A stretch of DNA of 64,000 nt from Desulfobacteraceae bacterium 4572_130 (GTDB lineage: Bacteria > Desulfobacterota > Desulfobacteria > Desulfobacterales > Desulfobacteraceae), in NCBI GenBank assembly GCA_002084425.1, contig NBLN01000001.1, forward strand, positions 1-64,000. Direction: 5' to 3'. The position numbers were made by a program, and so were the translations under genes. Positions 1 through 64,000 of the stretch are shown in pieces. The notes below the pieces were generated by a model. It saw nothing but the letters and a program-made list of their open reading frames with translations, made no database searches and had not been told where the DNA came from. Within the stretch, counting starts at the first letter, position 1, and each line of letters starts with the position of its first letter.

Positions 1-440
1 AAGTATAAGATGTAATTGTTTCATAATCTAAACTTGCACCTGCTTTTACCTTTATATTCCAAGTGCCGCTATCGTTTATTACCTCAAAATTTCCACTTCC
101 TGTTCCAGTCAAAGTTATTGCTGTGCTTAAAGCATCGCTGTCATTGGCTGAAATTATAAGTTCCCCAACTATAGTTCCTGTGGTTGCGTCTTCTGAAACA
201 GTATAGGGAGATGAGGGCTGTGGATCTGTAAGGCTTGGAGTCGTATCCATTACATTTGTAACATTAATAGTAACATCTACTTCATTACCAGTTCCTGCTA
301 TGCCATTACTTGCTGTTGCTGTTAAGCTATAAGTTTGAGTTGTTTCATAATCTAAACTTGCACCTGCTTTTACCTTTATATTCCAAGTACCGCTATCGTT
401 TATTACCTCAAAATTTTCATATCCTGTTCCACTTAAAGCT
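1..440 (-). repeat. Near-identical tandem cadherin repeats in the adhesin gene
   Basis: About 100 bases starting at 17 (TGTTTCATAATCTAAACTTG...) recur almost unchanged starting at 341, an offset of 324 bp or 108 codons, so reading frame is kept. Each copy encodes the cadherin core with NDSGTWNIKVKAG and LDYET. More copies probably follow beyond base 1. Confidence 0.8.
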
Positions 441-3400
441 ATTGTTGTGCCTGAAGTATCACTGTCATTGACAGAAATTGTAAGTGAACCAAGCACATCT
501 CCTTCAGCCGCGTCTTCTGCAACTGTAAACTCTGCTGGTGCGTCAAGTACTGGAGTTATATCTACTACATTTGTAATAGTAATTGAGAGTGCTTTATTAA
601 TAACATTAGCAGGAGAAGCTTCATCTGTAGCTATTAAGGTTACATCATAGGTAGTGATACCAGCTTCATAATCTACAGGGGCCATAGTGATAATACCGGT
701 TGATGGATCAACTAAAAATGGAGCTGTAGTTGGATTAATTGTATAAGTCCAAGCACCTGTTGGATTATCTGTACCAGAAAAGGAGGGACTTCCAAAATCG
801 TATGTTACATTCTCATTAATTGTAGTTGGTATTGTTACACCCATTGTACAATCAAATGGTACTGTTGTTATAGTTATAGATTCTACATCAAAATATTCAG
901 TATTAGTTTTATCAATAACTTTTAAAGTAATAGTATATTCAACACCTGCCTCATCTTCTGCACCTGATTGTAATGTAGCTGTATTATCATCTGTTGAGCT
1001 TAAGCTTAATGTAGCAGTTGAACCATCTGGTTTAATTAATATCCATTCATATTTAAGATCAGCAATAGTACCAGTATTATTATTATAATCCTCTGAGGTT
1101 AATCCATCAAAAGTAACAACACCGCCTTTTTCAAGTATTACTTTTTTTTCATCTCGTATATTAGCTTCCGGAAATTGTATATTAGCTTCCGGAAAAAAGC
1201 TTCCAGTTAAATCACCTTTAATTACATTTTTAATTATAGGATTATCTATAGAAATTTGATCATTATCAATTATTTTTATACCTTGCTCTTCAACATAACC
1301 TGAAACACCAGCACTAAAACTTATTTTATATTCTTCACTTAATTTACTATTAGAGTCTAAATCAGTACTGAACTCAGTAATTATGTCATCAAGAGTATCA
1401 ATGTTGCCTGTGGAATCATTTTCCTGATTTTGTGAAATACCAGCAAGCACTAAAGCATAAAGTTTTTTATCATCAAGAGGTTTACCTATAACAGTCGGAT
1501 CTGTAATATCGTCAGGTTGAACAGAAATAATATCAATAGGATTGGCATTATCAATAGTTTGCATTAATCCAAATTGTTCAGCAACTAACTCATTTTTATT
1601 ACTAATTTCAGTTGTAATATCAGCAGCAGCTTTATCCATTAACTGGGCTGCAATATGAGTTAAAGGAGTAATTGAAATTGTTGCTGTTAAAGTATCTATA
1701 TATGCTATGGCAGTCAAAGTAGTTAGAGTAGTATCAATTCCTGTTGCCTCATCTGTATAAGTTCCTTCGGAAGCTTCAAGTAAAATAGCCCCTGTATAAT
1801 CTGTATTAGTTATACTATATGAACCATTTGCTGATGTAGCATCATCACCAATCTGGTCGCCTTTTGTGCCATCAGGATTTATCTTATAGGCTTTTACAGT
1901 TGCTCCATTGACATATCCAGCCATAACTATACCAGAAATTATACCTGATACTGTAGAATTATTAGTTACGCTTTGAGTTTCATCTATTAAAGCAGCATCA
2001 TTTCCAGCATCATCCTGAATAGGACCAGTTACTGGTACAATATAAGTTAATGTAATTGTTTCGTCCTTAAAAATATTTTTGTCCAAGGTTAAGGTTACTT
2101 TGTTGTAAGCAATAGTTACAGTGCTAACACTTGCTGATAATGCACTGCCTGAAATTATAAAACCACTATTAGCTGGTATAGAACTGGTATCAAGATTTTC
2201 ATCATAGGTTAATTCAATAGTTGTTCCAGCAGCAGGTACTACTACAGTTTGTAAAACAGGAGCAATAGTGTCTTGCTCAGAGCTATTGGTTATACTTTGA
2301 GTTTCATCTATTAAGGCAGCATCATTCCCAGCACTATCCTGAATAGGGTTAGCACCTGCTGCATAAGTTAATGTAACTGTCTCATCACCATTAATAATAT
2401 GATCTAAACTTAAGGTTACTGTGGAACCATCAATATCTACACCAGTAACATTTATTAGAACACCAGAACTACCTAAAATTGAAAAACTATTATTAGATGG
2501 TAAAACGCTATCATCAAGAACCTCATCATAAGTTAAAACAATAGTTTCTCCATCAGGAGATACTACAATAGTTAGAAGAACAGGAGCTGTTAAATCACGC
2601 TCACAAGTTCCTGTTCCTGCAACCTTATTCCACTTTCCATCCAAATAAACACACAGAGCATTACTGGTGTTGACATAAATATCTCCCATTGATGGATTAT
2701 CTGGTGCATCTGACATAGGCTTAAGCTTCATTGCTTTTGAAATTTCTACTTTTTCAGATGTAATAGCTAAAGATGCTGAATCAGGCTCATTTAAGATTTT
2801 ATAATTATTCAAATAAATATCTTGAGTTGCTACATAACCTTTTAGTCTGTTATGTTCAGTAAGTCTAATGGGTAGTGGATTATCATCACTAATAGTAGTA
2901 AGCGTTATGTTATCAAGTGCTATATCTGAGGTATAAGTTTTACCGGTTATTCCCTTAAATCTTACTTTAGTGGTTTGATAGGAGGAAAGGTTAATATAAA
3001 CTTTTTCCCAGGGAGCAATATCCCTGTTTTGCTTTTGTCCTGTCTGATTCCATACGCTAATCCAGTGTCCATCAGTTTCATCAATACCATCGTAATATTC
3101 AAGATCAAGTGTTCCCATATTGCGCCCATACATGTGGTAATCAAATTCAACAGAATTAATAAAAATACCTTCTTCAAGATCAATTGTTTCAAGAAAAACA
3201 GTCTTATTATTAGAACCACTAGCTTCAAGATAGATATATTGATCACCTGTACTAGCTTGATTTGGACCTGTGTAATAGGAAGGAGTTCTGCCTTCTCTTA
3301 TCTCCCAGTCTTTGTCATACTGGTTCCCATAATTACCAAATACACTATCACCTGATACATTTGTCCAACCTGCCCAGTTTGCTTCTGTTGTTTCAAAATC

Positions 3401-3499
3401 GTCATTAATAGTCTCAACAGCATGTGTTGTTGATATGTTGGTAAAAAATACTAACAACATAAAAAAGAAAAATATGTATTTTATTGTTTTTTTATTCAT
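1..3499 (-). CDS. Secreted cadherin/SWM-repeat adhesin, C-terminus outside window
   Basis: The reading frame is open from an ATG at 3499 (preceded by GGAGG) to base 1, giving about 1,166 residues with the C-terminus missing. Translation shows a hydrophobic signal peptide ending near THA, then a MAM/concanavalin-like segment (about residues 25-215, with DFDYHMYG- and WEKVYINLSSY-like strands). Next come two SWM-type Ig-like repeats sharing the motif PIQDxAGNDAALIDETQS (about 2600-1950), a segment with a carboxypeptidase-regulatory-like fold, a PKD-like segment and then cadherin-type repeats carrying LDYET and NDSD calcium-site motifs (850-1). The family role is calcium-stabilised adhesion at the cell surface. 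The secretion route cannot be seen because the C-terminus is absent. The gene stands alone, divergent from panB. Confidence 0.85.
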   Translation of the reverse strand, partial: MNKKTIKYIFFFFMLLVFFTNISTTHAVETINDDFETTEANWAGWTNVSGDSVFGNYGNQYDKDWEIREGRTPSYYTGPNQASTGDQYIYLEASGSNNKTVFLETIDLEEGIFINSVEFDYHMYGRNMGTLDLEYYDGIDETDGHWISVWNQTGQKQNRDIAPWEKVYINLSSYQTTKVRFKGITGKTYTSDIALDNITLTTISDDNPLPIRLTEHNRLKGYVATQDIYLNNYKILNEPDSASLAITSEKVEISKAMKLKPMSDAPDNPSMGDIYVNTSNALCVYLDGKWNKVAGTGTCERDLTAPVLLTIVVSPDGETIVLTYDEVLDDSVLPSNNSFSILGSSGVLINVTGVDIDGSTVTLSLDHIINGDETVTLTYAAGANPIQDSAGNDAALIDETQSITNSSEQDTIAPVLQTVVVPAAGTTIELTYDENLDTSSIPANSGFIISGSALSASVSTVTIAYNKVTLTLDKNIFKDETITLTYIVPVTGPIQDDAGNDAALIDETQSVTNNSTVSGIISGIVMAGYVNGATVKAYKINPDGTKGDQIGDDATSANGSYSITNTDYTGAILLEASEGTYTDEATGIDTTLTTLTAIAYIDTLTATISITPLTHIAAQLMDKAAADITTEISNKNELVAEQFGLMQTIDNANPIDIISVQPDDITDPTVIGKPLDDKKLYALVLAGISQNQENDSTGNIDTLDDIITEFSTDLDSNSKLSEEYKISFSAGVSGYVEEQGIKIIDNDQISIDNPIIKNVIKGDLTGSFFPEANIQFPEANIRDEKKVILEKGGVVTFDGLTSEDYNNNTGTIADLKYEWILIKPDGSTATLSLSSTDDNTATLQSGAEDEAGVEYTITLKVIDKTNTEYFDVESITITTVPFDCTMGVTIPTTINENVTYDFGSPSFSGTDNPTGAWTYTINPTTAPFLVDPSTGIITMAPVDYEAGITTYDVTLIATDEASPANVINKALSITITNVVDITPVLDAPAEFTVAEDAAEGDVLGSLTISVNDSDTSGTTIALSGTGYENFEVINDSGTWNIKVKAGASLDYETTQTYSLTATASNGIAGTGNEVDVTINVTNVMDTTPSLTDPQPSSPYTVSEDATTGTIVGELIISANDSDALSTAITLTGTGSGNFEVINDSGTWNIKVKAGASLDYETITSYT
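1156..1195 (-). repeat. 21-bp in-frame tandem duplication
   Basis: GTATATTAGCTTCCGGAAA occurs at 1156-1174 and again at 1177-1195. The 21-bp offset preserves frame and encodes the doubled heptapeptide FPEANIQ/FPEANIR in the adhesin linker. Confidence 0.8.
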
Positions 3500-4070
3500 A
3501 TTTTTTTAACCTCCTAATGATAAAAATTTAAAAAAACCACTATATTATAAATATCTACAAATATACTGACAACGGTAACAATCAGTGATTTTAGATAACT
3601 AGTCAAATATTTGTTTGCATTATTACACAGTCTAAAAAGAATTATTAATTCTTTTATAAAAAAAAGATCTGATATAATTTAAATATCAGTCTATTTTTTA
3701 AAAAACTTGTATCTAAATAAAAAATTTGCATATATTATTTTTGAAATTTGTAATTATTCATCATAAAGCACATAAAAAAAATAATTTATGCAAGCTTTTC
3801 CCAAAAACTTCTAGCCCATAACCCAATTTACAATTTTAAATACTATATAGGGTATATATAAATTCTACACAACACTATATAATGTATCATATTTTACAAA
3901 TAGCATTGTAAGGCAAAATATATTATTGATGTTTATTGTATGCTTGACTTGGGAGTATCTTAAAATTTTGAAAAAAAAGATAGGATAAAGGATAAATAAT
4001 TGGAAATTAACCTTGAAAATTGTATGTAATAATTTATTAGAATACTATTTAACCAGGAAGGAGAGATAAT
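3500..4070. other. 571-bp gene-free divergent intergenic region
   Basis: No credible gene is present between the adhesin and panB. Two small inverted repeats are visible. AAGAAT-TATTA-ATTCTT lies near 3638-3655. CTGATAT-AATTTAA-ATATCAG lies at 3669-3689 and is followed by a T-rich run. The region must hold both divergent promoters. A TTGACT hexamer at 3944-3949 faces panB, but no good -10 follows it at the right distance. Confidence 0.5.
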
Positions 4071-4862
4071 ATGAGAACAAAAGTTACCACAACAACCCTT
4101 TTAAAAATGAAAAAAAAAGGAATAAAAATAACTGCTTTAACAGCATATGATTATCCATTTGCAAAGATAATTGATAAAGCAGGGGTAGATATGATTCTTG
4201 TTGGTGATTCTCTTGGAATGATTATTCAAGGGAAAAAAACTACTCTTCCTGTTACTATGGATGAAATTATATATCATACATCAATAGTTTCAAGGGCCTG
4301 TGAGTATTCTATGGTCATTGGAGATATGCCATTTATGTCTTATCATGGTTCAAAAGATCAAGCTGTTATTAATGCAGGACGTTTTCTTAAAGAAGCAAAT
4401 GCATCTGCTGTGAAATTAGAAGGTGGAGCTGATGTTTATGATATAATCAATAAAATTAGTAAAGCTGGTATTCCTGTTCAAGCTCATATTGGATTAACTC
4501 CACAATCTATACATCAAATGGGTGGTTTTAAAGTACAAAGAGATGAAGAAAGGTTAATTAATGATGCTTTAAATGTTGAAAAAGCAGGTGCTTTTTCTGT
4601 TGTTCTTGAAGGTATTCCTTCTTTAATTGCTTCAAAAATTACTAAAAAACTTTCCATTCCAACTATTGGTATTGGAGCAGGTGTTGATTGCGATGGCCAA
4701 ATTCTTGTACTTCATGACATGCTTGGCTTTAATAACAATAAAGTTCCTAAATTTGTTAAAAAATTTACAGATTTAAATAATATAATAAATCAAGGGCTTG
4801 AAAAATATATTAATGAAGTTAAAACTGAAATCTTTCCTTCAAAAGAATATGAATATAAATAA
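4071..4862 (+). CDS. panB: 3-methyl-2-oxobutanoate hydroxymethyltransferase
   Basis: PanB transfers a one-carbon unit from methylenetetrahydrofolate to 2-oxoisovalerate, giving ketopantoate, the first committed step toward pantothenate and CoA in the cytoplasm. The 263-residue length is typical. Family motifs run in order: [12 protein letters not shown] near the start, VGDSLGM (metal-binding Asp), [23 protein letters not shown] and [17 protein letters not shown]. The ATG has a strong GGAGAG ribosome site. It is followed by a DUF2520 dehydrogenase but separated from it by 150 bp holding a family B repeat, so operon membership is uncertain. panC and panD are not in the window, while coaX lies at 60.9 kb. 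Confidence 0.96.
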
Positions 4863-4880
4863 TGTTTCATAATCTAAGTA

Positions 4881-4997
4881 TGACGGCATTGTAAAAACTC
4901 TCCAATAATGAAGTCTATAGAATAAGGTTAAAATGTAAGATTTGGAGATTAATTTTTTATTATTTGTTCTATCAATAACTTTTTATGAATTAATCAA
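4881..4997 (-). repeat. Dispersed repeat family B copy
   Basis: Begins GACGGCATTGTAAAAACTCT and ends near CTTTTTATGAATTAATCAA. It is a diverged copy of the element whose other copies lie at 6492, 17537 and 19446. It fills most of the panB-DUF2520 gap. Confidence 0.55.
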
Positions 4998-5014
4998 ATT
5001 TTTAAAAATAATTT

Positions 5015-5890
5015 ATGAAACCTAAAATTTCAATTATTGGATGTGGAAAAGTTGGAACAGCTCTAGCTGTTTTTCTTTCAAAGGCTGGATATAAAATAGC
5101 AGGGTTATCTAGTAAAACAATTGATTCTGCTAGAAAAACAGCAAAAAATTCAGGTTCAGGGACAATCTTTAATAACCCTGAAGATGCTGCTAAAATGGGT
5201 GATATTATTTTTATAACAACGCCGGATAATATTATAGAAAAGATTTGTTCTAATATTACTAAAAAAAATATTCTTAAAAAGAAAACTATAATATTCCATT
5301 GTAGTGGAGCTCTTTCTTCAAAAATTCTTATCTCTGCCATTAAAAAGGATCTTTATACAGGATCAATTCATCCCTTACAAAGTTTTGCTCCATATAAAAA
5401 AAATCAAAAATCACCATTTAAAGGAATAAATATTTCTATTGAAGGGGGAAAAGAGGCAAGAGAAAAAGGAAAAGAGATTGTTAATAATTTAGAAGCGTTT
5501 TTTTTTACCATCCCAACTAAAGCTAAAATTTTATATCATACAGCAGCAGTTGTAGCCTCAAATTATCTTGTTACCCTTGAAAATTTTGCACTACATCTTC
5601 TTTATAAAGCAGGGCTTTCAGAAAACCGAGCATATGAGATACTAGAACCTCTTATTTATGGTACTTTAAATAATATAAAAAATAGAGGCATAAAAAATTC
5701 TCTAACAGGCCCCATAGCAAGGGAAGATATTCAAATAGTAAGTTCACATATAAAAGATATTAATAAATATTGTCCTGAATTCTCTCCACTTTATAAACTT
5801 CTAGGCAAACATACACTTGAAATAGCACAAGCTAAAAAAAAGATGGATAGCAAAAATATAGAACAATTTTTAAAAATGTTTCAATCCTAG
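5015..5890 (+). CDS. Rossmann-like/DUF2520 dehydrogenase
   Basis: This 291-residue protein has an N-terminal NAD(P)-binding Rossmann fold (IIGCGKVGTALAVFL, residues about 6-20; TTPDNII near 70) and a helical C-terminal DUF2520 domain (about 155-285, with NYLVTLENFA and TGPIARED motifs). The fold belongs to the 6-phosphogluconate dehydrogenase/ketopantoate reductase superfamily, but the family's substrate is not established. Its position directly after panB makes a reductase role in pantothenate synthesis a reasonable guess, with ketopantoate as candidate substrate; this is inference only. The start ATG at 5015 lacks an obvious Shine-Dalgarno sequence. Confidence 0.8.
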   Translation: MKPKISIIGCGKVGTALAVFLSKAGYKIAGLSSKTIDSARKTAKNSGSGTIFNNPEDAAKMGDIIFITTPDNIIEKICSNITKKNILKKKTIIFHCSGALSSKILISAIKKDLYTGSIHPLQSFAPYKKNQKSPFKGINISIEGGKEAREKGKEIVNNLEAFFFTIPTKAKILYHTAAVVASNYLVTLENFALHLLYKAGLSENRAYEILEPLIYGTLNNIKNRGIKNSLTGPIAREDIQIVSSHIKDINKYCPEFSPLYKLLGKHTLEIAQAKKKMDSKNIEQFLKMFQS

Positions 5891-6039
5891 CTTCTCTCTC
5901 CTATTTAGAAACAATGTATATAATTGGAGTTCTTCATAAAAAAAATAGGGATAAAGCAAAAAATTTCTAAAAAATTACCTATTGCAAACAAATTAGAATT
6001 TTGTAAAATCCTAGGGAATTTATTTATCTACACAATCTT

Positions 6040-6135
6040 AATAACTGCCATAAGGCAGAACAAGTTTTAACTCTTGATTTGCCTTACAACAAAACATGAA
6101 ATAATTTAAGTAGTTATAAATTCTTTTATATAAAA
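6040..6135 (+). repeat. Dispersed repeat family A copy
   Basis: Starts AATAACTGCCATAAGGCAGA and ends AGTTATAAATTCTTTTATA. It is a near-complete copy of the about 97-bp element, with the 5' CTGCC/GGCAG hairpin intact. Confidence 0.8.
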
Positions 6136-6491
6136 AAAAGAAGCATAATTTATTAGATGGGTTACTCTAATTTCATTTCTTTTATCCTTTCTTAAAAATC
6201 ATTTAATTTTATGTAATCTAATTTACTTTTTTATTGTGTTTTGCTCTTATTTTTTCAGTGATAATAATTATATTTCGATTGCTTTTTAACTAAGCTTTTG
6301 ATATTTTTCAGGGTGGGTCAAAGAATAACCATTGCATTTATACATCTCATAGAAAAAAATCTTTAGCTTGTTTTCAATGGTTCAAATTTCAAAATAAAAC
6401 TCTATTCTTTTAATTTTATTCAACTAATTAAATCTAACATAAGCGTATAAACAAAATTATCTATTCTTTAACAAATCCTTGATAAATATTT

Positions 6492-6554
6492 TTAATAAAC
6501 TCGTAAAAAGTGAAAATTTGAAATATAGGTAGGGAATTTTTACAATACCATCAA
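6492..6554 (+). repeat. Dispersed repeat family B copy
   Basis: Reads TTAATAAACTCGTAAAAAGT ... GGAATTTTTACAATACCATC. This is the shortest clear copy and shows both family ends. Confidence 0.65.
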
Positions 6555-6590
6555 ATTATTAATAAAAAAAAATAATATAGGTACTGGAAA

Positions 6591-7700
6591 ATGAAATTTT
6601 CAATAAACAGAAAAAAATTATATAAAGCTCTTTCACAAATTCAAGGCATTACTAATAATAAAACTAATCTTGCCATAACTTCTGATGTTCTTATAAGTTC
6701 TAAAAATTCTAAAATAACAGTTTTTGCAAATAATCTTGAAACTGTTTTTGAAGGAACCTATGACGCTGAAATTGAATCAGATGGGATAATATCTATTAAT
6801 TCAAAAAAATTATATGAAATATTAAAAGAATATCCTGATTTTAATATTCTTTTAAATGAAATAGAAGATAGATGGATAGAAATAGGAGAAGGGAATATTC
6901 AGTATCATATTGTTACCTCTAATTATAAAAATTTTCCTGAAAAACCTTTAATAGAAGATATTTCATTTGTTGAAATAAATTCAGAAGATTTTAAAAGAAT
7001 GGTTGAAGTATCATCTACAATAAGTTTTCTTATAGATGAAAAAAGAATATATGTTCTAGGAGTTTGTCTTGAAAAAATAAATAATGAAAATAAAATAAGA
7101 ATGGTATCTACTGATTCAAAAAAACTTACATGTTTTGATCTTGAATATAAAGACGATTTTATTATACCTGATAAAGGTATAATAATTCCTAAAAAAGGAA
7201 TTTCAGAGCTTAATAAATTTATTGAAAAAGATAAAAAAATAAAAATAGGAATAAAAAATAATTATTTTATAGTTAAAAAAAATAATGAGATTATTATGAT
7301 AAAACTTTTAGAGGGAGGGTATCCTGATTATAAAAAAATTATAAATACTGATACAATGATTCCTATTGAAATAAATAAAGCCATGTTTCTTATGGTTATG
7401 AAGAGAATGTCTATATTATGTTCTGAGCAATACAAAAATGCTATATTTAATTTTAAGGAAAACGGAATTGTTGTAACAATAACAAATCCTGAAATAGGTG
7501 AATCAAAGGAAGAAATATTAGTAGATTATTTAGATAAAAATATTAAAACTTCATTTAATACTAGGTATTTTATTGATATTTTAAATATTATTAATAGTGA
7601 AAATATTATTTTATATATAAAAAATAAAAAAAGTCCATGTGTTATTAAAGGAATTGATGATAACAAATTAATTTCTGTAATAATGCCCATTTCGATTTAA
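6591..7700 (+). CDS. dnaN: DNA polymerase III beta subunit (sliding clamp)
   Basis: DnaN forms the dimeric ring that tethers replicative polymerase to DNA. At 369 residues it is the normal length, and it shows the three-domain clamp pattern: MKFSINRKKLYKALSQIQG at the N-terminus, a middle domain from about 125, and the C-terminal PCVIKGIDDNKLISVIMPI, which matches the family ending (P-C/V-I ... Y/V-x-x-M-P). gyrB starts 9 bp after the stop, so the two are almost certainly cotranscribed. The usual neighbours dnaA and recF are absent: upstream is 700 bp of repeats. There is no clear Shine-Dalgarno before the ATG. Confidence 0.95.
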   Translation: MKFSINRKKLYKALSQIQGITNNKTNLAITSDVLISSKNSKITVFANNLETVFEGTYDAEIESDGIISINSKKLYEILKEYPDFNILLNEIEDRWIEIGEGNIQYHIVTSNYKNFPEKPLIEDISFVEINSEDFKRMVEVSSTISFLIDEKRIYVLGVCLEKINNENKIRMVSTDSKKLTCFDLEYKDDFIIPDKGIIIPKKGISELNKFIEKDKKIKIGIKNNYFIVKKNNEIIMIKLLEGGYPDYKKIINTDTMIPIEINKAMFLMVMKRMSILCSEQYKNAIFNFKENGIVVTITNPEIGESKEEILVDYLDKNIKTSFNTRYFIDILNIINSENIILYIKNKKSPCVIKGIDDNKLISVIMPISI

Positions 7701-10109
<2,409 letters not shown>

Positions 10110-10213
10110 TGATACCCTAGTAAAAATTTTCTACTTTATTCTAGTATGAAAGCTTTGCAATAAAAAGAACAAAGATCAGGATAGAAAATTATTTTTTATT
10201 CTAACTTTTAATT

Positions 10214-11270
10214 TCATTCTATAAACATAGCATCACCATAACTGAAAAATCTATATTCCTTTTTTACAGCTTCTTTATAGGCAGATAAAATATTTTGTCT
10301 TCCTGCAAATGCTGAGACAAGCATAAGAAGAGTGGATTTAGGAAGATGAAAATTTGTGATTATAGCATCAACACATTTAAATTTATAATCTGGATAAATA
10401 AAAAGATTGCACATTCCTTGTCTTTGTGTAACCCCGCCTGAATTATCAGCAACATATTCAATTGTACGCATACTTGTAGTGCCCACTGCTATTATTCTTC
10501 TGCCTTGTTTTTTTGCTTTATTTATTTTTTCGCTGGCAAAGGCAGAAATAGAAAAAAATTCAGAATGCATCCTATGTTTTCTAATATCATCAACTCTTAC
10601 AGGAACAAATGTTCCATATCCTACATGAAGAGTGATGCTTACAAATTCAATTCCATTTTTTTCAAGTTTTTCTATTAAGGGCTGTGTAAAATGAAGTCCA
10701 GCTGTTGGAGCTGCAATCGCACCTTTTTTAGATGCATATACAGTTTGATAATTTTCTTTATCATTATAGGTTCTGAAGTTATCTCTTTTAATATATGGGG
10801 GTAAAGGTATAGTGCCTATTTGGTTTATAATATCATTAAAATTACCTTTATGAAAAAATTTTATATTAAAAAATTGCTTATTTATATCCTCAACCCTTGC
10901 CTTTAAATTATTATTAAAAAAAAGTATTGCTCCTTTTTTCGGACTTTTTGATGCCTTAATAAGGCAATTACATTGAAAACAGCCTTTTTTTTCCAGATAT
11001 TCCAACCCCTTGAAATAATTAATAATAAGAACTTCAATTTTCCCGCCAGTTTCTTTTTTGCCTTTTAACCTGGCAGGAATTACTTTTGTATTATTTATTA
11101 TTACAACATCCCCTGATTTTAAAAACTTTTCAATATCACAAAATTGATGGTGGGAAATTTTACCGCTCTTTTTGTCCATTCTAAGAAGTTTAGAATCATC
11201 TCTTTTTTTTGCAGGCTTTTGTGCTATTTGATTTTCAGGCAGATGAAATTTATAATCTGATAGTAAATAC
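10214..11270 (-). CDS. queA: S-adenosylmethionine:tRNA ribosyltransferase-isomerase
   Basis: QueA transfers and isomerises the ribosyl group of SAM onto 7-aminomethyl-7-deazaguanine in tRNA, giving epoxyqueuosine. The protein is about 352 residues, the usual length, with the family motifs SDYKFHLPENQIAQKP, GDVVIINNTKVIPARL, APTAGLHFT, LHVGYGTF and a C-terminal FHLPKSTLLMLVSAFAG. The start is GTG, whose 5' base is at 11272. That GTG overlaps the TAG stop of the upstream DUF2065 gene (TAGTG), implying translational coupling. It is convergent with gyrB. Confidence 0.95.
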
Positions 11271-11271
11271 A

Positions 11272-11463
11272 CTAGGCTAAATTTTTTCCAATATATACAA
11301 TTACAAGTCCAATCAATATAAGAAGTCCACCAAATAACCGCATGGATTTTTCAGGAAGCTGTGTTACCATTAAAATTACCTGTTTCATTTTTTCTGGAAA
11401 TATAAAATATGGCAATCCTTCCACAATCATAACCATTCCAATTACACAAAGAAAAAAATTCAT
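11272..11463 (-). CDS. DUF2065 small membrane protein
   Basis: This 63-residue protein has two predicted membrane segments (FLCVIGMVMIVEGLPYFIFP and LFGGLLILIGLVIVYIG) and matches the YjeT/DUF2065 pattern, including EGLPYF and the MRLFGGLLI stretch. Its function is unknown. In other proteobacteria it is often found near purA/hflC or small housekeeping genes. Here it overlaps queA by one to three bases and is probably the first gene of a two-gene operon. A weak ribosome site precedes the ATG. Confidence 0.8.
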   Translation of the reverse strand: MNFFLCVIGMVMIVEGLPYFIFPEKMKQVILMVTQLPEKSMRLFGGLLILIGLVIVYIGKNLA

Positions 11464-11806
11464 ATGTTATTCCTATATTTTTAATTTTTATTATTTATAT
11501 TATTACAACTATAAAAAATTTAATCAATGCTTTGTACATCTAGAATTCTTACCTATTCATCTTTTTTTTAACAACTACTATGAAGCAGATTTGGTTTTTG
11601 GTTATTAGTTTACCCCACAACGAAAAATGAAAAAATATGAAATAATTATAAATTATTTCATATAAACATTAACTTGAATATAAAGAATAATAATATCGAC
11701 AAATCAAATGATTAAAGATATAAAATGTATCTGTAAAAATTGAAGGATAAAAATATTTTAGTTTATACATTCATAATATAAAATTTATAAAAGGAATATT
11801 TAATTT
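11464..11806. other. Intergenic region between DUF2065 gene and gatB
   Basis: Holds a family A repeat in its middle and otherwise AT-rich sequence that must contain two divergent promoters. No small gene or RNA was recognised. Confidence 0.5.
11570..11666 (+). repeat. Dispersed repeat family A copy
   Basis: Degenerate 5' half (AACAACTACTATGAAGCAGA) and well-kept 3' half. It contains a perfect 11-bp inverted repeat, ATGAAATAATT-ATA-AATTATTTCAT (11637-11661). It ends 140 bp before gatB. Confidence 0.7.
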
Positions 11807-13246
11807 ATGCAGTTTGAACCTGTAATAGGGCTTGAAGTTCATGCTCAATTAAAAACAGAAACAAAAATATTTTGCAGTTGTTCTACAAGATTTGGGGATT
11901 CTCCCAATATTAATACATGTCCTGTCTGTACTGGAATGCCAGGGGTATTACCTGTTCTTAACAAAAAAGTTGTAACATTTGCCATAAGATGTGGTATTGC
12001 AACAAATTGTAAAATTTCAAAAAAAAGCAAATTTGATAGAAAAAATTATTTTTATCCAGATCTTCCAAAGGGTTATCAAATATCACAATATGCTTTTCCC
12101 ATTGCTAAACATGGTTTTATTTTAATTGAAACACAAGATAACAAGGAAAAAAAAATAGGTATTACAAGAATTCATATGGAAGAGGATGCAGGAAAACTTA
12201 TTCATGATTCAAGCCAATCAATAAGCATGGTGGATTTGAATAGAGCTGGCACTCCTCTAGTAGAAATAGTAAGTGAGCCTGATATAAGAACTCCAAAGGA
12301 AGCAGGAGAATATTTGAGAAAACTTCATTTAATATTAAGATATATAGATGTATGTGATGGCAATATGGATCAGGGAAGTTTCAGGTGTGATGCAAATATA
12401 TCTCTTCGTAGAGTTGGTGAAGAAAAATTCGGCACTCGCACTGAATTAAAAAATTTAAATTCATTTAAAAACGTAGAAAAAGCAATTGCCTATGAAATTC
12501 AGCGCCAAACCTATGTCCTTGAAAAAGGAGAAAAAGTTATTCAGGAGACTCGTTTATGGAATCCTGAAAAAAATCTTACAAGCTCAATGCGCAGCAAGGA
12601 AGAGGCTCATGATTATAGATATTTTCCGGACCCAGATCTTGTGCCTTTAATTGTTGATGATAAATGGATAAATAAAATTAAAGAAACCATACCTGAATTA
12701 CCTGATAAAAAACAGAAAAGATTTATTAAAGAATATTTAATACCAGATTATGATGCCAATGTTCTTACATCATCCAGGGAACTTGCAGATTATTTTGAAG
12801 AAACTGCAAAAAATTTAAAGGACAAAAAACAGGTAAGCAACTGGGTTATGGGAAATATTCTAGGGCTTATTAAGGAAAAAGGAGTTTCTATATCAGATTC
12901 ACCTATATCATCTAAAACCCTTGCAAATCTTTTAAAACTTATTGAAAATAATAAAATTAATGCAAAAAGTGCAAAATTTGTATTTGAGGAAATGATATTA
13001 TCTGATAAAAGCCCAGAACAAATTGTAAAGGAAAAGGGACTTGAGCAGGTATCAGATCAAACAAAAATAAAAAAAATTGTATTAGAAATAATTGATTCCA
13101 ATCCCAAAGAACTTCAAGCATATCAAAAGGGAAAAACAAAGCTTTTCAGCTTTTTTATGGGACAAATTATGAAAAAAACTAAGAACAAAGCTGATCCTAA
13201 AATTGTTGCTCAATTGCTTAAAAAGCATTTGGCACAATCATCATAA
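11807..13246 (+). CDS. gatB: Aspartyl/glutamyl-tRNA amidotransferase subunit B
   Basis: GatB is the kinase/tRNA-binding subunit of GatCAB, which amidates misacylated Glu-tRNA(Gln) or Asp-tRNA(Asn). The 479-residue length is normal. The N-terminal [20 protein letters not shown], the zinc-type cysteines CSCS and [11 protein letters not shown], the [11 protein letters not shown] loop, [14 protein letters not shown] and the [10 protein letters not shown] signature are all present. The C-terminal YqeY-like tail begins near residue 330. gatA and gatC are not adjacent. The start ATG follows AAAAGGAAT. Confidence 0.96.
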
Positions 13247-13288
13247 ATTAAAATTAATAATACATTAAATTATAAAGGAGTTTAAATT

Positions 13289-13984
13289 TTGAAAAAATTA
13301 TTTTTAAAATTTATTTTAATTTTTATAATTATGATTTTTTATTCAACCCATGCAACAGCAGAAATTAAAAAAATTATTATTATTCCTTTTAAGATTAATT
13401 CCCGTGAAAATATTACATATATTAGCGAAGGAGTTTTTCAAATGCTTTTAACCAGACTTTCCTGGAAAGATAAAGTTCTGGTTGCTGGAAAAGATGAAGT
13501 TAAGCAAGCTCTTGCAAAATGTAAGAATGTCTCAGAAAATAGACTTCCATTTAAAATAGCAAATTTAATAAATTCTAATTATGTTCTTAATGGAAGTATT
13601 ACACAGTTTGCAGGAGCTTTTAGTCTGGATATAAATATTTTTAATATAAAAAATAAAACTTCACAGTTTTTCTTTACCCAGGCCCAAACAATGGAAAAAA
13701 TAATTCCTGAACTTTCAATTCTTGCTGCTAAAATAAATAAAAAAATATTTAATAGAACAACAGAAACTTTTGAAAATATTGAACAAAACACTATACAGTC
13801 TGTTGATAAAAATATAAGAGCTAATCCTGAGAAATTAATGGAACAACAAATCAAAAAAATTAAATTAAAAGATGCTCCAGATCAGCCTTTCTGGAAATTC
13901 TGGATAGATAATAACAAAAAAGAATATCAAGAATATCAAACAGTTGAAGAGAAAGAAGACAAACCATTTTGGAAATTTTGGTAA
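13289..13984 (+). CDS. TolB-like periplasmic protein, short form
   Basis: The start is TTG with a good AAAGGAG upstream. A signal peptide (residues 1-24, ending ATA) is followed by a domain like the TolB N-terminal/FlgO fold: KKIIIIPFKINS, a helix with GVFQMLLTRLSW, then KIANLINSNYVLNGSITQF. From memory of the family, similar Desulfobacterota proteins carry a C-terminal VCBS/FG-GAP propeller after this domain. Here the protein stops at 231 residues, and the tail instead holds two copies of PFWKFW (residues 200-205 and 226-231, the last being the C-terminus). It probably acts in the periplasm or outer envelope; its function is unknown. Confidence 0.7.
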   Translation: MKKLFLKFILIFIIMIFYSTHATAEIKKIIIIPFKINSRENITYISEGVFQMLLTRLSWKDKVLVAGKDEVKQALAKCKNVSENRLPFKIANLINSNYVLNGSITQFAGAFSLDINIFNIKNKTSQFFFTQAQTMEKIIPELSILAAKINKKIFNRTTETFENIEQNTIQSVDKNIRANPEKLMEQQIKKIKLKDAPDQPFWKFWIDNNKKEYQEYQTVEEKEDKPFWKFW

Positions 13985-14054
13985 AAAAATGATGATAGTA
14001 TAAAAATTTTAATCTACTTTTTTTCTAGTATTTTCCAGGACCTAGGATATTTTT

Positions 14055-14558
14055 GTGATTAAAGGAAATAATATAAATATAAGAATTGGCTCGGGCTATG
14101 ATGTTCATAGGTTAGTTTATGGAAGAGATCTTATTTTGGGTGGAATAAAAATTCCATTTAAAAAAGGGTTAAAGGGACATTCTGATGCAGATGTGCTTGT
14201 TCATTCTGTATGTGATAGCATACTTGGTGCTGCAGGACTTGGTGATATTGGTTATTATTTTCCGGATTCAAATCTTAAATTTAAAGATATTTCAAGTTTA
14301 ATTCTTTTGGAAAAATGCAATAAGCTTATTCTTGAAAAAGGATATTTTATTGTAAATATTGATTGCACAATTCTTGCTCAATCTCCTAGATTAGAACCCT
14401 TTAAAAAAAAAATGGAACAAAAAATCGCAGATACGCTAGAAATATCTTCTGAATTTGTTAATGTAAAAGCTACAACAACTGAGAACCTTGGATTTATAGG
14501 AAGAGGAGAAGGCATTGAGGCACGGTCAATAGTATTAATTACAACTCAATCAAGATAG
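14055..14558 (+). CDS. ispF: 2-C-methyl-D-erythritol 2,4-cyclodiphosphate synthase
   Basis: IspF forms the cyclic diphosphate intermediate of the MEP isoprenoid pathway. The start is GTG at 14055. At 167 residues it is slightly longer than usual because of a short N-terminal extension before IRIGSGYDVHRL. The metal ligands (DVH), the GHSDADVLVHSVCDSILGA loop, GDIGYYFPD and the C-terminal KATTTENLGFIGRGEGI signature are intact. It lies 60 bp upstream of cysS in the same direction, a neighbourhood common in proteobacteria. ispD is not present here. Confidence 0.95.
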   Translation: MIKGNNINIRIGSGYDVHRLVYGRDLILGGIKIPFKKGLKGHSDADVLVHSVCDSILGAAGLGDIGYYFPDSNLKFKDISSLILLEKCNKLILEKGYFIVNIDCTILAQSPRLEPFKKKMEQKIADTLEISSEFVNVKATTTENLGFIGRGEGIEARSIVLITTQSR

Positions 14559-14618
14559 TATTTCATGCTAAATATAATGGTGAATAATTATACTGATTTT
14601 TTATAGGATAATAATAAT

Positions 14619-16061
14619 ATGAATTTAAAAATTTATAATACTTTTACTGGTAAAAAAGAAGAATTTATCCCAATTGAAAAAAAAAAAGTAAAAATGTATG
14701 TGTGCGGTCCAACAGTTTATGATACCAGTCATATAGGGCATGCAAGATCAGTTGTTATATTTGATGTTATTTTTAGATGGCTTAAACATCTTAATTATGA
14801 TGTTTGCTATGTAAGAAATTTTACAGATATTGATGATAAAATCATAAAAAAAGCTAATCAAACAGGAAAGGATTCTCTAGAAATATCCCAAAAATTTATA
14901 AAAGAATTTCACAATGAAATGGATGCTCTTAATGTGCTTAGACCAAGTATTGAGCCAAAAGCAACAGAGCATATTCAGGAAATTATTGATTTTATTCAGC
15001 TTCTTATTAAAAAAGAAAAAGCATATCATATTAAGGGAAAGGATGTGTTTTTTTCCCTAGAATCATTTAAAGATTATGGAAAACTTTCCAAGAGAAATCC
15101 TGATGATATGAAGGCAGGGGCAAGAATATGTGTTAATGATAGTAAAAAAAATCATGGGGATTTTGTGCTGTGGAAACTTGCAAAACCTGGGGAGCCTTTT
15201 TGGAAAAGCCCTTGGGGAAATGGTCGCCCTGGATGGCATATTGAATGTTCTGCCATGAGTTATAAATATCTTGGAAAAAGTTTTGATATTCATGGAGGTG
15301 GTAAAGATTTAATATTTCCTCACCATGAAAATGAAATAGCCCAGTCTGAAGCAGCTTTTACTCAAACCTTTGTTAAATATTGGATACATAATGGTTTTGT
15401 GGACATTAATAATGAAAAAATGTCCAAATCTCTTGGCAATTTTATAATGATAAAAGATGTTCTTAAAAATTATCATCCTGATGTAATAAAACTTTTTCTT
15501 CTTTCTAAGCATTATAGAAGCCCCATAGATTATAATGAAAACTCCATGAATGAGGTTATATCAGGTCTTGATAAAATATATGCTTTTCTTGCCAGAAGTT
15601 ATAATGCTGGAGCTGATATAAATATTAATACTGATTTAAGTGTTGAATGGGAAAAGTTTGTAAAAGCAATGAATGATGACTTTAATTCTGCAAAAGGCAT
15701 TGCAGTAATGTTTGAAGCTGTAAAAAAGGGTAATAAAATACTTGATGAAAATAAAGATAATTTATCTTCCAATGTTCTTAAAGATATTTCAATGCTTTAC
15801 AGAAATATTAAAAAAATTGGAAAAATTTTTGGATTATTAGATCAGAGTCCAGAGGATTATTTTAACGCTAAAAAACAGGCAGGTCTTAAAAAACAATCAA
15901 TTGATGAGCCAGAAAAGATTGATATGCTTATTAAAGCAAGAACTAAAGCTAGAAAATCAAAAGATTTTGAAACAGCTGATAATATAAGAAAACAACTTCA
16001 AGATATGAATATTATTCTTAAAGATGAAAATGATAAAACAACCTGGGAGTTTGGCCATTAA
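14619..16061 (+). CDS. cysS: Cysteinyl-tRNA synthetase
   Basis: A class I tRNA synthetase that charges tRNA(Cys). The 480-residue length is typical. The zinc-site CGPTVYDTSHIGHARS contains the HIGH motif, and the KMSKS motif appears as EKMSKSLGNF. The second zinc cluster is seen in WHIECSAMS and HHENEIAQSEA. The C-terminal helical domain (KARTKARKSKDFETADNIRKQL) matches the family. Start ATG is preceded by TAGGATAATAATA. It is likely cotranscribed with ispF. An AT-rich hairpin with a T-run lies about 100 bp after the stop. Confidence 0.97.
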   Translation: MNLKIYNTFTGKKEEFIPIEKKKVKMYVCGPTVYDTSHIGHARSVVIFDVIFRWLKHLNYDVCYVRNFTDIDDKIIKKANQTGKDSLEISQKFIKEFHNEMDALNVLRPSIEPKATEHIQEIIDFIQLLIKKEKAYHIKGKDVFFSLESFKDYGKLSKRNPDDMKAGARICVNDSKKNHGDFVLWKLAKPGEPFWKSPWGNGRPGWHIECSAMSYKYLGKSFDIHGGGKDLIFPHHENEIAQSEAAFTQTFVKYWIHNGFVDINNEKMSKSLGNFIMIKDVLKNYHPDVIKLFLLSKHYRSPIDYNENSMNEVISGLDKIYAFLARSYNAGADININTDLSVEWEKFVKAMNDDFNSAKGIAVMFEAVKKGNKILDENKDNLSSNVLKDISMLYRNIKKIGKIFGLLDQSPEDYFNAKKQAGLKKQSIDEPEKIDMLIKARTKARKSKDFETADNIRKQLQDMNIILKDENDKTTWEFGH

Positions 16062-16123
16062 TTTTTTTTAAAAAAAATAGCTAATTAAAAAATTTCATGA
16101 AAGACAAAATATGTGATTGCTCT

Positions 16124-16146
16124 GAGGCAGAAAAATAGGGACAGAC
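16124..16146 (+). repeat. GGGACAGACAC-type REP-like remnant
   Basis: The sequence GAGGCAGAAAAATAGGGACAGACACATAGG contains the AATAGGGACAGACAC core seen, from general recollection, beside IS200-like/RAYT transposase genes in several Deltaproteobacteria. Only this single short core is seen and no transposase is nearby, so it would be a fragment. Confidence 0.3.
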
Positions 16147-16161
16147 ACATAGGTTTGCCCC

Positions 16162-16187
16162 TAGAATTCATAATTCTAATTTTTTTT
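16162..16187 (+). terminator. Probable intrinsic terminator after cysS
   Basis: TAGAATT-CAT-AATTCTA forms a perfect 7-bp stem with a 3-nt loop and is followed by ATTTTTTTT. It lies between the convergent cysS and dctM stops. The stem is AT-rich, so strength is uncertain. Confidence 0.5.
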
Positions 16188-16196
16188 ACAACATCA

Positions 16197-17489
16197 TTAA
16201 ATAAGCCCCATAAGTCTTGGGAAAAAAAGTGCAAGATCAGGCATATATGTTATAAGCAAAAGAACTGCTATCTGTATTATTAAAAATGGCAGCACAGCCT
16301 TAGATACATATATGATATCCCGTTTTGCAATTGAGCCTGCAATATATAAACTTACCCCCATTGGCGGTGTACAATATCCTATGGCAAGGTTAATAGTCAT
16401 TATCAAACCAAAATGAAGAGGATCTATATTAAAGGAAGGAAGCATAGGAAGAAAAACAGGTGCTAGAATCATAGTAGCTGAAATAATATCCATAAACATT
16501 CCAACAATTAACAGCAAAATATTTATAACCAAAAGAAAAATTACAGGGGATTCAATAACAGAAAGTACAGTTTGTGTAATTCTGTTTGGAATATCTTCCA
16601 AAGTTAAATATCTTCCAAAGCATGTAGCACCTGCAACAATTATAAGAAGTGTTGCAGAAGTAACAGCTGATGATACTGTTATTTTTTTAACATCTGAAAA
16701 ATTTATTGCCTTATGAATAAAAAGCTCAACAATAAAGGCATATACACATGCAACAACTGCTGCTTCATTTGCTGTAAATGCTCCTGAAAATATTCCACCA
16801 AATATTATTACAGGAAGCATTAAAGCCCAAAATCCTTCCTTTAAAACTGCTATAGTTTCCCTGGCACTTGGAAAGGGAATTTTTACTATATCCTGTTTTT
16901 TTCTAAAGAAAAAATATGTATATAAACATACTCCAAACATAATAAGAATACCTGGAATAAAACCTGTTGCAAAAAGTCCCTTAAGAGATACATTACTTAC
17001 CATACAGTAAAGAATCATTCCAATACTTGGTGGAATAATAACTCCAAGATTTGGCGAAGTAGTCATAACTCCTATTGTATATTTTTCAGGATACCCATTT
17101 TTAATAAGTGCTGGTATCATAAAGCCACCTAAGGCTACAACTGTTGCAACAGTAGAGCCTGATATAGCACCAAAAAGTCCACAAGCAAGAACTCCTGCCA
17201 TGCCAAGCCCTCCCGGTAACCAGCTTACAAAGGCATTTGCCACTTTTATCAGCCTTTCCACAATAGAACCAGCAGTCATTATATTCCCACATAAAATAAA
17301 AAAAAGCACAACAACCAGAGCAAAATTATCCATACTTCTAAAAAGTGTTTGAAAAAGCAAAAGTATTGGCATGTCAGTAAAGCAAATAAACCCCATAACT
17401 GTTGTAGTAAAAAGACAGAGAAATACTGGGACATTAGTTGCCATACATCCTAAAAGAATAAGCAGAATAATTATATCATTTGATTGCAT
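16197..17489 (-). CDS. dctM: TRAP transporter large permease (DctM)
   Basis: The large membrane subunit of a tripartite ATP-independent periplasmic transporter, which carries out sodium- or proton-coupled uptake of carboxylates. It has 430 residues and about 12 hydrophobic segments, with the family stretches TNVPVFLCLF, GLFGAISGSTVATVVALGGFMIPALIKNGY, TSPNLGVIIPPSIGMILY and NLAIGYCTPPMGVSLYIAG. It is the last gene of the dctP-dctQ-dctM operon, with an AAGGAG ribosome site about 12 bases from the ATG. A family B repeat separates it from dctQ. Confidence 0.94.
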   Translation of the reverse strand: MQSNDIIILLILLGCMATNVPVFLCLFTTTVMGFICFTDMPILLLFQTLFRSMDNFALVVVLFFILCGNIMTAGSIVERLIKVANAFVSWLPGGLGMAGVLACGLFGAISGSTVATVVALGGFMIPALIKNGYPEKYTIGVMTTSPNLGVIIPPSIGMILYCMVSNVSLKGLFATGFIPGILIMFGVCLYTYFFFRKKQDIVKIPFPSARETIAVLKEGFWALMLPVIIFGGIFSGAFTANEAAVVACVYAFIVELFIHKAINFSDVKKITVSSAVTSATLLIIVAGATCFGRYLTLEDIPNRITQTVLSVIESPVIFLLVINILLLIVGMFMDIISATMILAPVFLPMLPSFNIDPLHFGLIMTINLAIGYCTPPMGVSLYIAGSIAKRDIIYVSKAVLPFLIIQIAVLLLITYMPDLALFFPRLMGLI

Positions 17490-17536
17490 TTAAAGATAAA
17501 CTCCTTAATACTATACTACTTTAATGGTCTTAAAAA

Positions 17537-17588
17537 ATTGATAAGCTCATAAAAAGTTGAACTTTGAAATATCTACATGGCATCAAAA
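17537..17588 (+). repeat. Dispersed repeat family B copy inside TRAP operon
   Basis: ATTGATAAGCTCATAAAAAG ... ACATGGCATCAAAA matches both ends of family B. It sits between dctQ and dctM and reaches the dctQ stop codon. Confidence 0.55.
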
Positions 17589-18068
17589 TTGTTCTTCAAA
17601 ATCCTGCCACATAATATATGCTGTTCTAAAAACCATCATAACGCCAGTAATTGGAAGAATTGAATAAAGATATACTAATGGAATTCTTAAAATAATAGTT
17701 TTTTGACTTGTAATCACTTGAAGTTCAGCCATTTTCCATCCATAATAAATTAACATAAATGAAAAAATTATAAGTATAAAATTGCTAAAATATATAAGAA
17801 GATTTTTAAATTTTGGAAAAATCTGAATAACAGCATCAATTTTTATTATTGATTTATTTTTTATAGCAGCACTGCATCCTATAAAAGTTGTAAAAATAAT
17901 TACTTCCCTGACAAGTTCTTCAGACCATGCAAGGGTATAATTAAATCCATATCTTAATACCACATTTACAAAAAGTGCTAGTAAAGCTGCCATTACAGCA
18001 ACAAAAAGAGTCCATTCCTCAAAAAAAGATATTACTTTATCAATACCAACTATAATTTTTCTGAACAT
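17583..18068 (-). CDS. dctQ: TRAP transporter small permease (DctQ)
   Basis: The small four-helix membrane subunit that pairs with DctM. The start is placed at the ATG at 18068 (MFRKIIVGIDKVISFFEEW), because AGGAG lies 8 bases upstream; the ATG at 18131 has no ribosome site. This gives 161 residues. Hydrophobic segments and the ALAWSEELVREVIIFTTFIGC-like region (NYTLAWSEELVREVI) are typical. Its final codons lie at the edge of a family B repeat. Confidence 0.9.
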   Translation of the reverse strand: MFRKIIVGIDKVISFFEEWTLFVAVMAALLALFVNVVLRYGFNYTLAWSEELVREVIIFTTFIGCSAAIKNKSIIKIDAVIQIFPKFKNLLIYFSNFILIIFSFMLIYYGWKMAELQVITSQKTIILRIPLVYLYSILPITGVMMVFRTAYIMWQDFEEQF

Positions 18069-18195
18069 AAAAAAACTCCTGCAAGCATTTTGTCTTTTGG
18101 CATATTTTAAATTTAGTCTTACAATATTCAACAGGCAGATAACATGTGTTAGCTGCCTGCTCGATATTAATATTTATTATAATTAATTATATCAA

Positions 18196-19290
18196 TTATT
18201 TTTTTGCTTTATTATAACCAATATACTCTTGAACTTCTTTAAGAAAATTATCAGGTTTGTATTTGTCTTTAGGATAAATTTTATTAATTTCAGGGGCAAA
18301 TTTTTGATGAACCAGATTACCTTGTTTTTTTAAACTGGACATTTCAGAATCTGAAAGTTTAAAAAACTTAATTCCCTTGGACTTTGCATCTGCAATCTGA
18401 TCAATTTCCTGCTTTCTTGTTTCCTGTCTTATTTTTGCACAAACTTCATAAACAACTTCTTTAAAAATTTTTTGAAGGTCACTTGGAAGTTTGTTAAACC
18501 ATGCTTTATTAAAAATCCAGATAAAAAGTCCCTGAGCATAATTGATTTGAGTAAAAGAATTTGTAACTTCAAATTTCTTTGTGATGTTGCATACCATTGG
18601 TGTGTGATCAAGTCCTGTAATAACACCTTGTTTAAGTGCAACTGGAACATCTGGCCAGGGCATAACAACAGGATTTAGTTTCCATTCTTTATAAAGCATT
18701 TGATTTACTGCAGCTTCTGCAATACGAAATTTCATTTTTTTTGCTTCAGCTATTGTTTTTACAGATTTTGTAGTTGCCCATCCATAATTTCCATAGCCTG
18801 TAATATCAAGTCCCATAATACCAATGTGATCGCTTGCCATCATATAATGTTCAAACAATTTTTTATTGCTGGTAAATTTATCCAGTTTATCAAAAGAATT
18901 AATTAAAAAAGGAAGATTTACAAGTCCAAATCTTGGTCCAAGATTTGTTGCTGCAACAGAACTTACTCCCATTCCCTGAATTGCACCCATTTGAAGTTGA
19001 TTTAGCACTTCAACTTCCCCTCCCAGCATGGAAAATGGTTTGTAATTAATATAGATTTGCCCCTTGGTTCTTTTCCATAGTTCATCACGCAGTGCAAAAC
19101 CAGTATAAACACCTTTAATAACAGGATGAGAAACATTAGATACAATACATTTATATTTAGCTTTTGAACCATCAAAGCTTGATTTCCATTTATCTAAAGA
19201 TGGTTTGCTCTTTGCAGAAGCTAAACTAAAGAAACCAAAGGAATAAACCAGACACATAATTAAAATAACTAGTATTTTTTTTAGACTCAT
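18196..19290 (-). CDS. dctP: TRAP transporter substrate-binding protein (DctP)
   Basis: The periplasmic solute receptor of the TRAP system, 364 residues, with a signal peptide (MSLKKILVILIMCLVYSFGF...ASA). The DctP fold is shown by SHPVIKGVYTGFALRDELW, a GGEVEVLNQLQMGAIQG loop, MKFRIAEAAVNQMLYKEW (the conserved carboxylate-binding Arg region) and VVMPWPDVPVALKQGVITG. AAGGAG precedes the ATG. As first gene of the operon it is probably controlled from the 725-bp upstream region. The substrate cannot be deduced from sequence; a C4-dicarboxylate or other organic acid is plausible. Confidence 0.93.
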   Translation of the reverse strand: MSLKKILVILIMCLVYSFGFFSLASAKSKPSLDKWKSSFDGSKAKYKCIVSNVSHPVIKGVYTGFALRDELWKRTKGQIYINYKPFSMLGGEVEVLNQLQMGAIQGMGVSSVAATNLGPRFGLVNLPFLINSFDKLDKFTSNKKLFEHYMMASDHIGIMGLDITGYGNYGWATTKSVKTIAEAKKMKFRIAEAAVNQMLYKEWKLNPVVMPWPDVPVALKQGVITGLDHTPMVCNITKKFEVTNSFTQINYAQGLFIWIFNKAWFNKLPSDLQKIFKEVVYEVCAKIRQETRKQEIDQIADAKSKGIKFFKLSDSEMSSLKKQGNLVHQKFAPEINKIYPKDKYKPDNFLKEVQEYIGYNKAKK

Positions 19291-19445
19291 TATAAATCTC
19301 CTTATAATAAATTAAACATTTTTTAGATTATATAATTTTAAAAACACACTATACTAACTATTATTAAGAACATATAATAAAATTATTTTTCCAGAGATAT
19401 AATTAAAAATAATTACTTCTATAATTTTAATTTTTTTTTATTATC

Positions 19446-19540
19446 TTAATAAACTCGTAAAAAGTCGATTTCAATGAAAAATATGGGGAGATAAAAAGTT
19501 CCATATACAAAATAAATGTTTAAGTTTATAACGCCATCAA
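19446..19540 (+). repeat. Dispersed repeat family B copy, long form
   Basis: Begins TTAATAAACTCGTAAAAAGT, matching the copy at 6492, and ends near AACGCCATCAATC. Confidence 0.6.
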
Positions 19541-19795
19541 TCTTAAGTATTTATAATTACATAAAAAAGCAGATTTTTTTAATATTGGGTAGCAGATTTT
19601 TGTAAAGATAACAATATTATTTTTATCCTGAGTTTTTTAAAAATTTATGCTTATTTTTTTCCCTGCACTATTATGACACCTGCATACACAATTTTTTTTG
19701 AATAGAAAAAGATTGAAGCAAAGTAAATGGAGAGTTTTTTACAATTCCATCTATATTATAATTTGATTTTATTAATCTATTAGATTAATATTCAT

Positions 19796-19889
19796 AATAA
19801 CTCCCATAAGGCAGATCTGATTTTAATTTCTGGTTTGTCTTACAATAAAAAAATGTAAGAATATTAAATAACTATAAGTTTTTTCATAA
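19796..19889 (+). repeat. Dispersed repeat family A copy
   Basis: ATAATAACTCCCATAAGGCA ... GTTTTTTCATAAAA. It is a full-length copy ending about 128 bp before ssb. Confidence 0.75.
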
Positions 19890-20016
19890 AACTTAAAATA
19901 AAAGTTTTTTCTAAAATTAAGATAAAAAATGATAATTTAGTAAAAAATTAATTTTAATGCAAAAAGATGGCTAGACAAATTATTTTTTCAGCGCTATCAA
20001 AAATAGGAGTTTAATA

Positions 20017-20556
20017 ATGGCGAGTATTAATAAAGTTATAATTATTGGAAACCTTGGAAGAGATCCTGAAATTAGATATTCTCAACAAGGTACTGCTGTA
20101 GTTAATTTTACTGTTGCAACAAGTGAAGTATGGACAGACAAAAATGGACAAAGACAGGAACATACTGAATGGCATAGAATAACAGTTTTTGGTAAACAAG
20201 CAGAAAACTGTGAAAGATATCTTGTCAAGGGCAAACAAGTTTATGTTGAGGGAAAACTTAGAAGAAGTTCCTATGAAAAACAAGGACAAACTCATTACTC
20301 AACAGATATAATTGCCAATACTGTCCAATTTCTTGGGAATAGACAGGATTCACAATCTCAAGGCTATGATAATTATCAGACCCCCAATATTAACCCCAGT
20401 TATGAAGCAACTTCCCAAAGAGAAGAAAATTCTCAAAATGCAATAAACCCGCAACAACAATCAAATAAAGAACAAAATCTGGGAGCAGATCAAACATCAA
20501 ATCTACGGCCGGGACAAGGGACACCACAGTCTCAGGAAGATGATATTCCTTTTTAA
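20017..20556 (+). CDS. ssb: Single-stranded DNA-binding protein
   Basis: SSB coats single-stranded DNA in replication, recombination and repair. The 179-residue protein has the OB fold (ASINKVIIIGNLGRDPEIRY, WTDKNGQRQEHTEWHRITVFGKQAENC, GKQVYVEGKLRRSSYEKQG) to about residue 110. A Gln/Asn/Ser-rich linker follows, then the acidic C-terminal tip EDDIPF that recruits partner proteins. The linker is noticeably glutamine-rich. The ATG follows AGGAG. It appears to be monocistronic, with repeats on both sides. Confidence 0.97.
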   Translation: MASINKVIIIGNLGRDPEIRYSQQGTAVVNFTVATSEVWTDKNGQRQEHTEWHRITVFGKQAENCERYLVKGKQVYVEGKLRRSSYEKQGQTHYSTDIIANTVQFLGNRQDSQSQGYDNYQTPNINPSYEATSQREENSQNAINPQQQSNKEQNLGADQTSNLRPGQGTPQSQEDDIPF

Positions 20557-20663
20557 CTCAACTTTCCTTATTAATGTTGTCTGTAATAAATTCAATGGAT
20601 TATGATTTTTATTTGATAATTTTTTAGGATTTTCAGCACTTTTTCTAGTTATAATTTATTATT

Positions 20664-20762
20664 TAATAACTGCCATAAAACAAATCTGATTTTTAATGCC
20701 TGGTTTGCCTCACAAGGAAACATAAAATAATATTAAGTAGTTATTAAGTTCTTTCATATAAA
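20664..20762 (+). repeat. Dispersed repeat family A copy
   Basis: TTAATAACTGCCATAAAACA ... TTCTTTCATATAAA. It ends 54 bp before ahbB, in the same orientation as that gene. Confidence 0.75.
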
Positions 20763-20815
20763 TATTCATACTATTTTAATTTCTATTTTTAGAAAATTCT
20801 TATAATTAAAAAGAT

Positions 20816-21283
20816 ATGCTTACTAAATTTGAAAAAAAAATTATTTCAACACTTCAAGGAGATATTCCTGTTACTGAACGCCCCTTTCTTAAATTAGCTG
20901 AAACTATTGGTATTTCTGAAAAAAAATTTCTTGAAATTTTAAAGAATCTTAATGAACAGGGAATAATACGCAGATTTGGAGCAACACTTAAACATCAAAA
21001 ATCTGGATATAAAGCAAATGCTATGGTTGCATGGAAAGTTGATGAAAAAAGAGTCCCTGAAGTTGGGGAAAAAATGGCTTTGTTTGATGAAATAACCCAT
21101 TGTTACAGAAGAAATCCCAAAAAAGAATGGCAATATAATATTTATACAATGGTTCATGCGTTTGATGAAAAATCCTGTTACACTATTGTAGAAAAAATAT
21201 CTAGAGCTGTAGGTGTAAATGAATATTCTCTGCTTTTCAGCCGCAAAGAATTAAAAAAAATATCCATGGCATATTTTAATTGA
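20816..21283 (+). CDS. ahbB: Siroheme decarboxylase subunit AhbB-like (AsnC/Lrp fold)
   Basis: A 155-residue protein with an N-terminal winged helix (residues 1-60) and an AsnC-type ligand domain. The segment ITHCYRR near residue 98 matches the motif of AhbB, one of the two subunits that decarboxylate siroheme to didecarboxysiroheme in the alternative haem pathway of sulfate reducers and archaea. Partner ahbA is not in the window. The TGA stop overlaps the TTG start of the downstream radical SAM gene, so the two are translationally coupled. A plain AsnC regulator is the alternative reading, but the motif favours AhbB. Confidence 0.75.
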   Translation: MLTKFEKKIISTLQGDIPVTERPFLKLAETIGISEKKFLEILKNLNEQGIIRRFGATLKHQKSGYKANAMVAWKVDEKRVPEVGEKMALFDEITHCYRRNPKKEWQYNIYTMVHAFDEKSCYTIVEKISRAVGVNEYSLLFSRKELKKISMAYFN

Positions 21284-22653
21284 GCCTGGACACTCCTCAC
21301 ATACTTTGCGTAAATCCCTGGATTCATGATTTTGCAGCCTTTGATTTCTGGGCAAAACCATTGGGTCTTCTTTATATTGCATCTATTTTAAAAAATAATG
21401 GATTAAGAGTAAGTTTTATAGATTGTCTTGATAGATTTCATTTTAAAACAGGAACAAACATAAAAGTTCTTAAAGATGGAAGAGGACCCTATGAAAAAAA
21501 AGAAATTCCTTTTCCTCTAGATATTAAAAACCATATTAAAACTAATAACATTAAAGAGATTACAAAACGCTGCTTTTCCAGATATGGGATTGAGCCTGAC
21601 TGGTTTAGATATGACCTTAAAAAGCAGGAAAAACCAGATCTTATATTTGTAACATCTTTAATGACTTATTGGGCATCAGGTGTTAAAGAAACAATATCAA
21701 TTATAAAAGAAATTTATCCTGATGTTCCTGTTGTACTTGGTGGAATTTATGCTTCTTTATGCCCTGAACATGCAAAAAAAAATTCTGGTGCGGATGAGGT
21801 TGTAACAGGAAATGCTGAAAATATTTTGCAGAAACTTGTAAAAGATTATACTAACTTTTCCTTTATATCCTGTTTTGATTTCAAAAATTTAGATTCATTG
21901 CCATTGCCTGCCTTTGATCTTTTATCATATCTTGCTTATGTGCCTGTGTTAACTTCCAGGGGATGTCCTTTTTCCTGTGAATATTGTGCATGTTCTTTTC
22001 TTGAACCAGAATTTAAACGCAGATCCCCGGAATCTGTTTTTCAAGAAATTACTTTTTGGCATTATAAATATAATGTTTTTAACTTTGCCTTTTATGATGA
22101 TGCTTTTTTAATAGATTCAAAAAACTATGCTTTTCCTTTTTTTGAAAAAATTATTAATTCCAATATGAATCTTTCCTTTTATACTCCAAATGCTATTCAT
22201 ATAAGAGAAATTACAAAAAAAAGTGCAAATTTAATGTTTAAATCTGGCTTTAAAACAATTCGCCTGGGGCTTGAAACCACTAATTTTTCGTCATCAAGAA
22301 GATATGATACTAAAATTCAAGAAAACGAATTTTTTAATGCTGTTAAACATCTTAAAAATGCTGGATTTAAATCTAAAAAAATAGGAGCATATCTTTTATG
22401 CGGTCTTCCAGAACAAACTTTAGAAGAAATTGAACAATCAATAAAAATTGTTAAAAAAAGTGGGATACAGCCTGTTTTTGCCTATTATACTCCAATACCT
22501 AATACACCAATGTGGAAAAAAGCAGTTAAAAATTCAAGATTTGATATTGAAAAAGATCCTTTTTTTACAAACAATTCTCTTTTTCCATGTCTTAATAAAG
22601 ACATATCCATAAAATCAATTTATCAATTAAAAAATTTTATTAAGACTTTTTAA
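21280..22653 (+). CDS. B12-binding-type radical SAM protein
   Basis: A 457-residue protein starting at TTG overlapping the ahbB stop. The N-terminal Rossmann-like domain (residues 1-190, PLGLLYIASILKNNG, VVLGGIYASLCPEHA) resembles cobalamin-binding radical SAM enzymes but lacks the DxHxxG histidine loop that coordinates cobalt. The radical SAM core has CPFSCEYC near residue 230, giving the CxxxCxxC cluster for 4Fe-4S/SAM, and later GLETT and GLPEQT stretches. It is not AhbC or AhbD, which carry SPASM-type tails. Coupling to ahbB suggests a tetrapyrrole-linked role, but that is inference. Confidence 0.75.
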   Translation: MSLDTPHILCVNPWIHDFAAFDFWAKPLGLLYIASILKNNGLRVSFIDCLDRFHFKTGTNIKVLKDGRGPYEKKEIPFPLDIKNHIKTNNIKEITKRCFSRYGIEPDWFRYDLKKQEKPDLIFVTSLMTYWASGVKETISIIKEIYPDVPVVLGGIYASLCPEHAKKNSGADEVVTGNAENILQKLVKDYTNFSFISCFDFKNLDSLPLPAFDLLSYLAYVPVLTSRGCPFSCEYCACSFLEPEFKRRSPESVFQEITFWHYKYNVFNFAFYDDAFLIDSKNYAFPFFEKIINSNMNLSFYTPNAIHIREITKKSANLMFKSGFKTIRLGLETTNFSSSRRYDTKIQENEFFNAVKHLKNAGFKSKKIGAYLLCGLPEQTLEEIEQSIKIVKKSGIQPVFAYYTPIPNTPMWKKAVKNSRFDIEKDPFFTNNSLFPCLNKDISIKSIYQLKNFIKTF

Positions 22654-22748
22654 CTTTATATAAAAGAACTTATAACTACTTTAATATTCTTTGATATTTC
22701 GTTGTAAGACAAAATCAAGAATTAAAAATCAAATTTCCCTTATGGGAG
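22654..22748 (-). repeat. Dispersed repeat family A copy overlapping RND gene end
   Basis: On the minus strand it reads AAATAACTCCCATAAGGGAA ... AAGTTCTTTTATATA. It is co-oriented with the pump gene and supplies the pump's last codons and stop (22729-22748). Confidence 0.8.
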
Positions 22749-25700
22749 TTATTTGCTTTTTTCTTTTTTGAAAAAAATTTATAATATCTTGTATAATCAT
22801 ATAAAGACAAGGAACATAAAGCAAAGTTAAAAATGTTGCTGCAATAAGCCCAAAACTTATACTAACTGCCATGGGAATTAAAAACTGAGCTTGAAAACTT
22901 CTTTCTAAAAGAAGTGGAAATAAACCTGCAACTGTTGTAAAAGAAGTAAGAAACACAGGTCTGAATCTATTTTTTCCAGATTGAACAACTGCATCAAATG
23001 CCTGTTCTCCCTGTTTTATTCTTGAATTAATAAAATCAATTAAAATAAGAGAATCATTTACAACTATTCCACAAAGAGCAACTATACCAAAAAGACTGAT
23101 TATAGTAATATAAAGCCCCATTACAAAATGTCCTAGAATAGCTCCTATAAGCCCAAAAGGTATAGCCACCATTATAATAACAGGTTGAATATAAGAACGA
23201 AATTGACTTGCAAGGAGCAGGAATATTCCCATGCCAGCCAATAAAAATCCTTTTTTCAAACTGTCCAGAGATTCCTTTGAGCGTTTTGCCTGTCCCTCAA
23301 GATTAAATGATATCCCTGGATATTTATTTACTAATTTCCTAAGAAATCCTGTTTTTAAATCAATTAAAATTTCTCTTGCATTAGCTATGTTTTCATCAAT
23401 ATCAGAAATAACAGTTATAATTCTTTTTTTATCTGCTCTATTAATAACAGAATAACCCCTTTGTTCTTTTATATATGCCACTTCTTGAATGGGAATTTCC
23501 TGATTGTCAGAGGTTCTTATACGCATTTCATTAATACTTGTTTCCTGTTCTCTTTCCTTTTTTGAATATCTAACCATAACTTTTATATCATTTTTTCCTC
23601 TTTGAACTCTTAATACTTCATCCCCATAATAAGCTTGTCTTATCTGCTTTGCAATATCTGCCATTGTTACATTTAAAGACTTTGCACCTTGTTTTATATA
23701 AATTGTTTTTTCCATTTTCCCAGGTCTAAAATTATCTGTAATATCAAATGTACCTGGATATTTACGAATTTCTTCTTTTAAATCTCTAGAAGCAGCTTTA
23801 AGCTGCGAAAAACTATTTCCTGCAAGCTGAATTTCAATGGGATTTCCACCAGGACCTCCTGCAAGACTTTTAAATGTAAGAGTTCGAGTTCCGGGAATAT
23901 TTCCTGTAAGCAAACGCCATTTTTCAATTACCTTGGTTACAGGAAGATCAGGTCTATTTGCTGCTGATTGAATTTCAATCCAAACTTCACCACAATGTCC
24001 CCCATACTGTCCTGCTTTCCAATCCTTTCTTGGAATAATTCCAACAAGGGAAAATGTATTTACAAGAAGATCATCTTTGTTTTGAACAGAGTCCTTAAAA
24101 AAAGAATTTAATTCAAAAGCTTTTTTTTCAATATGTTCTATACTTTTTTCCGTCATTTTAAATGGTGTCCCCATGGGATATTCTATTTGTGCAAGGACCC
24201 AATTGCTGTCATTTTTTGGGAAAAAAACAAAGGGGACATGTCCTCCAGCAACAAGTCCAAGACTGATTATTAAAATGCCTATTCCTAAAGACAGGGTAAA
24301 ATATCTGTTTTTTATTAAATATTTTAAAACAGGTATATATTTATTTTTAATAAATCTATTAAGAAATTCATCAATCCTATTTCTTATTAATTTATGGAAT
24401 AAAAAAATTTTTGATTTTTTGTTTTTTTTTGTATTTGAATCTAAAAGTGCGTGGTGAAGATGTGCAGGTAAAATAATAAGAGCTTCCACCAGGGAAATCC
24501 CAAGAATTGCAATTACTGTCTGAGGTAAAATAGTAATGAACTTACCCATAACTCCAGCAATATGCATAAGAGGCAAAAATGCTACAATAGTTGTTGTAAC
24601 AGCCATTACAACAGGTCCGCCAACTTCTTTTAATCCATCTATAACAGCATCTTTTGATGATTTACCCAGGGAATAATGACGGAAAATATTCTCACCAACA
24701 ATAATAGCATCATCAACAAGAATACCAAGGGTCATAATAAAACCAAACAAAGAGAGCATATTTAGGGAAGCACCAAGATAATCAAGTATAATAAATGCAC
24801 CCATAAAAGAAATAGGTATTCCAGCAGCAACCCAAAAAGCTAATTTTAAATTAAGAAAAAGAGCAAGCACTATAAACACAAGAATAATTCCTTGTGTTCC
24901 ATTTTTTAATAATAAATCAATTCTATCTTGTACCATTTCTGATAAATCATACCAATATGCAATAGATACACCTTTTGGTTGTTTGTCTTTATTTTGTTTA
25001 ATATATTGTTTTACAGCATTGGAAATAGCAATTGCATCCTGAGATGATGTTCTGTTTACTTGAATAAGAGCTGCTGGCTTTCCATTAAACCTTGCTTTTA
25101 TATCAACATCTTCAAATCCATCAATAACTTTTGCAATATGTTTTAGTTGTACAACAGTTCCATCTTTATGAGTAATAACAGGAATTTGTTCAAATTCTCT
25201 TCCTGTATAAAGCTTGCCCTTTGCCCGTACAATAAATTCCTGTCCCTTTGTTTTTATTTTTCCTCCGGGAAGATCCATACTTCCTGTTTTTACAGCCAGG
25301 GCAACTTGGTCAAAGGAAATTCCATATTTTTGTAAATTATCTTCAGATACTTCTATTGATATTTCATATTCCCTAACACCTGTAAATTCTGCAAGAGATA
25401 TAAAAGAAGTATCAACTAAATCATCTCTAATTTTTTCAGCAGTTGTTCTTAATATATTTTCTTTAACATCACCAAAAACTGCCACTGTAATAGCAGGTTC
25501 CTGATTTTTAATTTCAGTAATAACAGGATCTTTTGCCTCTTCAGGAAATGAATCAATTAAATCAATCTCCTTTGATATTTCATCCAGTTTTTCCTGAAGA
25601 TCAACTCCAGCTTCAAATTCCAAAGTTATGGAGCCATGACCTTCATTGGAAGAAGAAGATATTTTTGAAACATTTTCAATTCCCTTAAGCTGCTCTTCTA

Positions 25701-25902
25701 CTTTTATACATATACCTTCTTCAACTTCTTCAGGAGATGCTCCAGGATAGGAAACTGAAATATGAATCATATCAATTGCAAACTGTGGAAACATCTCTCG
25801 TCTCATATCAACAACAGTATAAAGCCCTGCAATAATAAGAAAAATCATTATAAGATTTACTGTCACTCTATTTTCAACAGACCATTTTGCCAGTCCCTTC
25901 AT
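22729..25902 (-). CDS. RND efflux transporter (HAE1/AcrB-like)
   Basis: A 1,057-residue inner-membrane resistance-nodulation-division pump, the normal length. The N-terminal VENRVTVNLIMIFLIIAG helix, periplasmic porter domains and the TM4 proton relay LGILVDDAIIVGENIF (paired aspartates) are present, as is the second-half GIVVNDSLILIDFIN. It exports hydrophobic compounds with the adjacent adaptor, whose gene overlaps it by 4 bp (ATGA). No outer-membrane TolC-like gene is nearby. The C-terminal residues ITPIREI are encoded by a family A repeat, so the original end may have been different. Confidence 0.94.
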   Translation of the reverse strand: MKGLAKWSVENRVTVNLIMIFLIIAGLYTVVDMRREMFPQFAIDMIHISVSYPGASPEEVEEGICIKVEEQLKGIENVSKISSSSNEGHGSITLEFEAGVDLQEKLDEISKEIDLIDSFPEEAKDPVITEIKNQEPAITVAVFGDVKENILRTTAEKIRDDLVDTSFISLAEFTGVREYEISIEVSEDNLQKYGISFDQVALAVKTGSMDLPGGKIKTKGQEFIVRAKGKLYTGREFEQIPVITHKDGTVVQLKHIAKVIDGFEDVDIKARFNGKPAALIQVNRTSSQDAIAISNAVKQYIKQNKDKQPKGVSIAYWYDLSEMVQDRIDLLLKNGTQGIILVFIVLALFLNLKLAFWVAAGIPISFMGAFIILDYLGASLNMLSLFGFIMTLGILVDDAIIVGENIFRHYSLGKSSKDAVIDGLKEVGGPVVMAVTTTIVAFLPLMHIAGVMGKFITILPQTVIAILGISLVEALIILPAHLHHALLDSNTKKNKKSKIFLFHKLIRNRIDEFLNRFIKNKYIPVLKYLIKNRYFTLSLGIGILIISLGLVAGGHVPFVFFPKNDSNWVLAQIEYPMGTPFKMTEKSIEHIEKKAFELNSFFKDSVQNKDDLLVNTFSLVGIIPRKDWKAGQYGGHCGEVWIEIQSAANRPDLPVTKVIEKWRLLTGNIPGTRTLTFKSLAGGPGGNPIEIQLAGNSFSQLKAASRDLKEEIRKYPGTFDITDNFRPGKMEKTIYIKQGAKSLNVTMADIAKQIRQAYYGDEVLRVQRGKNDIKVMVRYSKKEREQETSINEMRIRTSDNQEIPIQEVAYIKEQRGYSVINRADKKRIITVISDIDENIANAREILIDLKTGFLRKLVNKYPGISFNLEGQAKRSKESLDSLKKGFLLAGMGIFLLLASQFRSYIQPVIIMVAIPFGLIGAILGHFVMGLYITIISLFGIVALCGIVVNDSLILIDFINSRIKQGEQAFDAVVQSGKNRFRPVFLTSFTTVAGLFPLLLERSFQAQFLIPMAVSISFGLIAATFLTLLYVPCLYMIIQDIINFFQKRKKQITPIREI

Positions 25903-27179
25903 AAAGCCTGCTTTTTATTTTTTTTTTCAATTATTTTCATGCCTTCAATAGCCCCTGGAACAGGAGAAGAAATTATTTTATCCCCTGATTTTAAACCTCT
26001 AATAATATAAACTTGATTTTCAAAATTCCTTAGAACTTTTACTTTTTTCTTAAAAAGTCTTCCCTGTTCTTCAACAAAAACTATATTATTATTTTTTAAT
26101 AAATGCTTTGGAATAACAAAAATATTATCATATTTCATTCCATCAATAATACATTTAACAAAAGCTCCAGGTCTTAAATTTAAAATATTATTTTTATCTG
26201 GAATATCAATCATAAGAGTTATGGGAAGAGTTCTTGTTTTTTCATCAATTTTTGCCTTTATCATTATGGCACGGGCCTGCCAAAAAAAATCTCCGCTACT
26301 TCCTGGCATCTTAACAAGAGCCCTTGGTTTTATTCCTTTTTTGAAAACAGGTTCAAGCCATTTCATTTTTTCCAGAGGAATTCTTACATCCACATCAAGG
26401 GCATTTTTCATATGCATATTTCCGAGAATTTGACCAATATTTACAAATTCACCTGTTTCAACTGTTTTTTGCAAAATATATCCATCAAAATTTGCTTTAA
26501 TTTCAGTTTTTTCCAAATCCAATATGGCTTTATTAAAATTGATTTTTGCCATTTCCAGAGCAGCTTTTTTTTGTTTCATAACAGAATTAGTTACAGCAAG
26601 TCTGTTTTTAAAATCCTGTAATTGCATGCGGCTTTGAATATCTCTTTGTTCAGCTTGATCCAAATTTGCCTTAGTTGCAAATTCTTTTATAACAAGGGAT
26701 TTAATTCTTTCAAGATCCTTTGCTGAAAGCCCGGCATTAATTTTTGATAAAGCAATATTTGATTTTAAATTTTTAATATCTTGTTTAAGCTTTGAAATAT
26801 CAGCCCCTGCTTGAATAATATTAACCTCACGCATTTGTTTATTAAATTTATATAATCGTGGGTCTATTATAAGGAGCACATCATCTTTTTTTACAAATCC
26901 ACCTTCTTCAAAAAAAGGATTAAGAAACTCAACTCTGCCTGATACTTCAGCAGAAATTTTTAAAGATTTTCCAGGCTTTACAGTTCCAAATGCCTCAACT
27001 GTCATTATTTTTCTTTCAGGCTTAACACAAATAAGTTCAACAACCGGCAAAAATTTTTTAAATTCTTTTTTTTCAGGTTTTGATTTAAATGAAAAAATAA
27101 AAATTGCAATAATACATGATAAAAAAAGAACAATAAAAGACATTATGCCTTTAAATAATAATATTTTTTTAATATTCAT
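25899..27179 (-). CDS. RND efflux membrane-fusion (adaptor) protein
   Basis: This 426-residue periplasmic adaptor bridges the RND pump to an outer-membrane channel. It has an N-terminal membrane anchor (residues about 9-30), a beta-barrel/lipoyl entry (VEAFGTVKPGKSLKISAEVSGRVEFL, about 60-90), a long alpha-helical hairpin (about 115-210), the second lipoyl half (FDGYILQKTVETGEFVNIGQILG) and a C-terminal barrel (NLRPGAFVKCIIDG, RGLKSGDKIISSP). Its stop overlaps the pump start by 4 bp. It is divergent from the tetR gene 218 bp away and is presumably repressed by it. Confidence 0.92.
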   Translation of the reverse strand: MNIKKILLFKGIMSFIVLFLSCIIAIFIFSFKSKPEKKEFKKFLPVVELICVKPERKIMTVEAFGTVKPGKSLKISAEVSGRVEFLNPFFEEGGFVKKDDVLLIIDPRLYKFNKQMREVNIIQAGADISKLKQDIKNLKSNIALSKINAGLSAKDLERIKSLVIKEFATKANLDQAEQRDIQSRMQLQDFKNRLAVTNSVMKQKKAALEMAKINFNKAILDLEKTEIKANFDGYILQKTVETGEFVNIGQILGNMHMKNALDVDVRIPLEKMKWLEPVFKKGIKPRALVKMPGSSGDFFWQARAIMIKAKIDEKTRTLPITLMIDIPDKNNILNLRPGAFVKCIIDGMKYDNIFVIPKHLLKNNNIVFVEEQGRLFKKKVKVLRNFENQVYIIRGLKSGDKIISSPVPGAIEGMKIIEKKNKKQAL

Positions 27180-27322
27180 ATGATTTTTTATGCCTTAAAA
27201 ATTAATTTTCAAATTATAAAAAATTTGTCCAAGTAACTCTTTAGTCCTTTAAATTTATTCTATTCTGCAAAATAATACAAAAAAAAACGAGGCTAAAATG
27301 CCACTTCCCCTAAAATATAATC

Positions 27323-27352
27323 TTGACAGATTATTTTTTTTCAATACATAAT
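27323..27352 (+). promoter_or_regulatory. Promoter of the TetR gene
   Basis: TTGACA (27323-27328) and CATAAT (27347-27352) are separated by 18 bp. They face the tetR gene, and the operator overlaps the end of the -10. Confidence 0.55.
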
Positions 27353-27365
27353 GAATGAACATTCA
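27352..27365. promoter_or_regulatory. Palindromic TetR-family operator
   Basis: TGAATG-AA-CATTCA, a perfect 6-bp palindrome with a 2-bp spacer, lies in the divergent region 33 bp before the tetR start. TGAATGAnCATTCA-like palindromes are common targets of TetR regulators of efflux pumps. Confidence 0.65.
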
Positions 27366-27397
27366 GTTTTTATTTTCTTAAAAAATGGGAGTTATAT

Positions 27398-28000
27398 TTG
27401 CTAAAAAATAAACAAATCAAATCAGATAAAACAGATAAATATTATTCAATGCTAAAAGCTGCTGGTGCTGTTTTTGCCAGACAAGGTTTTTATAAAGCTA
27501 CTATTTCTCAAATTGCAGCCAGAGCAGGTGTTGCAGATGGCACTATTTATCTTTATTTTAAAAATAAAGATGACATTCTTTATCAGTTTATTAAATTTAA
27601 GACCAGAACAGTTTTTGAAAAAATGAGACAAGCTGTAGAAAAATCTGATAATGCTGAAAAAATGCTTAAAAATCTTATTGCCTGTCATTTAAAAGAATTT
27701 CAAAATGATAGAGATATGGCTGTAATCTTTCAATCGGAGATAAGATATCGTCGTGATATAGAATCCCATATTAAAGATATATCCAAAATGTATTTTGAGT
27801 TTCTTACAGATATAATTGAGCAGGGACAGGTTAAAGGTTTTATCAGACAGGACCTTTTCATTGGTCTGGTAAAACGATTTATTCTTGGTGCAGTTGAAGG
27901 AGTAATTAATACATGGGTAAATGCAGAAGAAAAATATGATTTAGTTTCAATGGCTGATCCCCTTGTGGATCTTTATATGAATGGTATTAAAAATAAATAA
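27398..28000 (+). CDS. TetR-family transcriptional regulator
   Basis: A 200-residue repressor with the N-terminal HTH (GAVFARQGFYKATISQIAARAGVADGTIYLYFKNKDDIL, about residues 26-63), which is the standard TetR signature. A C-terminal ligand/dimer domain follows, with FILGAVEGVINTW. This subgroup resembles FadR/AcrR-type regulators, but the ligand is not identifiable. The start appears to be TTG at 27398, with GGGAG 10 bases upstream. The divergent efflux operon and the palindrome overlapping its own promoter suggest it represses both itself and the pump. Confidence 0.9.
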   Translation: MLKNKQIKSDKTDKYYSMLKAAGAVFARQGFYKATISQIAARAGVADGTIYLYFKNKDDILYQFIKFKTRTVFEKMRQAVEKSDNAEKMLKNLIACHLKEFQNDRDMAVIFQSEIRYRRDIESHIKDISKMYFEFLTDIIEQGQVKGFIRQDLFIGLVKRFILGAVEGVINTWVNAEEKYDLVSMADPLVDLYMNGIKNK

Positions 28001-28090
28001 GATAATGTCTGAAAGAAAAATAATTTAACCCATTTAAACAAATAGCTTTTTATAAAAAATAACTGTAAAGCACTATTAATACTGATGTCT

Positions 28091-28176
28091 TCTTTTATTC
28101 AAATTTTAGGTTCCAAGTATTATAATATAACTTCACCATGAAATTTGAACAAAATTGAATATTATTCAAGGGTCTC
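28091..28176 (+). repeat. Dispersed repeat family C copy, 3' half
   Basis: CTTTTATTCAAATTTTAGGT ... TTCACCATGAAATTTGAACA aligns with the right half of the full copy at 55447-55604. Confidence 0.65.
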
Positions 28177-28204
28177 AATTTATAATACAATATATGGCTA
28201 TTTC

Positions 28205-28232
28205 TTGACCATAGCATGCTATATGTTGTAAT
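28205..28232 (+). promoter_or_regulatory. Candidate promoter with palindrome between -35 and -10
   Basis: TTGACC (28205-28210), then ATAGCATGCTAT, a perfect 12-bp palindrome (28211-28222), then TGTAAT (28227-28232) at 16-bp spacing. The arrangement fits a repressor site inside a promoter driving the FeS oxidoreductase-etfBA operon. Confidence 0.35.
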
Positions 28233-28399
28233 TATATCTATAATATAGAATTTATATTTCATAATTACTTGTCAAAAAAAAGCTTATCACGAAAAAGAGT
28301 ACTTAATAAATTTTTTATAATACATTGATTATAAAAGCTTTAATTTAAAAATTATAAAATATTTTTCACAAAACTATTTGTTTTATAAGGAGTAAAAAT

Positions 28400-30469
28400 A
28401 TGACTTCCTTAATTGGACCTGCAAATTTTAAATTTTTTGGTTTTTTACCGGGATTTTTTTTATCTATTTTGATTCCTGTAATAGGTATTGGAATTTTTAT
28501 TTATATTATGGCAAGGCGATTAGCACCTTTGGTTAGAGCTGCTCCTAATCATAAAATTGATCGTGTTTTTGAACGTATTATAAATCTTTTTAAGTTATGG
28601 CTTGGACAAAAAAAACAGCCGAGATATAAAACTGCGGGAATTATCCATATAATTATTTTCTTTGGATTTCTTATACTTTCCATACGCTCTATTTCCCTTG
28701 TTATAATTGGTGTTTCCCAGGGCTTTGTTGTTCCTGGATTTGACGGTATAATTGGAGACATTTATAATTTTTTAAAGGATTATGCAGCAACTGCTGTTTT
28801 TATTGCTTGTATTGCAGCTGCCATTATCAGAGGCATTATAAAACCTGAAAGATATAAAGTCCCTGCAAAATATGGCAAGGATCATACATCAGAAGCAATA
28901 TTAGTTTTGGGATTTATATCAATACTTATGATTTCTGAAAGTCTTTTTGAAGGAAGTAATGCAGTTGCAGAATTTCACAGTACAGGACACAGTGAATTTC
29001 TTGCCCCATTATCCCTTGGCTGGATATTTAAAAGCCTTTTAATGGATGTATCTCAATCTTACTTACAAGGGATTTACATTGGAATGTATTATCTGCATGA
29101 TATTACATTTTTTTTCTTTTTATGCTTCTTACCCTTGGGTAAACATTTCCATGTTATCACATCAATTTTTAATGTATTTTTTATAAAATTAGATAAAGGT
29201 ACAGTAAAACCTGTAAGATATGGCGTAAGTAATGAAGAACTTGATGACCTTGAATCCTTTGGTGTTAAAAAACTTGAGGATTTTACATGGAAGCAAATGC
29301 TTAATTTTTACTCATGTGCTGATTGCGGTAGATGCTCTGACAAATGTCCTGCCAATGCTGTTGGTCGTCCACTTAGCCCAAGATTTATTACTATAAAAGC
29401 AAGAGATCTTATATTTGAAAACTATCCCTTGTCAGGCAAAATTTATAAAAGCAAGTTTCTTTTTGATGATATATATTCAGAAGATGAAATTTGGTCATGT
29501 ACTACATGTGGAGCATGTGAAGAAGAATGTCCAGTGGGCAATGAATATATTGATAAAATAGTTGATATAAGAAGGGGGATGGTTGATGAAGGCATGGTTC
29601 CCCAATCCCTGCAAAAACCTTTAAAAGCCTTGGAAAAAAGAGGGAATCCCTATGGCACTATGGAAAAAAAGCGTGCAGATTGGATAAAGGACAAAGAATT
29701 TGCAGAACAATGTAATGTTAAAATTCTTGAAAAGGGCAAAACAGCTGACACTCTTTATTTTGTAGATAGTATTACTTCCTTTGATGACAATATTCAAAAT
29801 ATTGCTAGAAGTACTTCAAAAATTCTTACAAGGGCAGGAATTGATTTTGGTATTCTTGGTAAAAAAGAAAAAGACAGCGGTCATGAAGTATTAAGATTTG
29901 GCGAAGAAATGCTTTTCCAAGATTTAAAGGAACAAAATATAGAAGAAATTTTAGAATCAAATGTGAAAAATATAGTTACAGCTGATCCCCATGCATATAA
30001 TGCCTTAAAAAATGATTACAAAGATTGTTCTCTGCCAGTTAAACATATAAGTCAGGTTATTGTTGAAAAAATAAAATCTGGTGCATTAACTTTAAAGCCG
30101 GCTTTGGAGCCTGATAAAATTTATGTATATCATGATCCTTGCTATCTTGGACGCCACAATGAAATTTATGAAGATCCAAGACAAGCTTTAGATGCAATAA
30201 AAGGACTTAAAAGAATAGAAATGAAAAAAAGTCGGGATGATTCCTTTTGCTGCGGCGGCGGCGGGCTTATGCTTTTTTATGAACCAGAGGAAGATACAAG
30301 AATGGGAGTTCTCAGGGTAAATATGGCCCATGAGGCAGGTGCAGATGTTATTGTTACAGCATGTCCATTTTGCCTTGTAAATATTCAAGATGCTATTAAA
30401 GTTGCAGGAAAAGAAGAAGAAATGGAAGCTCTTGATCTGGCTCAACTTATTGAACAGCATCTTATATAA
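28400..30469 (+). CDS. Membrane FeS ETF:quinone oxidoreductase (EMO/EtfD-type)
   Basis: A 689-residue fusion. It has an N-terminal NarI-like membrane domain with about six helices (residues 15-260), a two-cluster ferredoxin domain (C306/C309/C312/C316 and C367/C370/C373/C377) and a C-terminal HdrD-like part. The last CCG domain is complete (C581, C617-C618, C655, C658). The first CCG domain has lost its cysteines: residues 491-497 are KDSGHEV and 527-533 TADPHAY. This family passes electrons from reduced ETF to menaquinone during beta-oxidation in syntrophs and sulfate reducers. The adjacent etfBA genes support that role. AAGGAG precedes the ATG. Confidence 0.9.
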   Translation: MTSLIGPANFKFFGFLPGFFLSILIPVIGIGIFIYIMARRLAPLVRAAPNHKIDRVFERIINLFKLWLGQKKQPRYKTAGIIHIIIFFGFLILSIRSISLVIIGVSQGFVVPGFDGIIGDIYNFLKDYAATAVFIACIAAAIIRGIIKPERYKVPAKYGKDHTSEAILVLGFISILMISESLFEGSNAVAEFHSTGHSEFLAPLSLGWIFKSLLMDVSQSYLQGIYIGMYYLHDITFFFFLCFLPLGKHFHVITSIFNVFFIKLDKGTVKPVRYGVSNEELDDLESFGVKKLEDFTWKQMLNFYSCADCGRCSDKCPANAVGRPLSPRFITIKARDLIFENYPLSGKIYKSKFLFDDIYSEDEIWSCTTCGACEEECPVGNEYIDKIVDIRRGMVDEGMVPQSLQKPLKALEKRGNPYGTMEKKRADWIKDKEFAEQCNVKILEKGKTADTLYFVDSITSFDDNIQNIARSTSKILTRAGIDFGILGKKEKDSGHEVLRFGEEMLFQDLKEQNIEEILESNVKNIVTADPHAYNALKNDYKDCSLPVKHISQVIVEKIKSGALTLKPALEPDKIYVYHDPCYLGRHNEIYEDPRQALDAIKGLKRIEMKKSRDDSFCCGGGGLMLFYEPEEDTRMGVLRVNMAHEAGADVIVTACPFCLVNIQDAIKVAGKEEEMEALDLAQLIEQHLI

Positions 30470-30498
30470 TTTTATTATACTTTTTAAGGAGGATAGTA

Positions 30499-31287
30499 AT
30501 GGAAATTTTGGTATGTGTTAAGCGAGTGCCTGATACTGCTGAAAATGAATTTGAACTTAACAGTGAGGGTAATGATCTTGATCGTGATGATCTAGTTTAT
30601 TCTGTAAATGAATGGGATAATTATGCTGTTGAAGAAGCAATTCAAATTGTGGATAAAATAGGTGGAAATGTTACTGTAGTTACAGTTGGTGATGATGAAT
30701 CTGAGGAAGTTTTAAGGCGTGAAATGGCAATGGGGGCAAATCAAGGTGTTCTTCTTTCCGATGATGCCTTTGAAGGCTCAGATGGAAAAGGTATTGCATC
30801 AATCCTTAAAGCAGGAGTTGAAAAGAAAAATTATGATCTGATTTTAACAGGTGCCCAGGCTGATGAAGGTGCTGGACAAGTTGGTGGAATGCTTGCTGCT
30901 ATGCTGGATATTCCCTATGCATCTCTTGTTAATAAAATTGATATTAAAGATGATAAAAAAATTGTAGTAGGAAGAGAAATTGAAGGTGGAAATCAGGAAA
31001 TGAATGAAATTGAACTTCCCTGTGTACTTTCCATTCAAACAGGTATTAATGAGCCCCGTTATGTTGGAATTCGTGGAATTAGAAAAGTTGCAAAAGTTAA
31101 AATTCCTGTAAAAAGTGCTTCAGACCTTGGTCTTGATACTGCAAGTATAGGTTCTGGTGCAAAGGTAAAAAGAGTTGATTATTTTGTGCCTGATATAGGG
31201 GATGGTGCTGAAATGCTTGAAGGCTCTACTGATGAAATTATTGAAAAACTTATTGAGAAACTTAAAGCCAAGGGAGGACTTTCATAA
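30499..31287 (+). CDS. etfB: Electron transfer flavoprotein subunit beta
   Basis: EtfB binds AMP and, with EtfA, accepts electrons from acyl-CoA dehydrogenases. It has 262 residues with VCVKRVPDTAENEFEL, VNEWDNYAVEEAIQI, the LTGAQADEGAGQVGGMLAAMLDIPY signature and PRYVGIRGIRKV. A strong AAGGAGG site lies upstream. The final A of its TAA stop is the first base of the etfA ATG. Its position behind the FeS oxidoreductase indicates one operon linking fatty-acid oxidation to the quinone pool. No acyl-CoA dehydrogenase is in the window. Confidence 0.96.
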   Translation: MEILVCVKRVPDTAENEFELNSEGNDLDRDDLVYSVNEWDNYAVEEAIQIVDKIGGNVTVVTVGDDESEEVLRREMAMGANQGVLLSDDAFEGSDGKGIASILKAGVEKKNYDLILTGAQADEGAGQVGGMLAAMLDIPYASLVNKIDIKDDKKIVVGREIEGGNQEMNEIELPCVLSIQTGINEPRYVGIRGIRKVAKVKIPVKSASDLGLDTASIGSGAKVKRVDYFVPDIGDGAEMLEGSTDEIIEKLIEKLKAKGGLS

Positions 31288-32252
31288 TGACTCAGATTTT
31301 TGTATATATACCGCATAATCATGATATTGCTGAAGATATTGCGTTTGAATATCTTGATGCAGCAAGAAAAATTGATTCCAGTGCATCTGTAACTGCTGTT
31401 GTTGCAGGTTCTGGAGATAATCTGGATAAAGTTGCAACAAGCATGGCAAGTCTTTATAAAGAAGTTATTAAACTTGATAATGAAGCTTTTGCATATCCAA
31501 ATTCTGAAATTATAAGAAAAGCTCTTTGCAGTATAATTTCCTCTGATGCTATTTTGCTTATTCCCCATAATACATTTGGTATGGACCTTGCTCCTGGGCT
31601 TTCCATAAAAATGGATTCAGCATTTGCGGCAGATGTAGTAGATTTTGAAGGTGTTGATGGTTCAACTTTAAAAATTATTCGCCAGGAACTTGGAGGTGCT
31701 GTAAGTACTCATGTAAGTTGTGATATATCTTCTGGGGCTGTAATAACTATAAGACCTGGTTCTTTTGCTCCTATGGAAGATGGCACAGAATCTGGAACTA
31801 TTATAGATAAGTCCGATGATATAAAAGATGTTTCCTCTAAAAGACAATTTCTTGAAATAGTTGAAGCAGAAGTTGGGGATGTTGATATTACAAAATCAGA
31901 TGCTCTTGTATCCATTGGAAGGGGTATTGAAGAAGAGGATAATATTGAAATAGCTGAAGAACTTGCTAAGGCTATGGGTGCAGTTGTGTCATGTTCAAGA
32001 CCCATTGTTGATGCAAAATGGTTGGAAAAATCCCGCCAGGTTGGAACTTCTGGACAAACAGTTAAACCTAAAGTTTATATGGCAATGGGAATCAGCGGAT
32101 CCTTTCAACACATGGGCGGTATAAAGGGAAATCCCTTTATTGTTGCCATTAATAAAAATGCCAAGGCACCAATTTTTCAGGTTGCAGATGTGGGTATTGT
32201 TGCAGATATCCTTGAATTTATGCCGGAGCTCACAGAAAAAATAGCAGGTTAA
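31287..32252 (+). CDS. etfA: Electron transfer flavoprotein subunit alpha
   Basis: EtfA carries the FAD. The 321-residue protein has an N-terminal domain (FVYIPHNHDIAEDIAFEYLDAA) and the C-terminal FAD-binding region. That region shows CSRPIVDAKWLEKSRQVGTSGQTVKP, YMAMGISGSFQHMGGIKG, IVAINKN and APIFQVADVGIVADI, all family hallmarks. The start overlaps the etfB stop by one base. The gene ends the operon. A family B fragment, a family A repeat and a strong hairpin terminator follow. Confidence 0.96.
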   Translation: MTQIFVYIPHNHDIAEDIAFEYLDAARKIDSSASVTAVVAGSGDNLDKVATSMASLYKEVIKLDNEAFAYPNSEIIRKALCSIISSDAILLIPHNTFGMDLAPGLSIKMDSAFAADVVDFEGVDGSTLKIIRQELGGAVSTHVSCDISSGAVITIRPGSFAPMEDGTESGTIIDKSDDIKDVSSKRQFLEIVEAEVGDVDITKSDALVSIGRGIEEEDNIEIAEELAKAMGAVVSCSRPIVDAKWLEKSRQVGTSGQTVKPKVYMAMGISGSFQHMGGIKGNPFIVAINKNAKAPIFQVADVGIVADILEFMPELTEKIAG

Positions 32253-32285
32253 TGGCATTGTAGAAATTCTCTATCTATAATGCTA
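32250..32285 (-). repeat. Repeat family B end fragment
   Basis: TTAATGGCATTGTAGAAATT matches one end of family B and begins at the etfA stop codon. Confidence 0.4.
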
Positions 32286-32327
32286 TCTGATATTATAATA
32301 CTGAATAGTTCATTTTGTATAATATTT

Positions 32328-32421
32328 ATATAAAACAACTTATAATTACTTAGTATTTTTTTATATTTCGTTGTGAGGTAAACTAAAAATTAAAAATCAG
32401 ATCTGCCTTATGGCAGTTATT
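32328..32421 (-). repeat. Dispersed repeat family A copy
   Basis: The minus strand reads AAATAACTGCCATAAGGCAG ... TTGTTTTATATAAA, one of the best-kept 5' halves. It lies between etfA and the convergent OleD-like gene. Confidence 0.8.
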
Positions 32422-32422
32422 T

Positions 32423-32470
32423 AAAATAGGTCATATCAATTTTTATAAAAAAATTGAATGACCTATTTTT
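32423..32470. terminator. Bidirectional intrinsic terminator between etfA and oleD-like gene
   Basis: AAAATAGGTCAT pairs with ATGACCTATTTT, and the inner CAATTTTT pairs with AAAAATTG around an ATA-type loop. The long stem is flanked by A- and T-runs, so it can end transcription on both strands of this convergent pair. Confidence 0.75.
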
Positions 32471-32482
32471 TTGATATATACT

Positions 32483-33496
32483 TTAAAAGTTATTTTTATT
32501 AGATTGTGATTTAAACCATTTTTTTAAACGATAAAGTCCCTCTTTTGTTGAAATATCAGGAGAATATCCAAGGTCTTTTTTTGCCTTTGAAATATCAAAC
32601 CAATGGGATGTTGTAAGCTCTTTTGCTAGAAATCTTGTCATAGGAGGCTCTTGTTCTAATTTTAATAAAAAAAATAAAAATTCAAAAAGAAATCCCATAA
32701 ACCAGGCTGTCCATGCTGGGACTGAGCCTTTAACAGAGGGAAATCCTGCAATATTAAGGAATTTATCAATCATGTCCCATAAAAGTATTGGCTCATCTTG
32801 ACTAATAAAATAAATGTTTCCTGAAAGCAGGGGATTTTTTTTCAAGCTGTGATTTGCAAGAATATGAGCATCAGCAGCATTATCTATATAAATAGTATCA
32901 ACAAAATTTTTTCTGTTTCCCAGTATTTTTAATTTTGAGGCTTTTTTAATAATTCTTGGGAAAAGATGATTGTCACCTGGCCCCCAAATCAAATGCGGTC
33001 TTAATATTATTGTTTTTAAATCTTTATATCCAGCGTTTTTAACAAGTTTTTCAGCCATTGCCTTAGTCTTTGGATAATGAGCATAATACTTCCTAGGATA
33101 GGAAGCAGATTCATTTATTCCCTTTAGATCATTTCCATCAAATACAACGCTTGGAGAACTTGTATAAACAAGCCTTGCCACTTTATTGTTTAAACAGGAT
33201 TTAATCACATTTGTTGTTCCCAGAACATTTACCTTAAAATAATTTGAAAAATTACCCCATATACCTGTTTTAGCAGCAACATGATAAACAACATCAATAT
33301 TTTTGCAGGCTTTTTTAACAGCATTGGCATGGGAAATATCTCCCTGTATCTGGGAAACACCTATATCCTTAAGTTCTGGATAATAATTTCTTGAAAAACT
33401 TTTTACATAATTTCCGTTTTTTAATAATTTTTTAATAATTGCTTTTCCAAGAAATCCACCGCCCCCTGTTACAAGCACATTTTCTCTAGTGATCAT
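32483..33496 (-). CDS. OleD-like 2-alkyl-3-oxoalkanoate reductase (extended SDR)
   Basis: The start is placed at the ATG at 33496, because AAGGA lies 7 bases upstream; an upstream ATG at 33565 has none. The 337-residue protein has the extended-SDR Rossmann motif VLVTGGGGFLGKAI, the VYTSSPSVVFDG strand, catalytic YPKTK and RPHLIWGPGD. A C-terminal EPPMTRFLAKELTTSHWFDISKAKKDLGY matches OleD/3beta-HSD-type enzymes. OleD reduces the beta-keto acid made by OleA on the way to long-chain olefins. No oleA, oleB or oleC is in the window, so the pathway is unproven. A sterol- or sugar-type SDR is the alternative. Confidence 0.75.
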   Translation of the reverse strand: MITRENVLVTGGGGFLGKAIIKKLLKNGNYVKSFSRNYYPELKDIGVSQIQGDISHANAVKKACKNIDVVYHVAAKTGIWGNFSNYFKVNVLGTTNVIKSCLNNKVARLVYTSSPSVVFDGNDLKGINESASYPRKYYAHYPKTKAMAEKLVKNAGYKDLKTIILRPHLIWGPGDNHLFPRIIKKASKLKILGNRKNFVDTIYIDNAADAHILANHSLKKNPLLSGNIYFISQDEPILLWDMIDKFLNIAGFPSVKGSVPAWTAWFMGFLFEFLFFLLKLEQEPPMTRFLAKELTTSHWFDISKAKKDLGYSPDISTKEGLYRLKKWFKSQSNKNNF

Positions 33497-33908
33497 ATAA
33501 AATCCTTTGTTTACAATTATATAAAACAAAATTTTACAAATTGTGTATGTGTATTTATCAAACAATCTAAAACTGCAATTTTAAGATCTAATAAATTAAA
33601 ATAATATTTTAAATATAAATATTGTTTTTTTACAAATTCCCAAAGTCTTTCTATAAAATTTAAGTTGGGTAGATTTAGATTGTTTTAACTATTGTTTTCA
33701 ATGTTCTTAAGTAGTATTTTAAAGGTTAAAAATATTTATAACATAAAAATTAAACAAAAGAGAACAAGCCCTATTTATAGGCATTTAGAAATACTTTTTT
33801 AAAGTGTTTTTATAAAAAATGAGTTTGCACAAAGGTCTAGTACAGTGATTTTAACAATTAACATTCTCAATCCCTCCCAAGCCTTTACCTTTATGAACAT
33901 ATAAAAAA
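33497..33908. other. 412-bp intergenic region before pilO
   Basis: It contains a reversed family C half (33751-33838) and AT-rich sequence. pilM and pilN would be expected here but no open frame with their features was found. Confidence 0.5.
33751..33838 (-). repeat. Dispersed repeat family C copy, 5' half, inverted
   Basis: On the minus strand it reads ACCTTTGTGCAAACTCATTT, then TTATAAAAACAC and AATGCCTATAAA, matching the left half of the full copy at 55447. Confidence 0.7.
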
Positions 33909-34475
33909 ATGAATAAAAAACAAAAGCCATATTCTTTTTTTAAAAAATTCATTTTTAATTTTCATGGAATCCGAGAATATATAATAGTTCTTACTATTAC
34001 AGCAGGCATTTATTTTTATTTTTTTTATATGCCAGGACAAATTGAAATTAAAAATCTCGAAAATGAATATTTTACAAAAAAAACAAAACTTGCAACATAT
34101 AAACAAAAAACAAAAAGTTTTGTTAAATATGAAAAAATAATGAATAAGACTAAAATTGATTTTGATGATGCAATAAAAGCCCTTTCAAACAAAAAAGAAA
34201 TTCCCTTTCTTCTTACTAGTATTTCACAATTAGGAAATAATGTAGGTATAGAATTTGTTCTATTTGATCCTGGAGCTAAAGTAAAAAAAGAATTTTATTA
34301 TGAAATTCCAGTGGCAATAAAAATACAAGGAAAATATCATCAGATCATTAATTTTTTAAAAAAAATATCCAGTCTTAAAAGAATTGTAAATATTAAAGAT
34401 TTAAATATAAGTACTGGTAAAAACTCTGATGAACTTGAAATATCATGTGTTGCTGTTACTTACATGCTTATATAA
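33909..34475 (+). CDS. pilO: Type IV pilus inner-membrane protein PilO
   Basis: PilO forms the inner-membrane/periplasmic alignment subcomplex that connects the pilus motor to the secretin. The 188-residue protein has one N-terminal membrane helix (IIVLTITAGIYFYFFYMPG), a coiled coil (about 45-85, KNLENEYFTKKTKLATYKQK) and a ferredoxin-like C-terminal domain with VAIKIQGKYHQIINFLKKIS. It leads a pilO-pilP-pilQ set. pilM and pilN, normally directly upstream, are missing. The ATG has no clear ribosome site. Confidence 0.85.
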   Translation: MNKKQKPYSFFKKFIFNFHGIREYIIVLTITAGIYFYFFYMPGQIEIKNLENEYFTKKTKLATYKQKTKSFVKYEKIMNKTKIDFDDAIKALSNKKEIPFLLTSISQLGNNVGIEFVLFDPGAKVKKEFYYEIPVAIKIQGKYHQIINFLKKISSLKRIVNIKDLNISTGKNSDELEISCVAVTYMLI

Positions 34476-34490
34476 AAAGAAAAACAAATT

Positions 34491-34952
34491 ATGTGTAATA
34501 ATTTTAAAAAAACCATACTGTTTTTAACTTTTTTTTTGTTACTAGGATGTGAAAATATTGCCCATAATAACTTTTCTAGTTCCAGGGAAACAATCAATCC
34601 CTTTGCTTCTCTTATAAGAACAAAAAAGAAAACAATACCTTTAAAAACAGACTCTGCAGAAAAACAAAAAAAATCTAATCAAATTTCTACAACCCTTGAA
34701 AAATTTGATTTTAATGAAATAAAACTTGTAGGCATTGTAATGGCAAAATCAGAAAATATTGCAATAATAGAAAGCCCTGGGAAAAAAGGATATATTGTAA
34801 AAATTGGGACAACTCTAGGTAAAAATAATGGTAAAATTATAAAAATTTATAATGACAGGATTATTATTAAAGAAAAAATAAAAAATTCAAATGGTGGTTT
34901 GATTATAAATTATCAAGAAATGAAACTAGACAAACCAGCAAATGGTAATTAA
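34491..34952 (+). CDS. pilP: Type IV pilus lipoprotein PilP
   Basis: A 153-residue lipoprotein with the signal and lipobox FLLLGC (mature start at Cys about residue 20). After an extended linker comes the PilP beta-sandwich (about 80-150, with IKLVGIVMAKSENIAIIESPGKKGYIVKIGTTLG). PilP bridges PilN/PilO to the secretin PilQ. It lies 15 bp after pilO and 60 bp before pilQ, in the canonical order. Confidence 0.85.
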   Translation: MCNNFKKTILFLTFFLLLGCENIAHNNFSSSRETINPFASLIRTKKKTIPLKTDSAEKQKKSNQISTTLEKFDFNEIKLVGIVMAKSENIAIIESPGKKGYIVKIGTTLGKNNGKIIKIYNDRIIIKEKIKNSNGGLIINYQEMKLDKPANGN

Positions 34953-34964
34953 TATTTATGGAAT

Positions 34965-35004
34965 CATTAAGATTGACGAACTTGAAAAAATATTAAGTAG
35001 TTAT
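34965..35004 (+). repeat. Partial family A repeat before pilQ
   Basis: TTGAAAAAATATTAAGTAGTTATA matches the 3' half of family A. The rest is missing, and it ends just before the pilQ start. Confidence 0.45.
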
Positions 35005-35012
35005 AGGCAAGA

Positions 35013-36464
35013 ATGAATATGAATTATATTTTCATAAAAATAAAAACGCCAATCTTATATAAAACAGCATATTTGTTATCATTGTTATTTTTTATTTCCA
35101 TATTTTTGTTTATACCATGTCTGGCACAAGCAGCACACCAGCACAATATTTCAAAAAATGAGAATACACAGGCTAATGTTGTTAAAATAAATGAAAACAA
35201 GAAAATTACACAGAATAATTTTTTAAAAACAAAATATATAGGAGAGGAAATTAAGCTTGATTTCTTTGAAACAAATATAAGAAATGTGTTTAAAGTTTTA
35301 TCCAAAGTAAGTGGTAAAAATTTTGTTATGGATAAAGATGTAAATGCTAGTGTTACATTGACATTAGACAACCCTGTTCCCTGGGATCAAGTACTTGATC
35401 TTATTTTAAAAACAAATCACCTTGGTAAAATAACAGAAAATTCTATAATACGAATTACAACAATAGATACCTTAAAAAAAGAAGAAGAAATAAAACAAGC
35501 TTTTTTTGCAGCAAAAAAATCTGCCATTGAACACCAAAAAAGTTTGGAACCTCTTACAACAGAATATATTTCCATAAATTATTCCAATGCAAAAACAGAT
35601 ATCAAACCCCATATAGAAAAAATGCTTACTCCAGTTAGAGGACATTTAAGTGTGGATTCACGCACTAACATGATAATAATAACTGATGTGCAGGATAAAA
35701 TTAATAAGGCAAAAAAACTAATATACATGCTTGATAAAGTTACACCTCAGATAATGATAACTGCCAGAATTGTTGATGTTGCTAAAAATTTTTCAAAACA
35801 ACTAGGAGTTGAATGGAATCTTGGAACCAATTATGAAAGCAATGCTCTTGGTGGTAATATTAATTATGATATTGCAATGAATTATCCTATAGGAACCCAA
35901 TCAGCACTAGGTTTTAATTTTAGCAGAATTATAGGAACCAGTTTAACTTTGGATGCTAAATTAACTGCATCTGAGGTAAAAGGAGAAGTAAAAATAATAT
36001 CATCTCCACAAATACTCACTCTTAACAATAAAAAAGCAATAATAAAACAAGGACTTGAAATTGGATATATAAGTGGTGTTGATGATAATGGAAATTCTGT
36101 AACTTCCTTTAAAAGTATGGACCTTTCCCTGGAAGTAACTCCTCATGTTACACCTGATAATCGTGTAATTATGAATATTAAAATTAAAAAAAATGATTTT
36201 GCAGGTTACTCAGATTCAGGGGTTCCATCTCTTTCCAAAAACGAGGCTGAAACAGAACTTTTGGTAAATGACAAGGAAACAATAATTATTGGCGGTATTG
36301 TAAAAAGCACTAATAATGAAACTAAAACAGGTTTTCCCATACTTTCTTCAATCCCTGTCCTGGGTCGAATTTTTAGTTCTCATACTAATCAAGAACAACA
36401 AAATGAACTTTTGATTTTTATTACCCCAAGTATTGTTCAATTAAAGCAAAAAAAGAAAATATAG
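35013..36464 (+). CDS. pilQ: Type IV pilus secretin PilQ, short form
   Basis: The outer-membrane secretin channel through which the pilus passes. After a signal-like helix it has an STN-type N0 domain (about 75-150, KLDFFETNIRNVFKVLSKVSG, NPVPWDQVLDLIL), an N1/NolW segment (TEYISINYSNA, DSRTNMIIITDV) and the C-terminal secretin domain (about 240-478, VKIISSPQILTLNNKKA, SLEVTPHVTPD, IIIGGIVKS, LLIFITPSIV). At 483 residues it is much shorter than usual PilQ proteins because no AMIN domain is present. The defence genes begin 17 bp after it. Confidence 0.9.
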   Translation: MNMNYIFIKIKTPILYKTAYLLSLLFFISIFLFIPCLAQAAHQHNISKNENTQANVVKINENKKITQNNFLKTKYIGEEIKLDFFETNIRNVFKVLSKVSGKNFVMDKDVNASVTLTLDNPVPWDQVLDLILKTNHLGKITENSIIRITTIDTLKKEEEIKQAFFAAKKSAIEHQKSLEPLTTEYISINYSNAKTDIKPHIEKMLTPVRGHLSVDSRTNMIIITDVQDKINKAKKLIYMLDKVTPQIMITARIVDVAKNFSKQLGVEWNLGTNYESNALGGNINYDIAMNYPIGTQSALGFNFSRIIGTSLTLDAKLTASEVKGEVKIISSPQILTLNNKKAIIKQGLEIGYISGVDDNGNSVTSFKSMDLSLEVTPHVTPDNRVIMNIKIKKNDFAGYSDSGVPSLSKNEAETELLVNDKETIIIGGIVKSTNNETKTGFPILSSIPVLGRIFSSHTNQEQQNELLIFITPSIVQLKQKKKI

Positions 36465-36481
36465 AGAAATTTAAGAAAGCT

Positions 36482-37819
36482 ATGGTTTTAACAAAAAATA
36501 TTATAATTAATACAAAACCACAAACTTGCAATAATTTTAAAATTTTATCAAAAATACCAATACAGTATGAATGGTCATTTTCTGACAAAACAATAAAAGA
36601 TACTGCATATATTACCCATGGAATTTATACTTATCCTGCAAAATTTATCCCGCAATTAGCAAAAAAAATAATAAAAAAATACAGTAACAAAGATGATATA
36701 ATCATAGATCCATTTATGGGTAGTGGTACAACTATAATTGAAGCAATTATTAATAATAGAATTGGTATTGGAACTGATGTTAATGAGATAGCTGTACTGC
36801 TTTCCAAAGTCAAAGCAACACCAATTGATTATAATTTATTAACAAACCAGTACTTTGATTTTATGTTTCATTTACAAGAAAAATTTAGACTAAATTTTGT
36901 AAAGGAACTTAAAAATGCTCAAAAAAATATAAAACTCCCTGCTAGAGTAGATTACTGGTTTAAGCCGCATATTAAAGACAGGCTAATTGTAATATTATAT
37001 AATATTCTTAAAATAAAAAATTCTGATATAAAAGATTTTTTTTTAATAACTTTCGCACAAATACTAAAATCCTGTTCAATCTGGCTGCAAAAAAGTGTTA
37101 AGCCAACTCGCGATTTAAAGAAAAAAGAAATAGAGCCTTTATATAAATTTCAATGGCAAGCTAAAAAAATGTTAAAAAAATATAATGATTTTAATGATCT
37201 TGTTTCACAAAAAATCAAAACTGATATTAAAAAATATAGGATTGTAAAAAATAGCGATGCAAGAAATTTGCCTTGTGGAAACAAAGAAGCAACCCTGATA
37301 GTAACTAGCCCTCCCTATGTAACTTCTTATGAATATGCAGATTTACATCAATTACCTTTATTATGGTTTGGTTTTTTAAAGGAATTATCAAGTTTCAGAA
37401 AAAAGTTTATAGGTAGTTCATTCCGGCAAAGAAATTCAATTGAGCTTAAAAGTAAAATCGCAAAAAACATTGTATTTGAACTAGGCAATAATAAATTAAG
37501 CAGGGGAGTTGAGAATTATTTTGCAGATATGCTTGAAAGCTTTATTGAAATGAAAAGAGTACTAAAAAAAGGGGGAAAAACAGCTATTGTTATTGGCAAT
37601 ACAAAGTTAAAAGGAGTTGAAATATTAAATGCTGAAGTTTTTAAAGAGCAACTTGAAAATATTGGATTTACAGTACATGATATTATTCATAGAGAAATTC
37701 CCTCAAAAATGCTGCCTTCCACAAGAGATCCTAAAAATGGCAGATTTACAAAAGCAACAAATGATAAAAAATCTCTAGTTTATCCAACTGAATATATTTT
37801 AATAATGGAGAAAAAATGA
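36482..37819 (+). CDS. DNA methyltransferase, m4C/m6A type (defence island M1)
   Basis: A 445-residue SAM-dependent DNA amino-methyltransferase. Motif I is DPFMGSGTT (residues 76-84) and the catalytic motif IV is TSPPY (275-279). The SPPY form suggests N4-cytosine methylation, with motif I before IV. The roughly 190 residues between them probably hold the target-recognition part. The stop overlaps the start of the BsaWI-like nuclease by 4 bp (ATGA), the usual arrangement of a type II restriction-modification pair. The start ATG lies 17 bp after the pilQ stop and has a GAAAGC rather than a strong ribosome site. Confidence 0.88.
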   Translation: MVLTKNIIINTKPQTCNNFKILSKIPIQYEWSFSDKTIKDTAYITHGIYTYPAKFIPQLAKKIIKKYSNKDDIIIDPFMGSGTTIIEAIINNRIGIGTDVNEIAVLLSKVKATPIDYNLLTNQYFDFMFHLQEKFRLNFVKELKNAQKNIKLPARVDYWFKPHIKDRLIVILYNILKIKNSDIKDFFLITFAQILKSCSIWLQKSVKPTRDLKKKEIEPLYKFQWQAKKMLKKYNDFNDLVSQKIKTDIKKYRIVKNSDARNLPCGNKEATLIVTSPPYVTSYEYADLHQLPLLWFGFLKELSSFRKKFIGSSFRQRNSIELKSKIAKNIVFELGNNKLSRGVENYFADMLESFIEMKRVLKKGGKTAIVIGNTKLKGVEILNAEVFKEQLENIGFTVHDIIHREIPSKMLPSTRDPKNGRFTKATNDKKSLVYPTEYILIMEKK

Positions 37820-38514
37820 AAAAATTTACTGTTGAAGATTTATTTATCATGTACAGACAATACAAAAACAAATACAAGGAAAAGGCGTATAAATATATCA
37901 GTCAGGTATTAAAAGATGCAAAACCTTTACATAAAAAAGCATTTAAAGGAAAAGACCATGAACAGTCATGGAGAGCATTTAAAGGAAAAAATCTTGAGAA
38001 ATTAATAATCCATATTATTGAAAATGAAGTAAAAAATTTAGATTTAAAAATTATTGATGGCAATAAACTTGAACGAACAAAGGAAACAAATTTATCTAAA
38101 GAATTATCAAATGTAAAAAGAAATTTATTAATTGATTATGGTGAATTTGGCTATCATTTACCTGATGTTGATATAATAATTTATGAACCTAGAACATTTA
38201 AGGTTTTGGCTGTATTATCCAGCAAAGTTACTTTAAGAGAACGAATTGCCCAAAGTGGCTATTGGAAACTTAAACTTTCTTCGCAAAAACTAACAAAACA
38301 TATAAAAGTTTATTTTATTACCCCGGATGAAGATGGAACATTAATAACTAAAAATCCTGCAAAAAAGGGAAGAGCAATTGTAGAAATTGATTTAGATGGA
38401 AGCTATATTTTAAGTGAAACTGAAATTGAAAAAAGCACTAAAGTAAAAACATTTGATAAATTTATTCATGATTTAAAGGGACTTATTAATTTAAAAAATA
38501 ACAATCATATTTGA
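37816..38514 (+). CDS. BsaWI-like type II restriction endonuclease
   Basis: A 232-residue protein that resembles the BsaWI restriction family (WCCGGW-type enzymes). An N-terminal helical part leads into SWRAFKGKNLEKLI (51-64). The candidate PD-(D/E)XK core is LPDVDIIIY (115-123) and LAVLSSKVTLRERIAQSGYWK (131-151). The predicted residues are D117 or D119 and K137 of SSK, with E61 as the possible distant acid. It is translationally coupled to the m4C methylase. Recognition of a CCGG-containing site is inference from family resemblance. No degradation of the frame is visible. Confidence 0.75.
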   Translation: MKKFTVEDLFIMYRQYKNKYKEKAYKYISQVLKDAKPLHKKAFKGKDHEQSWRAFKGKNLEKLIIHIIENEVKNLDLKIIDGNKLERTKETNLSKELSNVKRNLLIDYGEFGYHLPDVDIIIYEPRTFKVLAVLSSKVTLRERIAQSGYWKLKLSSQKLTKHIKVYFITPDEDGTLITKNPAKKGRAIVEIDLDGSYILSETEIEKSTKVKTFDKFIHDLKGLINLKNNNHI

Positions 38515-38565
38515 TATTAATTAAATATATACAACTACAAATATAGCAAAAGGCGAAAAAATATT

Positions 38566-38988
38566 ATGACATTTGATATTAATAATTTTAAAAACCTTCC
38601 TAAAAAATCTAATAGATATCAAAAACAATTGTCTAGAATTAAAGACAATGGATTAGAGACATCATTTATTGAGAAGGCTATAAAAGAAGCTGATAAAAAT
38701 TTAGATGAAAATATAAATTCATTTATTATTTATGGAGATCCACAAAGTGGAAAAACAGAAATGATGATAGCTTTAACAGCTAATCTTTTAGACAAAAAAA
38801 ATAAAATCATAATCATATTACTAAATGATAATATTGGTCTTTTAGAACAAAATTTAAAAAGATTTTCTCTGTCTGGCTTAGATCCTGCTCCTAAAAATTA
38901 TAAGGAAATTATGGATAATGTTTATAAAATCAACAATTATGAATGGATTATTTTTTGCAAAAAAACTCATCTGATTTACAAAAATTAA
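38566..38988 (+). CDS. Z1-type helicase, N-terminal fragment before frameshift
   Basis: The 140-residue frame carries the ATP-binding half of a superfamily 2 helicase: Walker A is GDPQSGKT at residues 57-64, followed by a helix MMIALTANLL. It then reads out of frame at a run of seven A bases (38959-38965) and stops at 38988. One extra A, or a -1 slip there, would join C131-K-K to the downstream frame and give a single 618-residue protein. It is 52 bp after the nuclease stop and is preceded by AAAAGG. Confidence 0.7.
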   Translation: MTFDINNFKNLPKKSNRYQKQLSRIKDNGLETSFIEKAIKEADKNLDENINSFIIYGDPQSGKTEMMIALTANLLDKKNKIIIILLNDNIGLLEQNLKRFSLSGLDPAPKNYKEIMDNVYKINNYEWIIFCKKTHLIYKN

Positions 38989-40421
38989 TAGGAAAAATAG
39001 GAAAATTTTCAAAAAAAATAATTATAGATGATGAAGCTGATTATGCTAGTCCAAATGCAAAGATAAATAAAAAAGAGCAAACAAAAATTAATGAATTAGT
39101 TGCTGAACTTATTAGGAACGATGGTAAATACATTGGAGTTACAGCTACTCCTGCAAGATTAGACCTAAATAATACCTTTGAAAATATAAGTAATTCTTGG
39201 GTATATTTTCCTGCGCATGATTCTTATACAGGTCAAGATGATTTTTTCCCAACAAATTTTGAAAATGGAAAATTAAAATATAAAATTGAGTTTCTTCCTG
39301 AAAAGTATGACGACCCCCAATATTTACGCGAAGCATTGTTTCGTTTTTTTGTAAATATAGCATACTTAAATTTATACAAAAATAATCAAGAAAAATACTA
39401 TTCAATGTTAATTCATACTAGCGGTAGAACAGATGATCATTTTAAAGATCATGATGATATAGTCTCAATTATAGATATCCTAAAAAATGAAAAAAAATTT
39501 GATAAATATGTTGAGCGTATTTATAAAATTGCTAAAAAAAAATATAAAGAAGAAGAAAAAGCAGAGAATATTACAAAATATATTTTAGAGAATAAAAATA
39601 GAAATGCAATATTAGTAATTAATAGTAAAAAAGACAAAGAAAATTTAAATAACTCTGCAACTCCAAAATCTTTATTTACTATTGCAATTGGTGGGAATAT
39701 TGTTTCAAGAGGAGTAACTTTTAATAATCTATTGTCAATGTATTTTACACGAGCTGTAAAAGGTAAATTTCAACAAGATACATATATACAAAGAGCAAGA
39801 ATGTTTGGAGCACGCAATGATTATTTAAAATATTTTGAATTAACAATTCCTCAAAAATTATATGAAGATTGGCATCGTTGTTTCTTTTTTCATGAACTTG
39901 CTCTTGCTCCAGTTAAAAGCGGTAATCCTCCTGTTTGGGTTGAAGACAGAAAAATTAGTTCTGTTGCACCAAGCAGTATAGATCAATCTACCATTCAAAT
40001 AAATAGTGGAGAAATGAATTTTAAAATCTTTGATTATACTAATGAAATTAAAGAATTAATTACTAATAAAATTAAATCATTCAAAAAAATAGAACAATTA
40101 AGAGAATTGATAGGAAATCCAAGCCTATCTTTATATCTAATAAATGCTATTAAAAAACTTAGTCCTGATGGCAATAATTCTTTAGCTATACATTCCTCTG
40201 GAAGTATAGAAAGCTATAAAGATGCTGATAAAGATCATATTTCAAGAAAAAAAGGATTAATAGGAAAAAGAGACTTAGAAGAAAAAAAATTCCCCCATGC
40301 AATTCATCACATAAAAATATTTTATAATTTAGAGAATAAAGCCAGAGTCTTTTATAAATTTACCGGAGTTAATAGCATAAAATTTTTAAAAAAATTGAGA
40401 AATAATTATGACAAGAACTGA
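38943..40421 (+). CDS. Z1-type DEAD helicase, C-terminal part after frameshift
   Basis: A 492-residue frame beginning in the Walker B region: DDEAD at residues 29-33 is an exact DEAD box. Motif III is GVTATPARL, and the C-terminal helicase part has ISRGVTFNNL and the motif VI-like YIQRARMFGAR. The Z1 domain is known from the ATPase subunits of the CglI/NgoAVII restriction enzymes and from MORC/GHKL-linked defence systems. The protein would need fusion with the preceding frame to bind ATP. It overlaps the upstream fragment by 46 bp and the next gene by 14 bp. Confidence 0.75.
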   Translation: MDYFLQKNSSDLQKLIGKIGKFSKKIIIDDEADYASPNAKINKKEQTKINELVAELIRNDGKYIGVTATPARLDLNNTFENISNSWVYFPAHDSYTGQDDFFPTNFENGKLKYKIEFLPEKYDDPQYLREALFRFFVNIAYLNLYKNNQEKYYSMLIHTSGRTDDHFKDHDDIVSIIDILKNEKKFDKYVERIYKIAKKKYKEEEKAENITKYILENKNRNAILVINSKKDKENLNNSATPKSLFTIAIGGNIVSRGVTFNNLLSMYFTRAVKGKFQQDTYIQRARMFGARNDYLKYFELTIPQKLYEDWHRCFFFHELALAPVKSGNPPVWVEDRKISSVAPSSIDQSTIQINSGEMNFKIFDYTNEIKELITNKIKSFKKIEQLRELIGNPSLSLYLINAIKKLSPDGNNSLAIHSSGSIESYKDADKDHISRKKGLIGKRDLEEKKFPHAIHHIKIFYNLENKARVFYKFTGVNSIKFLKKLRNNYDKN

Positions 40422-40839
40422 TTTTTTTCATGGAGTTGTTTTGGCTAATATAGTCAATAAAAATGATGTTTCTTTAAAAAAATACAAGAAAAACAATTCA
40501 TCATATATTATAAATGATACAATAGGAATTTATAATAAATATTCGCAAAAAAGGATATCACCATGGTCATTTTCTTTTTTAGAAAAACATATTAATCAAA
40601 TATTAGAAATGAATAAAAATTTAGAAACACTTTTTATTATTCTAATTTGTAATAATGATGGTATCTGTTGTTTAAATTATCAAGAATTTGGTACTGTACT
40701 ATCTGTAGAAAATAAAATGTTTCCCAAATGGATTAAAGCATCTCGGTTAAAAAAAGAAAAATATTCAGTATCAGGAAGTGACGGAAAGCTATCTTATAAA
40801 ATTGGAAACAACAAATTCCCTGAAAAGATTTTTAATTAA
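40408..40839 (+). CDS. Unrecognised protein in the defence island
   Basis: I do not recognise this 143-residue protein. It starts at ATG 40408, overlapping the helicase stop by 14 bp, and ends 2 bp before the second methylase, so it is almost certainly part of the operon. Visible features are an N-terminal FFHGVVLANIVNK helix-like stretch, SYIINDTIGIYNKYSQKR, a hydrophobic strand LFIILICNNDG with paired cysteines (CC), and a basic C-terminal part KWIKASRLKKEKY. There is no signal peptide or membrane segment. A DNA-binding or nuclease-accessory subunit is a guess from context only. Confidence 0.7.
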   Translation: MTRTDFFHGVVLANIVNKNDVSLKKYKKNNSSYIINDTIGIYNKYSQKRISPWSFSFLEKHINQILEMNKNLETLFIILICNNDGICCLNYQEFGTVLSVENKMFPKWIKASRLKKEKYSVSGSDGKLSYKIGNNKFPEKIFN

Positions 40840-40841
40840 TC

Positions 40842-41510
40842 ATGCTAATAGAATCAACAACACTTTGGGATTTTCCTATGCAAAATTATGGGAAAATACC
40901 TCATGGTAATAATAAATATAATGGCGTTACTCCTGCTTTTGTGATTTGGAATTTATTACAACGATATACAAAAAAAGGAGATTTCGTTATTGATCCAATG
41001 GCTGGTAGTGGAACAACCTATGATGTTGCTGTTGAATTAAATAGAAAAGTAAAATGTTTTGATTTAAATATTGTAAGAAAAGAAGTTGAAAAAGCAGATG
41101 CAAGGCAAATACCATTAAGAAATGATATAGCAGACTTTGTATTTATTGACTCTCCATATTCCAATAATATCAAATATTCAGATGATAACAATTGCATTGG
41201 AAAAATTTCATGTGAAAAAACAGAATTTTTTGATGAATTAGAAAAAGTAGCAATAGAAATAAAAAGAATATTAAAAAAGGGCAAAATCATGGGTTGGTTA
41301 ATTGGTGATCAATGGATTAAAAAAAAATTTACACCAACCGGTTTTTTGCTATATCAACGATTAAATAAACATTTTGAAACAATTGATATGATTTCTGTAA
41401 CAAGACATAACCAAACATCAAATACTGGAGTTTGGCATTATAGAGCAAGAAAATATAATTTCTATTTACGAGGATTTAAGTACTTATTTATAATGCAAAA
41501 GCTAACATAA
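40842..41510 (+). CDS. DNA methyltransferase (defence island M2)
   Basis: A 222-residue SAM-dependent DNA methylase. The N-terminal TTLWDFPMQNYGKIPHG and ATPxFVIWNLLQRYT-like segments (GVTPAFVIWNLLQRY) are followed by motif I DPMAGSGTT (51-59) and motif IV DSPY (103-106). DSPY lies between the DPPY of adenine and the SPPY of cytosine enzymes, so base specificity is unclear. It has no large insertion for target recognition, unlike the first methylase. It starts 2 bp after the unknown protein and ends the island. An AATCAATA/TATTGATT inverted repeat lies just after its stop. Confidence 0.85.
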   Translation: MLIESTTLWDFPMQNYGKIPHGNNKYNGVTPAFVIWNLLQRYTKKGDFVIDPMAGSGTTYDVAVELNRKVKCFDLNIVRKEVEKADARQIPLRNDIADFVFIDSPYSNNIKYSDDNNCIGKISCEKTEFFDELEKVAIEIKRILKKGKIMGWLIGDQWIKKKFTPTGFLLYQRLNKHFETIDMISVTRHNQTSNTGVWHYRARKYNFYLRGFKYLFIMQKLT

Positions 41511-41513
41511 ATT

Positions 41514-41537
41514 AATCAATATAAACTATTATTGATT
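41514..41537. terminator. Inverted repeat after the defence island
   Basis: AATCAATA and TATTGATT (perfect 8-bp arms, 8-nt loop) immediately follow the second methylase stop. No T-run follows, so it may be a terminator or a boundary signal. Confidence 0.3.
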
Positions 41538-41777
41538 CATAAAATAAAAGAACATTATTTAAAACATAAGATGGTCAGGTAAAAAATTCCATACAAGATC
41601 TATTATTTTTTTCAAGGATGAAATTTTCTTCTTTTTATATTCTGTACTTGTCCTTATTCTAAAGCTAATATCTTACTGCTAACAACTTATAGATTGGTAT
41701 TTCAAAGTCTTGAAAAAATGTTAGAATAAAATATATGAATAATTTTTATAACCTCATCAAACAACAGGAGATATTTT

Positions 41778-42716
41778 GTGATACAGGTAAAAAATTTGTC
41801 TAAATACTATAATGATTTTTGTGCAGTTGATAAAATCAGCCTTAATATTAAAAAAGGTGAAATACTTGGGCTGCTTGGACCAAATGGTGCTGGGAAAACA
41901 ACTACTTTAAGAATGCTTACAGGTTTTTTAAAACCATCTTCCGGCAATATAAACATAAAAAATCTTTCTATTTTTAATGATTCCCTTAGAATTAAAAAAC
42001 TTATTGGATATCTTCCTGAATCAGCTCCCCTTTATCATAATATGCTGGTTTTTGATTATCTTGAATATGTTGCAAAAATTAAAGGAGTTAAAAAAGAGAA
42101 AAGATTTCAAAGATTTAAAAGACTATCTAAACTTTGCGGGCTTTCCCAGATTATGCATTTATCCATAAATGAACTTTCCAAGGGATTAAAACAACGGGTG
42201 GGACTTGCCCATGCAATGATGACTGATCCTGAAATCCTTATTCTTGACGAACCAACTTCAGGGCTTGATCCTAATCAAATAATAGAAATAAGAGATATTA
42301 TTACAAGAATTGGAAAGGAAAAAACCATAATTATTTCAACACATATTTTAAGTGAAGCAGAAGCAACTTGTAATAGAATTGTAATTATAAATAAAGGTAA
42401 AATTGTTGCTGATGATACCAGCCAAAATTTAAAACAAAAAGCTCAAAAAAGTTCATGTATAAATCTTTCCTTGTATAATGCAGAGCAAGATAAAGCTTAC
42501 AATGTTTTAAAAGAAATTAATAATTCTCTGGAAATAATAAAAAAAGAATCTAAGGAAAAAGATATTATTTCTTTTGAAATTAAAAGCCCTGGAGATATTG
42601 ATATTAGAAAAGATATTTACCTTAAAATTAAAGAAACTAACTGGATTATAGCAGAATTTATTCGTGAACCACAGACATTGGAAAAAATTTTTCAAGAACT
42701 TACAAGGGAGAGTTAA
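41778..42716 (+). CDS. ABC transporter ATP-binding protein (GldA-like)
   Basis: The start is GTG with CAGGAG upstream. The 312-residue ATPase has Walker A GPNGAGKTT, the Q-loop region, signature LSKGLKQR (a non-standard LSGGQ variant, normal in this group), Walker B LILDEPTSGLD and the His switch STHILSEAE. A C-terminal extension of about 90 residues follows. It pairs with the next permease and the GldG-like protein. The family is named after Flavobacterium gliding genes but is widespread, so gliding is not implied. Confidence 0.9.
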   Translation: MIQVKNLSKYYNDFCAVDKISLNIKKGEILGLLGPNGAGKTTTLRMLTGFLKPSSGNINIKNLSIFNDSLRIKKLIGYLPESAPLYHNMLVFDYLEYVAKIKGVKKEKRFQRFKRLSKLCGLSQIMHLSINELSKGLKQRVGLAHAMMTDPEILILDEPTSGLDPNQIIEIRDIITRIGKEKTIIISTHILSEAEATCNRIVIINKGKIVADDTSQNLKQKAQKSSCINLSLYNAEQDKAYNVLKEINNSLEIIKKESKEKDIISFEIKSPGDIDIRKDIYLKIKETNWIIAEFIREPQTLEKIFQELTRES

Positions 42717-42720
42717 GAAA

Positions 42721-43425
42721 ATGCGTCAAATAGCTAATATAGCAGTTAAAGAATTTAATGATTATTTTACATCACCAATAGCATATATTGTAATTTCCAT
42801 ATTTCTTGTTGTAACAGGATGGTTTTTCTTTTCAACATTTTTTCTCTTTGACAGGGCAGACATGAGAAATTTCTTTTCCCTTCTTCCCATAATTTTTTCT
42901 TTTATTATTCCAGCAATAACAATGCGGCTTTTTTCCGAAGAGATTAATGTGGGGTCATATGAAATTCTGGTAACTATGCCTGTATCTTTTGTTGATATTG
43001 CTCTTGGGAAATTTGTTGCAGCATTATTTTTTACAGCATGTATGCTTATTCCTACAATTTCATATCCTGTTTTTATTTCACTTATTGGTGAAATAGACTT
43101 AGGTCCTGTTATTGGAGGATATATTGGAGCTTTTTTTCTTGGGGGTGCCTATTGTGCCCTTGGCGTATTTTCTTCTTGTTTAACTCGTAATCAAATAATT
43201 GCATTTATTGTTGGTGTTGCAATTTGTTTTACACTTACAATTATTGATAAAATTTTATTTTTTATGCCTAAGTCAATTGTCTCCTTTGTTGGATTTCTTG
43301 GAGCAGGAGGTCATTTTCAAAGTATTTCCAAGGGAGTTATTGATTCAAGGGATATTATATATTTTTTAAGTATTATTTTTCTGGGACTTTTGGGAACCTA
43401 TCTTGTCATGTGTAAAAAAAATTAA
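42721..43425 (+). CDS. ABC transporter permease (GldF-like)
   Basis: The start is placed at ATG 42721, 8 bases after GGGAGAG; a longer frame beginning inside the ATPase gene has no ribosome site. The 234-residue integral membrane protein has about six hydrophobic helices, and the N-terminal IANIAVKEFNDYFTSPIAYIVISIFLV and FSLLPIIFSFIIPAITMRLFSEEINVGSYEIL are typical of the ABC-2 permease group. Its start lies 4 bp after the ATPase stop. It is followed by a family A repeat and the GldG-like gene. Confidence 0.88.
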   Translation: MRQIANIAVKEFNDYFTSPIAYIVISIFLVVTGWFFFSTFFLFDRADMRNFFSLLPIIFSFIIPAITMRLFSEEINVGSYEILVTMPVSFVDIALGKFVAALFFTACMLIPTISYPVFISLIGEIDLGPVIGGYIGAFFLGGAYCALGVFSSCLTRNQIIAFIVGVAICFTLTIIDKILFFMPKSIVSFVGFLGAGGHFQSISKGVIDSRDIIYFLSIIFLGLLGTYLVMCKKN

Positions 43426-43482
43426 TTTTATATAACCATCAAAATTAAATATTTTTATTTGTTTAAATATAAAAGAATCAAA

Positions 43483-43580
43483 ATCATACCATAATGCAGA
43501 TTCTAATTTTTAGTTCCTGGTTTAACTCACAACCAAACATGAAAGAATATTAAGTAGTTATAAATTCTTTCATATAAAAC
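43483..43580 (+). repeat. Dispersed repeat family A copy
   Basis: The 5' part is degenerate. The 3' hairpin is perfect: ATGAAAGAAT pairs with ATTCTTTCAT around 15 nt. It ends 17 bp before the GldG-like start. Confidence 0.8.
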
Positions 43581-43596
43581 AATGAAAGGCTAGAAA

Positions 43597-45771
43597 ATGA
43601 AACAAACTTATTTTAAATTTTTTTTATATTTTTTGTTAATTATTCTTATAAATATTGTTGGTATAACTTTATTTTTTAGAATTGATCTTACAAAAAACAG
43701 ACTTTATTCCCTTTCTGATGCAAGTTATGAAGTTGTGAAAACTTTGTCAGAACCGCTTACAATTAAAATTTTTTTCAGCAAAAACCTTCCTGCACCACAT
43801 AATAATACAGAAAGATATCTCCATGATTTAATGGAAGAATATGCAGGTTCCAACAAATTTTTTAATTATCAATTTTATGATGTTACAGCAGATAAAGGCG
43901 AATTAACCAGTACAACAAATATAAACAGACAAATTGCAAAGGACTATGGAATATCACCTGTAGAAATAAGAATCATAAAAAATGATGAAATTAAATTGCA
44001 ACAGGCATATATGGGACTTGTGATAATCCATGGTGATATGATTGAAAAAATATCAGGTATTACTTCAATTAATGGGCTGGAGTATAAACTTACAACATCA
44101 ATTCAAAAACTTAACAAAAAAATCAGCACCCTTCTAGCTCTTAAAGATAAAATAAAAATTACCATGTATTTTTCTTCATCTTTAAAAGAAGTTGCTCCAT
44201 TTATTGGACTTAACCAAATTTCAGATATGCCTGAAATAGTTACAAATATTATTAAAAAATTAAATTTTAAAAATTTTAATACAATTGATTTTAAATATAT
44301 AGATCCAACTTATAAAAGTGCTATTGATGATTTTAAAAAATACAATATTATGGTTTTAACCTGGCCTGAAATTTTACAACAAAATCTTAAAGCTGGAACA
44401 GGTGGTGCAGGCATTGTAATGGAGTATAAGGATAAAATTAAAACTATATCTCTTATTACAAGTATGAATATTCCTATTATTGGTACTAGTTATCAAATGA
44501 CAAATCCTGAAGATCTGGAAAATATTCTTTCCAGTACTATGGATAGTATGCTGGGAATAAATCAAGATATTGGATATCTAGCAGATCATGGAACTTTGTT
44601 TATGGATAGTGGCGGCATGCAAATGATACAATCCCAGCAAAGAGGATATATGAATGTGTTTAATCAGCTTATCTCAAAAAGATATACTATTAAAAATATT
44701 AGTTTAAAGGAAAATAATATTCCAGACGGTATTAAAAGTTTGATAATTGCAAGACCTACTGAAAAATTTTCTGATTATGAGCTTTTTTTAATTGATCAAG
44801 CTCTTATGAAGGGGATTAATCTTGCAATATTTCCAGATGCGTTTAATGAAATTATGCCAAGCCAACAAGCAGCATCTTATGGCATGAAACCTGAATATAA
44901 ACCTATTGATACAGGGCTTTTAAAACTTCTTAAACATTATGGAATTGAAGTTAATAAATCCTATGTAATGGATGTAAACTGTTATAAACAAATCATACCA
45001 GAAGTTCAGGCAGGAGAAACAAAAATATATTTTGCTCCCATGATAAAAGATATTAATATAAATAATAAGCCTTTTTTTATGAAAAACATTAAAGGTCTTG
45101 TTGCCATGCAGATATCTCCCCTTAAGCTTAATGAAAAAATAATTAATGAAAATAAAATAAATGCTGTAATGCTTTTTTCATCTTCTAAAGAATCTTGGGA
45201 AATGACAGATAACATAGACTTAAATCCTAGACATATTAAACCTCCTGTTAATGAGGATATGAAATTATATCCTCTTTCTTATATGCTTACAGGAGAATTT
45301 CCAAGCTATTTTGCTGATAAAGTTTTGCCTAAAAAAGATACAGTAGAAGAAAAAACCATGGGAAATATGGAAAACAAAAAAGATAATTCAAATCTTTCAA
45401 AAATTAAGATGGAAAATAATTTTATTAAAAAAGGGGAAAAAGCAAAAATTTTTGTTATGGCATGTTCTCAAATGCTCCAGGATAATATGCTTGACCCCCA
45501 GGGTCGCACTACTAATGCGACTTTTATTTTAAATATTATTGATCATTTAAATAACCAGGACAAAATTGCAGAAATGCGCAGTAAAAATCAAACTTTAAAT
45601 CCTCTTATACAAACAAATTCTTTTGGCCGAGTAGTTATAAAAATTTTTAATATTGTGCTTGTTCCTGTTATTGTAATTATTTTTGGAATTTTTGTGTGGA
45701 TAAAAAGAAAAACGAGAAAAAAGTACATAAAAAAAATGTTCTATAAAAGAATGGAGGATAAAAAAGAATGA
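43597..45771 (+). CDS. GldG-like ABC-associated protein
   Basis: A 724-residue protein with an N-terminal membrane helix (residues about 5-28), the family segment DLTKNRLYSLSDASYEVVKTLSEPLTIKIFFSKNLP, a large periplasmic region containing the ABC-type uncharacterised domain (AMLFSSSKESW near 530) and a C-terminal membrane helix (about 685-708) with a basic tail. It is presumably the periplasmic part of the GldA/GldF transporter. Its ATGA overlaps the next gene. The substrate is unknown. Confidence 0.82.
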   Translation: MKQTYFKFFLYFLLIILINIVGITLFFRIDLTKNRLYSLSDASYEVVKTLSEPLTIKIFFSKNLPAPHNNTERYLHDLMEEYAGSNKFFNYQFYDVTADKGELTSTTNINRQIAKDYGISPVEIRIIKNDEIKLQQAYMGLVIIHGDMIEKISGITSINGLEYKLTTSIQKLNKKISTLLALKDKIKITMYFSSSLKEVAPFIGLNQISDMPEIVTNIIKKLNFKNFNTIDFKYIDPTYKSAIDDFKKYNIMVLTWPEILQQNLKAGTGGAGIVMEYKDKIKTISLITSMNIPIIGTSYQMTNPEDLENILSSTMDSMLGINQDIGYLADHGTLFMDSGGMQMIQSQQRGYMNVFNQLISKRYTIKNISLKENNIPDGIKSLIIARPTEKFSDYELFLIDQALMKGINLAIFPDAFNEIMPSQQAASYGMKPEYKPIDTGLLKLLKHYGIEVNKSYVMDVNCYKQIIPEVQAGETKIYFAPMIKDININNKPFFMKNIKGLVAMQISPLKLNEKIINENKINAVMLFSSSKESWEMTDNIDLNPRHIKPPVNEDMKLYPLSYMLTGEFPSYFADKVLPKKDTVEEKTMGNMENKKDNSNLSKIKMENNFIKKGEKAKIFVMACSQMLQDNMLDPQGRTTNATFILNIIDHLNNQDKIAEMRSKNQTLNPLIQTNSFGRVVIKIFNIVLVPVIVIIFGIFVWIKRKTRKKYIKKMFYKRMEDKKE

Positions 45772-46712
45772 AAAAAGAATATTTTATACTTATATTTTTC
45801 ATAATATTATTGTCAGTATATCTTTTTTTACATAAAGAAAATAAAAGTAATTACTCTCTTCCTAATATTTCAAAAATAAAAAGTTCTGATATTACGAAAA
45901 TAAATATTGCAAAAAAAGATAATAATCTTTTACTGCAAAAAGAAAATAATAATTGGTTTATAAATAATGAAAAATATCCTGCAAATTTAGAAAAAATTAA
46001 TAATATGCTTGATATTATTCAAAATCTTAAACTAACAGCTTTGGTTTCTGAAAAAAAAGATTTTAAAAGATATGAGCTTGACCCTGAAAAAAGTATTAAA
46101 GTAAAAGCTGAAATTGATTCTAAAGTTGTAAGAAATTTTGAGATTGGTAAGACAGCACCGACATATAATCATACTTTTATAAAGCTTAAAAATAACAATA
46201 AAGTCTATTATGCTTTAAAAAATTTTAGATCAAATTTTAATCAAACTGTTGATGATTTAAGGGATAAAACTATTCTTTCTTTTAATCAGGAAAACATAAA
46301 ACAAATAATTTTTGAAAAGGAAAATATTAAAAAACAACTAGACCTTAAAGAGATAAAAAATTCTGATAATAAAAATGATGAAAAAATAAAAATCTGGGAA
46401 TCCAAGGACAAATCAACTTTTGACATTAAAATAGTTAAAAATCTTATTTCAATGCTTTCAAATTTGAAATGCTTAAAATATATTTATAAAGATTCAAAAA
46501 AAGAATATCAGCCAAGGAAATTTTTATATAAAGTTACAATCAAAGGAGAAAAAAGTATAAATATTTCTTTTTACAGTAAAAAAGAAGATGGGCAGATTAC
46601 AGGGATATCTTCCCAAAGTAATTATCCTTTTTTCCTTGATTCCCATAAAGCTAAAAATTTAATATCCAATATTAATAATATTCTTGGTATTAAAACAAAA
46701 AAGAAAAACTAG
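45768..46712 (+). CDS. DUF4340 protein
   Basis: A 314-residue lysine-rich protein with one N-terminal membrane helix and a long periplasmic part. The segment TKINIAKKDNNLLLQKENNNWFINNEKYPANLEKINNML is the repeated beta-element typical of DUF4340, and a second such block follows near 200-260. It overlaps the GldG-like gene by 4 bp and is the fourth gene of the transporter operon, the usual place for this family. Function is unknown. Confidence 0.8.
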   Translation: MKKEYFILIFFIILLSVYLFLHKENKSNYSLPNISKIKSSDITKINIAKKDNNLLLQKENNNWFINNEKYPANLEKINNMLDIIQNLKLTALVSEKKDFKRYELDPEKSIKVKAEIDSKVVRNFEIGKTAPTYNHTFIKLKNNNKVYYALKNFRSNFNQTVDDLRDKTILSFNQENIKQIIFEKENIKKQLDLKEIKNSDNKNDEKIKIWESKDKSTFDIKIVKNLISMLSNLKCLKYIYKDSKKEYQPRKFLYKVTIKGEKSINISFYSKKEDGQITGISSQSNYPFFLDSHKAKNLISNINNILGIKTKKKN

Positions 46713-46783
46713 AATTTACAGGGACTAAAATACCCAAAACTATGATTACTAGCTCGTCAAATTTTAATAAAAAAGGAGATAAT

Positions 46784-47323
46784 ATGATTACAACGGATAA
46801 TACAGTGCTGTTATTAATAGATGTTCAGGGAAATCTTGCTTTAAATATGTATGAAAAAGATAATCTTTTTAAATCCCTTAAAACAATTATAAAAGGCATG
46901 AAAATTCTTGGTATTCCTATTATCTGGATTGAGCAGATTCCTGAAAAATTAGGACACACAATTCCAGAAATTGCAGAGTTATTACCTGATATAAAACCAA
47001 TTGAAAAATATACATTTAGCTGTTGTGATAACCAGCAAATCATGGACAAGCTTAATTCTCTTGGTAAAAAAAATGTTTTTCTTACTGGAATTGAAACTCA
47101 TGTATGCGTATATCAAACAGGTTATGATTTAATAAAATCAGGCTATAATATTCAGGTTGTGTCAGACTGTGTTTCCTCAAGAACAAAGGAAAACAAAATT
47201 ATTGGAATTGAGCGAATTAAACAGATAAAAGGCTCTGCTACAAGTAATGAAATGCTATTATTTGAACTAATGAAAACTGCAAAACATGATAAGTTTAAAC
47301 AGATTGTAAAAATAATCAGATAA
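46784..47323 (+). CDS. Isochorismatase-family hydrolase
   Basis: The start is the ATG at 46784, with AAGGAG 7 bases upstream; an earlier ATG at 46742 lacks one. The 179-residue cysteine hydrolase has the Asp of LLIDVQGN, the Lys of PIEKYTFSCC and the nucleophilic Cys of GIETHVCVYQTGYDL. This is the YcaC/isochorismatase catalytic triad. Substrates of this subgroup vary, so no specific reaction is assigned. It is followed 8 bp later by the LD-carboxypeptidase gene. Confidence 0.88.
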   Translation: MITTDNTVLLLIDVQGNLALNMYEKDNLFKSLKTIIKGMKILGIPIIWIEQIPEKLGHTIPEIAELLPDIKPIEKYTFSCCDNQQIMDKLNSLGKKNVFLTGIETHVCVYQTGYDLIKSGYNIQVVSDCVSSRTKENKIIGIERIKQIKGSATSNEMLLFELMKTAKHDKFKQIVKIIR

Positions 47324-47331
47324 TTATTTAT

Positions 47332-48213
47332 ATGATTTCAAAATTACTTCAACCAAAATCACTTAAAATTGGTGAGACTATTGGTATTTGCGCTCCTTCT
47401 GGTACTTTTAATAAAACAGAATTTAACCAGGGGCTTAATATAATAAAGAAAATGGGATTTAAGATTTATATTCCTAAAGGTCTTAATAAAAAAAAAAGAT
47501 ACTTTGCAGGAAGTGATATACATAGAGCAAATATTATAAACCATCTTTTTTCTAATAATGATATTAAAGCAATAATTTGTGCTAAAGGTGGTTTTGGTGC
47601 AATAAGAATTCTTCCTTTTCTTGATTATAATATTATAAGAAATAATCCAAAACTTTTTGTTGGATTCAGCGATATAACATCACTTCTTTCTGTGTTTGAA
47701 AATAAATGTTTTTTTCAGGTAATTCATGGTCCTGTTATAACCTCTCTTGGTGAAAATTCCAGTACAACTTTAAAATCTTTTTTTAATATTTTAACTTCAT
47801 TCTCATCTAAAGTAACATTTGAAAATGATATAATTCTATATAAAGGAAATGCACAAGGGATTTTGTCTGGTGGGAATCTTACAACTATTTGTCATTTAAT
47901 GGGTACAAATTTTCAACCAGGATTTAAAGAAAAAATTCTTTTTTTAGAGGAAACCAGAGAAGCTCCATATAGAATTGATAGAATGTTAACTCAGATGAAA
48001 ATGGCAGGGGCTTTCAATGGCATTAAGGGAGTTGTTGCAGGTTCCTTTAATGATTGTGGTGATATTAACATGATTTTTGAAATTTTACTGGAAATATTTC
48101 ATGAGTTTCAAATTCCTGTTCTTGCAGGACTTGATGCAGGACATGGAAAAACTAACCTTTGTTTACCCCTTGGAAAAATGGTTAGACTAGACTCTAATAA
48201 TCTCATTTGTTGA
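47332..48213 (+). CDS. LD-carboxypeptidase (S66 family)
   Basis: The 293-residue serine peptidase of the S66 family trims muropeptide L,D-bonds in the cytoplasm, or acts like MccF on peptide nucleotides. The nucleophile Ser lies in VGFSDITSLLS, the Glu in LEETREAPYRIDRML, and the His in DAGHGKTNLCLPLG. No signal peptide is visible, which fits a cytoplasmic recycling enzyme. It shares an operon with the isochorismatase-like gene. Its stop lies 40 bp from a family C repeat fragment. Confidence 0.88.
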   Translation: MISKLLQPKSLKIGETIGICAPSGTFNKTEFNQGLNIIKKMGFKIYIPKGLNKKKRYFAGSDIHRANIINHLFSNNDIKAIICAKGGFGAIRILPFLDYNIIRNNPKLFVGFSDITSLLSVFENKCFFQVIHGPVITSLGENSSTTLKSFFNILTSFSSKVTFENDIILYKGNAQGILSGGNLTTICHLMGTNFQPGFKEKILFLEETREAPYRIDRMLTQMKMAGAFNGIKGVVAGSFNDCGDINMIFEILLEIFHEFQIPVLAGLDAGHGKTNLCLPLGKMVRLDSNNLIC

Positions 48214-48252
48214 TAAAGAATTTAAAATTATAAACTATAATCTAATTAAAAC

Positions 48253-48286
48253 ACTAAAAAATGCGTTTGTACAAAGGTCTTAAAAT
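48253..48286 (-). repeat. Repeat family C end fragment, inverted
   Basis: AAAAAATGCGTTTGTACAAA followed by GGTCTT matches the family C end in reverse. Confidence 0.55.
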
Positions 48287-48321
48287 TATTCTCTGATGTT
48301 TTATTTACCCAATGGACAAAA

Positions 48322-49077
48322 TTAAAAAGCAAACATAATGCTTGAAAGAACAATTGTTGCAATATATACATTTTTTTCTTGTCCAGATTTAATAAATTCA
48401 GGTTCTGTCCTGTTCTCTGAATAGCATCTTGCCTCCATGGAAATTGCAAGATTATCTGCACATTGAAATATCTTTTTTAAAACAGGAAGTGAAACATTTA
48501 TAATTTTTTTTATGGGATTTTTTTGTAACTCACTGCATCTTGTTTTTTGTGCATCTAAAACATTATTAACTTGTTTTAATATAAGGGGAAAAAATCTTAA
48601 AAAAAGACTTATCATTATTGAAATTCTTTTTTCAGGTATAAATGGAATTGGTCTTAAAAACCATTGCGCTGCACATTTTAAATATGATGGTTTTGTAGAG
48701 CATGAAAACAAAATACCCATAACCATTATTATAAAAAATTTCCAACAAACCCTTACTCCTTCTATTACTCCTTGTTTTGTAAAAGATATCCATGACAAAA
48801 CAAATAAAGAGTCTCCATTTGTTGAAACAGCCCTTGCAATAAATATAAAAAAAAGAAGTAATATAAAATATTTAATTTGTTTTAAAAGACTTATCAACTT
48901 TATATCTTCACTAGCCAAAAAACCTAAAATTATTATTGTTATAATAATAAGTGCTGTAAAATCTGCTTTTAAAATTGATATACTTAAAAAAGATAAAACA
49001 ATTAATTTACATCTTGTATCAAGATTATGAAGAAAAGAATTTGAAGATTTATATGAAAATAGTGTTAGCCTTCCCAT
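48322..49077 (-). CDS. ecfT: ECF transporter transmembrane protein EcfT
   Basis: EcfT couples ATPase and substrate-binding subunits in energy-coupling factor transporters. The start is placed at ATG 49077 (MGRLTLFSYKSSNSFLHNLDTRCKL), 12 bases inside the ecfA end, with GGGGAT upstream; an ATG at 49110 would overlap more. It has about 252 residues and five to six membrane helices. Two coupling-helix motifs appear as AQKTRC and SMEARCYSEN, the second carrying Cys where Gly is usual. It ends the birA-bioY-ecfA-ecfT operon, so the cargo is biotin. Confidence 0.86.
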   Translation of the reverse strand: MGRLTLFSYKSSNSFLHNLDTRCKLIVLSFLSISILKADFTALIIITIIILGFLASEDIKLISLLKQIKYFILLLFFIFIARAVSTNGDSLFVLSWISFTKQGVIEGVRVCWKFFIIMVMGILFSCSTKPSYLKCAAQWFLRPIPFIPEKRISIMISLFLRFFPLILKQVNNVLDAQKTRCSELQKNPIKKIINVSLPVLKKIFQCADNLAISMEARCYSENRTEPEFIKSGQEKNVYIATIVLSSIMFAF

Positions 49078-49823
49078 TTTTTTATCCCCATACCAAATTT
49101 TGAAGAACATGGCTCTTTTATGCCAAATTTCTCAACTTTTTTTATAAGTTTTAAAGGTTTATCATCTCCTATAATTTTTCCTTTATCCATTATTATTAAC
49201 CTGGTTGCATGGAATATTATTTTTTCAAGCTCATGGGTTGCAATAAGAATGGTGTGTCCTGAGTTGGAAAGTAATTTTATATATGAGAGAAGTTCAAGAG
49301 TTCCAGAAAAATCAAGATTTGAAAAAGGCTCATCTAAAACTAGTATTTCTGTATTCATGCTAAGAATACCAGCAATTGCAAGCCTTCGTTTTTCACCGCC
49401 TGATAAGGTTGCTGGATTTCTGTCTTTAAGATGGAAAAGCCCGAGTTTTTTAAGTATTAAAACAACTCTTTTTTTAATTTCATTTCTTGGAAGTCTTAAG
49501 TTCTCAGGACCAAAAGCTGCATCATCAAAAACTGTTTCTCCCACAATTTGAGTGTCAGGGTCCTGAAAAACCAGACCCAGGTTTTTTCGGGCAAAAATAC
49601 TGTTTTTTGCAACAGATTTTCCATGGATAAAAACCTCTCCTGATGTTGCAGTTAAAAGACCATTAAGGAGTTTAAAAAGAGTTGTTTTACCAGAACCATT
49701 TTTTCCAGCAATTACAATAAATTCCCCTTTTGAGACTGAAAAGGTGATATTTTCAATACTTGGATGATTTTTTTGATAATTATGGGTGAGATTTTTTATT
49801 TCAATTATTTTATCTGTAATCAA
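49065..49823 (-). CDS. ecfA: ECF transporter ATPase EcfA
   Basis: The 252-residue ATPase has Walker A GKNGSGKTT, signature LSGGEKRRLAIAG, Walker B EILVLDEPFSNLD and His-switch ATHELEKI. Only one ATPase gene is present, so it probably forms a homodimer with EcfT and BioY. The start is TTG at 49823; the ATG a few bases upstream runs into TGA. Its end overlaps ecfT. Gene order and direction match the biotin operon. Confidence 0.9.
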   Translation of the reverse strand: MITDKIIEIKNLTHNYQKNHPSIENITFSVSKGEFIVIAGKNGSGKTTLFKLLNGLLTATSGEVFIHGKSVAKNSIFARKNLGLVFQDPDTQIVGETVFDDAAFGPENLRLPRNEIKKRVVLILKKLGLFHLKDRNPATLSGGEKRRLAIAGILSMNTEILVLDEPFSNLDFSGTLELLSYIKLLSNSGHTILIATHELEKIIFHATRLIIMDKGKIIGDDKPLKLIKKVEKFGIKEPCSSKFGMGIKKWEG

Positions 49824-49858
49824 ATCATTTTTTCCTAATTATTATGATGTGGTCATTT

Positions 49859-50392
49859 CTATTTTTTCCCTATAATTTTTGCAGCAAAACTTGCAGCAAT
49901 AATTTTAAGGATATCACCAATAATAAAAGGATATACTCCCAGGGCAAATACTTTGGTCCATTCCATGTTTGTAACAATTTTAAGCCAGGAAACTCCTGCT
50001 AAATAAACAATTATTGTGCCCGGGATCATGGCAATTATATTTGATAAAATTAATGGAATTTTTTTACTAAGTTTTTCAGATATTAATCCTGTAATAAATA
50101 CACATGGAATATATCCCAGAAGATATCCTCCTGTAGGTCCCAAAAGCCTACCAATTCCACCTGTTCCACCTGCAAAAACTGGAAAGCCACAAGCTCCCAT
50201 TAAAAGATATACCCCAACAGAAGCAAGCCCCCATCTAGATCCTAGAATAAGCCCTGCAAGAAGAACAAATATATTTTGCAAAACAATGGGTACAGGTCCA
50301 ATTGGTATAGATATAAATGCTCCTGCAGCAGTAAGAGCTGCAAATAATGAAGCATAAACAGTCATTTTAAGTGTATTTTTTTTATTTTTCAT
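49859..50392 (-). CDS. bioY: Biotin transporter BioY
   Basis: BioY is the S component that binds biotin in the membrane. It has 177 residues and six hydrophobic segments, with the family motifs VYASLFAALTAAGAFISIPIGPVPIVLQN, LAGLILGSRWGLASVGVYLLMG, FPVFAGGTGGIGRLLGPTGGYLLGY and YPFIIGDILK. The start overlaps the birA stop by 4 bp (ATGA), indicating translational coupling. Confidence 0.96.
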   Translation of the reverse strand: MKNKKNTLKMTVYASLFAALTAAGAFISIPIGPVPIVLQNIFVLLAGLILGSRWGLASVGVYLLMGACGFPVFAGGTGGIGRLLGPTGGYLLGYIPCVFITGLISEKLSKKIPLILSNIIAMIPGTIIVYLAGVSWLKIVTNMEWTKVFALGVYPFIIGDILKIIAASFAAKIIGKK

Positions 50393-51324
50393 ATTTTTTT
50401 ATAAAAACAATCTCCATATATTATTTTTTTTGTTATTCCATTTTTCTGTTTTAATATAAGTGAACCAGTATCATCAACATCAGTTGCAACACCTTCTGAT
50501 ATTTCTCCATAAGTTTCTATTTTCACTTTTCTACCAATGGTTGATGTATATTTTTTCCAAATTTTAATTATGTTTTTATGATATATGCCCTTAAGTTGTT
50601 TTTCAAAATCATTAAGAAAGCATGAAAGAATTTTTTTTCTTAGAACTTTTTTACCAATAAAAGTTCTAATGGATACTGCGTTTGGTTCATGTTTTTCAGG
50701 AAAATTGTTTACATTAAGACCTATTCCAATATTTACAAATGAAATCATATCTCCCTTTGTTTCCATTTCAGATAAGAGCCCGGCAAGCTTTTTTTCATTT
50801 AAAAGTATGTCATTGGGCCATTTGACTGTTGCATTAATTTTAAAGAGTTTGTTTAAAGTTCTTACAAGAGATATAGATGCTGCAAAGTTAACTTTAAAGG
50901 AAAATGGAGGAGGAAGATTGGGTCTAAGTATTATAGAGAACCACAGACCTCCTTTAGAAGAATTCCATATTCTTTTAAGGCGTCCTCTTCCTTTTGTTTG
51001 CTCTTCTGCAATTACAACAGTTAAATGTGGTGTTTTGTTGTTTCTTGCCATTTTTTTTGCAATATCCATTGTTGAAGGTATTCTAGGAAAATAGTGAATT
51101 GTTGATCCTTGATTTTTAAAACAAAATGGAAAAAGTAAGTCATTAGAATTCCTTAGCTGATATCCTCTGGAAGAAGATTTAATGTCATATCCCTCTTGCT
51201 TAAGCTTTTTTAAGTGTTTCCATACAGCAACTCTTGATATACCAAGCAAGGAACTGATATAAACTCCTGATATTATATTATCTTTTCCTGATGTGGTTAG
51301 TATGTTTAATATTTTTTCTTTCAT
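50389..51324 (-). CDS. birA: Biotin-protein ligase / biotin operon repressor
   Basis: BirA activates biotin to biotinoyl-AMP, transfers it to carboxylase carrier domains, and when idle represses transcription. The 311-residue protein has an N-terminal winged helix (residues 1-60, ISGVYISSLLGISRVAVWKHLKKLKQEGY) and the ligase domain with GRGRLKRIWNSSKGGLWFS, the KWPNDILL lysine motif, and LNVNNFPE. A C-terminal SH3-like cap is seen near residue 265. It is the first gene of the biotin uptake operon, and an operator for itself lies directly upstream. Confidence 0.95.
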   Translation of the reverse strand: MKEKILNILTTSGKDNIISGVYISSLLGISRVAVWKHLKKLKQEGYDIKSSSRGYQLRNSNDLLFPFCFKNQGSTIHYFPRIPSTMDIAKKMARNNKTPHLTVVIAEEQTKGRGRLKRIWNSSKGGLWFSIILRPNLPPPFSFKVNFAASISLVRTLNKLFKINATVKWPNDILLNEKKLAGLLSEMETKGDMISFVNIGIGLNVNNFPEKHEPNAVSIRTFIGKKVLRKKILSCFLNDFEKQLKGIYHKNIIKIWKKYTSTIGRKVKIETYGEISEGVATDVDDTGSLILKQKNGITKKIIYGDCFYKKI

Positions 51325-51335
51325 TCCAAACCTTG

Positions 51336-51370
51336 TTAGTTAACCAAAATAAAAATTTATGGTTAACAAA
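51336..51370. promoter_or_regulatory. BirA operator (biotin box)
   Basis: TTAGTTAACC (51336-51345), a 15-bp spacer, then GGTTAACAAA (51361-51370): 9 of 10 bases of the arms are complementary. It lies 12 bp before the birA ATG and matches the GTTAACC-N15-GGTTAAC form of BirA boxes. Confidence 0.8.
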
Positions 51371-51559
51371 ATAAATAAAAGAAATCAAGCAAACTTCAAT
51401 ATAAGGAATGATTCTTGAGGTGATATTATTTTCAAGTTTATTACATGTTCTAAATTTACCATCAAAAAAATAAAAAACCTCGTTGCGCTTATTATAACAA
51501 GCAGATAGAATGTTTTCATCAAAAAAACTATCATCAACTTTTTATAGGATTATTAATTT

Positions 51560-53365
51560 ATGGATATAAGAAATATTGCAATTATTGCCCATGTTGATCA
51601 TGGAAAAACAACTATGGTGGACAGAATTTTACATCAGGTAAAATTATTTAGGGACAATCAAAAAGTGCAGGATTTGGTTCTGGATTCAAATGATTTAGAA
51701 CGAGAAAGAGGGATAACTATTTTATCTAAAAATGTCTCAGTACGATATAAAGGCACAAAAATAAATATTATTGATACTCCAGGACATGCAGATTTTGGAG
51801 GAGAAGTAGAACGAGTTTTAAATATGGCTGATGGAGTACTGTTACTTGTTGATGCACTTGAAGGACCCATGCCCCAAACTCGGTTTGTTTTACAAAAAGC
51901 ACTGGAGCTTGGTTTAAAATCCATAGTTGTAATTAATAAAGTTGACAAACCAAATTGTGAGCCGGACAAGACAAATGAGCTTGTTTTTGAACTAATGTTC
52001 TCCCTTGATGCCACAGAAGAACAATTGGATTTTCCAACTGTTTATGGTTCTTCAAAACAAGGATGGATGGGAGCTGATTGGCAAGCACCAAGTAATGATA
52101 TTTCCTATCTATTAGATACTATTGTTGAATATTTTGATCCACCCAAATACAACCGCGGTACTCTGCAATTACAAATTAGTTCCTTGGATTATTCGTCATA
52201 TACTGGAAAAATTGCTGTGGGGAAAATACATAGAGGCAGTATTAAGATGGGGGAGCAAGTTTCCATTGTCCAGAGAAATGGTCATATAAACAAATCAGTT
52301 ATCAAAGAACTTTATCTTTTTGAAGGACTTGGAAAGGAAAAAACTAAAGAAAAAGTTAGATCTGGTGAGATTGTAGCTATAATGGGGCTTGAATCCTTTG
52401 ACATTGGAGATACTATTGCTGATTTTGAAAATCCTGAGGCTTTAAAACCAATCTCGGTAGATGACCCTACTATGAGTATGCTTTTTACAATTAATAACTC
52501 GCCATTTTTTGGTAAAGAAGGCAAATATGTTACATCAAGGCATATCAGGGAAAGATTATTTAAAGAAACAGAGAAAAACTTGGCATTAAAAGTTAAAGAA
52601 ACAGATGCAGCTCATACATTAGTGGTTTATGGCAGAGGTACCCTTCATTTATCTATTTTAGTAGAAACTATGAGAAGAGAAGGATATGAGATACAATTAA
52701 GTCAGCCTAGAGTAGTTGTTAAAGAAATTGATGGATTTAAACATGAGCCAGTAGAATTATTAAATATAAATGTTTCTGAGGAGTTTTCTGGAAAAGTAAT
52801 AGAGCTTGTTACCAAGCGGAAAGGAGATATCCTAAATATTGAAACAAAAAATGACCGAATAAATCTTGAATTTAAAATACCGGCAAGGGGCTTGATCGGA
52901 CTTAGCAATCATATATTAACAGCAACAAAAGGAGAAGCAATGATTTCCCATCGGCTTAAAGATTATGAACCATGGAAAGGGCAAATAAAAAATCAAAAAA
53001 ATGGTGCATTAATAGCTATGAGAACAGGAACTTCAGTTGCTTATTCAATTGACAAACTGCAAGACAGGGGCAAATTTTTTATTGAGCCAAATGAAGAAAT
53101 ATATGCAGGCCAAGTAATAGGAGAAAGCACAAGAAATAAGGATCTAGTATTAAACGTACTTAAGACTAAAAAATTAACTAATATGCGGGCTTCAGGCACA
53201 GATGAAAAAATATCTATCGCCCCTGCCATAAAATTTTCATTGGAAGAAGCTATGGAATATATTGGAGAAGATGAATATGTTGAAGTAACTCCCAAATCTA
53301 TTCGTCTAAGAAAAATATTACTTAGTGAACATGATAGAAAAAAAAAAAATAAATTAAAAGAGTAA
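51560..53365 (+). CDS. typA: GTPase TypA/BipA
   Basis: A ribosome-associated translational GTPase related to EF-G/LepA that helps assemble 50S subunits and adapt to stress. The 601-residue length is normal. Motifs are G1 AHVDHGKTTMVD, G2 RERGITI, G3 DTPGHADFGGEV, G4 NKVDKPN and G5-region GSSKQGW. The C-terminal half has the TypA-specific LGRGTLHLSILVETMRREGYE-like stretch (YGRGTLHL) and IPARGLIGLSNHIL. It stands alone, with repeats before and after. Confidence 0.96.
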   Translation: MDIRNIAIIAHVDHGKTTMVDRILHQVKLFRDNQKVQDLVLDSNDLERERGITILSKNVSVRYKGTKINIIDTPGHADFGGEVERVLNMADGVLLLVDALEGPMPQTRFVLQKALELGLKSIVVINKVDKPNCEPDKTNELVFELMFSLDATEEQLDFPTVYGSSKQGWMGADWQAPSNDISYLLDTIVEYFDPPKYNRGTLQLQISSLDYSSYTGKIAVGKIHRGSIKMGEQVSIVQRNGHINKSVIKELYLFEGLGKEKTKEKVRSGEIVAIMGLESFDIGDTIADFENPEALKPISVDDPTMSMLFTINNSPFFGKEGKYVTSRHIRERLFKETEKNLALKVKETDAAHTLVVYGRGTLHLSILVETMRREGYEIQLSQPRVVVKEIDGFKHEPVELLNINVSEEFSGKVIELVTKRKGDILNIETKNDRINLEFKIPARGLIGLSNHILTATKGEAMISHRLKDYEPWKGQIKNQKNGALIAMRTGTSVAYSIDKLQDRGKFFIEPNEEIYAGQVIGESTRNKDLVLNVLKTKKLTNMRASGTDEKISIAPAIKFSLEEAMEYIGEDEYVEVTPKSIRLRKILLSEHDRKKKNKLKE

Positions 53366-53657
53366 TAAATATATACTAGAACTGTAAAAAAACATTATTT
53401 GAAATATAAACATCATTGTACCAAGTTTCATATATAAACAGGCTAGGATCTTCCAGCGTTAATTATTCTAGGTGCACTCTATTTTAGTTTCATAGCAGTT
53501 TATGCTATATTATCTTTTTCATTAAAATCAAATTTTTATAAATTTTATATGAAAAAACATAACTATTTAATATTTTCTCATGTTTCATTGTAAGATAAAC
53601 CAAAAATTAAAAATTAAATCTGCCTTATGGCAGTTGTTAGAATTTAAAAGAGGAAAA
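53366..53657. other. Intergenic region between typA and nitroreductase gene
   Basis: It holds a reversed family A copy (53545-53640). An ATAGCA-GTTTA-TGCTAT inverted repeat (53492-53508) lies before it. No gene is seen. Confidence 0.5.
53545..53640 (-). repeat. Dispersed repeat family A copy
   Basis: The minus strand reads CTAACAACTGCCATAAGGCA ... GTTTTTTCATATAAAA. This full copy lies upstream of the nitroreductase gene in the opposite orientation. Confidence 0.8.
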
Positions 53658-54185
53658 ATGTTTTTTAATTTAATAAAAAAAAGAAGATCCATAAGAAAAT
53701 TTAAAAGTATGCCGGTTGAAAAAGAAAAATTACAACAAATTATTAATGCTGCCTTAACAGCTCCATCATCAGGGGGGTTTAACCCATGGCGATTTATAAT
53801 TATTAACAAACCAAACCTTCTTAAAAAAATATCAAAGGCAAAACTCCATGGCTCATCTTTTTTAAAAAATGCATCTCTTGGAATAGTTGTGTGTGGAGAC
53901 TCTGATAAAAGTGATGTATGGGTAGAAGACACATCCATAGCCTCAATTTTTATTCAGCTTGCTGCTGAAGCTCTTGGGCTTGGTTCCTGTTGGATACAAA
54001 TAAGAAAAAGAGAACATAATAATTTAATAGATGCAGAAACATACATAAAAAATCTGTTTATGATTCCAGATAATATAAGAGTTGAATCAGTTATTGCTCT
54101 GGGATATCCAGATGAAGATAAAAAACCTCATTCAAAAGAATCACTTGAAATAGAAAAAATATTTTATAACAGATTTGGAGAATAG
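53658..54185 (+). CDS. Nitroreductase-family FMN protein
   Basis: The start is placed at ATG 53658 with AGAGGA just upstream. An in-frame ATG at 53580 lies inside the family A repeat and would add 26 residues that look non-coding. The 175-residue protein has the N-terminal KKRRSIRKFKSMPVE FMN-binding arginines, APSSGGFNPWRFIIIN, and AALGLGSCW-like EALGLGSCWIQIRKRE. The group reduces nitro or enone compounds with NAD(P)H; the substrate is unknown. Confidence 0.9.
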   Translation: MFFNLIKKRRSIRKFKSMPVEKEKLQQIINAALTAPSSGGFNPWRFIIINKPNLLKKISKAKLHGSSFLKNASLGIVVCGDSDKSDVWVEDTSIASIFIQLAAEALGLGSCWIQIRKREHNNLIDAETYIKNLFMIPDNIRVESVIALGYPDEDKKPHSKESLEIEKIFYNRFGE

Positions 54186-54206
54186 AAAAAATACTAATAC
54201 TTTTTA

Positions 54207-54241
54207 TTGATCAATTTATAAAAAGTTGCTGATGCCGTGAG
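54207..54241 (+). repeat. Repeat family B fragment
   Basis: TTGATCAATTTATAAAAAGT joined to TGCTGATGCCGTGAG looks like both family B ends without the middle. Confidence 0.35.
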
Positions 54242-54312
54242 AAACAAATAACTTAAGAACAACAAACCATGAATCACCTGCAAAATTATAAGAATAGTCA
54301 TAACTGTGTTTT

Positions 54313-54975
54313 ATGAAAAATCATAAACCCTATTACACACAAAACGGCTTTACTTTAATTGAGTTGTTAATCTCTTTATTAATTTCAAGTATTTTAATGC
54401 TGGGAATTATGAATGCCTATATAAATCAACAAAAAATTTTTCTTAGCCAGAAACAACTTGTTGAAATGCAGCAAAATATAAGAGCTGCTTTATCTATTAT
54501 GTCTAAGGATATAAGATTAGCTGGACATGATCCCTATGGTGCATATAATGCAGGTATTATAGCTGCAGGCAATGGATATTCAGGGGATTTTCTTGCTTTT
54601 ACATATGTTGCTGATAATGATGGAAAAGATAATAATCATAATGGCAATATTGATGAAAGAGGTGAATTAAGAACTATTAAATATTCTTTTTACGATGCTT
54701 ATGGAGATGGAGATGATGATATAGGCAGAAAAGTTGATGCCGGTTATAATCAAAGCATAATAGAAAATGTAAAAAATTGTAAGGTTCAAGGGGTAAATTT
54801 ATTTTCATATTTTAATAAAAATGGAGATTTAATGTCTTTTCCCATAACTAATCTATTAGATATCAGAGCTGTTAAAATAAGCATTACAGCAATACCAGAC
54901 TCAAAAAAAGCTGATAATGCTTCCCAGACTTGTACTTTAACAACAACTGTGCGATGTCGTAACCTTGAATTGTAA
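54313..54975 (+). CDS. Minor type IV prepilin PilW-like
   Basis: A 220-residue prepilin. The class III signal GFTLIELLISLLISS (cleavage after the Gly at about residue 12, with Glu at +5) is intact, followed by a hydrophobic helix and a globular PilW-type domain (NIRAALSIMSKDIRLAGHDPYG) with two disulphide-capable cysteines near the end. It is followed 27 bp later by a second minor prepilin. No pilX or pilY1 lies next to them. Confidence 0.82.
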   Translation: MKNHKPYYTQNGFTLIELLISLLISSILMLGIMNAYINQQKIFLSQKQLVEMQQNIRAALSIMSKDIRLAGHDPYGAYNAGIIAAGNGYSGDFLAFTYVADNDGKDNNHNGNIDERGELRTIKYSFYDAYGDGDDDIGRKVDAGYNQSIIENVKNCKVQGVNLFSYFNKNGDLMSFPITNLLDIRAVKISITAIPDSKKADNASQTCTLTTTVRCRNLEL

Positions 54976-55002
54976 AAAAAGAAATAATACTTAACTATAA
55001 AA

Positions 55003-55434
55003 TTGATTAAACTTGTTAATAAAACAAATAAAAATAAGGGGTTTTCTTTTATTGAACTTATGATTGCCATAATGATTTTTTCCGTTGGTATCCTTGGTGT
55101 TGGCATAATGCAGATGGCTTCTATTAAAGGTAATAAATCTGCTTTTGAACTTACTTCAGCGTCATTTTTAGCTTCTGGTAAATTAGAAGAATTAATGGCT
55201 AAACCATTCACACATATAAATTTACTAGATACAAATAATGATGGGATTAATGGATTAAAAAATAATACAATAGATACTGCAGATCATAATGAAATAAATG
55301 GCAAATATACAATTTTATGGAATATCGTAAATAATCATCTATTAAATAATACAAAAACCATAAAAGTTATTGTGGTCTGGAATAGTAAAAAAGAATTAAA
55401 AAATATTTCATTTGCTTGTATAAAGGCAGGCTAG
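55003..55434 (+). CDS. Minor type IV prepilin PilV-like
   Basis: A 143-residue prepilin with the class III signal KGFSFIELMIAIMIFSVGILGVG and a small globular domain. The start is uncertain: TTG at 55003 gives a short leader, with little ribosome-site support. Order here is PilW then PilV, the reverse of the usual fimT-pilV-pilW-pilX. A family C repeat begins 12 bp after the stop, where pilX/pilY1 might be expected. Confidence 0.75.
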   Translation: MIKLVNKTNKNKGFSFIELMIAIMIFSVGILGVGIMQMASIKGNKSAFELTSASFLASGKLEELMAKPFTHINLLDTNNDGINGLKNNTIDTADHNEINGKYTILWNIVNNHLLNNTKTIKVIVVWNSKKELKNISFACIKAG

Positions 55435-55446
55435 AATGTATGGAAA

Positions 55447-55604
55447 CCTTTGCCCAAACTCATTTTTTATAAAAACACTTTTTAAAAAATGTTTGTAAAT
55501 GCCTATAAACAGAGTTTAATCTCTTTTGTCCAAATTTTAAATTTAAGGTATTACAATACATCTTCACCATAAAATTTGAACAAAATCAAGCATTGTGCAA
55601 AGGG
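55447..55604 (+). repeat. Dispersed repeat family C, full copy
   Basis: Begins CCTTTGCCCAAACTC and ends TTGTGCAAAGG, so the ends are imperfect inverted repeats. The inner TTTGTCCAAATTT and AAATTTGAACAAA form a second inverted pair. The last bases (AAAGG) act as the ribosome site of tilS. Confidence 0.8.
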
Positions 55605-55610
55605 CCTTGT

Positions 55611-56660
55611 ATGAATCAAAATAAAGATATAGAAAAAAAAATTATTAAAACAGCCAGCAAAACTATTTTAAATCATAACATGATTAGTTCTAATGATTCT
55701 ATTCTTATTGGTGTTTCAGGAGGTCCTGATTCTGTTGGACTGCTTCTTTTTTTACTTAAAAAAAAATATGAGTATTTAATTACCTTGGGTATTGCACATA
55801 TAAATCATTCTTTAAGGGGAAAAGAATCTGATAAAGACGCAAGATTCGTTAAAACACTTGCTGCTAAACATAATCTCCCTTTTTTTTTAAAGAAAAAAAA
55901 TGTAGGAGATTTTGCGAAAAAAAATCATATGTCAATTGAAGATGCTGCCAGAAAAATACGCTATTCTTTTTATAAAAAAATCTGTGAAAAAAAAAAATAT
56001 TCCAAAATAGCTCTTGGCCATAATAAAGATGATAATGCAGAGCTTGTTCTTATGAATCTTTTAAGAGGAAGTGGAGCTAAAGGGCTTTCTGGAATACCCC
56101 CCAAGAGAAATTCATGGATTATTCGCCCCTTTATTGAAATTACAAAACAAAATATACTTGAATATCTAAAATTTCAAAATCAAAAATATGTTATTGATAC
56201 ATCAAACACCAATAAAAAATTTTTAAGAAATAGAATTAGAAATCATATTTTTCCTATCCTAAAAAATAAATATAATCCTGCTATAATAGAGTCTCTTACC
56301 AGAACTGCTCAAATAATAAGAGAGGAGAACCAATGGATGGAAAAACAAACTGAAATTTGTTTTAATCAAGCCTTAAAAAAAAAAAAACATAATGAAGTAC
56401 AGCTTTACCGTAAATTTTTTATTAATCTTAAAACTGCTTTAAAAAGAAGGCTTGCAAGAAAAGCTATAAAAGAAATTAAAGGTAATCTTAAATGTATTAC
56501 ATTATTTCATATTGATTCCATAATAAAACTTGCATCATCTATTACATCAGGAAAAAGTCTTGATTTTCCTGATCAAATCCGAGTTATAAAAACAAAAAAA
56601 GAACTTTATTTTAAAAAAGAATTTAGATCATTAAGAAATATTGGAAAAATAAAAATATAA
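55611..56660 (+). CDS. tilS: tRNA(Ile)-lysidine synthase
   Basis: TilS attaches lysine to C34 of tRNA(Ile)CAU, letting it read AUA, a codon that is abundant in this AT-rich genome. The start is put at ATG 55611, just after AAAGGG; a TTG at 55593 inside the repeat is unlikely. The 349-residue protein has the PP-loop IGVSGGPDSVGLL, AHINHSLRGKESDKDA, LGHNKDDNAELVLMNLLRGSGAKGLSGIPP and the linker RNRIRNHIFPIL. It is bracketed by family C repeats in opposite directions. Confidence 0.94.
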   Translation: MNQNKDIEKKIIKTASKTILNHNMISSNDSILIGVSGGPDSVGLLLFLLKKKYEYLITLGIAHINHSLRGKESDKDARFVKTLAAKHNLPFFLKKKNVGDFAKKNHMSIEDAARKIRYSFYKKICEKKKYSKIALGHNKDDNAELVLMNLLRGSGAKGLSGIPPKRNSWIIRPFIEITKQNILEYLKFQNQKYVIDTSNTNKKFLRNRIRNHIFPILKNKYNPAIIESLTRTAQIIREENQWMEKQTEICFNQALKKKKHNEVQLYRKFFINLKTALKRRLARKAIKEIKGNLKCITLFHIDSIIKLASSITSGKSLDFPDQIRVIKTKKELYFKKEFRSLRNIGKIKI

Positions 56661-56756
56661 AAAATTAATTTTATAAGCATATCAAACATTTTTTGTATCA
56701 TAATTCATGCTTATTTATTGAGTTTAATTTTTTTTTATGTTTATTAGGATGAGAGT

Positions 56757-56859
56757 TTTGCACAATCATTCTATTTTGTTCAAATTTCATGGTGAAGATG
56801 TATTATAATACCTTAAACCTGAAATTTGGACAAAAAAAACGCCTTTATTTATGGGCATT
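56757..56859 (-). repeat. Dispersed repeat family C copy, inverted
   Basis: The minus strand reads AATGCCCATAAATAAAGGCG ... TTCACCATGAAATTTGAACA ... GATTGTGCAAAA. It lies downstream of tilS in the opposite direction to the copy at 55447. Confidence 0.8.
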
Positions 56860-56877
56860 ATTAATAAAAAAAAATAA

Positions 56878-56903
56878 ATGATTATAAGTTCTTTTATATA
56901 AAC
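56878..56903 (+). repeat. Family A 3' end fragment before ftsH
   Basis: ATGATTATAAGTTCTTTTATATAAA matches only the family A tail and ends 12 bp before the ftsH ATG. Confidence 0.5.
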
Positions 56904-56914
56904 AAAAAAAGGAA

Positions 56915-58810
56915 ATGTCTTTGAATCCACTTTATAAAAATCTATCGCTTTGGATAGTTATAGTGTTGCTAATGGTAATGCTGTACAATATTTTTAATCA
57001 ACAACAGATGGGAGATACCAGTATTGGATATTCTGAATTTATTGCCATGGTGGAAAACCATCGAGTGCAAAATGTATTAATTCAGGGACAAGAACTTTAT
57101 ATTACAGATATTAATGGAACAAAATATTCAACTTTTGCTCCAAAAGATGGAGAACTTATAAAAATTTTACGGGAGAATGGAACTGCAATCAAAGCAAAGC
57201 CTCCAGCAGAATCAGCCTGGTTTATATCACTTCTTATATCCTGGCTTCCTATGCTTGTTCTTCTTGGATTATGGATTTTTTTTATGAGACAGATACAAGG
57301 CGGAGGAGGTAAAGCTCTTTCCTTTGGTAGAAGCCGGGCACGTTTAATGTCTGATAAACATGAAAAAATTACCTTTGCTAATGTTGCAGGTATAGATGAA
57401 GCTAAGGAAGAACTTGAAGAAATTGTTGAATTTCTTAAGGAACCAGAAAAATTTACTAGACTTGGGGGACGTATTCCTAAAGGTGTACTTCTTGTAGGTG
57501 CTCCAGGAACTGGGAAAACACTTTTATCTAGAGCTGTTGCAGGAGAAGCTGGGGTTCCATTTTTTACTATTTCAGGTTCAGATTTTGTTGAGATGTTTGT
57601 AGGTGTTGGAGCATCCAGAGTAAGAGACCTTTTTGCTCAGGGTAAAAAAAATGCTCCATGTATAATATTTATTGATGAAATTGATGCTGTAGGACGACAA
57701 AGAGGCGCTGGTATGGGAGGTGGGCATGATGAACGAGAGCAAACTTTAAATCAGCTTCTTGTGGAAATGGATGGTTTTGAATCTAATGAAGGTGTTATTT
57801 TAATGGCAGCAACTAATAGAGCTGATGTTCTTGATCCTGCACTGTTAAGGCCCGGTAGATTTGATCGACAAGTTATGGTTGATATGCCTGATATTAAAGG
57901 GAGAAAAGGTATTTTAGAGGTCCACATGAAAAAAACTCCTCTTGCTGATGAAGTTAATTCTCTAATTCTTGCAAAGGGAACTCCTGGATTTTCAGGGGCT
58001 GATCTTGAAAATCTTGTAAATGAGGCTGCTCTTCTTGCTGCAAAAAAAAATCATGAAAAACTTAATATGAATGATTTTGAAGATGCTAAAGATAAAGTTT
58101 ATATGGGGCTTGAGCGAAAATCAAAGGTAATTAGAGAAGATGAAAAAAAGACAACAGCATATCATGAGGCTGGTCATGCTTTAGTTGCAAGACTTCTTCC
58201 TGAAACAGATGCTATTAATAAAATAACTATAATTCCAAGAGGCAGAGCCGCAGGAGTTACATGGTTTCTTCCGGAAGAAAGTGATTTTAAATATAAAGAT
58301 CAGCTTGAAAATGAACTTGCTGTTTCCTTTGGAGGACGAGTTGCAGAAGAACTTATATTTAAGCGAATCACCACAGGAGCTTCCAATGATATTAAAAGAG
58401 CAACACAGCTTGCAAATAAAATGATCAGAACATGGGGTATGAGTGAAAATCTTGGATTACTTGCCTATGATCAAAGTGATGAACATATTTTCATTGGACG
58501 AGATATTAATCAGCCAAGAGAATATTCAGAATATACTGCTAGAAAAATTGATGAAGAAGTATCATTGATTACAAACAAGAGTTATAATACTGCAAAAAAT
58601 GTTTTAAAAAATAACATTGAAATTTTACATAAATTGGCAGAACTTCTTCTAGACAAAGAAACTGTAATGGGCGAAGAGCTTGATAAACTTATTAAATCTA
58701 TGAAGCCTGATTTTAATCCTTCAGCAGTTAAAGATGAAATAAAAAAACCAAAAGATAAAGTGGAAACAGAAAATATTAAAGAAGAACCAGAGACTATAAA
58801 CAAGGACTGA
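56915..58810 (+). CDS. ftsH: ATP-dependent zinc metalloprotease FtsH
   Basis: A membrane-anchored AAA+ protease that degrades misfolded membrane and regulatory proteins. The 631-residue protein has two membrane helices (about 9-28 and 102-124), the AAA module with Walker A GAPGTGKT (195-202), Walker [10 protein letters not shown], the [22 protein letters not shown], and the zinc-protease HEAGH (417-421). The C-terminus is charged ([16 protein letters not shown]). AGGAA precedes the ATG. folP follows 85 bp later, with a family B fragment between them. Confidence 0.97.
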
Positions 58811-58837
58811 TTTTTTTATTTTTTTTATCAAAGGCAC

Positions 58838-58865
58838 CAACTTTTTATAAGTTCATCAAGATTAA
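58838..58865 (-). repeat. Repeat family B end fragment
   Basis: CCAACTTTTTATAAGTTCATCAA resembles the ACTTTTTACGAGTTTATTAA end of family B on the minus strand. Confidence 0.4.
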
Positions 58866-58895
58866 AACAAAGTAAAAATATTCAGGGAGAGAACA

Positions 58896-59759
58896 GTGAG
58901 CCAATATTTTATTGAGTCAGGCAGGTTTAAACTTAATTTAGACAAACCATGTATTATGGGAATTTTAAATATTACTCCTGATTCTTTTTCAGATGGAGGA
59001 AAATATTTTTCCGTTGATACTGCTGTTTCCCATGGAATAAAGCTTATTAAAAATGGAGCAGATATAATTGATATTGGTGGAGAATCTTCCCGCCCCTTTG
59101 CAGAATCTGTTCTACCAGAACAGGAGATGGAAAGAGTTATTCCTGTTATTGAAAAACTTTCAAGTCAAAGTGATATAATTATTTCCATTGATACTACAAA
59201 GGCAGAGGTTGCAAAGGAAGCTATTAATGCAGGAGCATCAATCATTAATGATATAAGTGCATTGGAAAAAGATCCATCCATGGCAAAAATTGCTGCTGAA
59301 ATGAATGTACCTGTTATTTTAATGCATATGAAAGGAACTCCTCAAACTATGCAGATAGATCCTGATTATGATAATCTTATGCATGAGATAACTAATTATT
59401 TAAAACAGCGAGCTTTATATGCAATTAAAACTGGAATAAAAAAAGATAATATAATCCTTGATCCTGGTATAGGGTTTGGGAAGACTGTTAAGCATAATCT
59501 TTTACTTATTAAACATCTTAAAAAAATTATTTCCATTGGATTTCCTGTTCTTATTGGACCATCCAAAAAATCTTTTATTCAAAAAACTCTTTCAGCTGGT
59601 ACTTCTAGAGAAATTAAATTTGATTCACAGGAAAACAAAAATGGAACATTAGCAGCAGTTGCGGTATGTGTTATGAATGGAGCACATATTATTAGGGTTC
59701 ATGATGTTAAATGTATAAAGCCTTTAATACAAATTATTACAGCAATACAAAATTCCTAG
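58896..59759 (+). CDS. folP: Dihydropteroate synthase
   Basis: FolP joins p-aminobenzoate to the pterin pyrophosphate in folate synthesis. The start is GTG at 58896, after a GGGAGAG site. The 287-residue TIM barrel has GILNITPDSFSDGG, DIGGESSRPF, INDISAL, VILMHMKGTPQTMQ, LDPGIGFGKT and GPSKKSF. Its end overlaps the start of the YbbR-like gene by about 50 bp. In related bacteria cdaA commonly lies between folP and ybbR; it is absent here. Confidence 0.95.
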   Translation: MSQYFIESGRFKLNLDKPCIMGILNITPDSFSDGGKYFSVDTAVSHGIKLIKNGADIIDIGGESSRPFAESVLPEQEMERVIPVIEKLSSQSDIIISIDTTKAEVAKEAINAGASIINDISALEKDPSMAKIAAEMNVPVILMHMKGTPQTMQIDPDYDNLMHEITNYLKQRALYAIKTGIKKDNIILDPGIGFGKTVKHNLLLIKHLKKIISIGFPVLIGPSKKSFIQKTLSAGTSREIKFDSQENKNGTLAAVAVCVMNGAHIIRVHDVKCIKPLIQIITAIQNS

Positions 59760-60691
59760 CAAAAATTTTTAATATAAAAATTTTTGTCATTTTAGTACTA
59801 GGTCTTTCTTTTATTTCTTTACTAGGTTGTACCACAGAAATAGAAGAAACTGATTTACTCCTTCCTGTTAATTTCTTGCCTATGCCCACAATTTTTGTAA
59901 AACCATTGTCTCATACAAAAAATATTGAAATTCATATCAAGGGACCATCAAAACTTATTAAACTCATTAAAAGTGATAACCTTAATTATACTGTTGACCT
60001 TTATACTGATATAGTTTCTGATCCTGTGGGAGAGTCTTTTTTTATTAAACCTGGCATTTATTCAATCCCGGTTATTAAAAAAAGAATTCCTATTTTTTCA
60101 AATGTGCAAATTACAAATATTAATCCCAATTTTATAATGGTCGAATTAGACAGAGAAATTTCAAAGTATCTCCCTATTAATGTTCCCTATATTGGAAAGC
60201 CAGAATCAGGATATCTTGCCCTTACAGCTAATACTGAGCCTAAAGCAATTGAAATAAAAGGTGCTGAAGCAATAATTAGATATCTGGAAAAAGTTGAAAC
60301 AAAACCTATAGATATTACAGGAGTTTCGGAAAATTTTAAAAAAGAAGTCCCTCTTGAACTTGATGCATCATCATTTTCAAGTTCCTGTGAAATTATTATT
60401 GTATCAGTTCCAATTAAAAAAAAAATTATTACAAAAAAATTTAAAAATATTACAGTTAAAACAAAAAATTGTTTAACCAAATGTAGTATTATGCCAAATA
60501 AAATTCAAATACAGGTTAAAGGGCATTCCAATATTTTTAAAGAGCCTGATATCCTAGACAAATTTGAAGTATATATAGATTTAAATGGATTAAAACAAGG
60601 AGTTTATGTTCGTACAGCAGTTATTAAATTACCATTAGATACAATTTTTATTGATGCAACTCCTGAAAATTTTACCGTAAAAATTGAATAG
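59711..60691 (+). CDS. YbbR-like protein with lipobox
   Basis: A 326-residue protein whose only good start (ATG 59711) lies inside the folP end. The N-terminus holds a membrane/lipoprotein signal with lipobox SLLGC (about residue 40). Two to three YbbR-type beta-repeats follow (IEIHIKGPSKLIKLIK; KAIEIKGAEAIIRYLEKVETKPIDITGVSENFKKEVPLEL; IQIQVKGHSNIF). YbbR partners CdaA, the diadenylate cyclase, in many bacteria, but no cdaA is adjacent. A lipidated start is unusual for the family, so the exact start remains open. Confidence 0.75.
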   Translation: MYKAFNTNYYSNTKFLAKIFNIKIFVILVLGLSFISLLGCTTEIEETDLLLPVNFLPMPTIFVKPLSHTKNIEIHIKGPSKLIKLIKSDNLNYTVDLYTDIVSDPVGESFFIKPGIYSIPVIKKRIPIFSNVQITNINPNFIMVELDREISKYLPINVPYIGKPESGYLALTANTEPKAIEIKGAEAIIRYLEKVETKPIDITGVSENFKKEVPLELDASSFSSSCEIIIVSVPIKKKIITKKFKNITVKTKNCLTKCSIMPNKIQIQVKGHSNIFKEPDILDKFEVYIDLNGLKQGVYVRTAVIKLPLDTIFIDATPENFTVKIE

Positions 60692-60748
60692 AAATATAAT
60701 TATTACAAAACTAAAAAAATACCACGCAATACAACATATAGCCAGCGC

Positions 60749-60776
60749 TTGACAGTAACCCATTCTATATTGTATT
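60749..60776 (+). promoter_or_regulatory. Candidate promoter before coaX
   Basis: TTGACA at 60749-60754 with TGTATT at 60771-60776 (16-bp spacing). The -10 is poor, and a family A repeat lies between it and coaX. Confidence 0.3.
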
Positions 60777-60820
60777 CAATATAAATAATTTATAAGGAAT
60801 TTCTATACTCTCCCATTATT

Positions 60821-60904
60821 AAATAACTGCTATAAGGCAGATCTGATTTTTAATTTCTGATTTGTTTTACAACGAAACATGAAAGTTTAAATTCTTTCAT
60901 ATAA
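60821..60904 (+). repeat. Dispersed repeat family A copy, loop-deleted
   Basis: AAATAACTGCTATAAGGCAG ... ATGAAAG-TTTAAATT-CTTTCAT. The central part of the 3' loop is deleted but the stem is kept. It ends 15 bp before coaX. Confidence 0.8.
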
Positions 60905-60919
60905 AAAAGGTAATAAAAT

Positions 60920-61690
60920 ATGCTTTTGGTCATAGATGTAGGAAACACAAATACTGTTATTGGCATCTTTAAAAAAGATATTTTAATACAAAATTGGAGA
61001 ATTAGAACAATAAAAGATACAACAGCAGATGAGTTTAATATCCTTGTTAAAGCTCTTTTTATTGATAAAAATATAAATCCTAAAAATATTAAAAAAACTG
61101 TTATTTCCTCAGTTGTTCCTTCAGCAGCATCAATTTTAAATATTTTCTGTAAAAGATATCTTTTTCAGAAACCTTTGTGGATTAATGCTGATTCTGTAAA
61201 AAAACTCATGCCAATACTTTACAATAATCCTGGTGAAGTTGGTGCTGATAGAATTGTTAATGGAGTTGCAGCCTTTGAAAAATATAAGAAAGCTTTAATA
61301 ATTGTTGATTTTGGAACAGCCACAACATTTGATATTATATCAGAAAAAGGGGAATATCTTGGAGGAGCTATAGCTCCTGGGGTGGTGATTTCTTCTGAAG
61401 CTCTTTTTCAAAATGCTTCAAAGCTTCCAAGAGTAGAAATATTTATGCCTCCTGACAATGTAATTGGAAAAAATACCATTGATAGTATCAAATCAGGAAT
61501 TATTTTTGGAAATGCAGCTCTTGTTGATGGTATGGTAGCAAGAATAAAAAAAAAGATGTCAGCACCACCTGTTGTAATTGCTACAGGAGGTCTTGCAAAT
61601 CTTATTGCAAGGGTTTCACAAACTATTGAAAAAGTTGAAAATTCACTTACTTTGGAAGGATTAAAAATTATAAGTAATGCAAGAGTATAA
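60920..61690 (+). CDS. coaX: Type III pantothenate kinase
   Basis: CoaX phosphorylates pantothenate, the first step from pantothenate to CoA. It has 256 residues with the ASKHA-fold motifs DVGNTNTVIGIF (phosphate 1), PGEVGADRIVNGVAAF, VDFGTATTFDII and GGAIAPGVVISSEALFQNASKLPRVEI. AAAAGG precedes the ATG. With panB at the other end of the window it shows that CoA can be built here. It is convergent with livF, 24 bp apart, with no clear terminator. Confidence 0.96.
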   Translation: MLLVIDVGNTNTVIGIFKKDILIQNWRIRTIKDTTADEFNILVKALFIDKNINPKNIKKTVISSVVPSAASILNIFCKRYLFQKPLWINADSVKKLMPILYNNPGEVGADRIVNGVAAFEKYKKALIIVDFGTATTFDIISEKGEYLGGAIAPGVVISSEALFQNASKLPRVEIFMPPDNVIGKNTIDSIKSGIIFGNAALVDGMVARIKKKMSAPPVVIATGGLANLIARVSQTIEKVENSLTLEGLKIISNARV

Positions 61691-61714
61691 ATGTATCAAA
61701 AAAAGTATTAACAA

Positions 61715-62422
61715 TTATATCCCAAGATATGCCTTTTTAACATCTTTATTATTAAAAAGATTATCACCTGTATCTGTCATTATTATTTCTCCTGTTTCCA
61801 TGACATAGCCCCTGTCAGCAACTTTAAGAGCAAGGCTTGCATTTTGTTCTACTAGAAAAATTGTAGTATTATTTTCTCTATTAATCTTTTTAATGATATT
61901 AAAAATCTGTGTTGTAATAATGGGAGCAAGGCCAAGGGAAGGCTCATCCAGCAAAAGAAGTTTTGGTCTTGCCATAATAGCCCTTGATATGGCAAGCATT
62001 TGCTGTTCCCCACCACTAAGGGTTCCTCCAGGTTGATTCCGTCTTTCTGATAAAATAGGAAAAAGCTGAAACACATAATCCATATCTTTTTTAATTTCAA
62101 AAACATCATTTCTTAAAAAGGTTCCCATATCTAAATTTTCCATCACTGTAAGATAGGGAAAAATGCGTCTTCCCTCAGGCACCTGACTTATACCCAAGGC
62201 AACTATTTTATCAGGATTAATGTTTTGAATAGGATTCCCTTGAAATAGTATGTCTCCTTTCCTAGGAGGAACAATACCTGATATTGTCATAAGAATTGTA
62301 GATTTTCCAGCACCATTAGCACCAATAAGTGTGATAATCTCACCTTGTTTAACTTCCATATTTATATCTTTTAATACTTGAATGTTACCATAAAAAGTTT
62401 GAATGTTTTTAAGCTTAAGCAT
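61715..62422 (-). CDS. livF: Branched-chain amino acid ABC transporter ATPase LivF
   Basis: LivF is one of the two ATPases of the LIV importer. The 235-residue protein has Walker A GANGAGKST, the Q-loop with SQVPEGRRIFPYLTVMENL, signature LSGGEQQMLAISRA, Walker B LLLLDEPSLGLAP and a His switch LVEQNA. The SQVPEGRRIFP stretch marks LivF rather than LivG. CAGGAG lies just upstream of the ATG. It is the last gene of livM-livG-livF, after a 66-bp gap holding a family B end. Confidence 0.95.
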   Translation of the reverse strand: MLKLKNIQTFYGNIQVLKDINMEVKQGEIITLIGANGAGKSTILMTISGIVPPRKGDILFQGNPIQNINPDKIVALGISQVPEGRRIFPYLTVMENLDMGTFLRNDVFEIKKDMDYVFQLFPILSERRNQPGGTLSGGEQQMLAISRAIMARPKLLLLDEPSLGLAPIITTQIFNIIKKINRENNTTIFLVEQNASLALKVADRGYVMETGEIIMTDTGDNLFNNKDVKKAYLGI

Positions 62423-62449
62423 GGTGCTCCTGTAAAAATCTAAATTTAA

Positions 62450-62475
62450 TGGTGCTGTAAAAATTCTTTATATTC
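62450..62475 (-). repeat. Repeat family B end fragment
   Basis: GGTGCTGTAAAAATTCTTTA matches the GGCATTGTAAAAATTCT end of family B. It lies between livG and livF. Confidence 0.35.
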
Positions 62476-62488
62476 ATAAATTTCTATT

Positions 62489-63271
62489 TTACACCACTTC
62501 CTCTCCTAAATATGCTTTAATAACAGCAGGATTATTTCTTATTTCTTTTGGAGTTCCTTCTCCTATTTTTTTGCCATAATCTACCACATGAATATTATCA
62601 GAAAGACTCATAACCAGTTTCATATCATGTTCTATAAGAAGTATTGAAATATCATTTTGCTCACGAATTTTTAAAATTAATTCATCTAATTCATTTGTTT
62701 CTTGGGGATTTAAACCTGCAGCAGGCTCATCAAGCAACAATAAAAATGGCTCTGTTGCTAAAGCTCTTGCAATTTCAAGACGTTTTTGTGCACCATAGGG
62801 AAGGCTTGTAACAAGTTCATTAACATATATTTCAAGACCTAATTCTTTAAGAATAAAATAGGATTTTTCTATAATTAGTCTTTCTTCAGCTTTTGTTGAT
62901 TTATTATTTAAAATTGCACCAATAACACCTGCTTTTGTTACACAATGGCAGCCAACCATAATATTTTCTAGAGCTGTCATAGATGTAAAAAGTCGAATAT
63001 TTTGAAAAGTTCTGGCAAGTCCTTTTTTTGTAATAATATTTGGTTTAAGACCATTTATTTTTTCATTATTTCCTTTGGGGCTAATAAGTATATCGCCATT
63101 GCTTGGTTTGTAGATACCTGTAATACAGTTAAAAAAAGTTGTTTTACCTGCTCCGTTAGGACCTATAAGAGCTGCAATTTCTTTTTTATTAATTGAAATA
63201 TTTAAATTGTGTAATGCCCTTAATCCACCAAAATTCATGGTTAGATTTTTTACTTTAAGAATTGACTTCAT
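62489..63271 (-). CDS. livG: Branched-chain amino acid ABC transporter ATPase LivG
   Basis: The partner ATPase, about 260 residues, with LTMNFGGLRALHNLNI, Walker A GPNGAGKTTFFNCITG, the LivG-specific GLARTFQNIRLFTSMTALENIMVGCH, signature LPYGAQKRLEIARALA, Walker B LLLLDEPAAGLNPQE and LIEHDMKLV. The start is put at ATG 63271; a GTG at 63280 is equally possible. Either start overlaps the livM end (stop at 63255), implying translational coupling. Confidence 0.94.
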   Translation of the reverse strand: MKSILKVKNLTMNFGGLRALHNLNISINKKEIAALIGPNGAGKTTFFNCITGIYKPSNGDILISPKGNNEKINGLKPNIITKKGLARTFQNIRLFTSMTALENIMVGCHCVTKAGVIGAILNNKSTKAEERLIIEKSYFILKELGLEIYVNELVTSLPYGAQKRLEIARALATEPFLLLLDEPAAGLNPQETNELDELILKIREQNDISILLIEHDMKLVMSLSDNIHVVDYGKKIGEGTPKEIRNNPAVIKAYLGEEVV

Positions 63272-64000
63272 TTTTAACACTATTTTTTTCTAGGATAGGA
63301 TCAAATTTATATATTCTGCGCACATTTTTTATAATTCCACCAGGTCTAAATACCATCATAAGAACAAGGACTGCCCCAAATATAATCATTCTAAATTCTG
63401 AAAATGCTCTTAAATATTCTGGAAGAAGTATTAAAAGAAGTGCACCTAGAACAACGCCAGTTATGGAACCCATGCCACCCAGTACAACAGTACAAAGAAT
63501 AATAACTGATTCCCAAATAGTAAAACTTGCAGGATTTATAAATGTTGTTTTTGCTGCAAAAATAACACCACCCATTCCTGCCCACATAGCACCAAGCCCA
63601 AAGGCTCGAAGTTTTGTTTTCCCCTTATTTATTCCCATTGCCTGACATGCTATTTCATCATCTTTTAAGGCAATCCAAGCCCTTCCAATCCTTGAATTTT
63701 GAAGTCTATTTGTTACAAAAATTGTTAAAGCAACCATTCCTACAATAATATAAAATAAATATTTTGTTGTTCCTTGAAGAGATAGATCAATTCCCAGAAA
63801 ACAAGGCTTGGGAATATTACTTATACCACTTGGGCCAAAGGAAAAATCATTCCAATTTTCCAGAACAAGACGAATTATCTCTCCAAACCCAAGCGTTACA
63901 ATTGCCAAATAATCTCCTCTTAATCTTAAAACTGGATAACCTAAAATTACTCCAAATATTAATGCAAGAATACCGCCCAAAGGTAAAGCAATCCAAAAAA
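63255..64000 (-). CDS. livM: Branched-chain amino acid ABC transporter permease LivM, partial
   Basis: The frame is open to the window edge, so the N-terminus is missing; about 248 residues are visible. Membrane helices and the LivM motifs VLRLRGDYLAIVTLGFGEIIRLVLENW, AWIALKDDEIACQAMGINKGKTKLRAFGLGAMWAGMGG and VILCTVVLGGMGSITGVVLGALLL are clear. It forms the channel with LivH, which should lie just beyond base 64000. The end overlaps livG. Confidence 0.93.
   Translation of the reverse strand, partial: FWIALPLGGILALIFGVILGYPVLRLRGDYLAIVTLGFGEIIRLVLENWNDFSFGPSGISNIPKPCFLGIDLSLQGTTKYLFYIIVGMVALTIFVTNRLQNSRIGRAWIALKDDEIACQAMGINKGKTKLRAFGLGAMWAGMGGVIFAAKTTFINPASFTIWESVIILCTVVLGGMGSITGVVLGALLLILLPEYLRAFSEFRMIIFGAVLVLMMVFRPGGIIKNVRRIYKFDPILEKNSVKNEVNS

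Follow-up and report, generated by a model that had tools for sequence, protein, structure and literature searches.

The window analysed here, a stretch of 64,000 nucleotides with a G+C content of 29 %, lies in contig 8 of the draft genome of Desulfobacteraceae bacterium 4572_130 (1.94 Mb, 24 contigs, 80 % complete). Five genes of a restriction locus follow each other on the forward strand in the order methyltransferase 1, BsaWI-type nuclease, Z1 ATPase, 143-aa protein and methyltransferase 2. DNA methyltransferase 1 (36482–37819, 445 aa; Pfam N6_N4_Mtase) precedes a BsaWI-type restriction endonuclease of 232 aa with an intact frame (37816–38514), whose match to Pfam RE_BsaWI (E 7.5e-34) scored 116.4 bits against a curated cut-off of 26.2. 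The 5' part of the Z1 ATPase gene appears in the ORF list at 38566–38988 (140 aa, with ResIII and Helicase_II matches); the Walker A motif GDPQSGKT was read at 38734–38757, and the frame is lost past an A run. The 3' part is a 492-aa open frame at 38943–40421 with a DEAD-type box, read as DDEAD at 39027–39041, the Z1 domain (PF10593, E 6.9e-29) and a C-terminal part. The site of the frame change is a run of seven A at 38959–38965, which in sequence and alignment lies within the codons of an invariant K-K-N motif. A 143-aa protein without a Pfam family (40408–40839), with tblastn matches in L028, L030, L031 and L032 and an alignment, and DNA methyltransferase 2 (40842–41510, 222 aa; Pfam N6_N4_Mtase) complete the locus. 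The Z1 gene was the sole match of the draft genome in a Z1 family search, and no tandem repeats were found in 36000–42000.

The first-pass annotation had placed the Walker A motif and the DEAD box of a Z1 helicase in separate frames, which the ORF list and our own reading of the sequence confirmed: the ORFs 38566–38988 (Walker A) and 38943–40421 (DDEAD) overlap in different frames, and no single polypeptide of the window Z1 gene contains both motifs. It had also proposed a clean join at the A7 run. The run is flanked by TGC and CTC, and reading on in the -1 frame indeed yields ...IIFC-K-K-N-SSDL... and a protein of 618 residues. The two pieces complement each other on family models. Positions 28–91 of the PADLOC model Helicase_II were matched by the first piece and positions 149–511 by the second; Pfam assigned ResIII to the first and Z1 to the second, domains that occur together within a single ORF in L028 and L029. 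Both pieces aligned side by side, in a single frame, to one ORF each in L028, L029, L030 and L031. These alignments indicate that 38566–38988 and 38943–40421 belong to a single broken gene and that no natural boundary between genes lies here.

Single-sequence scans of genome and viral contigs gave no relative of the Z1 ATPase, but an alignment-based scan of genome contigs did, and the best 80 of at least 477 stretches encoding a relative were analysed. Among these were five close orthologues with 39–51 % identity, from Saccharibacteria (L028), Nanoarchaeota (L029), Pelagibacteraceae (L030 and L031) and Patescibacteria (L032). Orthologues naturally split at this point had been named in advance as evidence against a frameshift; all five were continuous through the break site, L028–L031 under translation table 11 and L032 only if TGA is translated as Gly. 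Walker A and the DEAD-type box shared one open frame in 79 of the best 80 of 477 relatives. The single exception, L072, is a fragment whose frame starts at the second codon of its contig, with too little upstream sequence to judge. At the expected stretch KKN was present in 62 and [KT]KN in 70 of the same 80, and K-K-N was invariant in all 26 aligned ORFs, which were of similar length and hand-picked from this set. Z1 matches were found in 4 of 58 related genomes, own genome included, with distant proteins, and under a stricter cut-off in 2 of 291, again including the own genome; ten plasmid records and two phages matched with 26–30 % identity.

A structure model of the L028 protein (mean pLDDT 74) places K137–N139 at the end of strand 132–137, and the next strand, 156–161, leads into the DEAD box. 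With K-K-N positioned between core strands of this model, the break is predicted to fall mid-way in one RecA-like core. Fold comparison of the model gave ATP-dependent helicases and restriction motors as its best matches, with RadD first (E 1.9e-08) and LlaBIII next, at low TM-scores by query of 0.31 and 0.35, respectively. By sequence, neither the 492-aa piece nor the nuclease had a solved relative at E 0.01. A pair of separate polypeptides that work together could start from the ATG at 38943, which heads the downstream frame. However, in the L028 model the cut would come between adjacent strands in the core of a single RecA-like domain, none of the five close orthologues is split, and by eye no Shine-Dalgarno-like sequence precedes 38943. 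We consider such a pair highly improbable; a natural split was rejected in view of the five continuous orthologues and the shared frame in 79 of the best 80 of 477 relatives.

The direction of the change was read from the codons of the motif. L029, L030 and L031 (the latter two near copies), three of the five close orthologues, have TGT AAA AAA AAT, a run of eight A, and the loss of one A from such a run is the simplest reading of the comparison. The ancestral run length is not certain, since L028 has TGT AAA AAG AAT and L032 ACT AAA AAG AAT, neither with A8. Among the 62 KKN loci from the best 80 of 477 relatives, AAA AAA AAT occurred five times and AAA AAA AAC did not occur. For the age of the break, L031 was left out and each sequence was scored at the residues on which all four others agree. 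Of such residues the window retains 32 of 36 upstream of the break, 93 of 99 downstream of it and 6 of 7 C-terminally; the corresponding values of the four intact orthologues are 32/33 to 32/38, 93/98 to 93/113 and 6/7 to 6/10. Because neither half shows a sign of decay, the break would be recent, bypassed or not real. An old pseudogene was ruled out by the conservation of both halves, which equals that of intact orthologues.

A consensus or assembly error would mean that the gene is intact in the cells and that the assembly alone lacks one A. The break site is a homopolymer, the motif K-K-N is invariant, and the absence of decay in both halves fits a sequence error equally well; moreover, the genome is a draft of 80 % completeness, and its sampled stretches contain at least four further conserved genes that are broken but show no additional visible decay. 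The sample comprised the window and 16 further stretches of the same genome (L108–L123), together 374,735 bases. A frame-switch model marked 25 places in these bases, and most of the listed ones have a start codon beside the upstream stop and look like gene borders. One place, at position 813 of the window, was dropped, and of the 23 besides the Z1 gene, 16 were judged by eye to be gene borders or short tails. Five junctions of the remaining seven were scanned against family models, while L119_1802 and L108_16362 were left out. At four of the five both halves matched one family; the fifth is at the 5' end of iorA, where a 76-aa piece matched nothing, and iorA may have a second break near this end. 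The broken genes with both halves on one NCBIfam model were iorA (38–478 and 493–595), recD2 (1–567 and 599–712), qrcB (1–509 and 550–694) and fliD (3–39 and 88–465), located in L118 (contig 9), L121 (contig 12) and L117 (contig 8, 80001–100000) of the same genome. We infer short deletions rather than single-base slips in these genes, because model positions are missing at each of the four junctions. The four genes fit gene decay and assembly faults alike.

Against such an error stands the behaviour of other homopolymers. In the sampled stretches of about 375 kb, 968 A/T runs of at least seven bases lie inside 240 ORFs of at least 150 aa. Only the Z1 break is a clear frameshift at a run of this length, although roughly four in ten frameshifts escape the method and two further candidates with an A run nearby (L119_1802 and L108_1989) may be others. 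Of simulated single-base deletions the model recovered 123 of 200, and 88 of 112 when these lay at least 120 codons from both ends. Four further places had a run of at least seven in the frame overlap: L108_1989 (a 20-aa tail), L119_1802, fliD, and a boundary between two genes at 36437 of the window. The low frameshift rate at homopolymers argues against homopolymer-blind sequencing, and therefore we lean, short of proof, towards a real mutation. A real loss of one base, from A8 to A7, is slightly favoured in our judgement, and an error of the consensus or assembly is a substantial but less probable alternative.

The first-pass annotation had left three options, an inactivating deletion, a sequence error and a productive slippage that would make the system switchable. 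The first two still stand, while the third found no support in a weak slippery context, the lack of a stable structure, the lack of a conserved break and the shortness of the A7 run. Productive slippage would have the polymerase or the ribosome restore the frame partly, or the run length vary between cells. The A run lies exactly at the junction, the downstream frame is conserved and could be kept open by some read-through, and a rescue of frameshifted genes at long poly(A) runs is described for A+T-rich endosymbionts (PMC5009743, PMC3017870): eight Blochmannia genes are reported with frameshifts at poly(A) runs (PMC3017870), and PMC5009743 cites transcript correction of 12–50 % at long poly(A) runs of endosymbionts. 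The window resembles these Blochmannia and Buchnera cases (PMC3017870, PMC5009743) in its A+T-rich genome and in a one-base indel in an A run of an otherwise intact gene; it differs in that the run is only A7 and no frameshifted relative was found. In a reporter assay, slippage of the E. coli RNA polymerase is given as undetectable on runs of less than 7 T or 8 A (PMC6260861), so that A7 is below the length with detectable slippage. Genome-wide data of Buchnera describe insertions in A/T runs that rise with run length and report a restored frame in no case (PMC5574713). At the ribosome, the zero-frame codons TGC AAA AAA ACT do not form a tandem -1 heptamer, and a -1 move would put the first lysine tRNA on CAA. 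The downstream RNA was not more stable than its shuffles (z 0.91; 167 of 200 shuffles had an equal or better fold), and all five close orthologues are in one frame without a conserved break. A programmed -1 ribosomal frameshift is unlikely in view of the codon context, the fold and the missing conservation in orthologues. The A7 run is a weak, not an impossible, slippage candidate, and productive slippage or a variable run length seems unlikely. Quite unlikely, too, is the specific proposal that the A run in the K-K-N codons acts as a length-variable switch, which would set the fraction of cells or transcripts in frame and toggle the ATP-dependent part while nuclease and methyltransferases stay constant.

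Among studied proteins the closest are the CglI and NgoAVII N-proteins characterized in PMC4267653, Z1-containing ATPases of systems in which cleavage needs ATP hydrolysis. The ATPase activity of an N.CglI mutant with D158A and E159A is reported there as undetectable. The window gene, about 620 aa when read through, shares their order of an SF2-type ATPase part, the Z1 domain and a C-terminal part, and it likewise adjoins genes for DNA methyltransferases and a nuclease; Corynebacterium glutamicum, the source of CglI, also gave a match in the Z1 family search. Unlike these systems, the window has its Z1 gene out of frame and an extra 143-aa protein together with a second methyltransferase. The nuclease is of BsaWI type, whereas that of CglI is a PLD-B3 protein, and Pfam assigned neither a PLD nor a B3 family, as in the R-protein partner, to any of the five locus proteins. 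BsaWI belongs to the CCGG family and is described as a Type II enzyme in an article whose main text does not contain the word ATP (PMC4652773). The gene 37816–38514 resembles it by a RE_BsaWI match well above the cut-off; in contrast to BsaWI, a Z1 ATPase gene follows the nuclease gene in the window.

The operon 36482–41510 looks like two interleaved modules, one of methyltransferase 1, Z1 and the 143-aa protein, the other of the BsaWI-type nuclease and methyltransferase 2. L028 has methyltransferase 1, Z1 and the 143-aa protein without the nuclease, and in L020–L022, loci near contig ends, nuclease and methyltransferase 2 are adjacent without methyltransferase 1 or Z1. None of seven genomes with the nuclease family (the L020–L022 genomes and four others) had a Z1 match, a null result that alone shows nothing, though the same query matched elsewhere. 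Since nuclease and methyltransferase 2 are paired in genomes where no Z1 gene was detected, they might work without the motor. Four of the five close orthologue loci carry a homologue of the 143-aa protein next to the Z1 ATPase gene, with an orientation that differs among them (L028:7490–7987; L030:5112–5570, reverse strand; L031:981–1439, reverse strand; L032:7590–8020). From this recurrence the protein may be a fixed partner of the Z1 ATPase; no Pfam or PADLOC family was found for it, and its AlphaFold model was poor (mean pLDDT 54). In L030:5112–8710 the Z1 pair lies between a C5 methyltransferase and an HNH protein (Pfam) with a 208-aa protein, which has no Pfam family and looks nuclease-like by eye; L031:981–4579 has, by eye, the same arrangement. 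The methyltransferase 1 homologue of L029:1–1163 matched in two frames (1–189 and 279–1163) and may be broken too. No avoidance of WCCGGW as a trace of BsaWI-type restriction was seen in the window and L108–L123 (53 sites, 51.1 expected). GGCC was scarce in the same sequences, with 115 sites against 324 expected in a Markov model.

We regard a single-base contraction of the A run as the best explanation; in this genome of 29 % G+C, ordinary replication slippage most likely shortened A8 to A7. The contraction would be very recent and would put a Z1 ATPase gene similar to those of the CglI and NgoAVII N-proteins out of frame. Ribosomes would then stop after 140 residues and leave a fragment that retains Walker A and lacks the DEAD box, the remainder of the motor and Z1. 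Because the DEAD box is missing, this product should be inactive, and the ATPase would be absent. The BsaWI-type nuclease and both methyltransferases would stay open, and the locus could still act as a plain nuclease-methyltransferase pair. Regulation by frameshifting would not be needed for this explanation. If the run varied in living cells, it would provide a simple on/off control of ATP-dependent restriction; nothing here requires it. As assembled, the restriction locus is probably left without its motor, and both ORFs should be annotated as a single broken gene.
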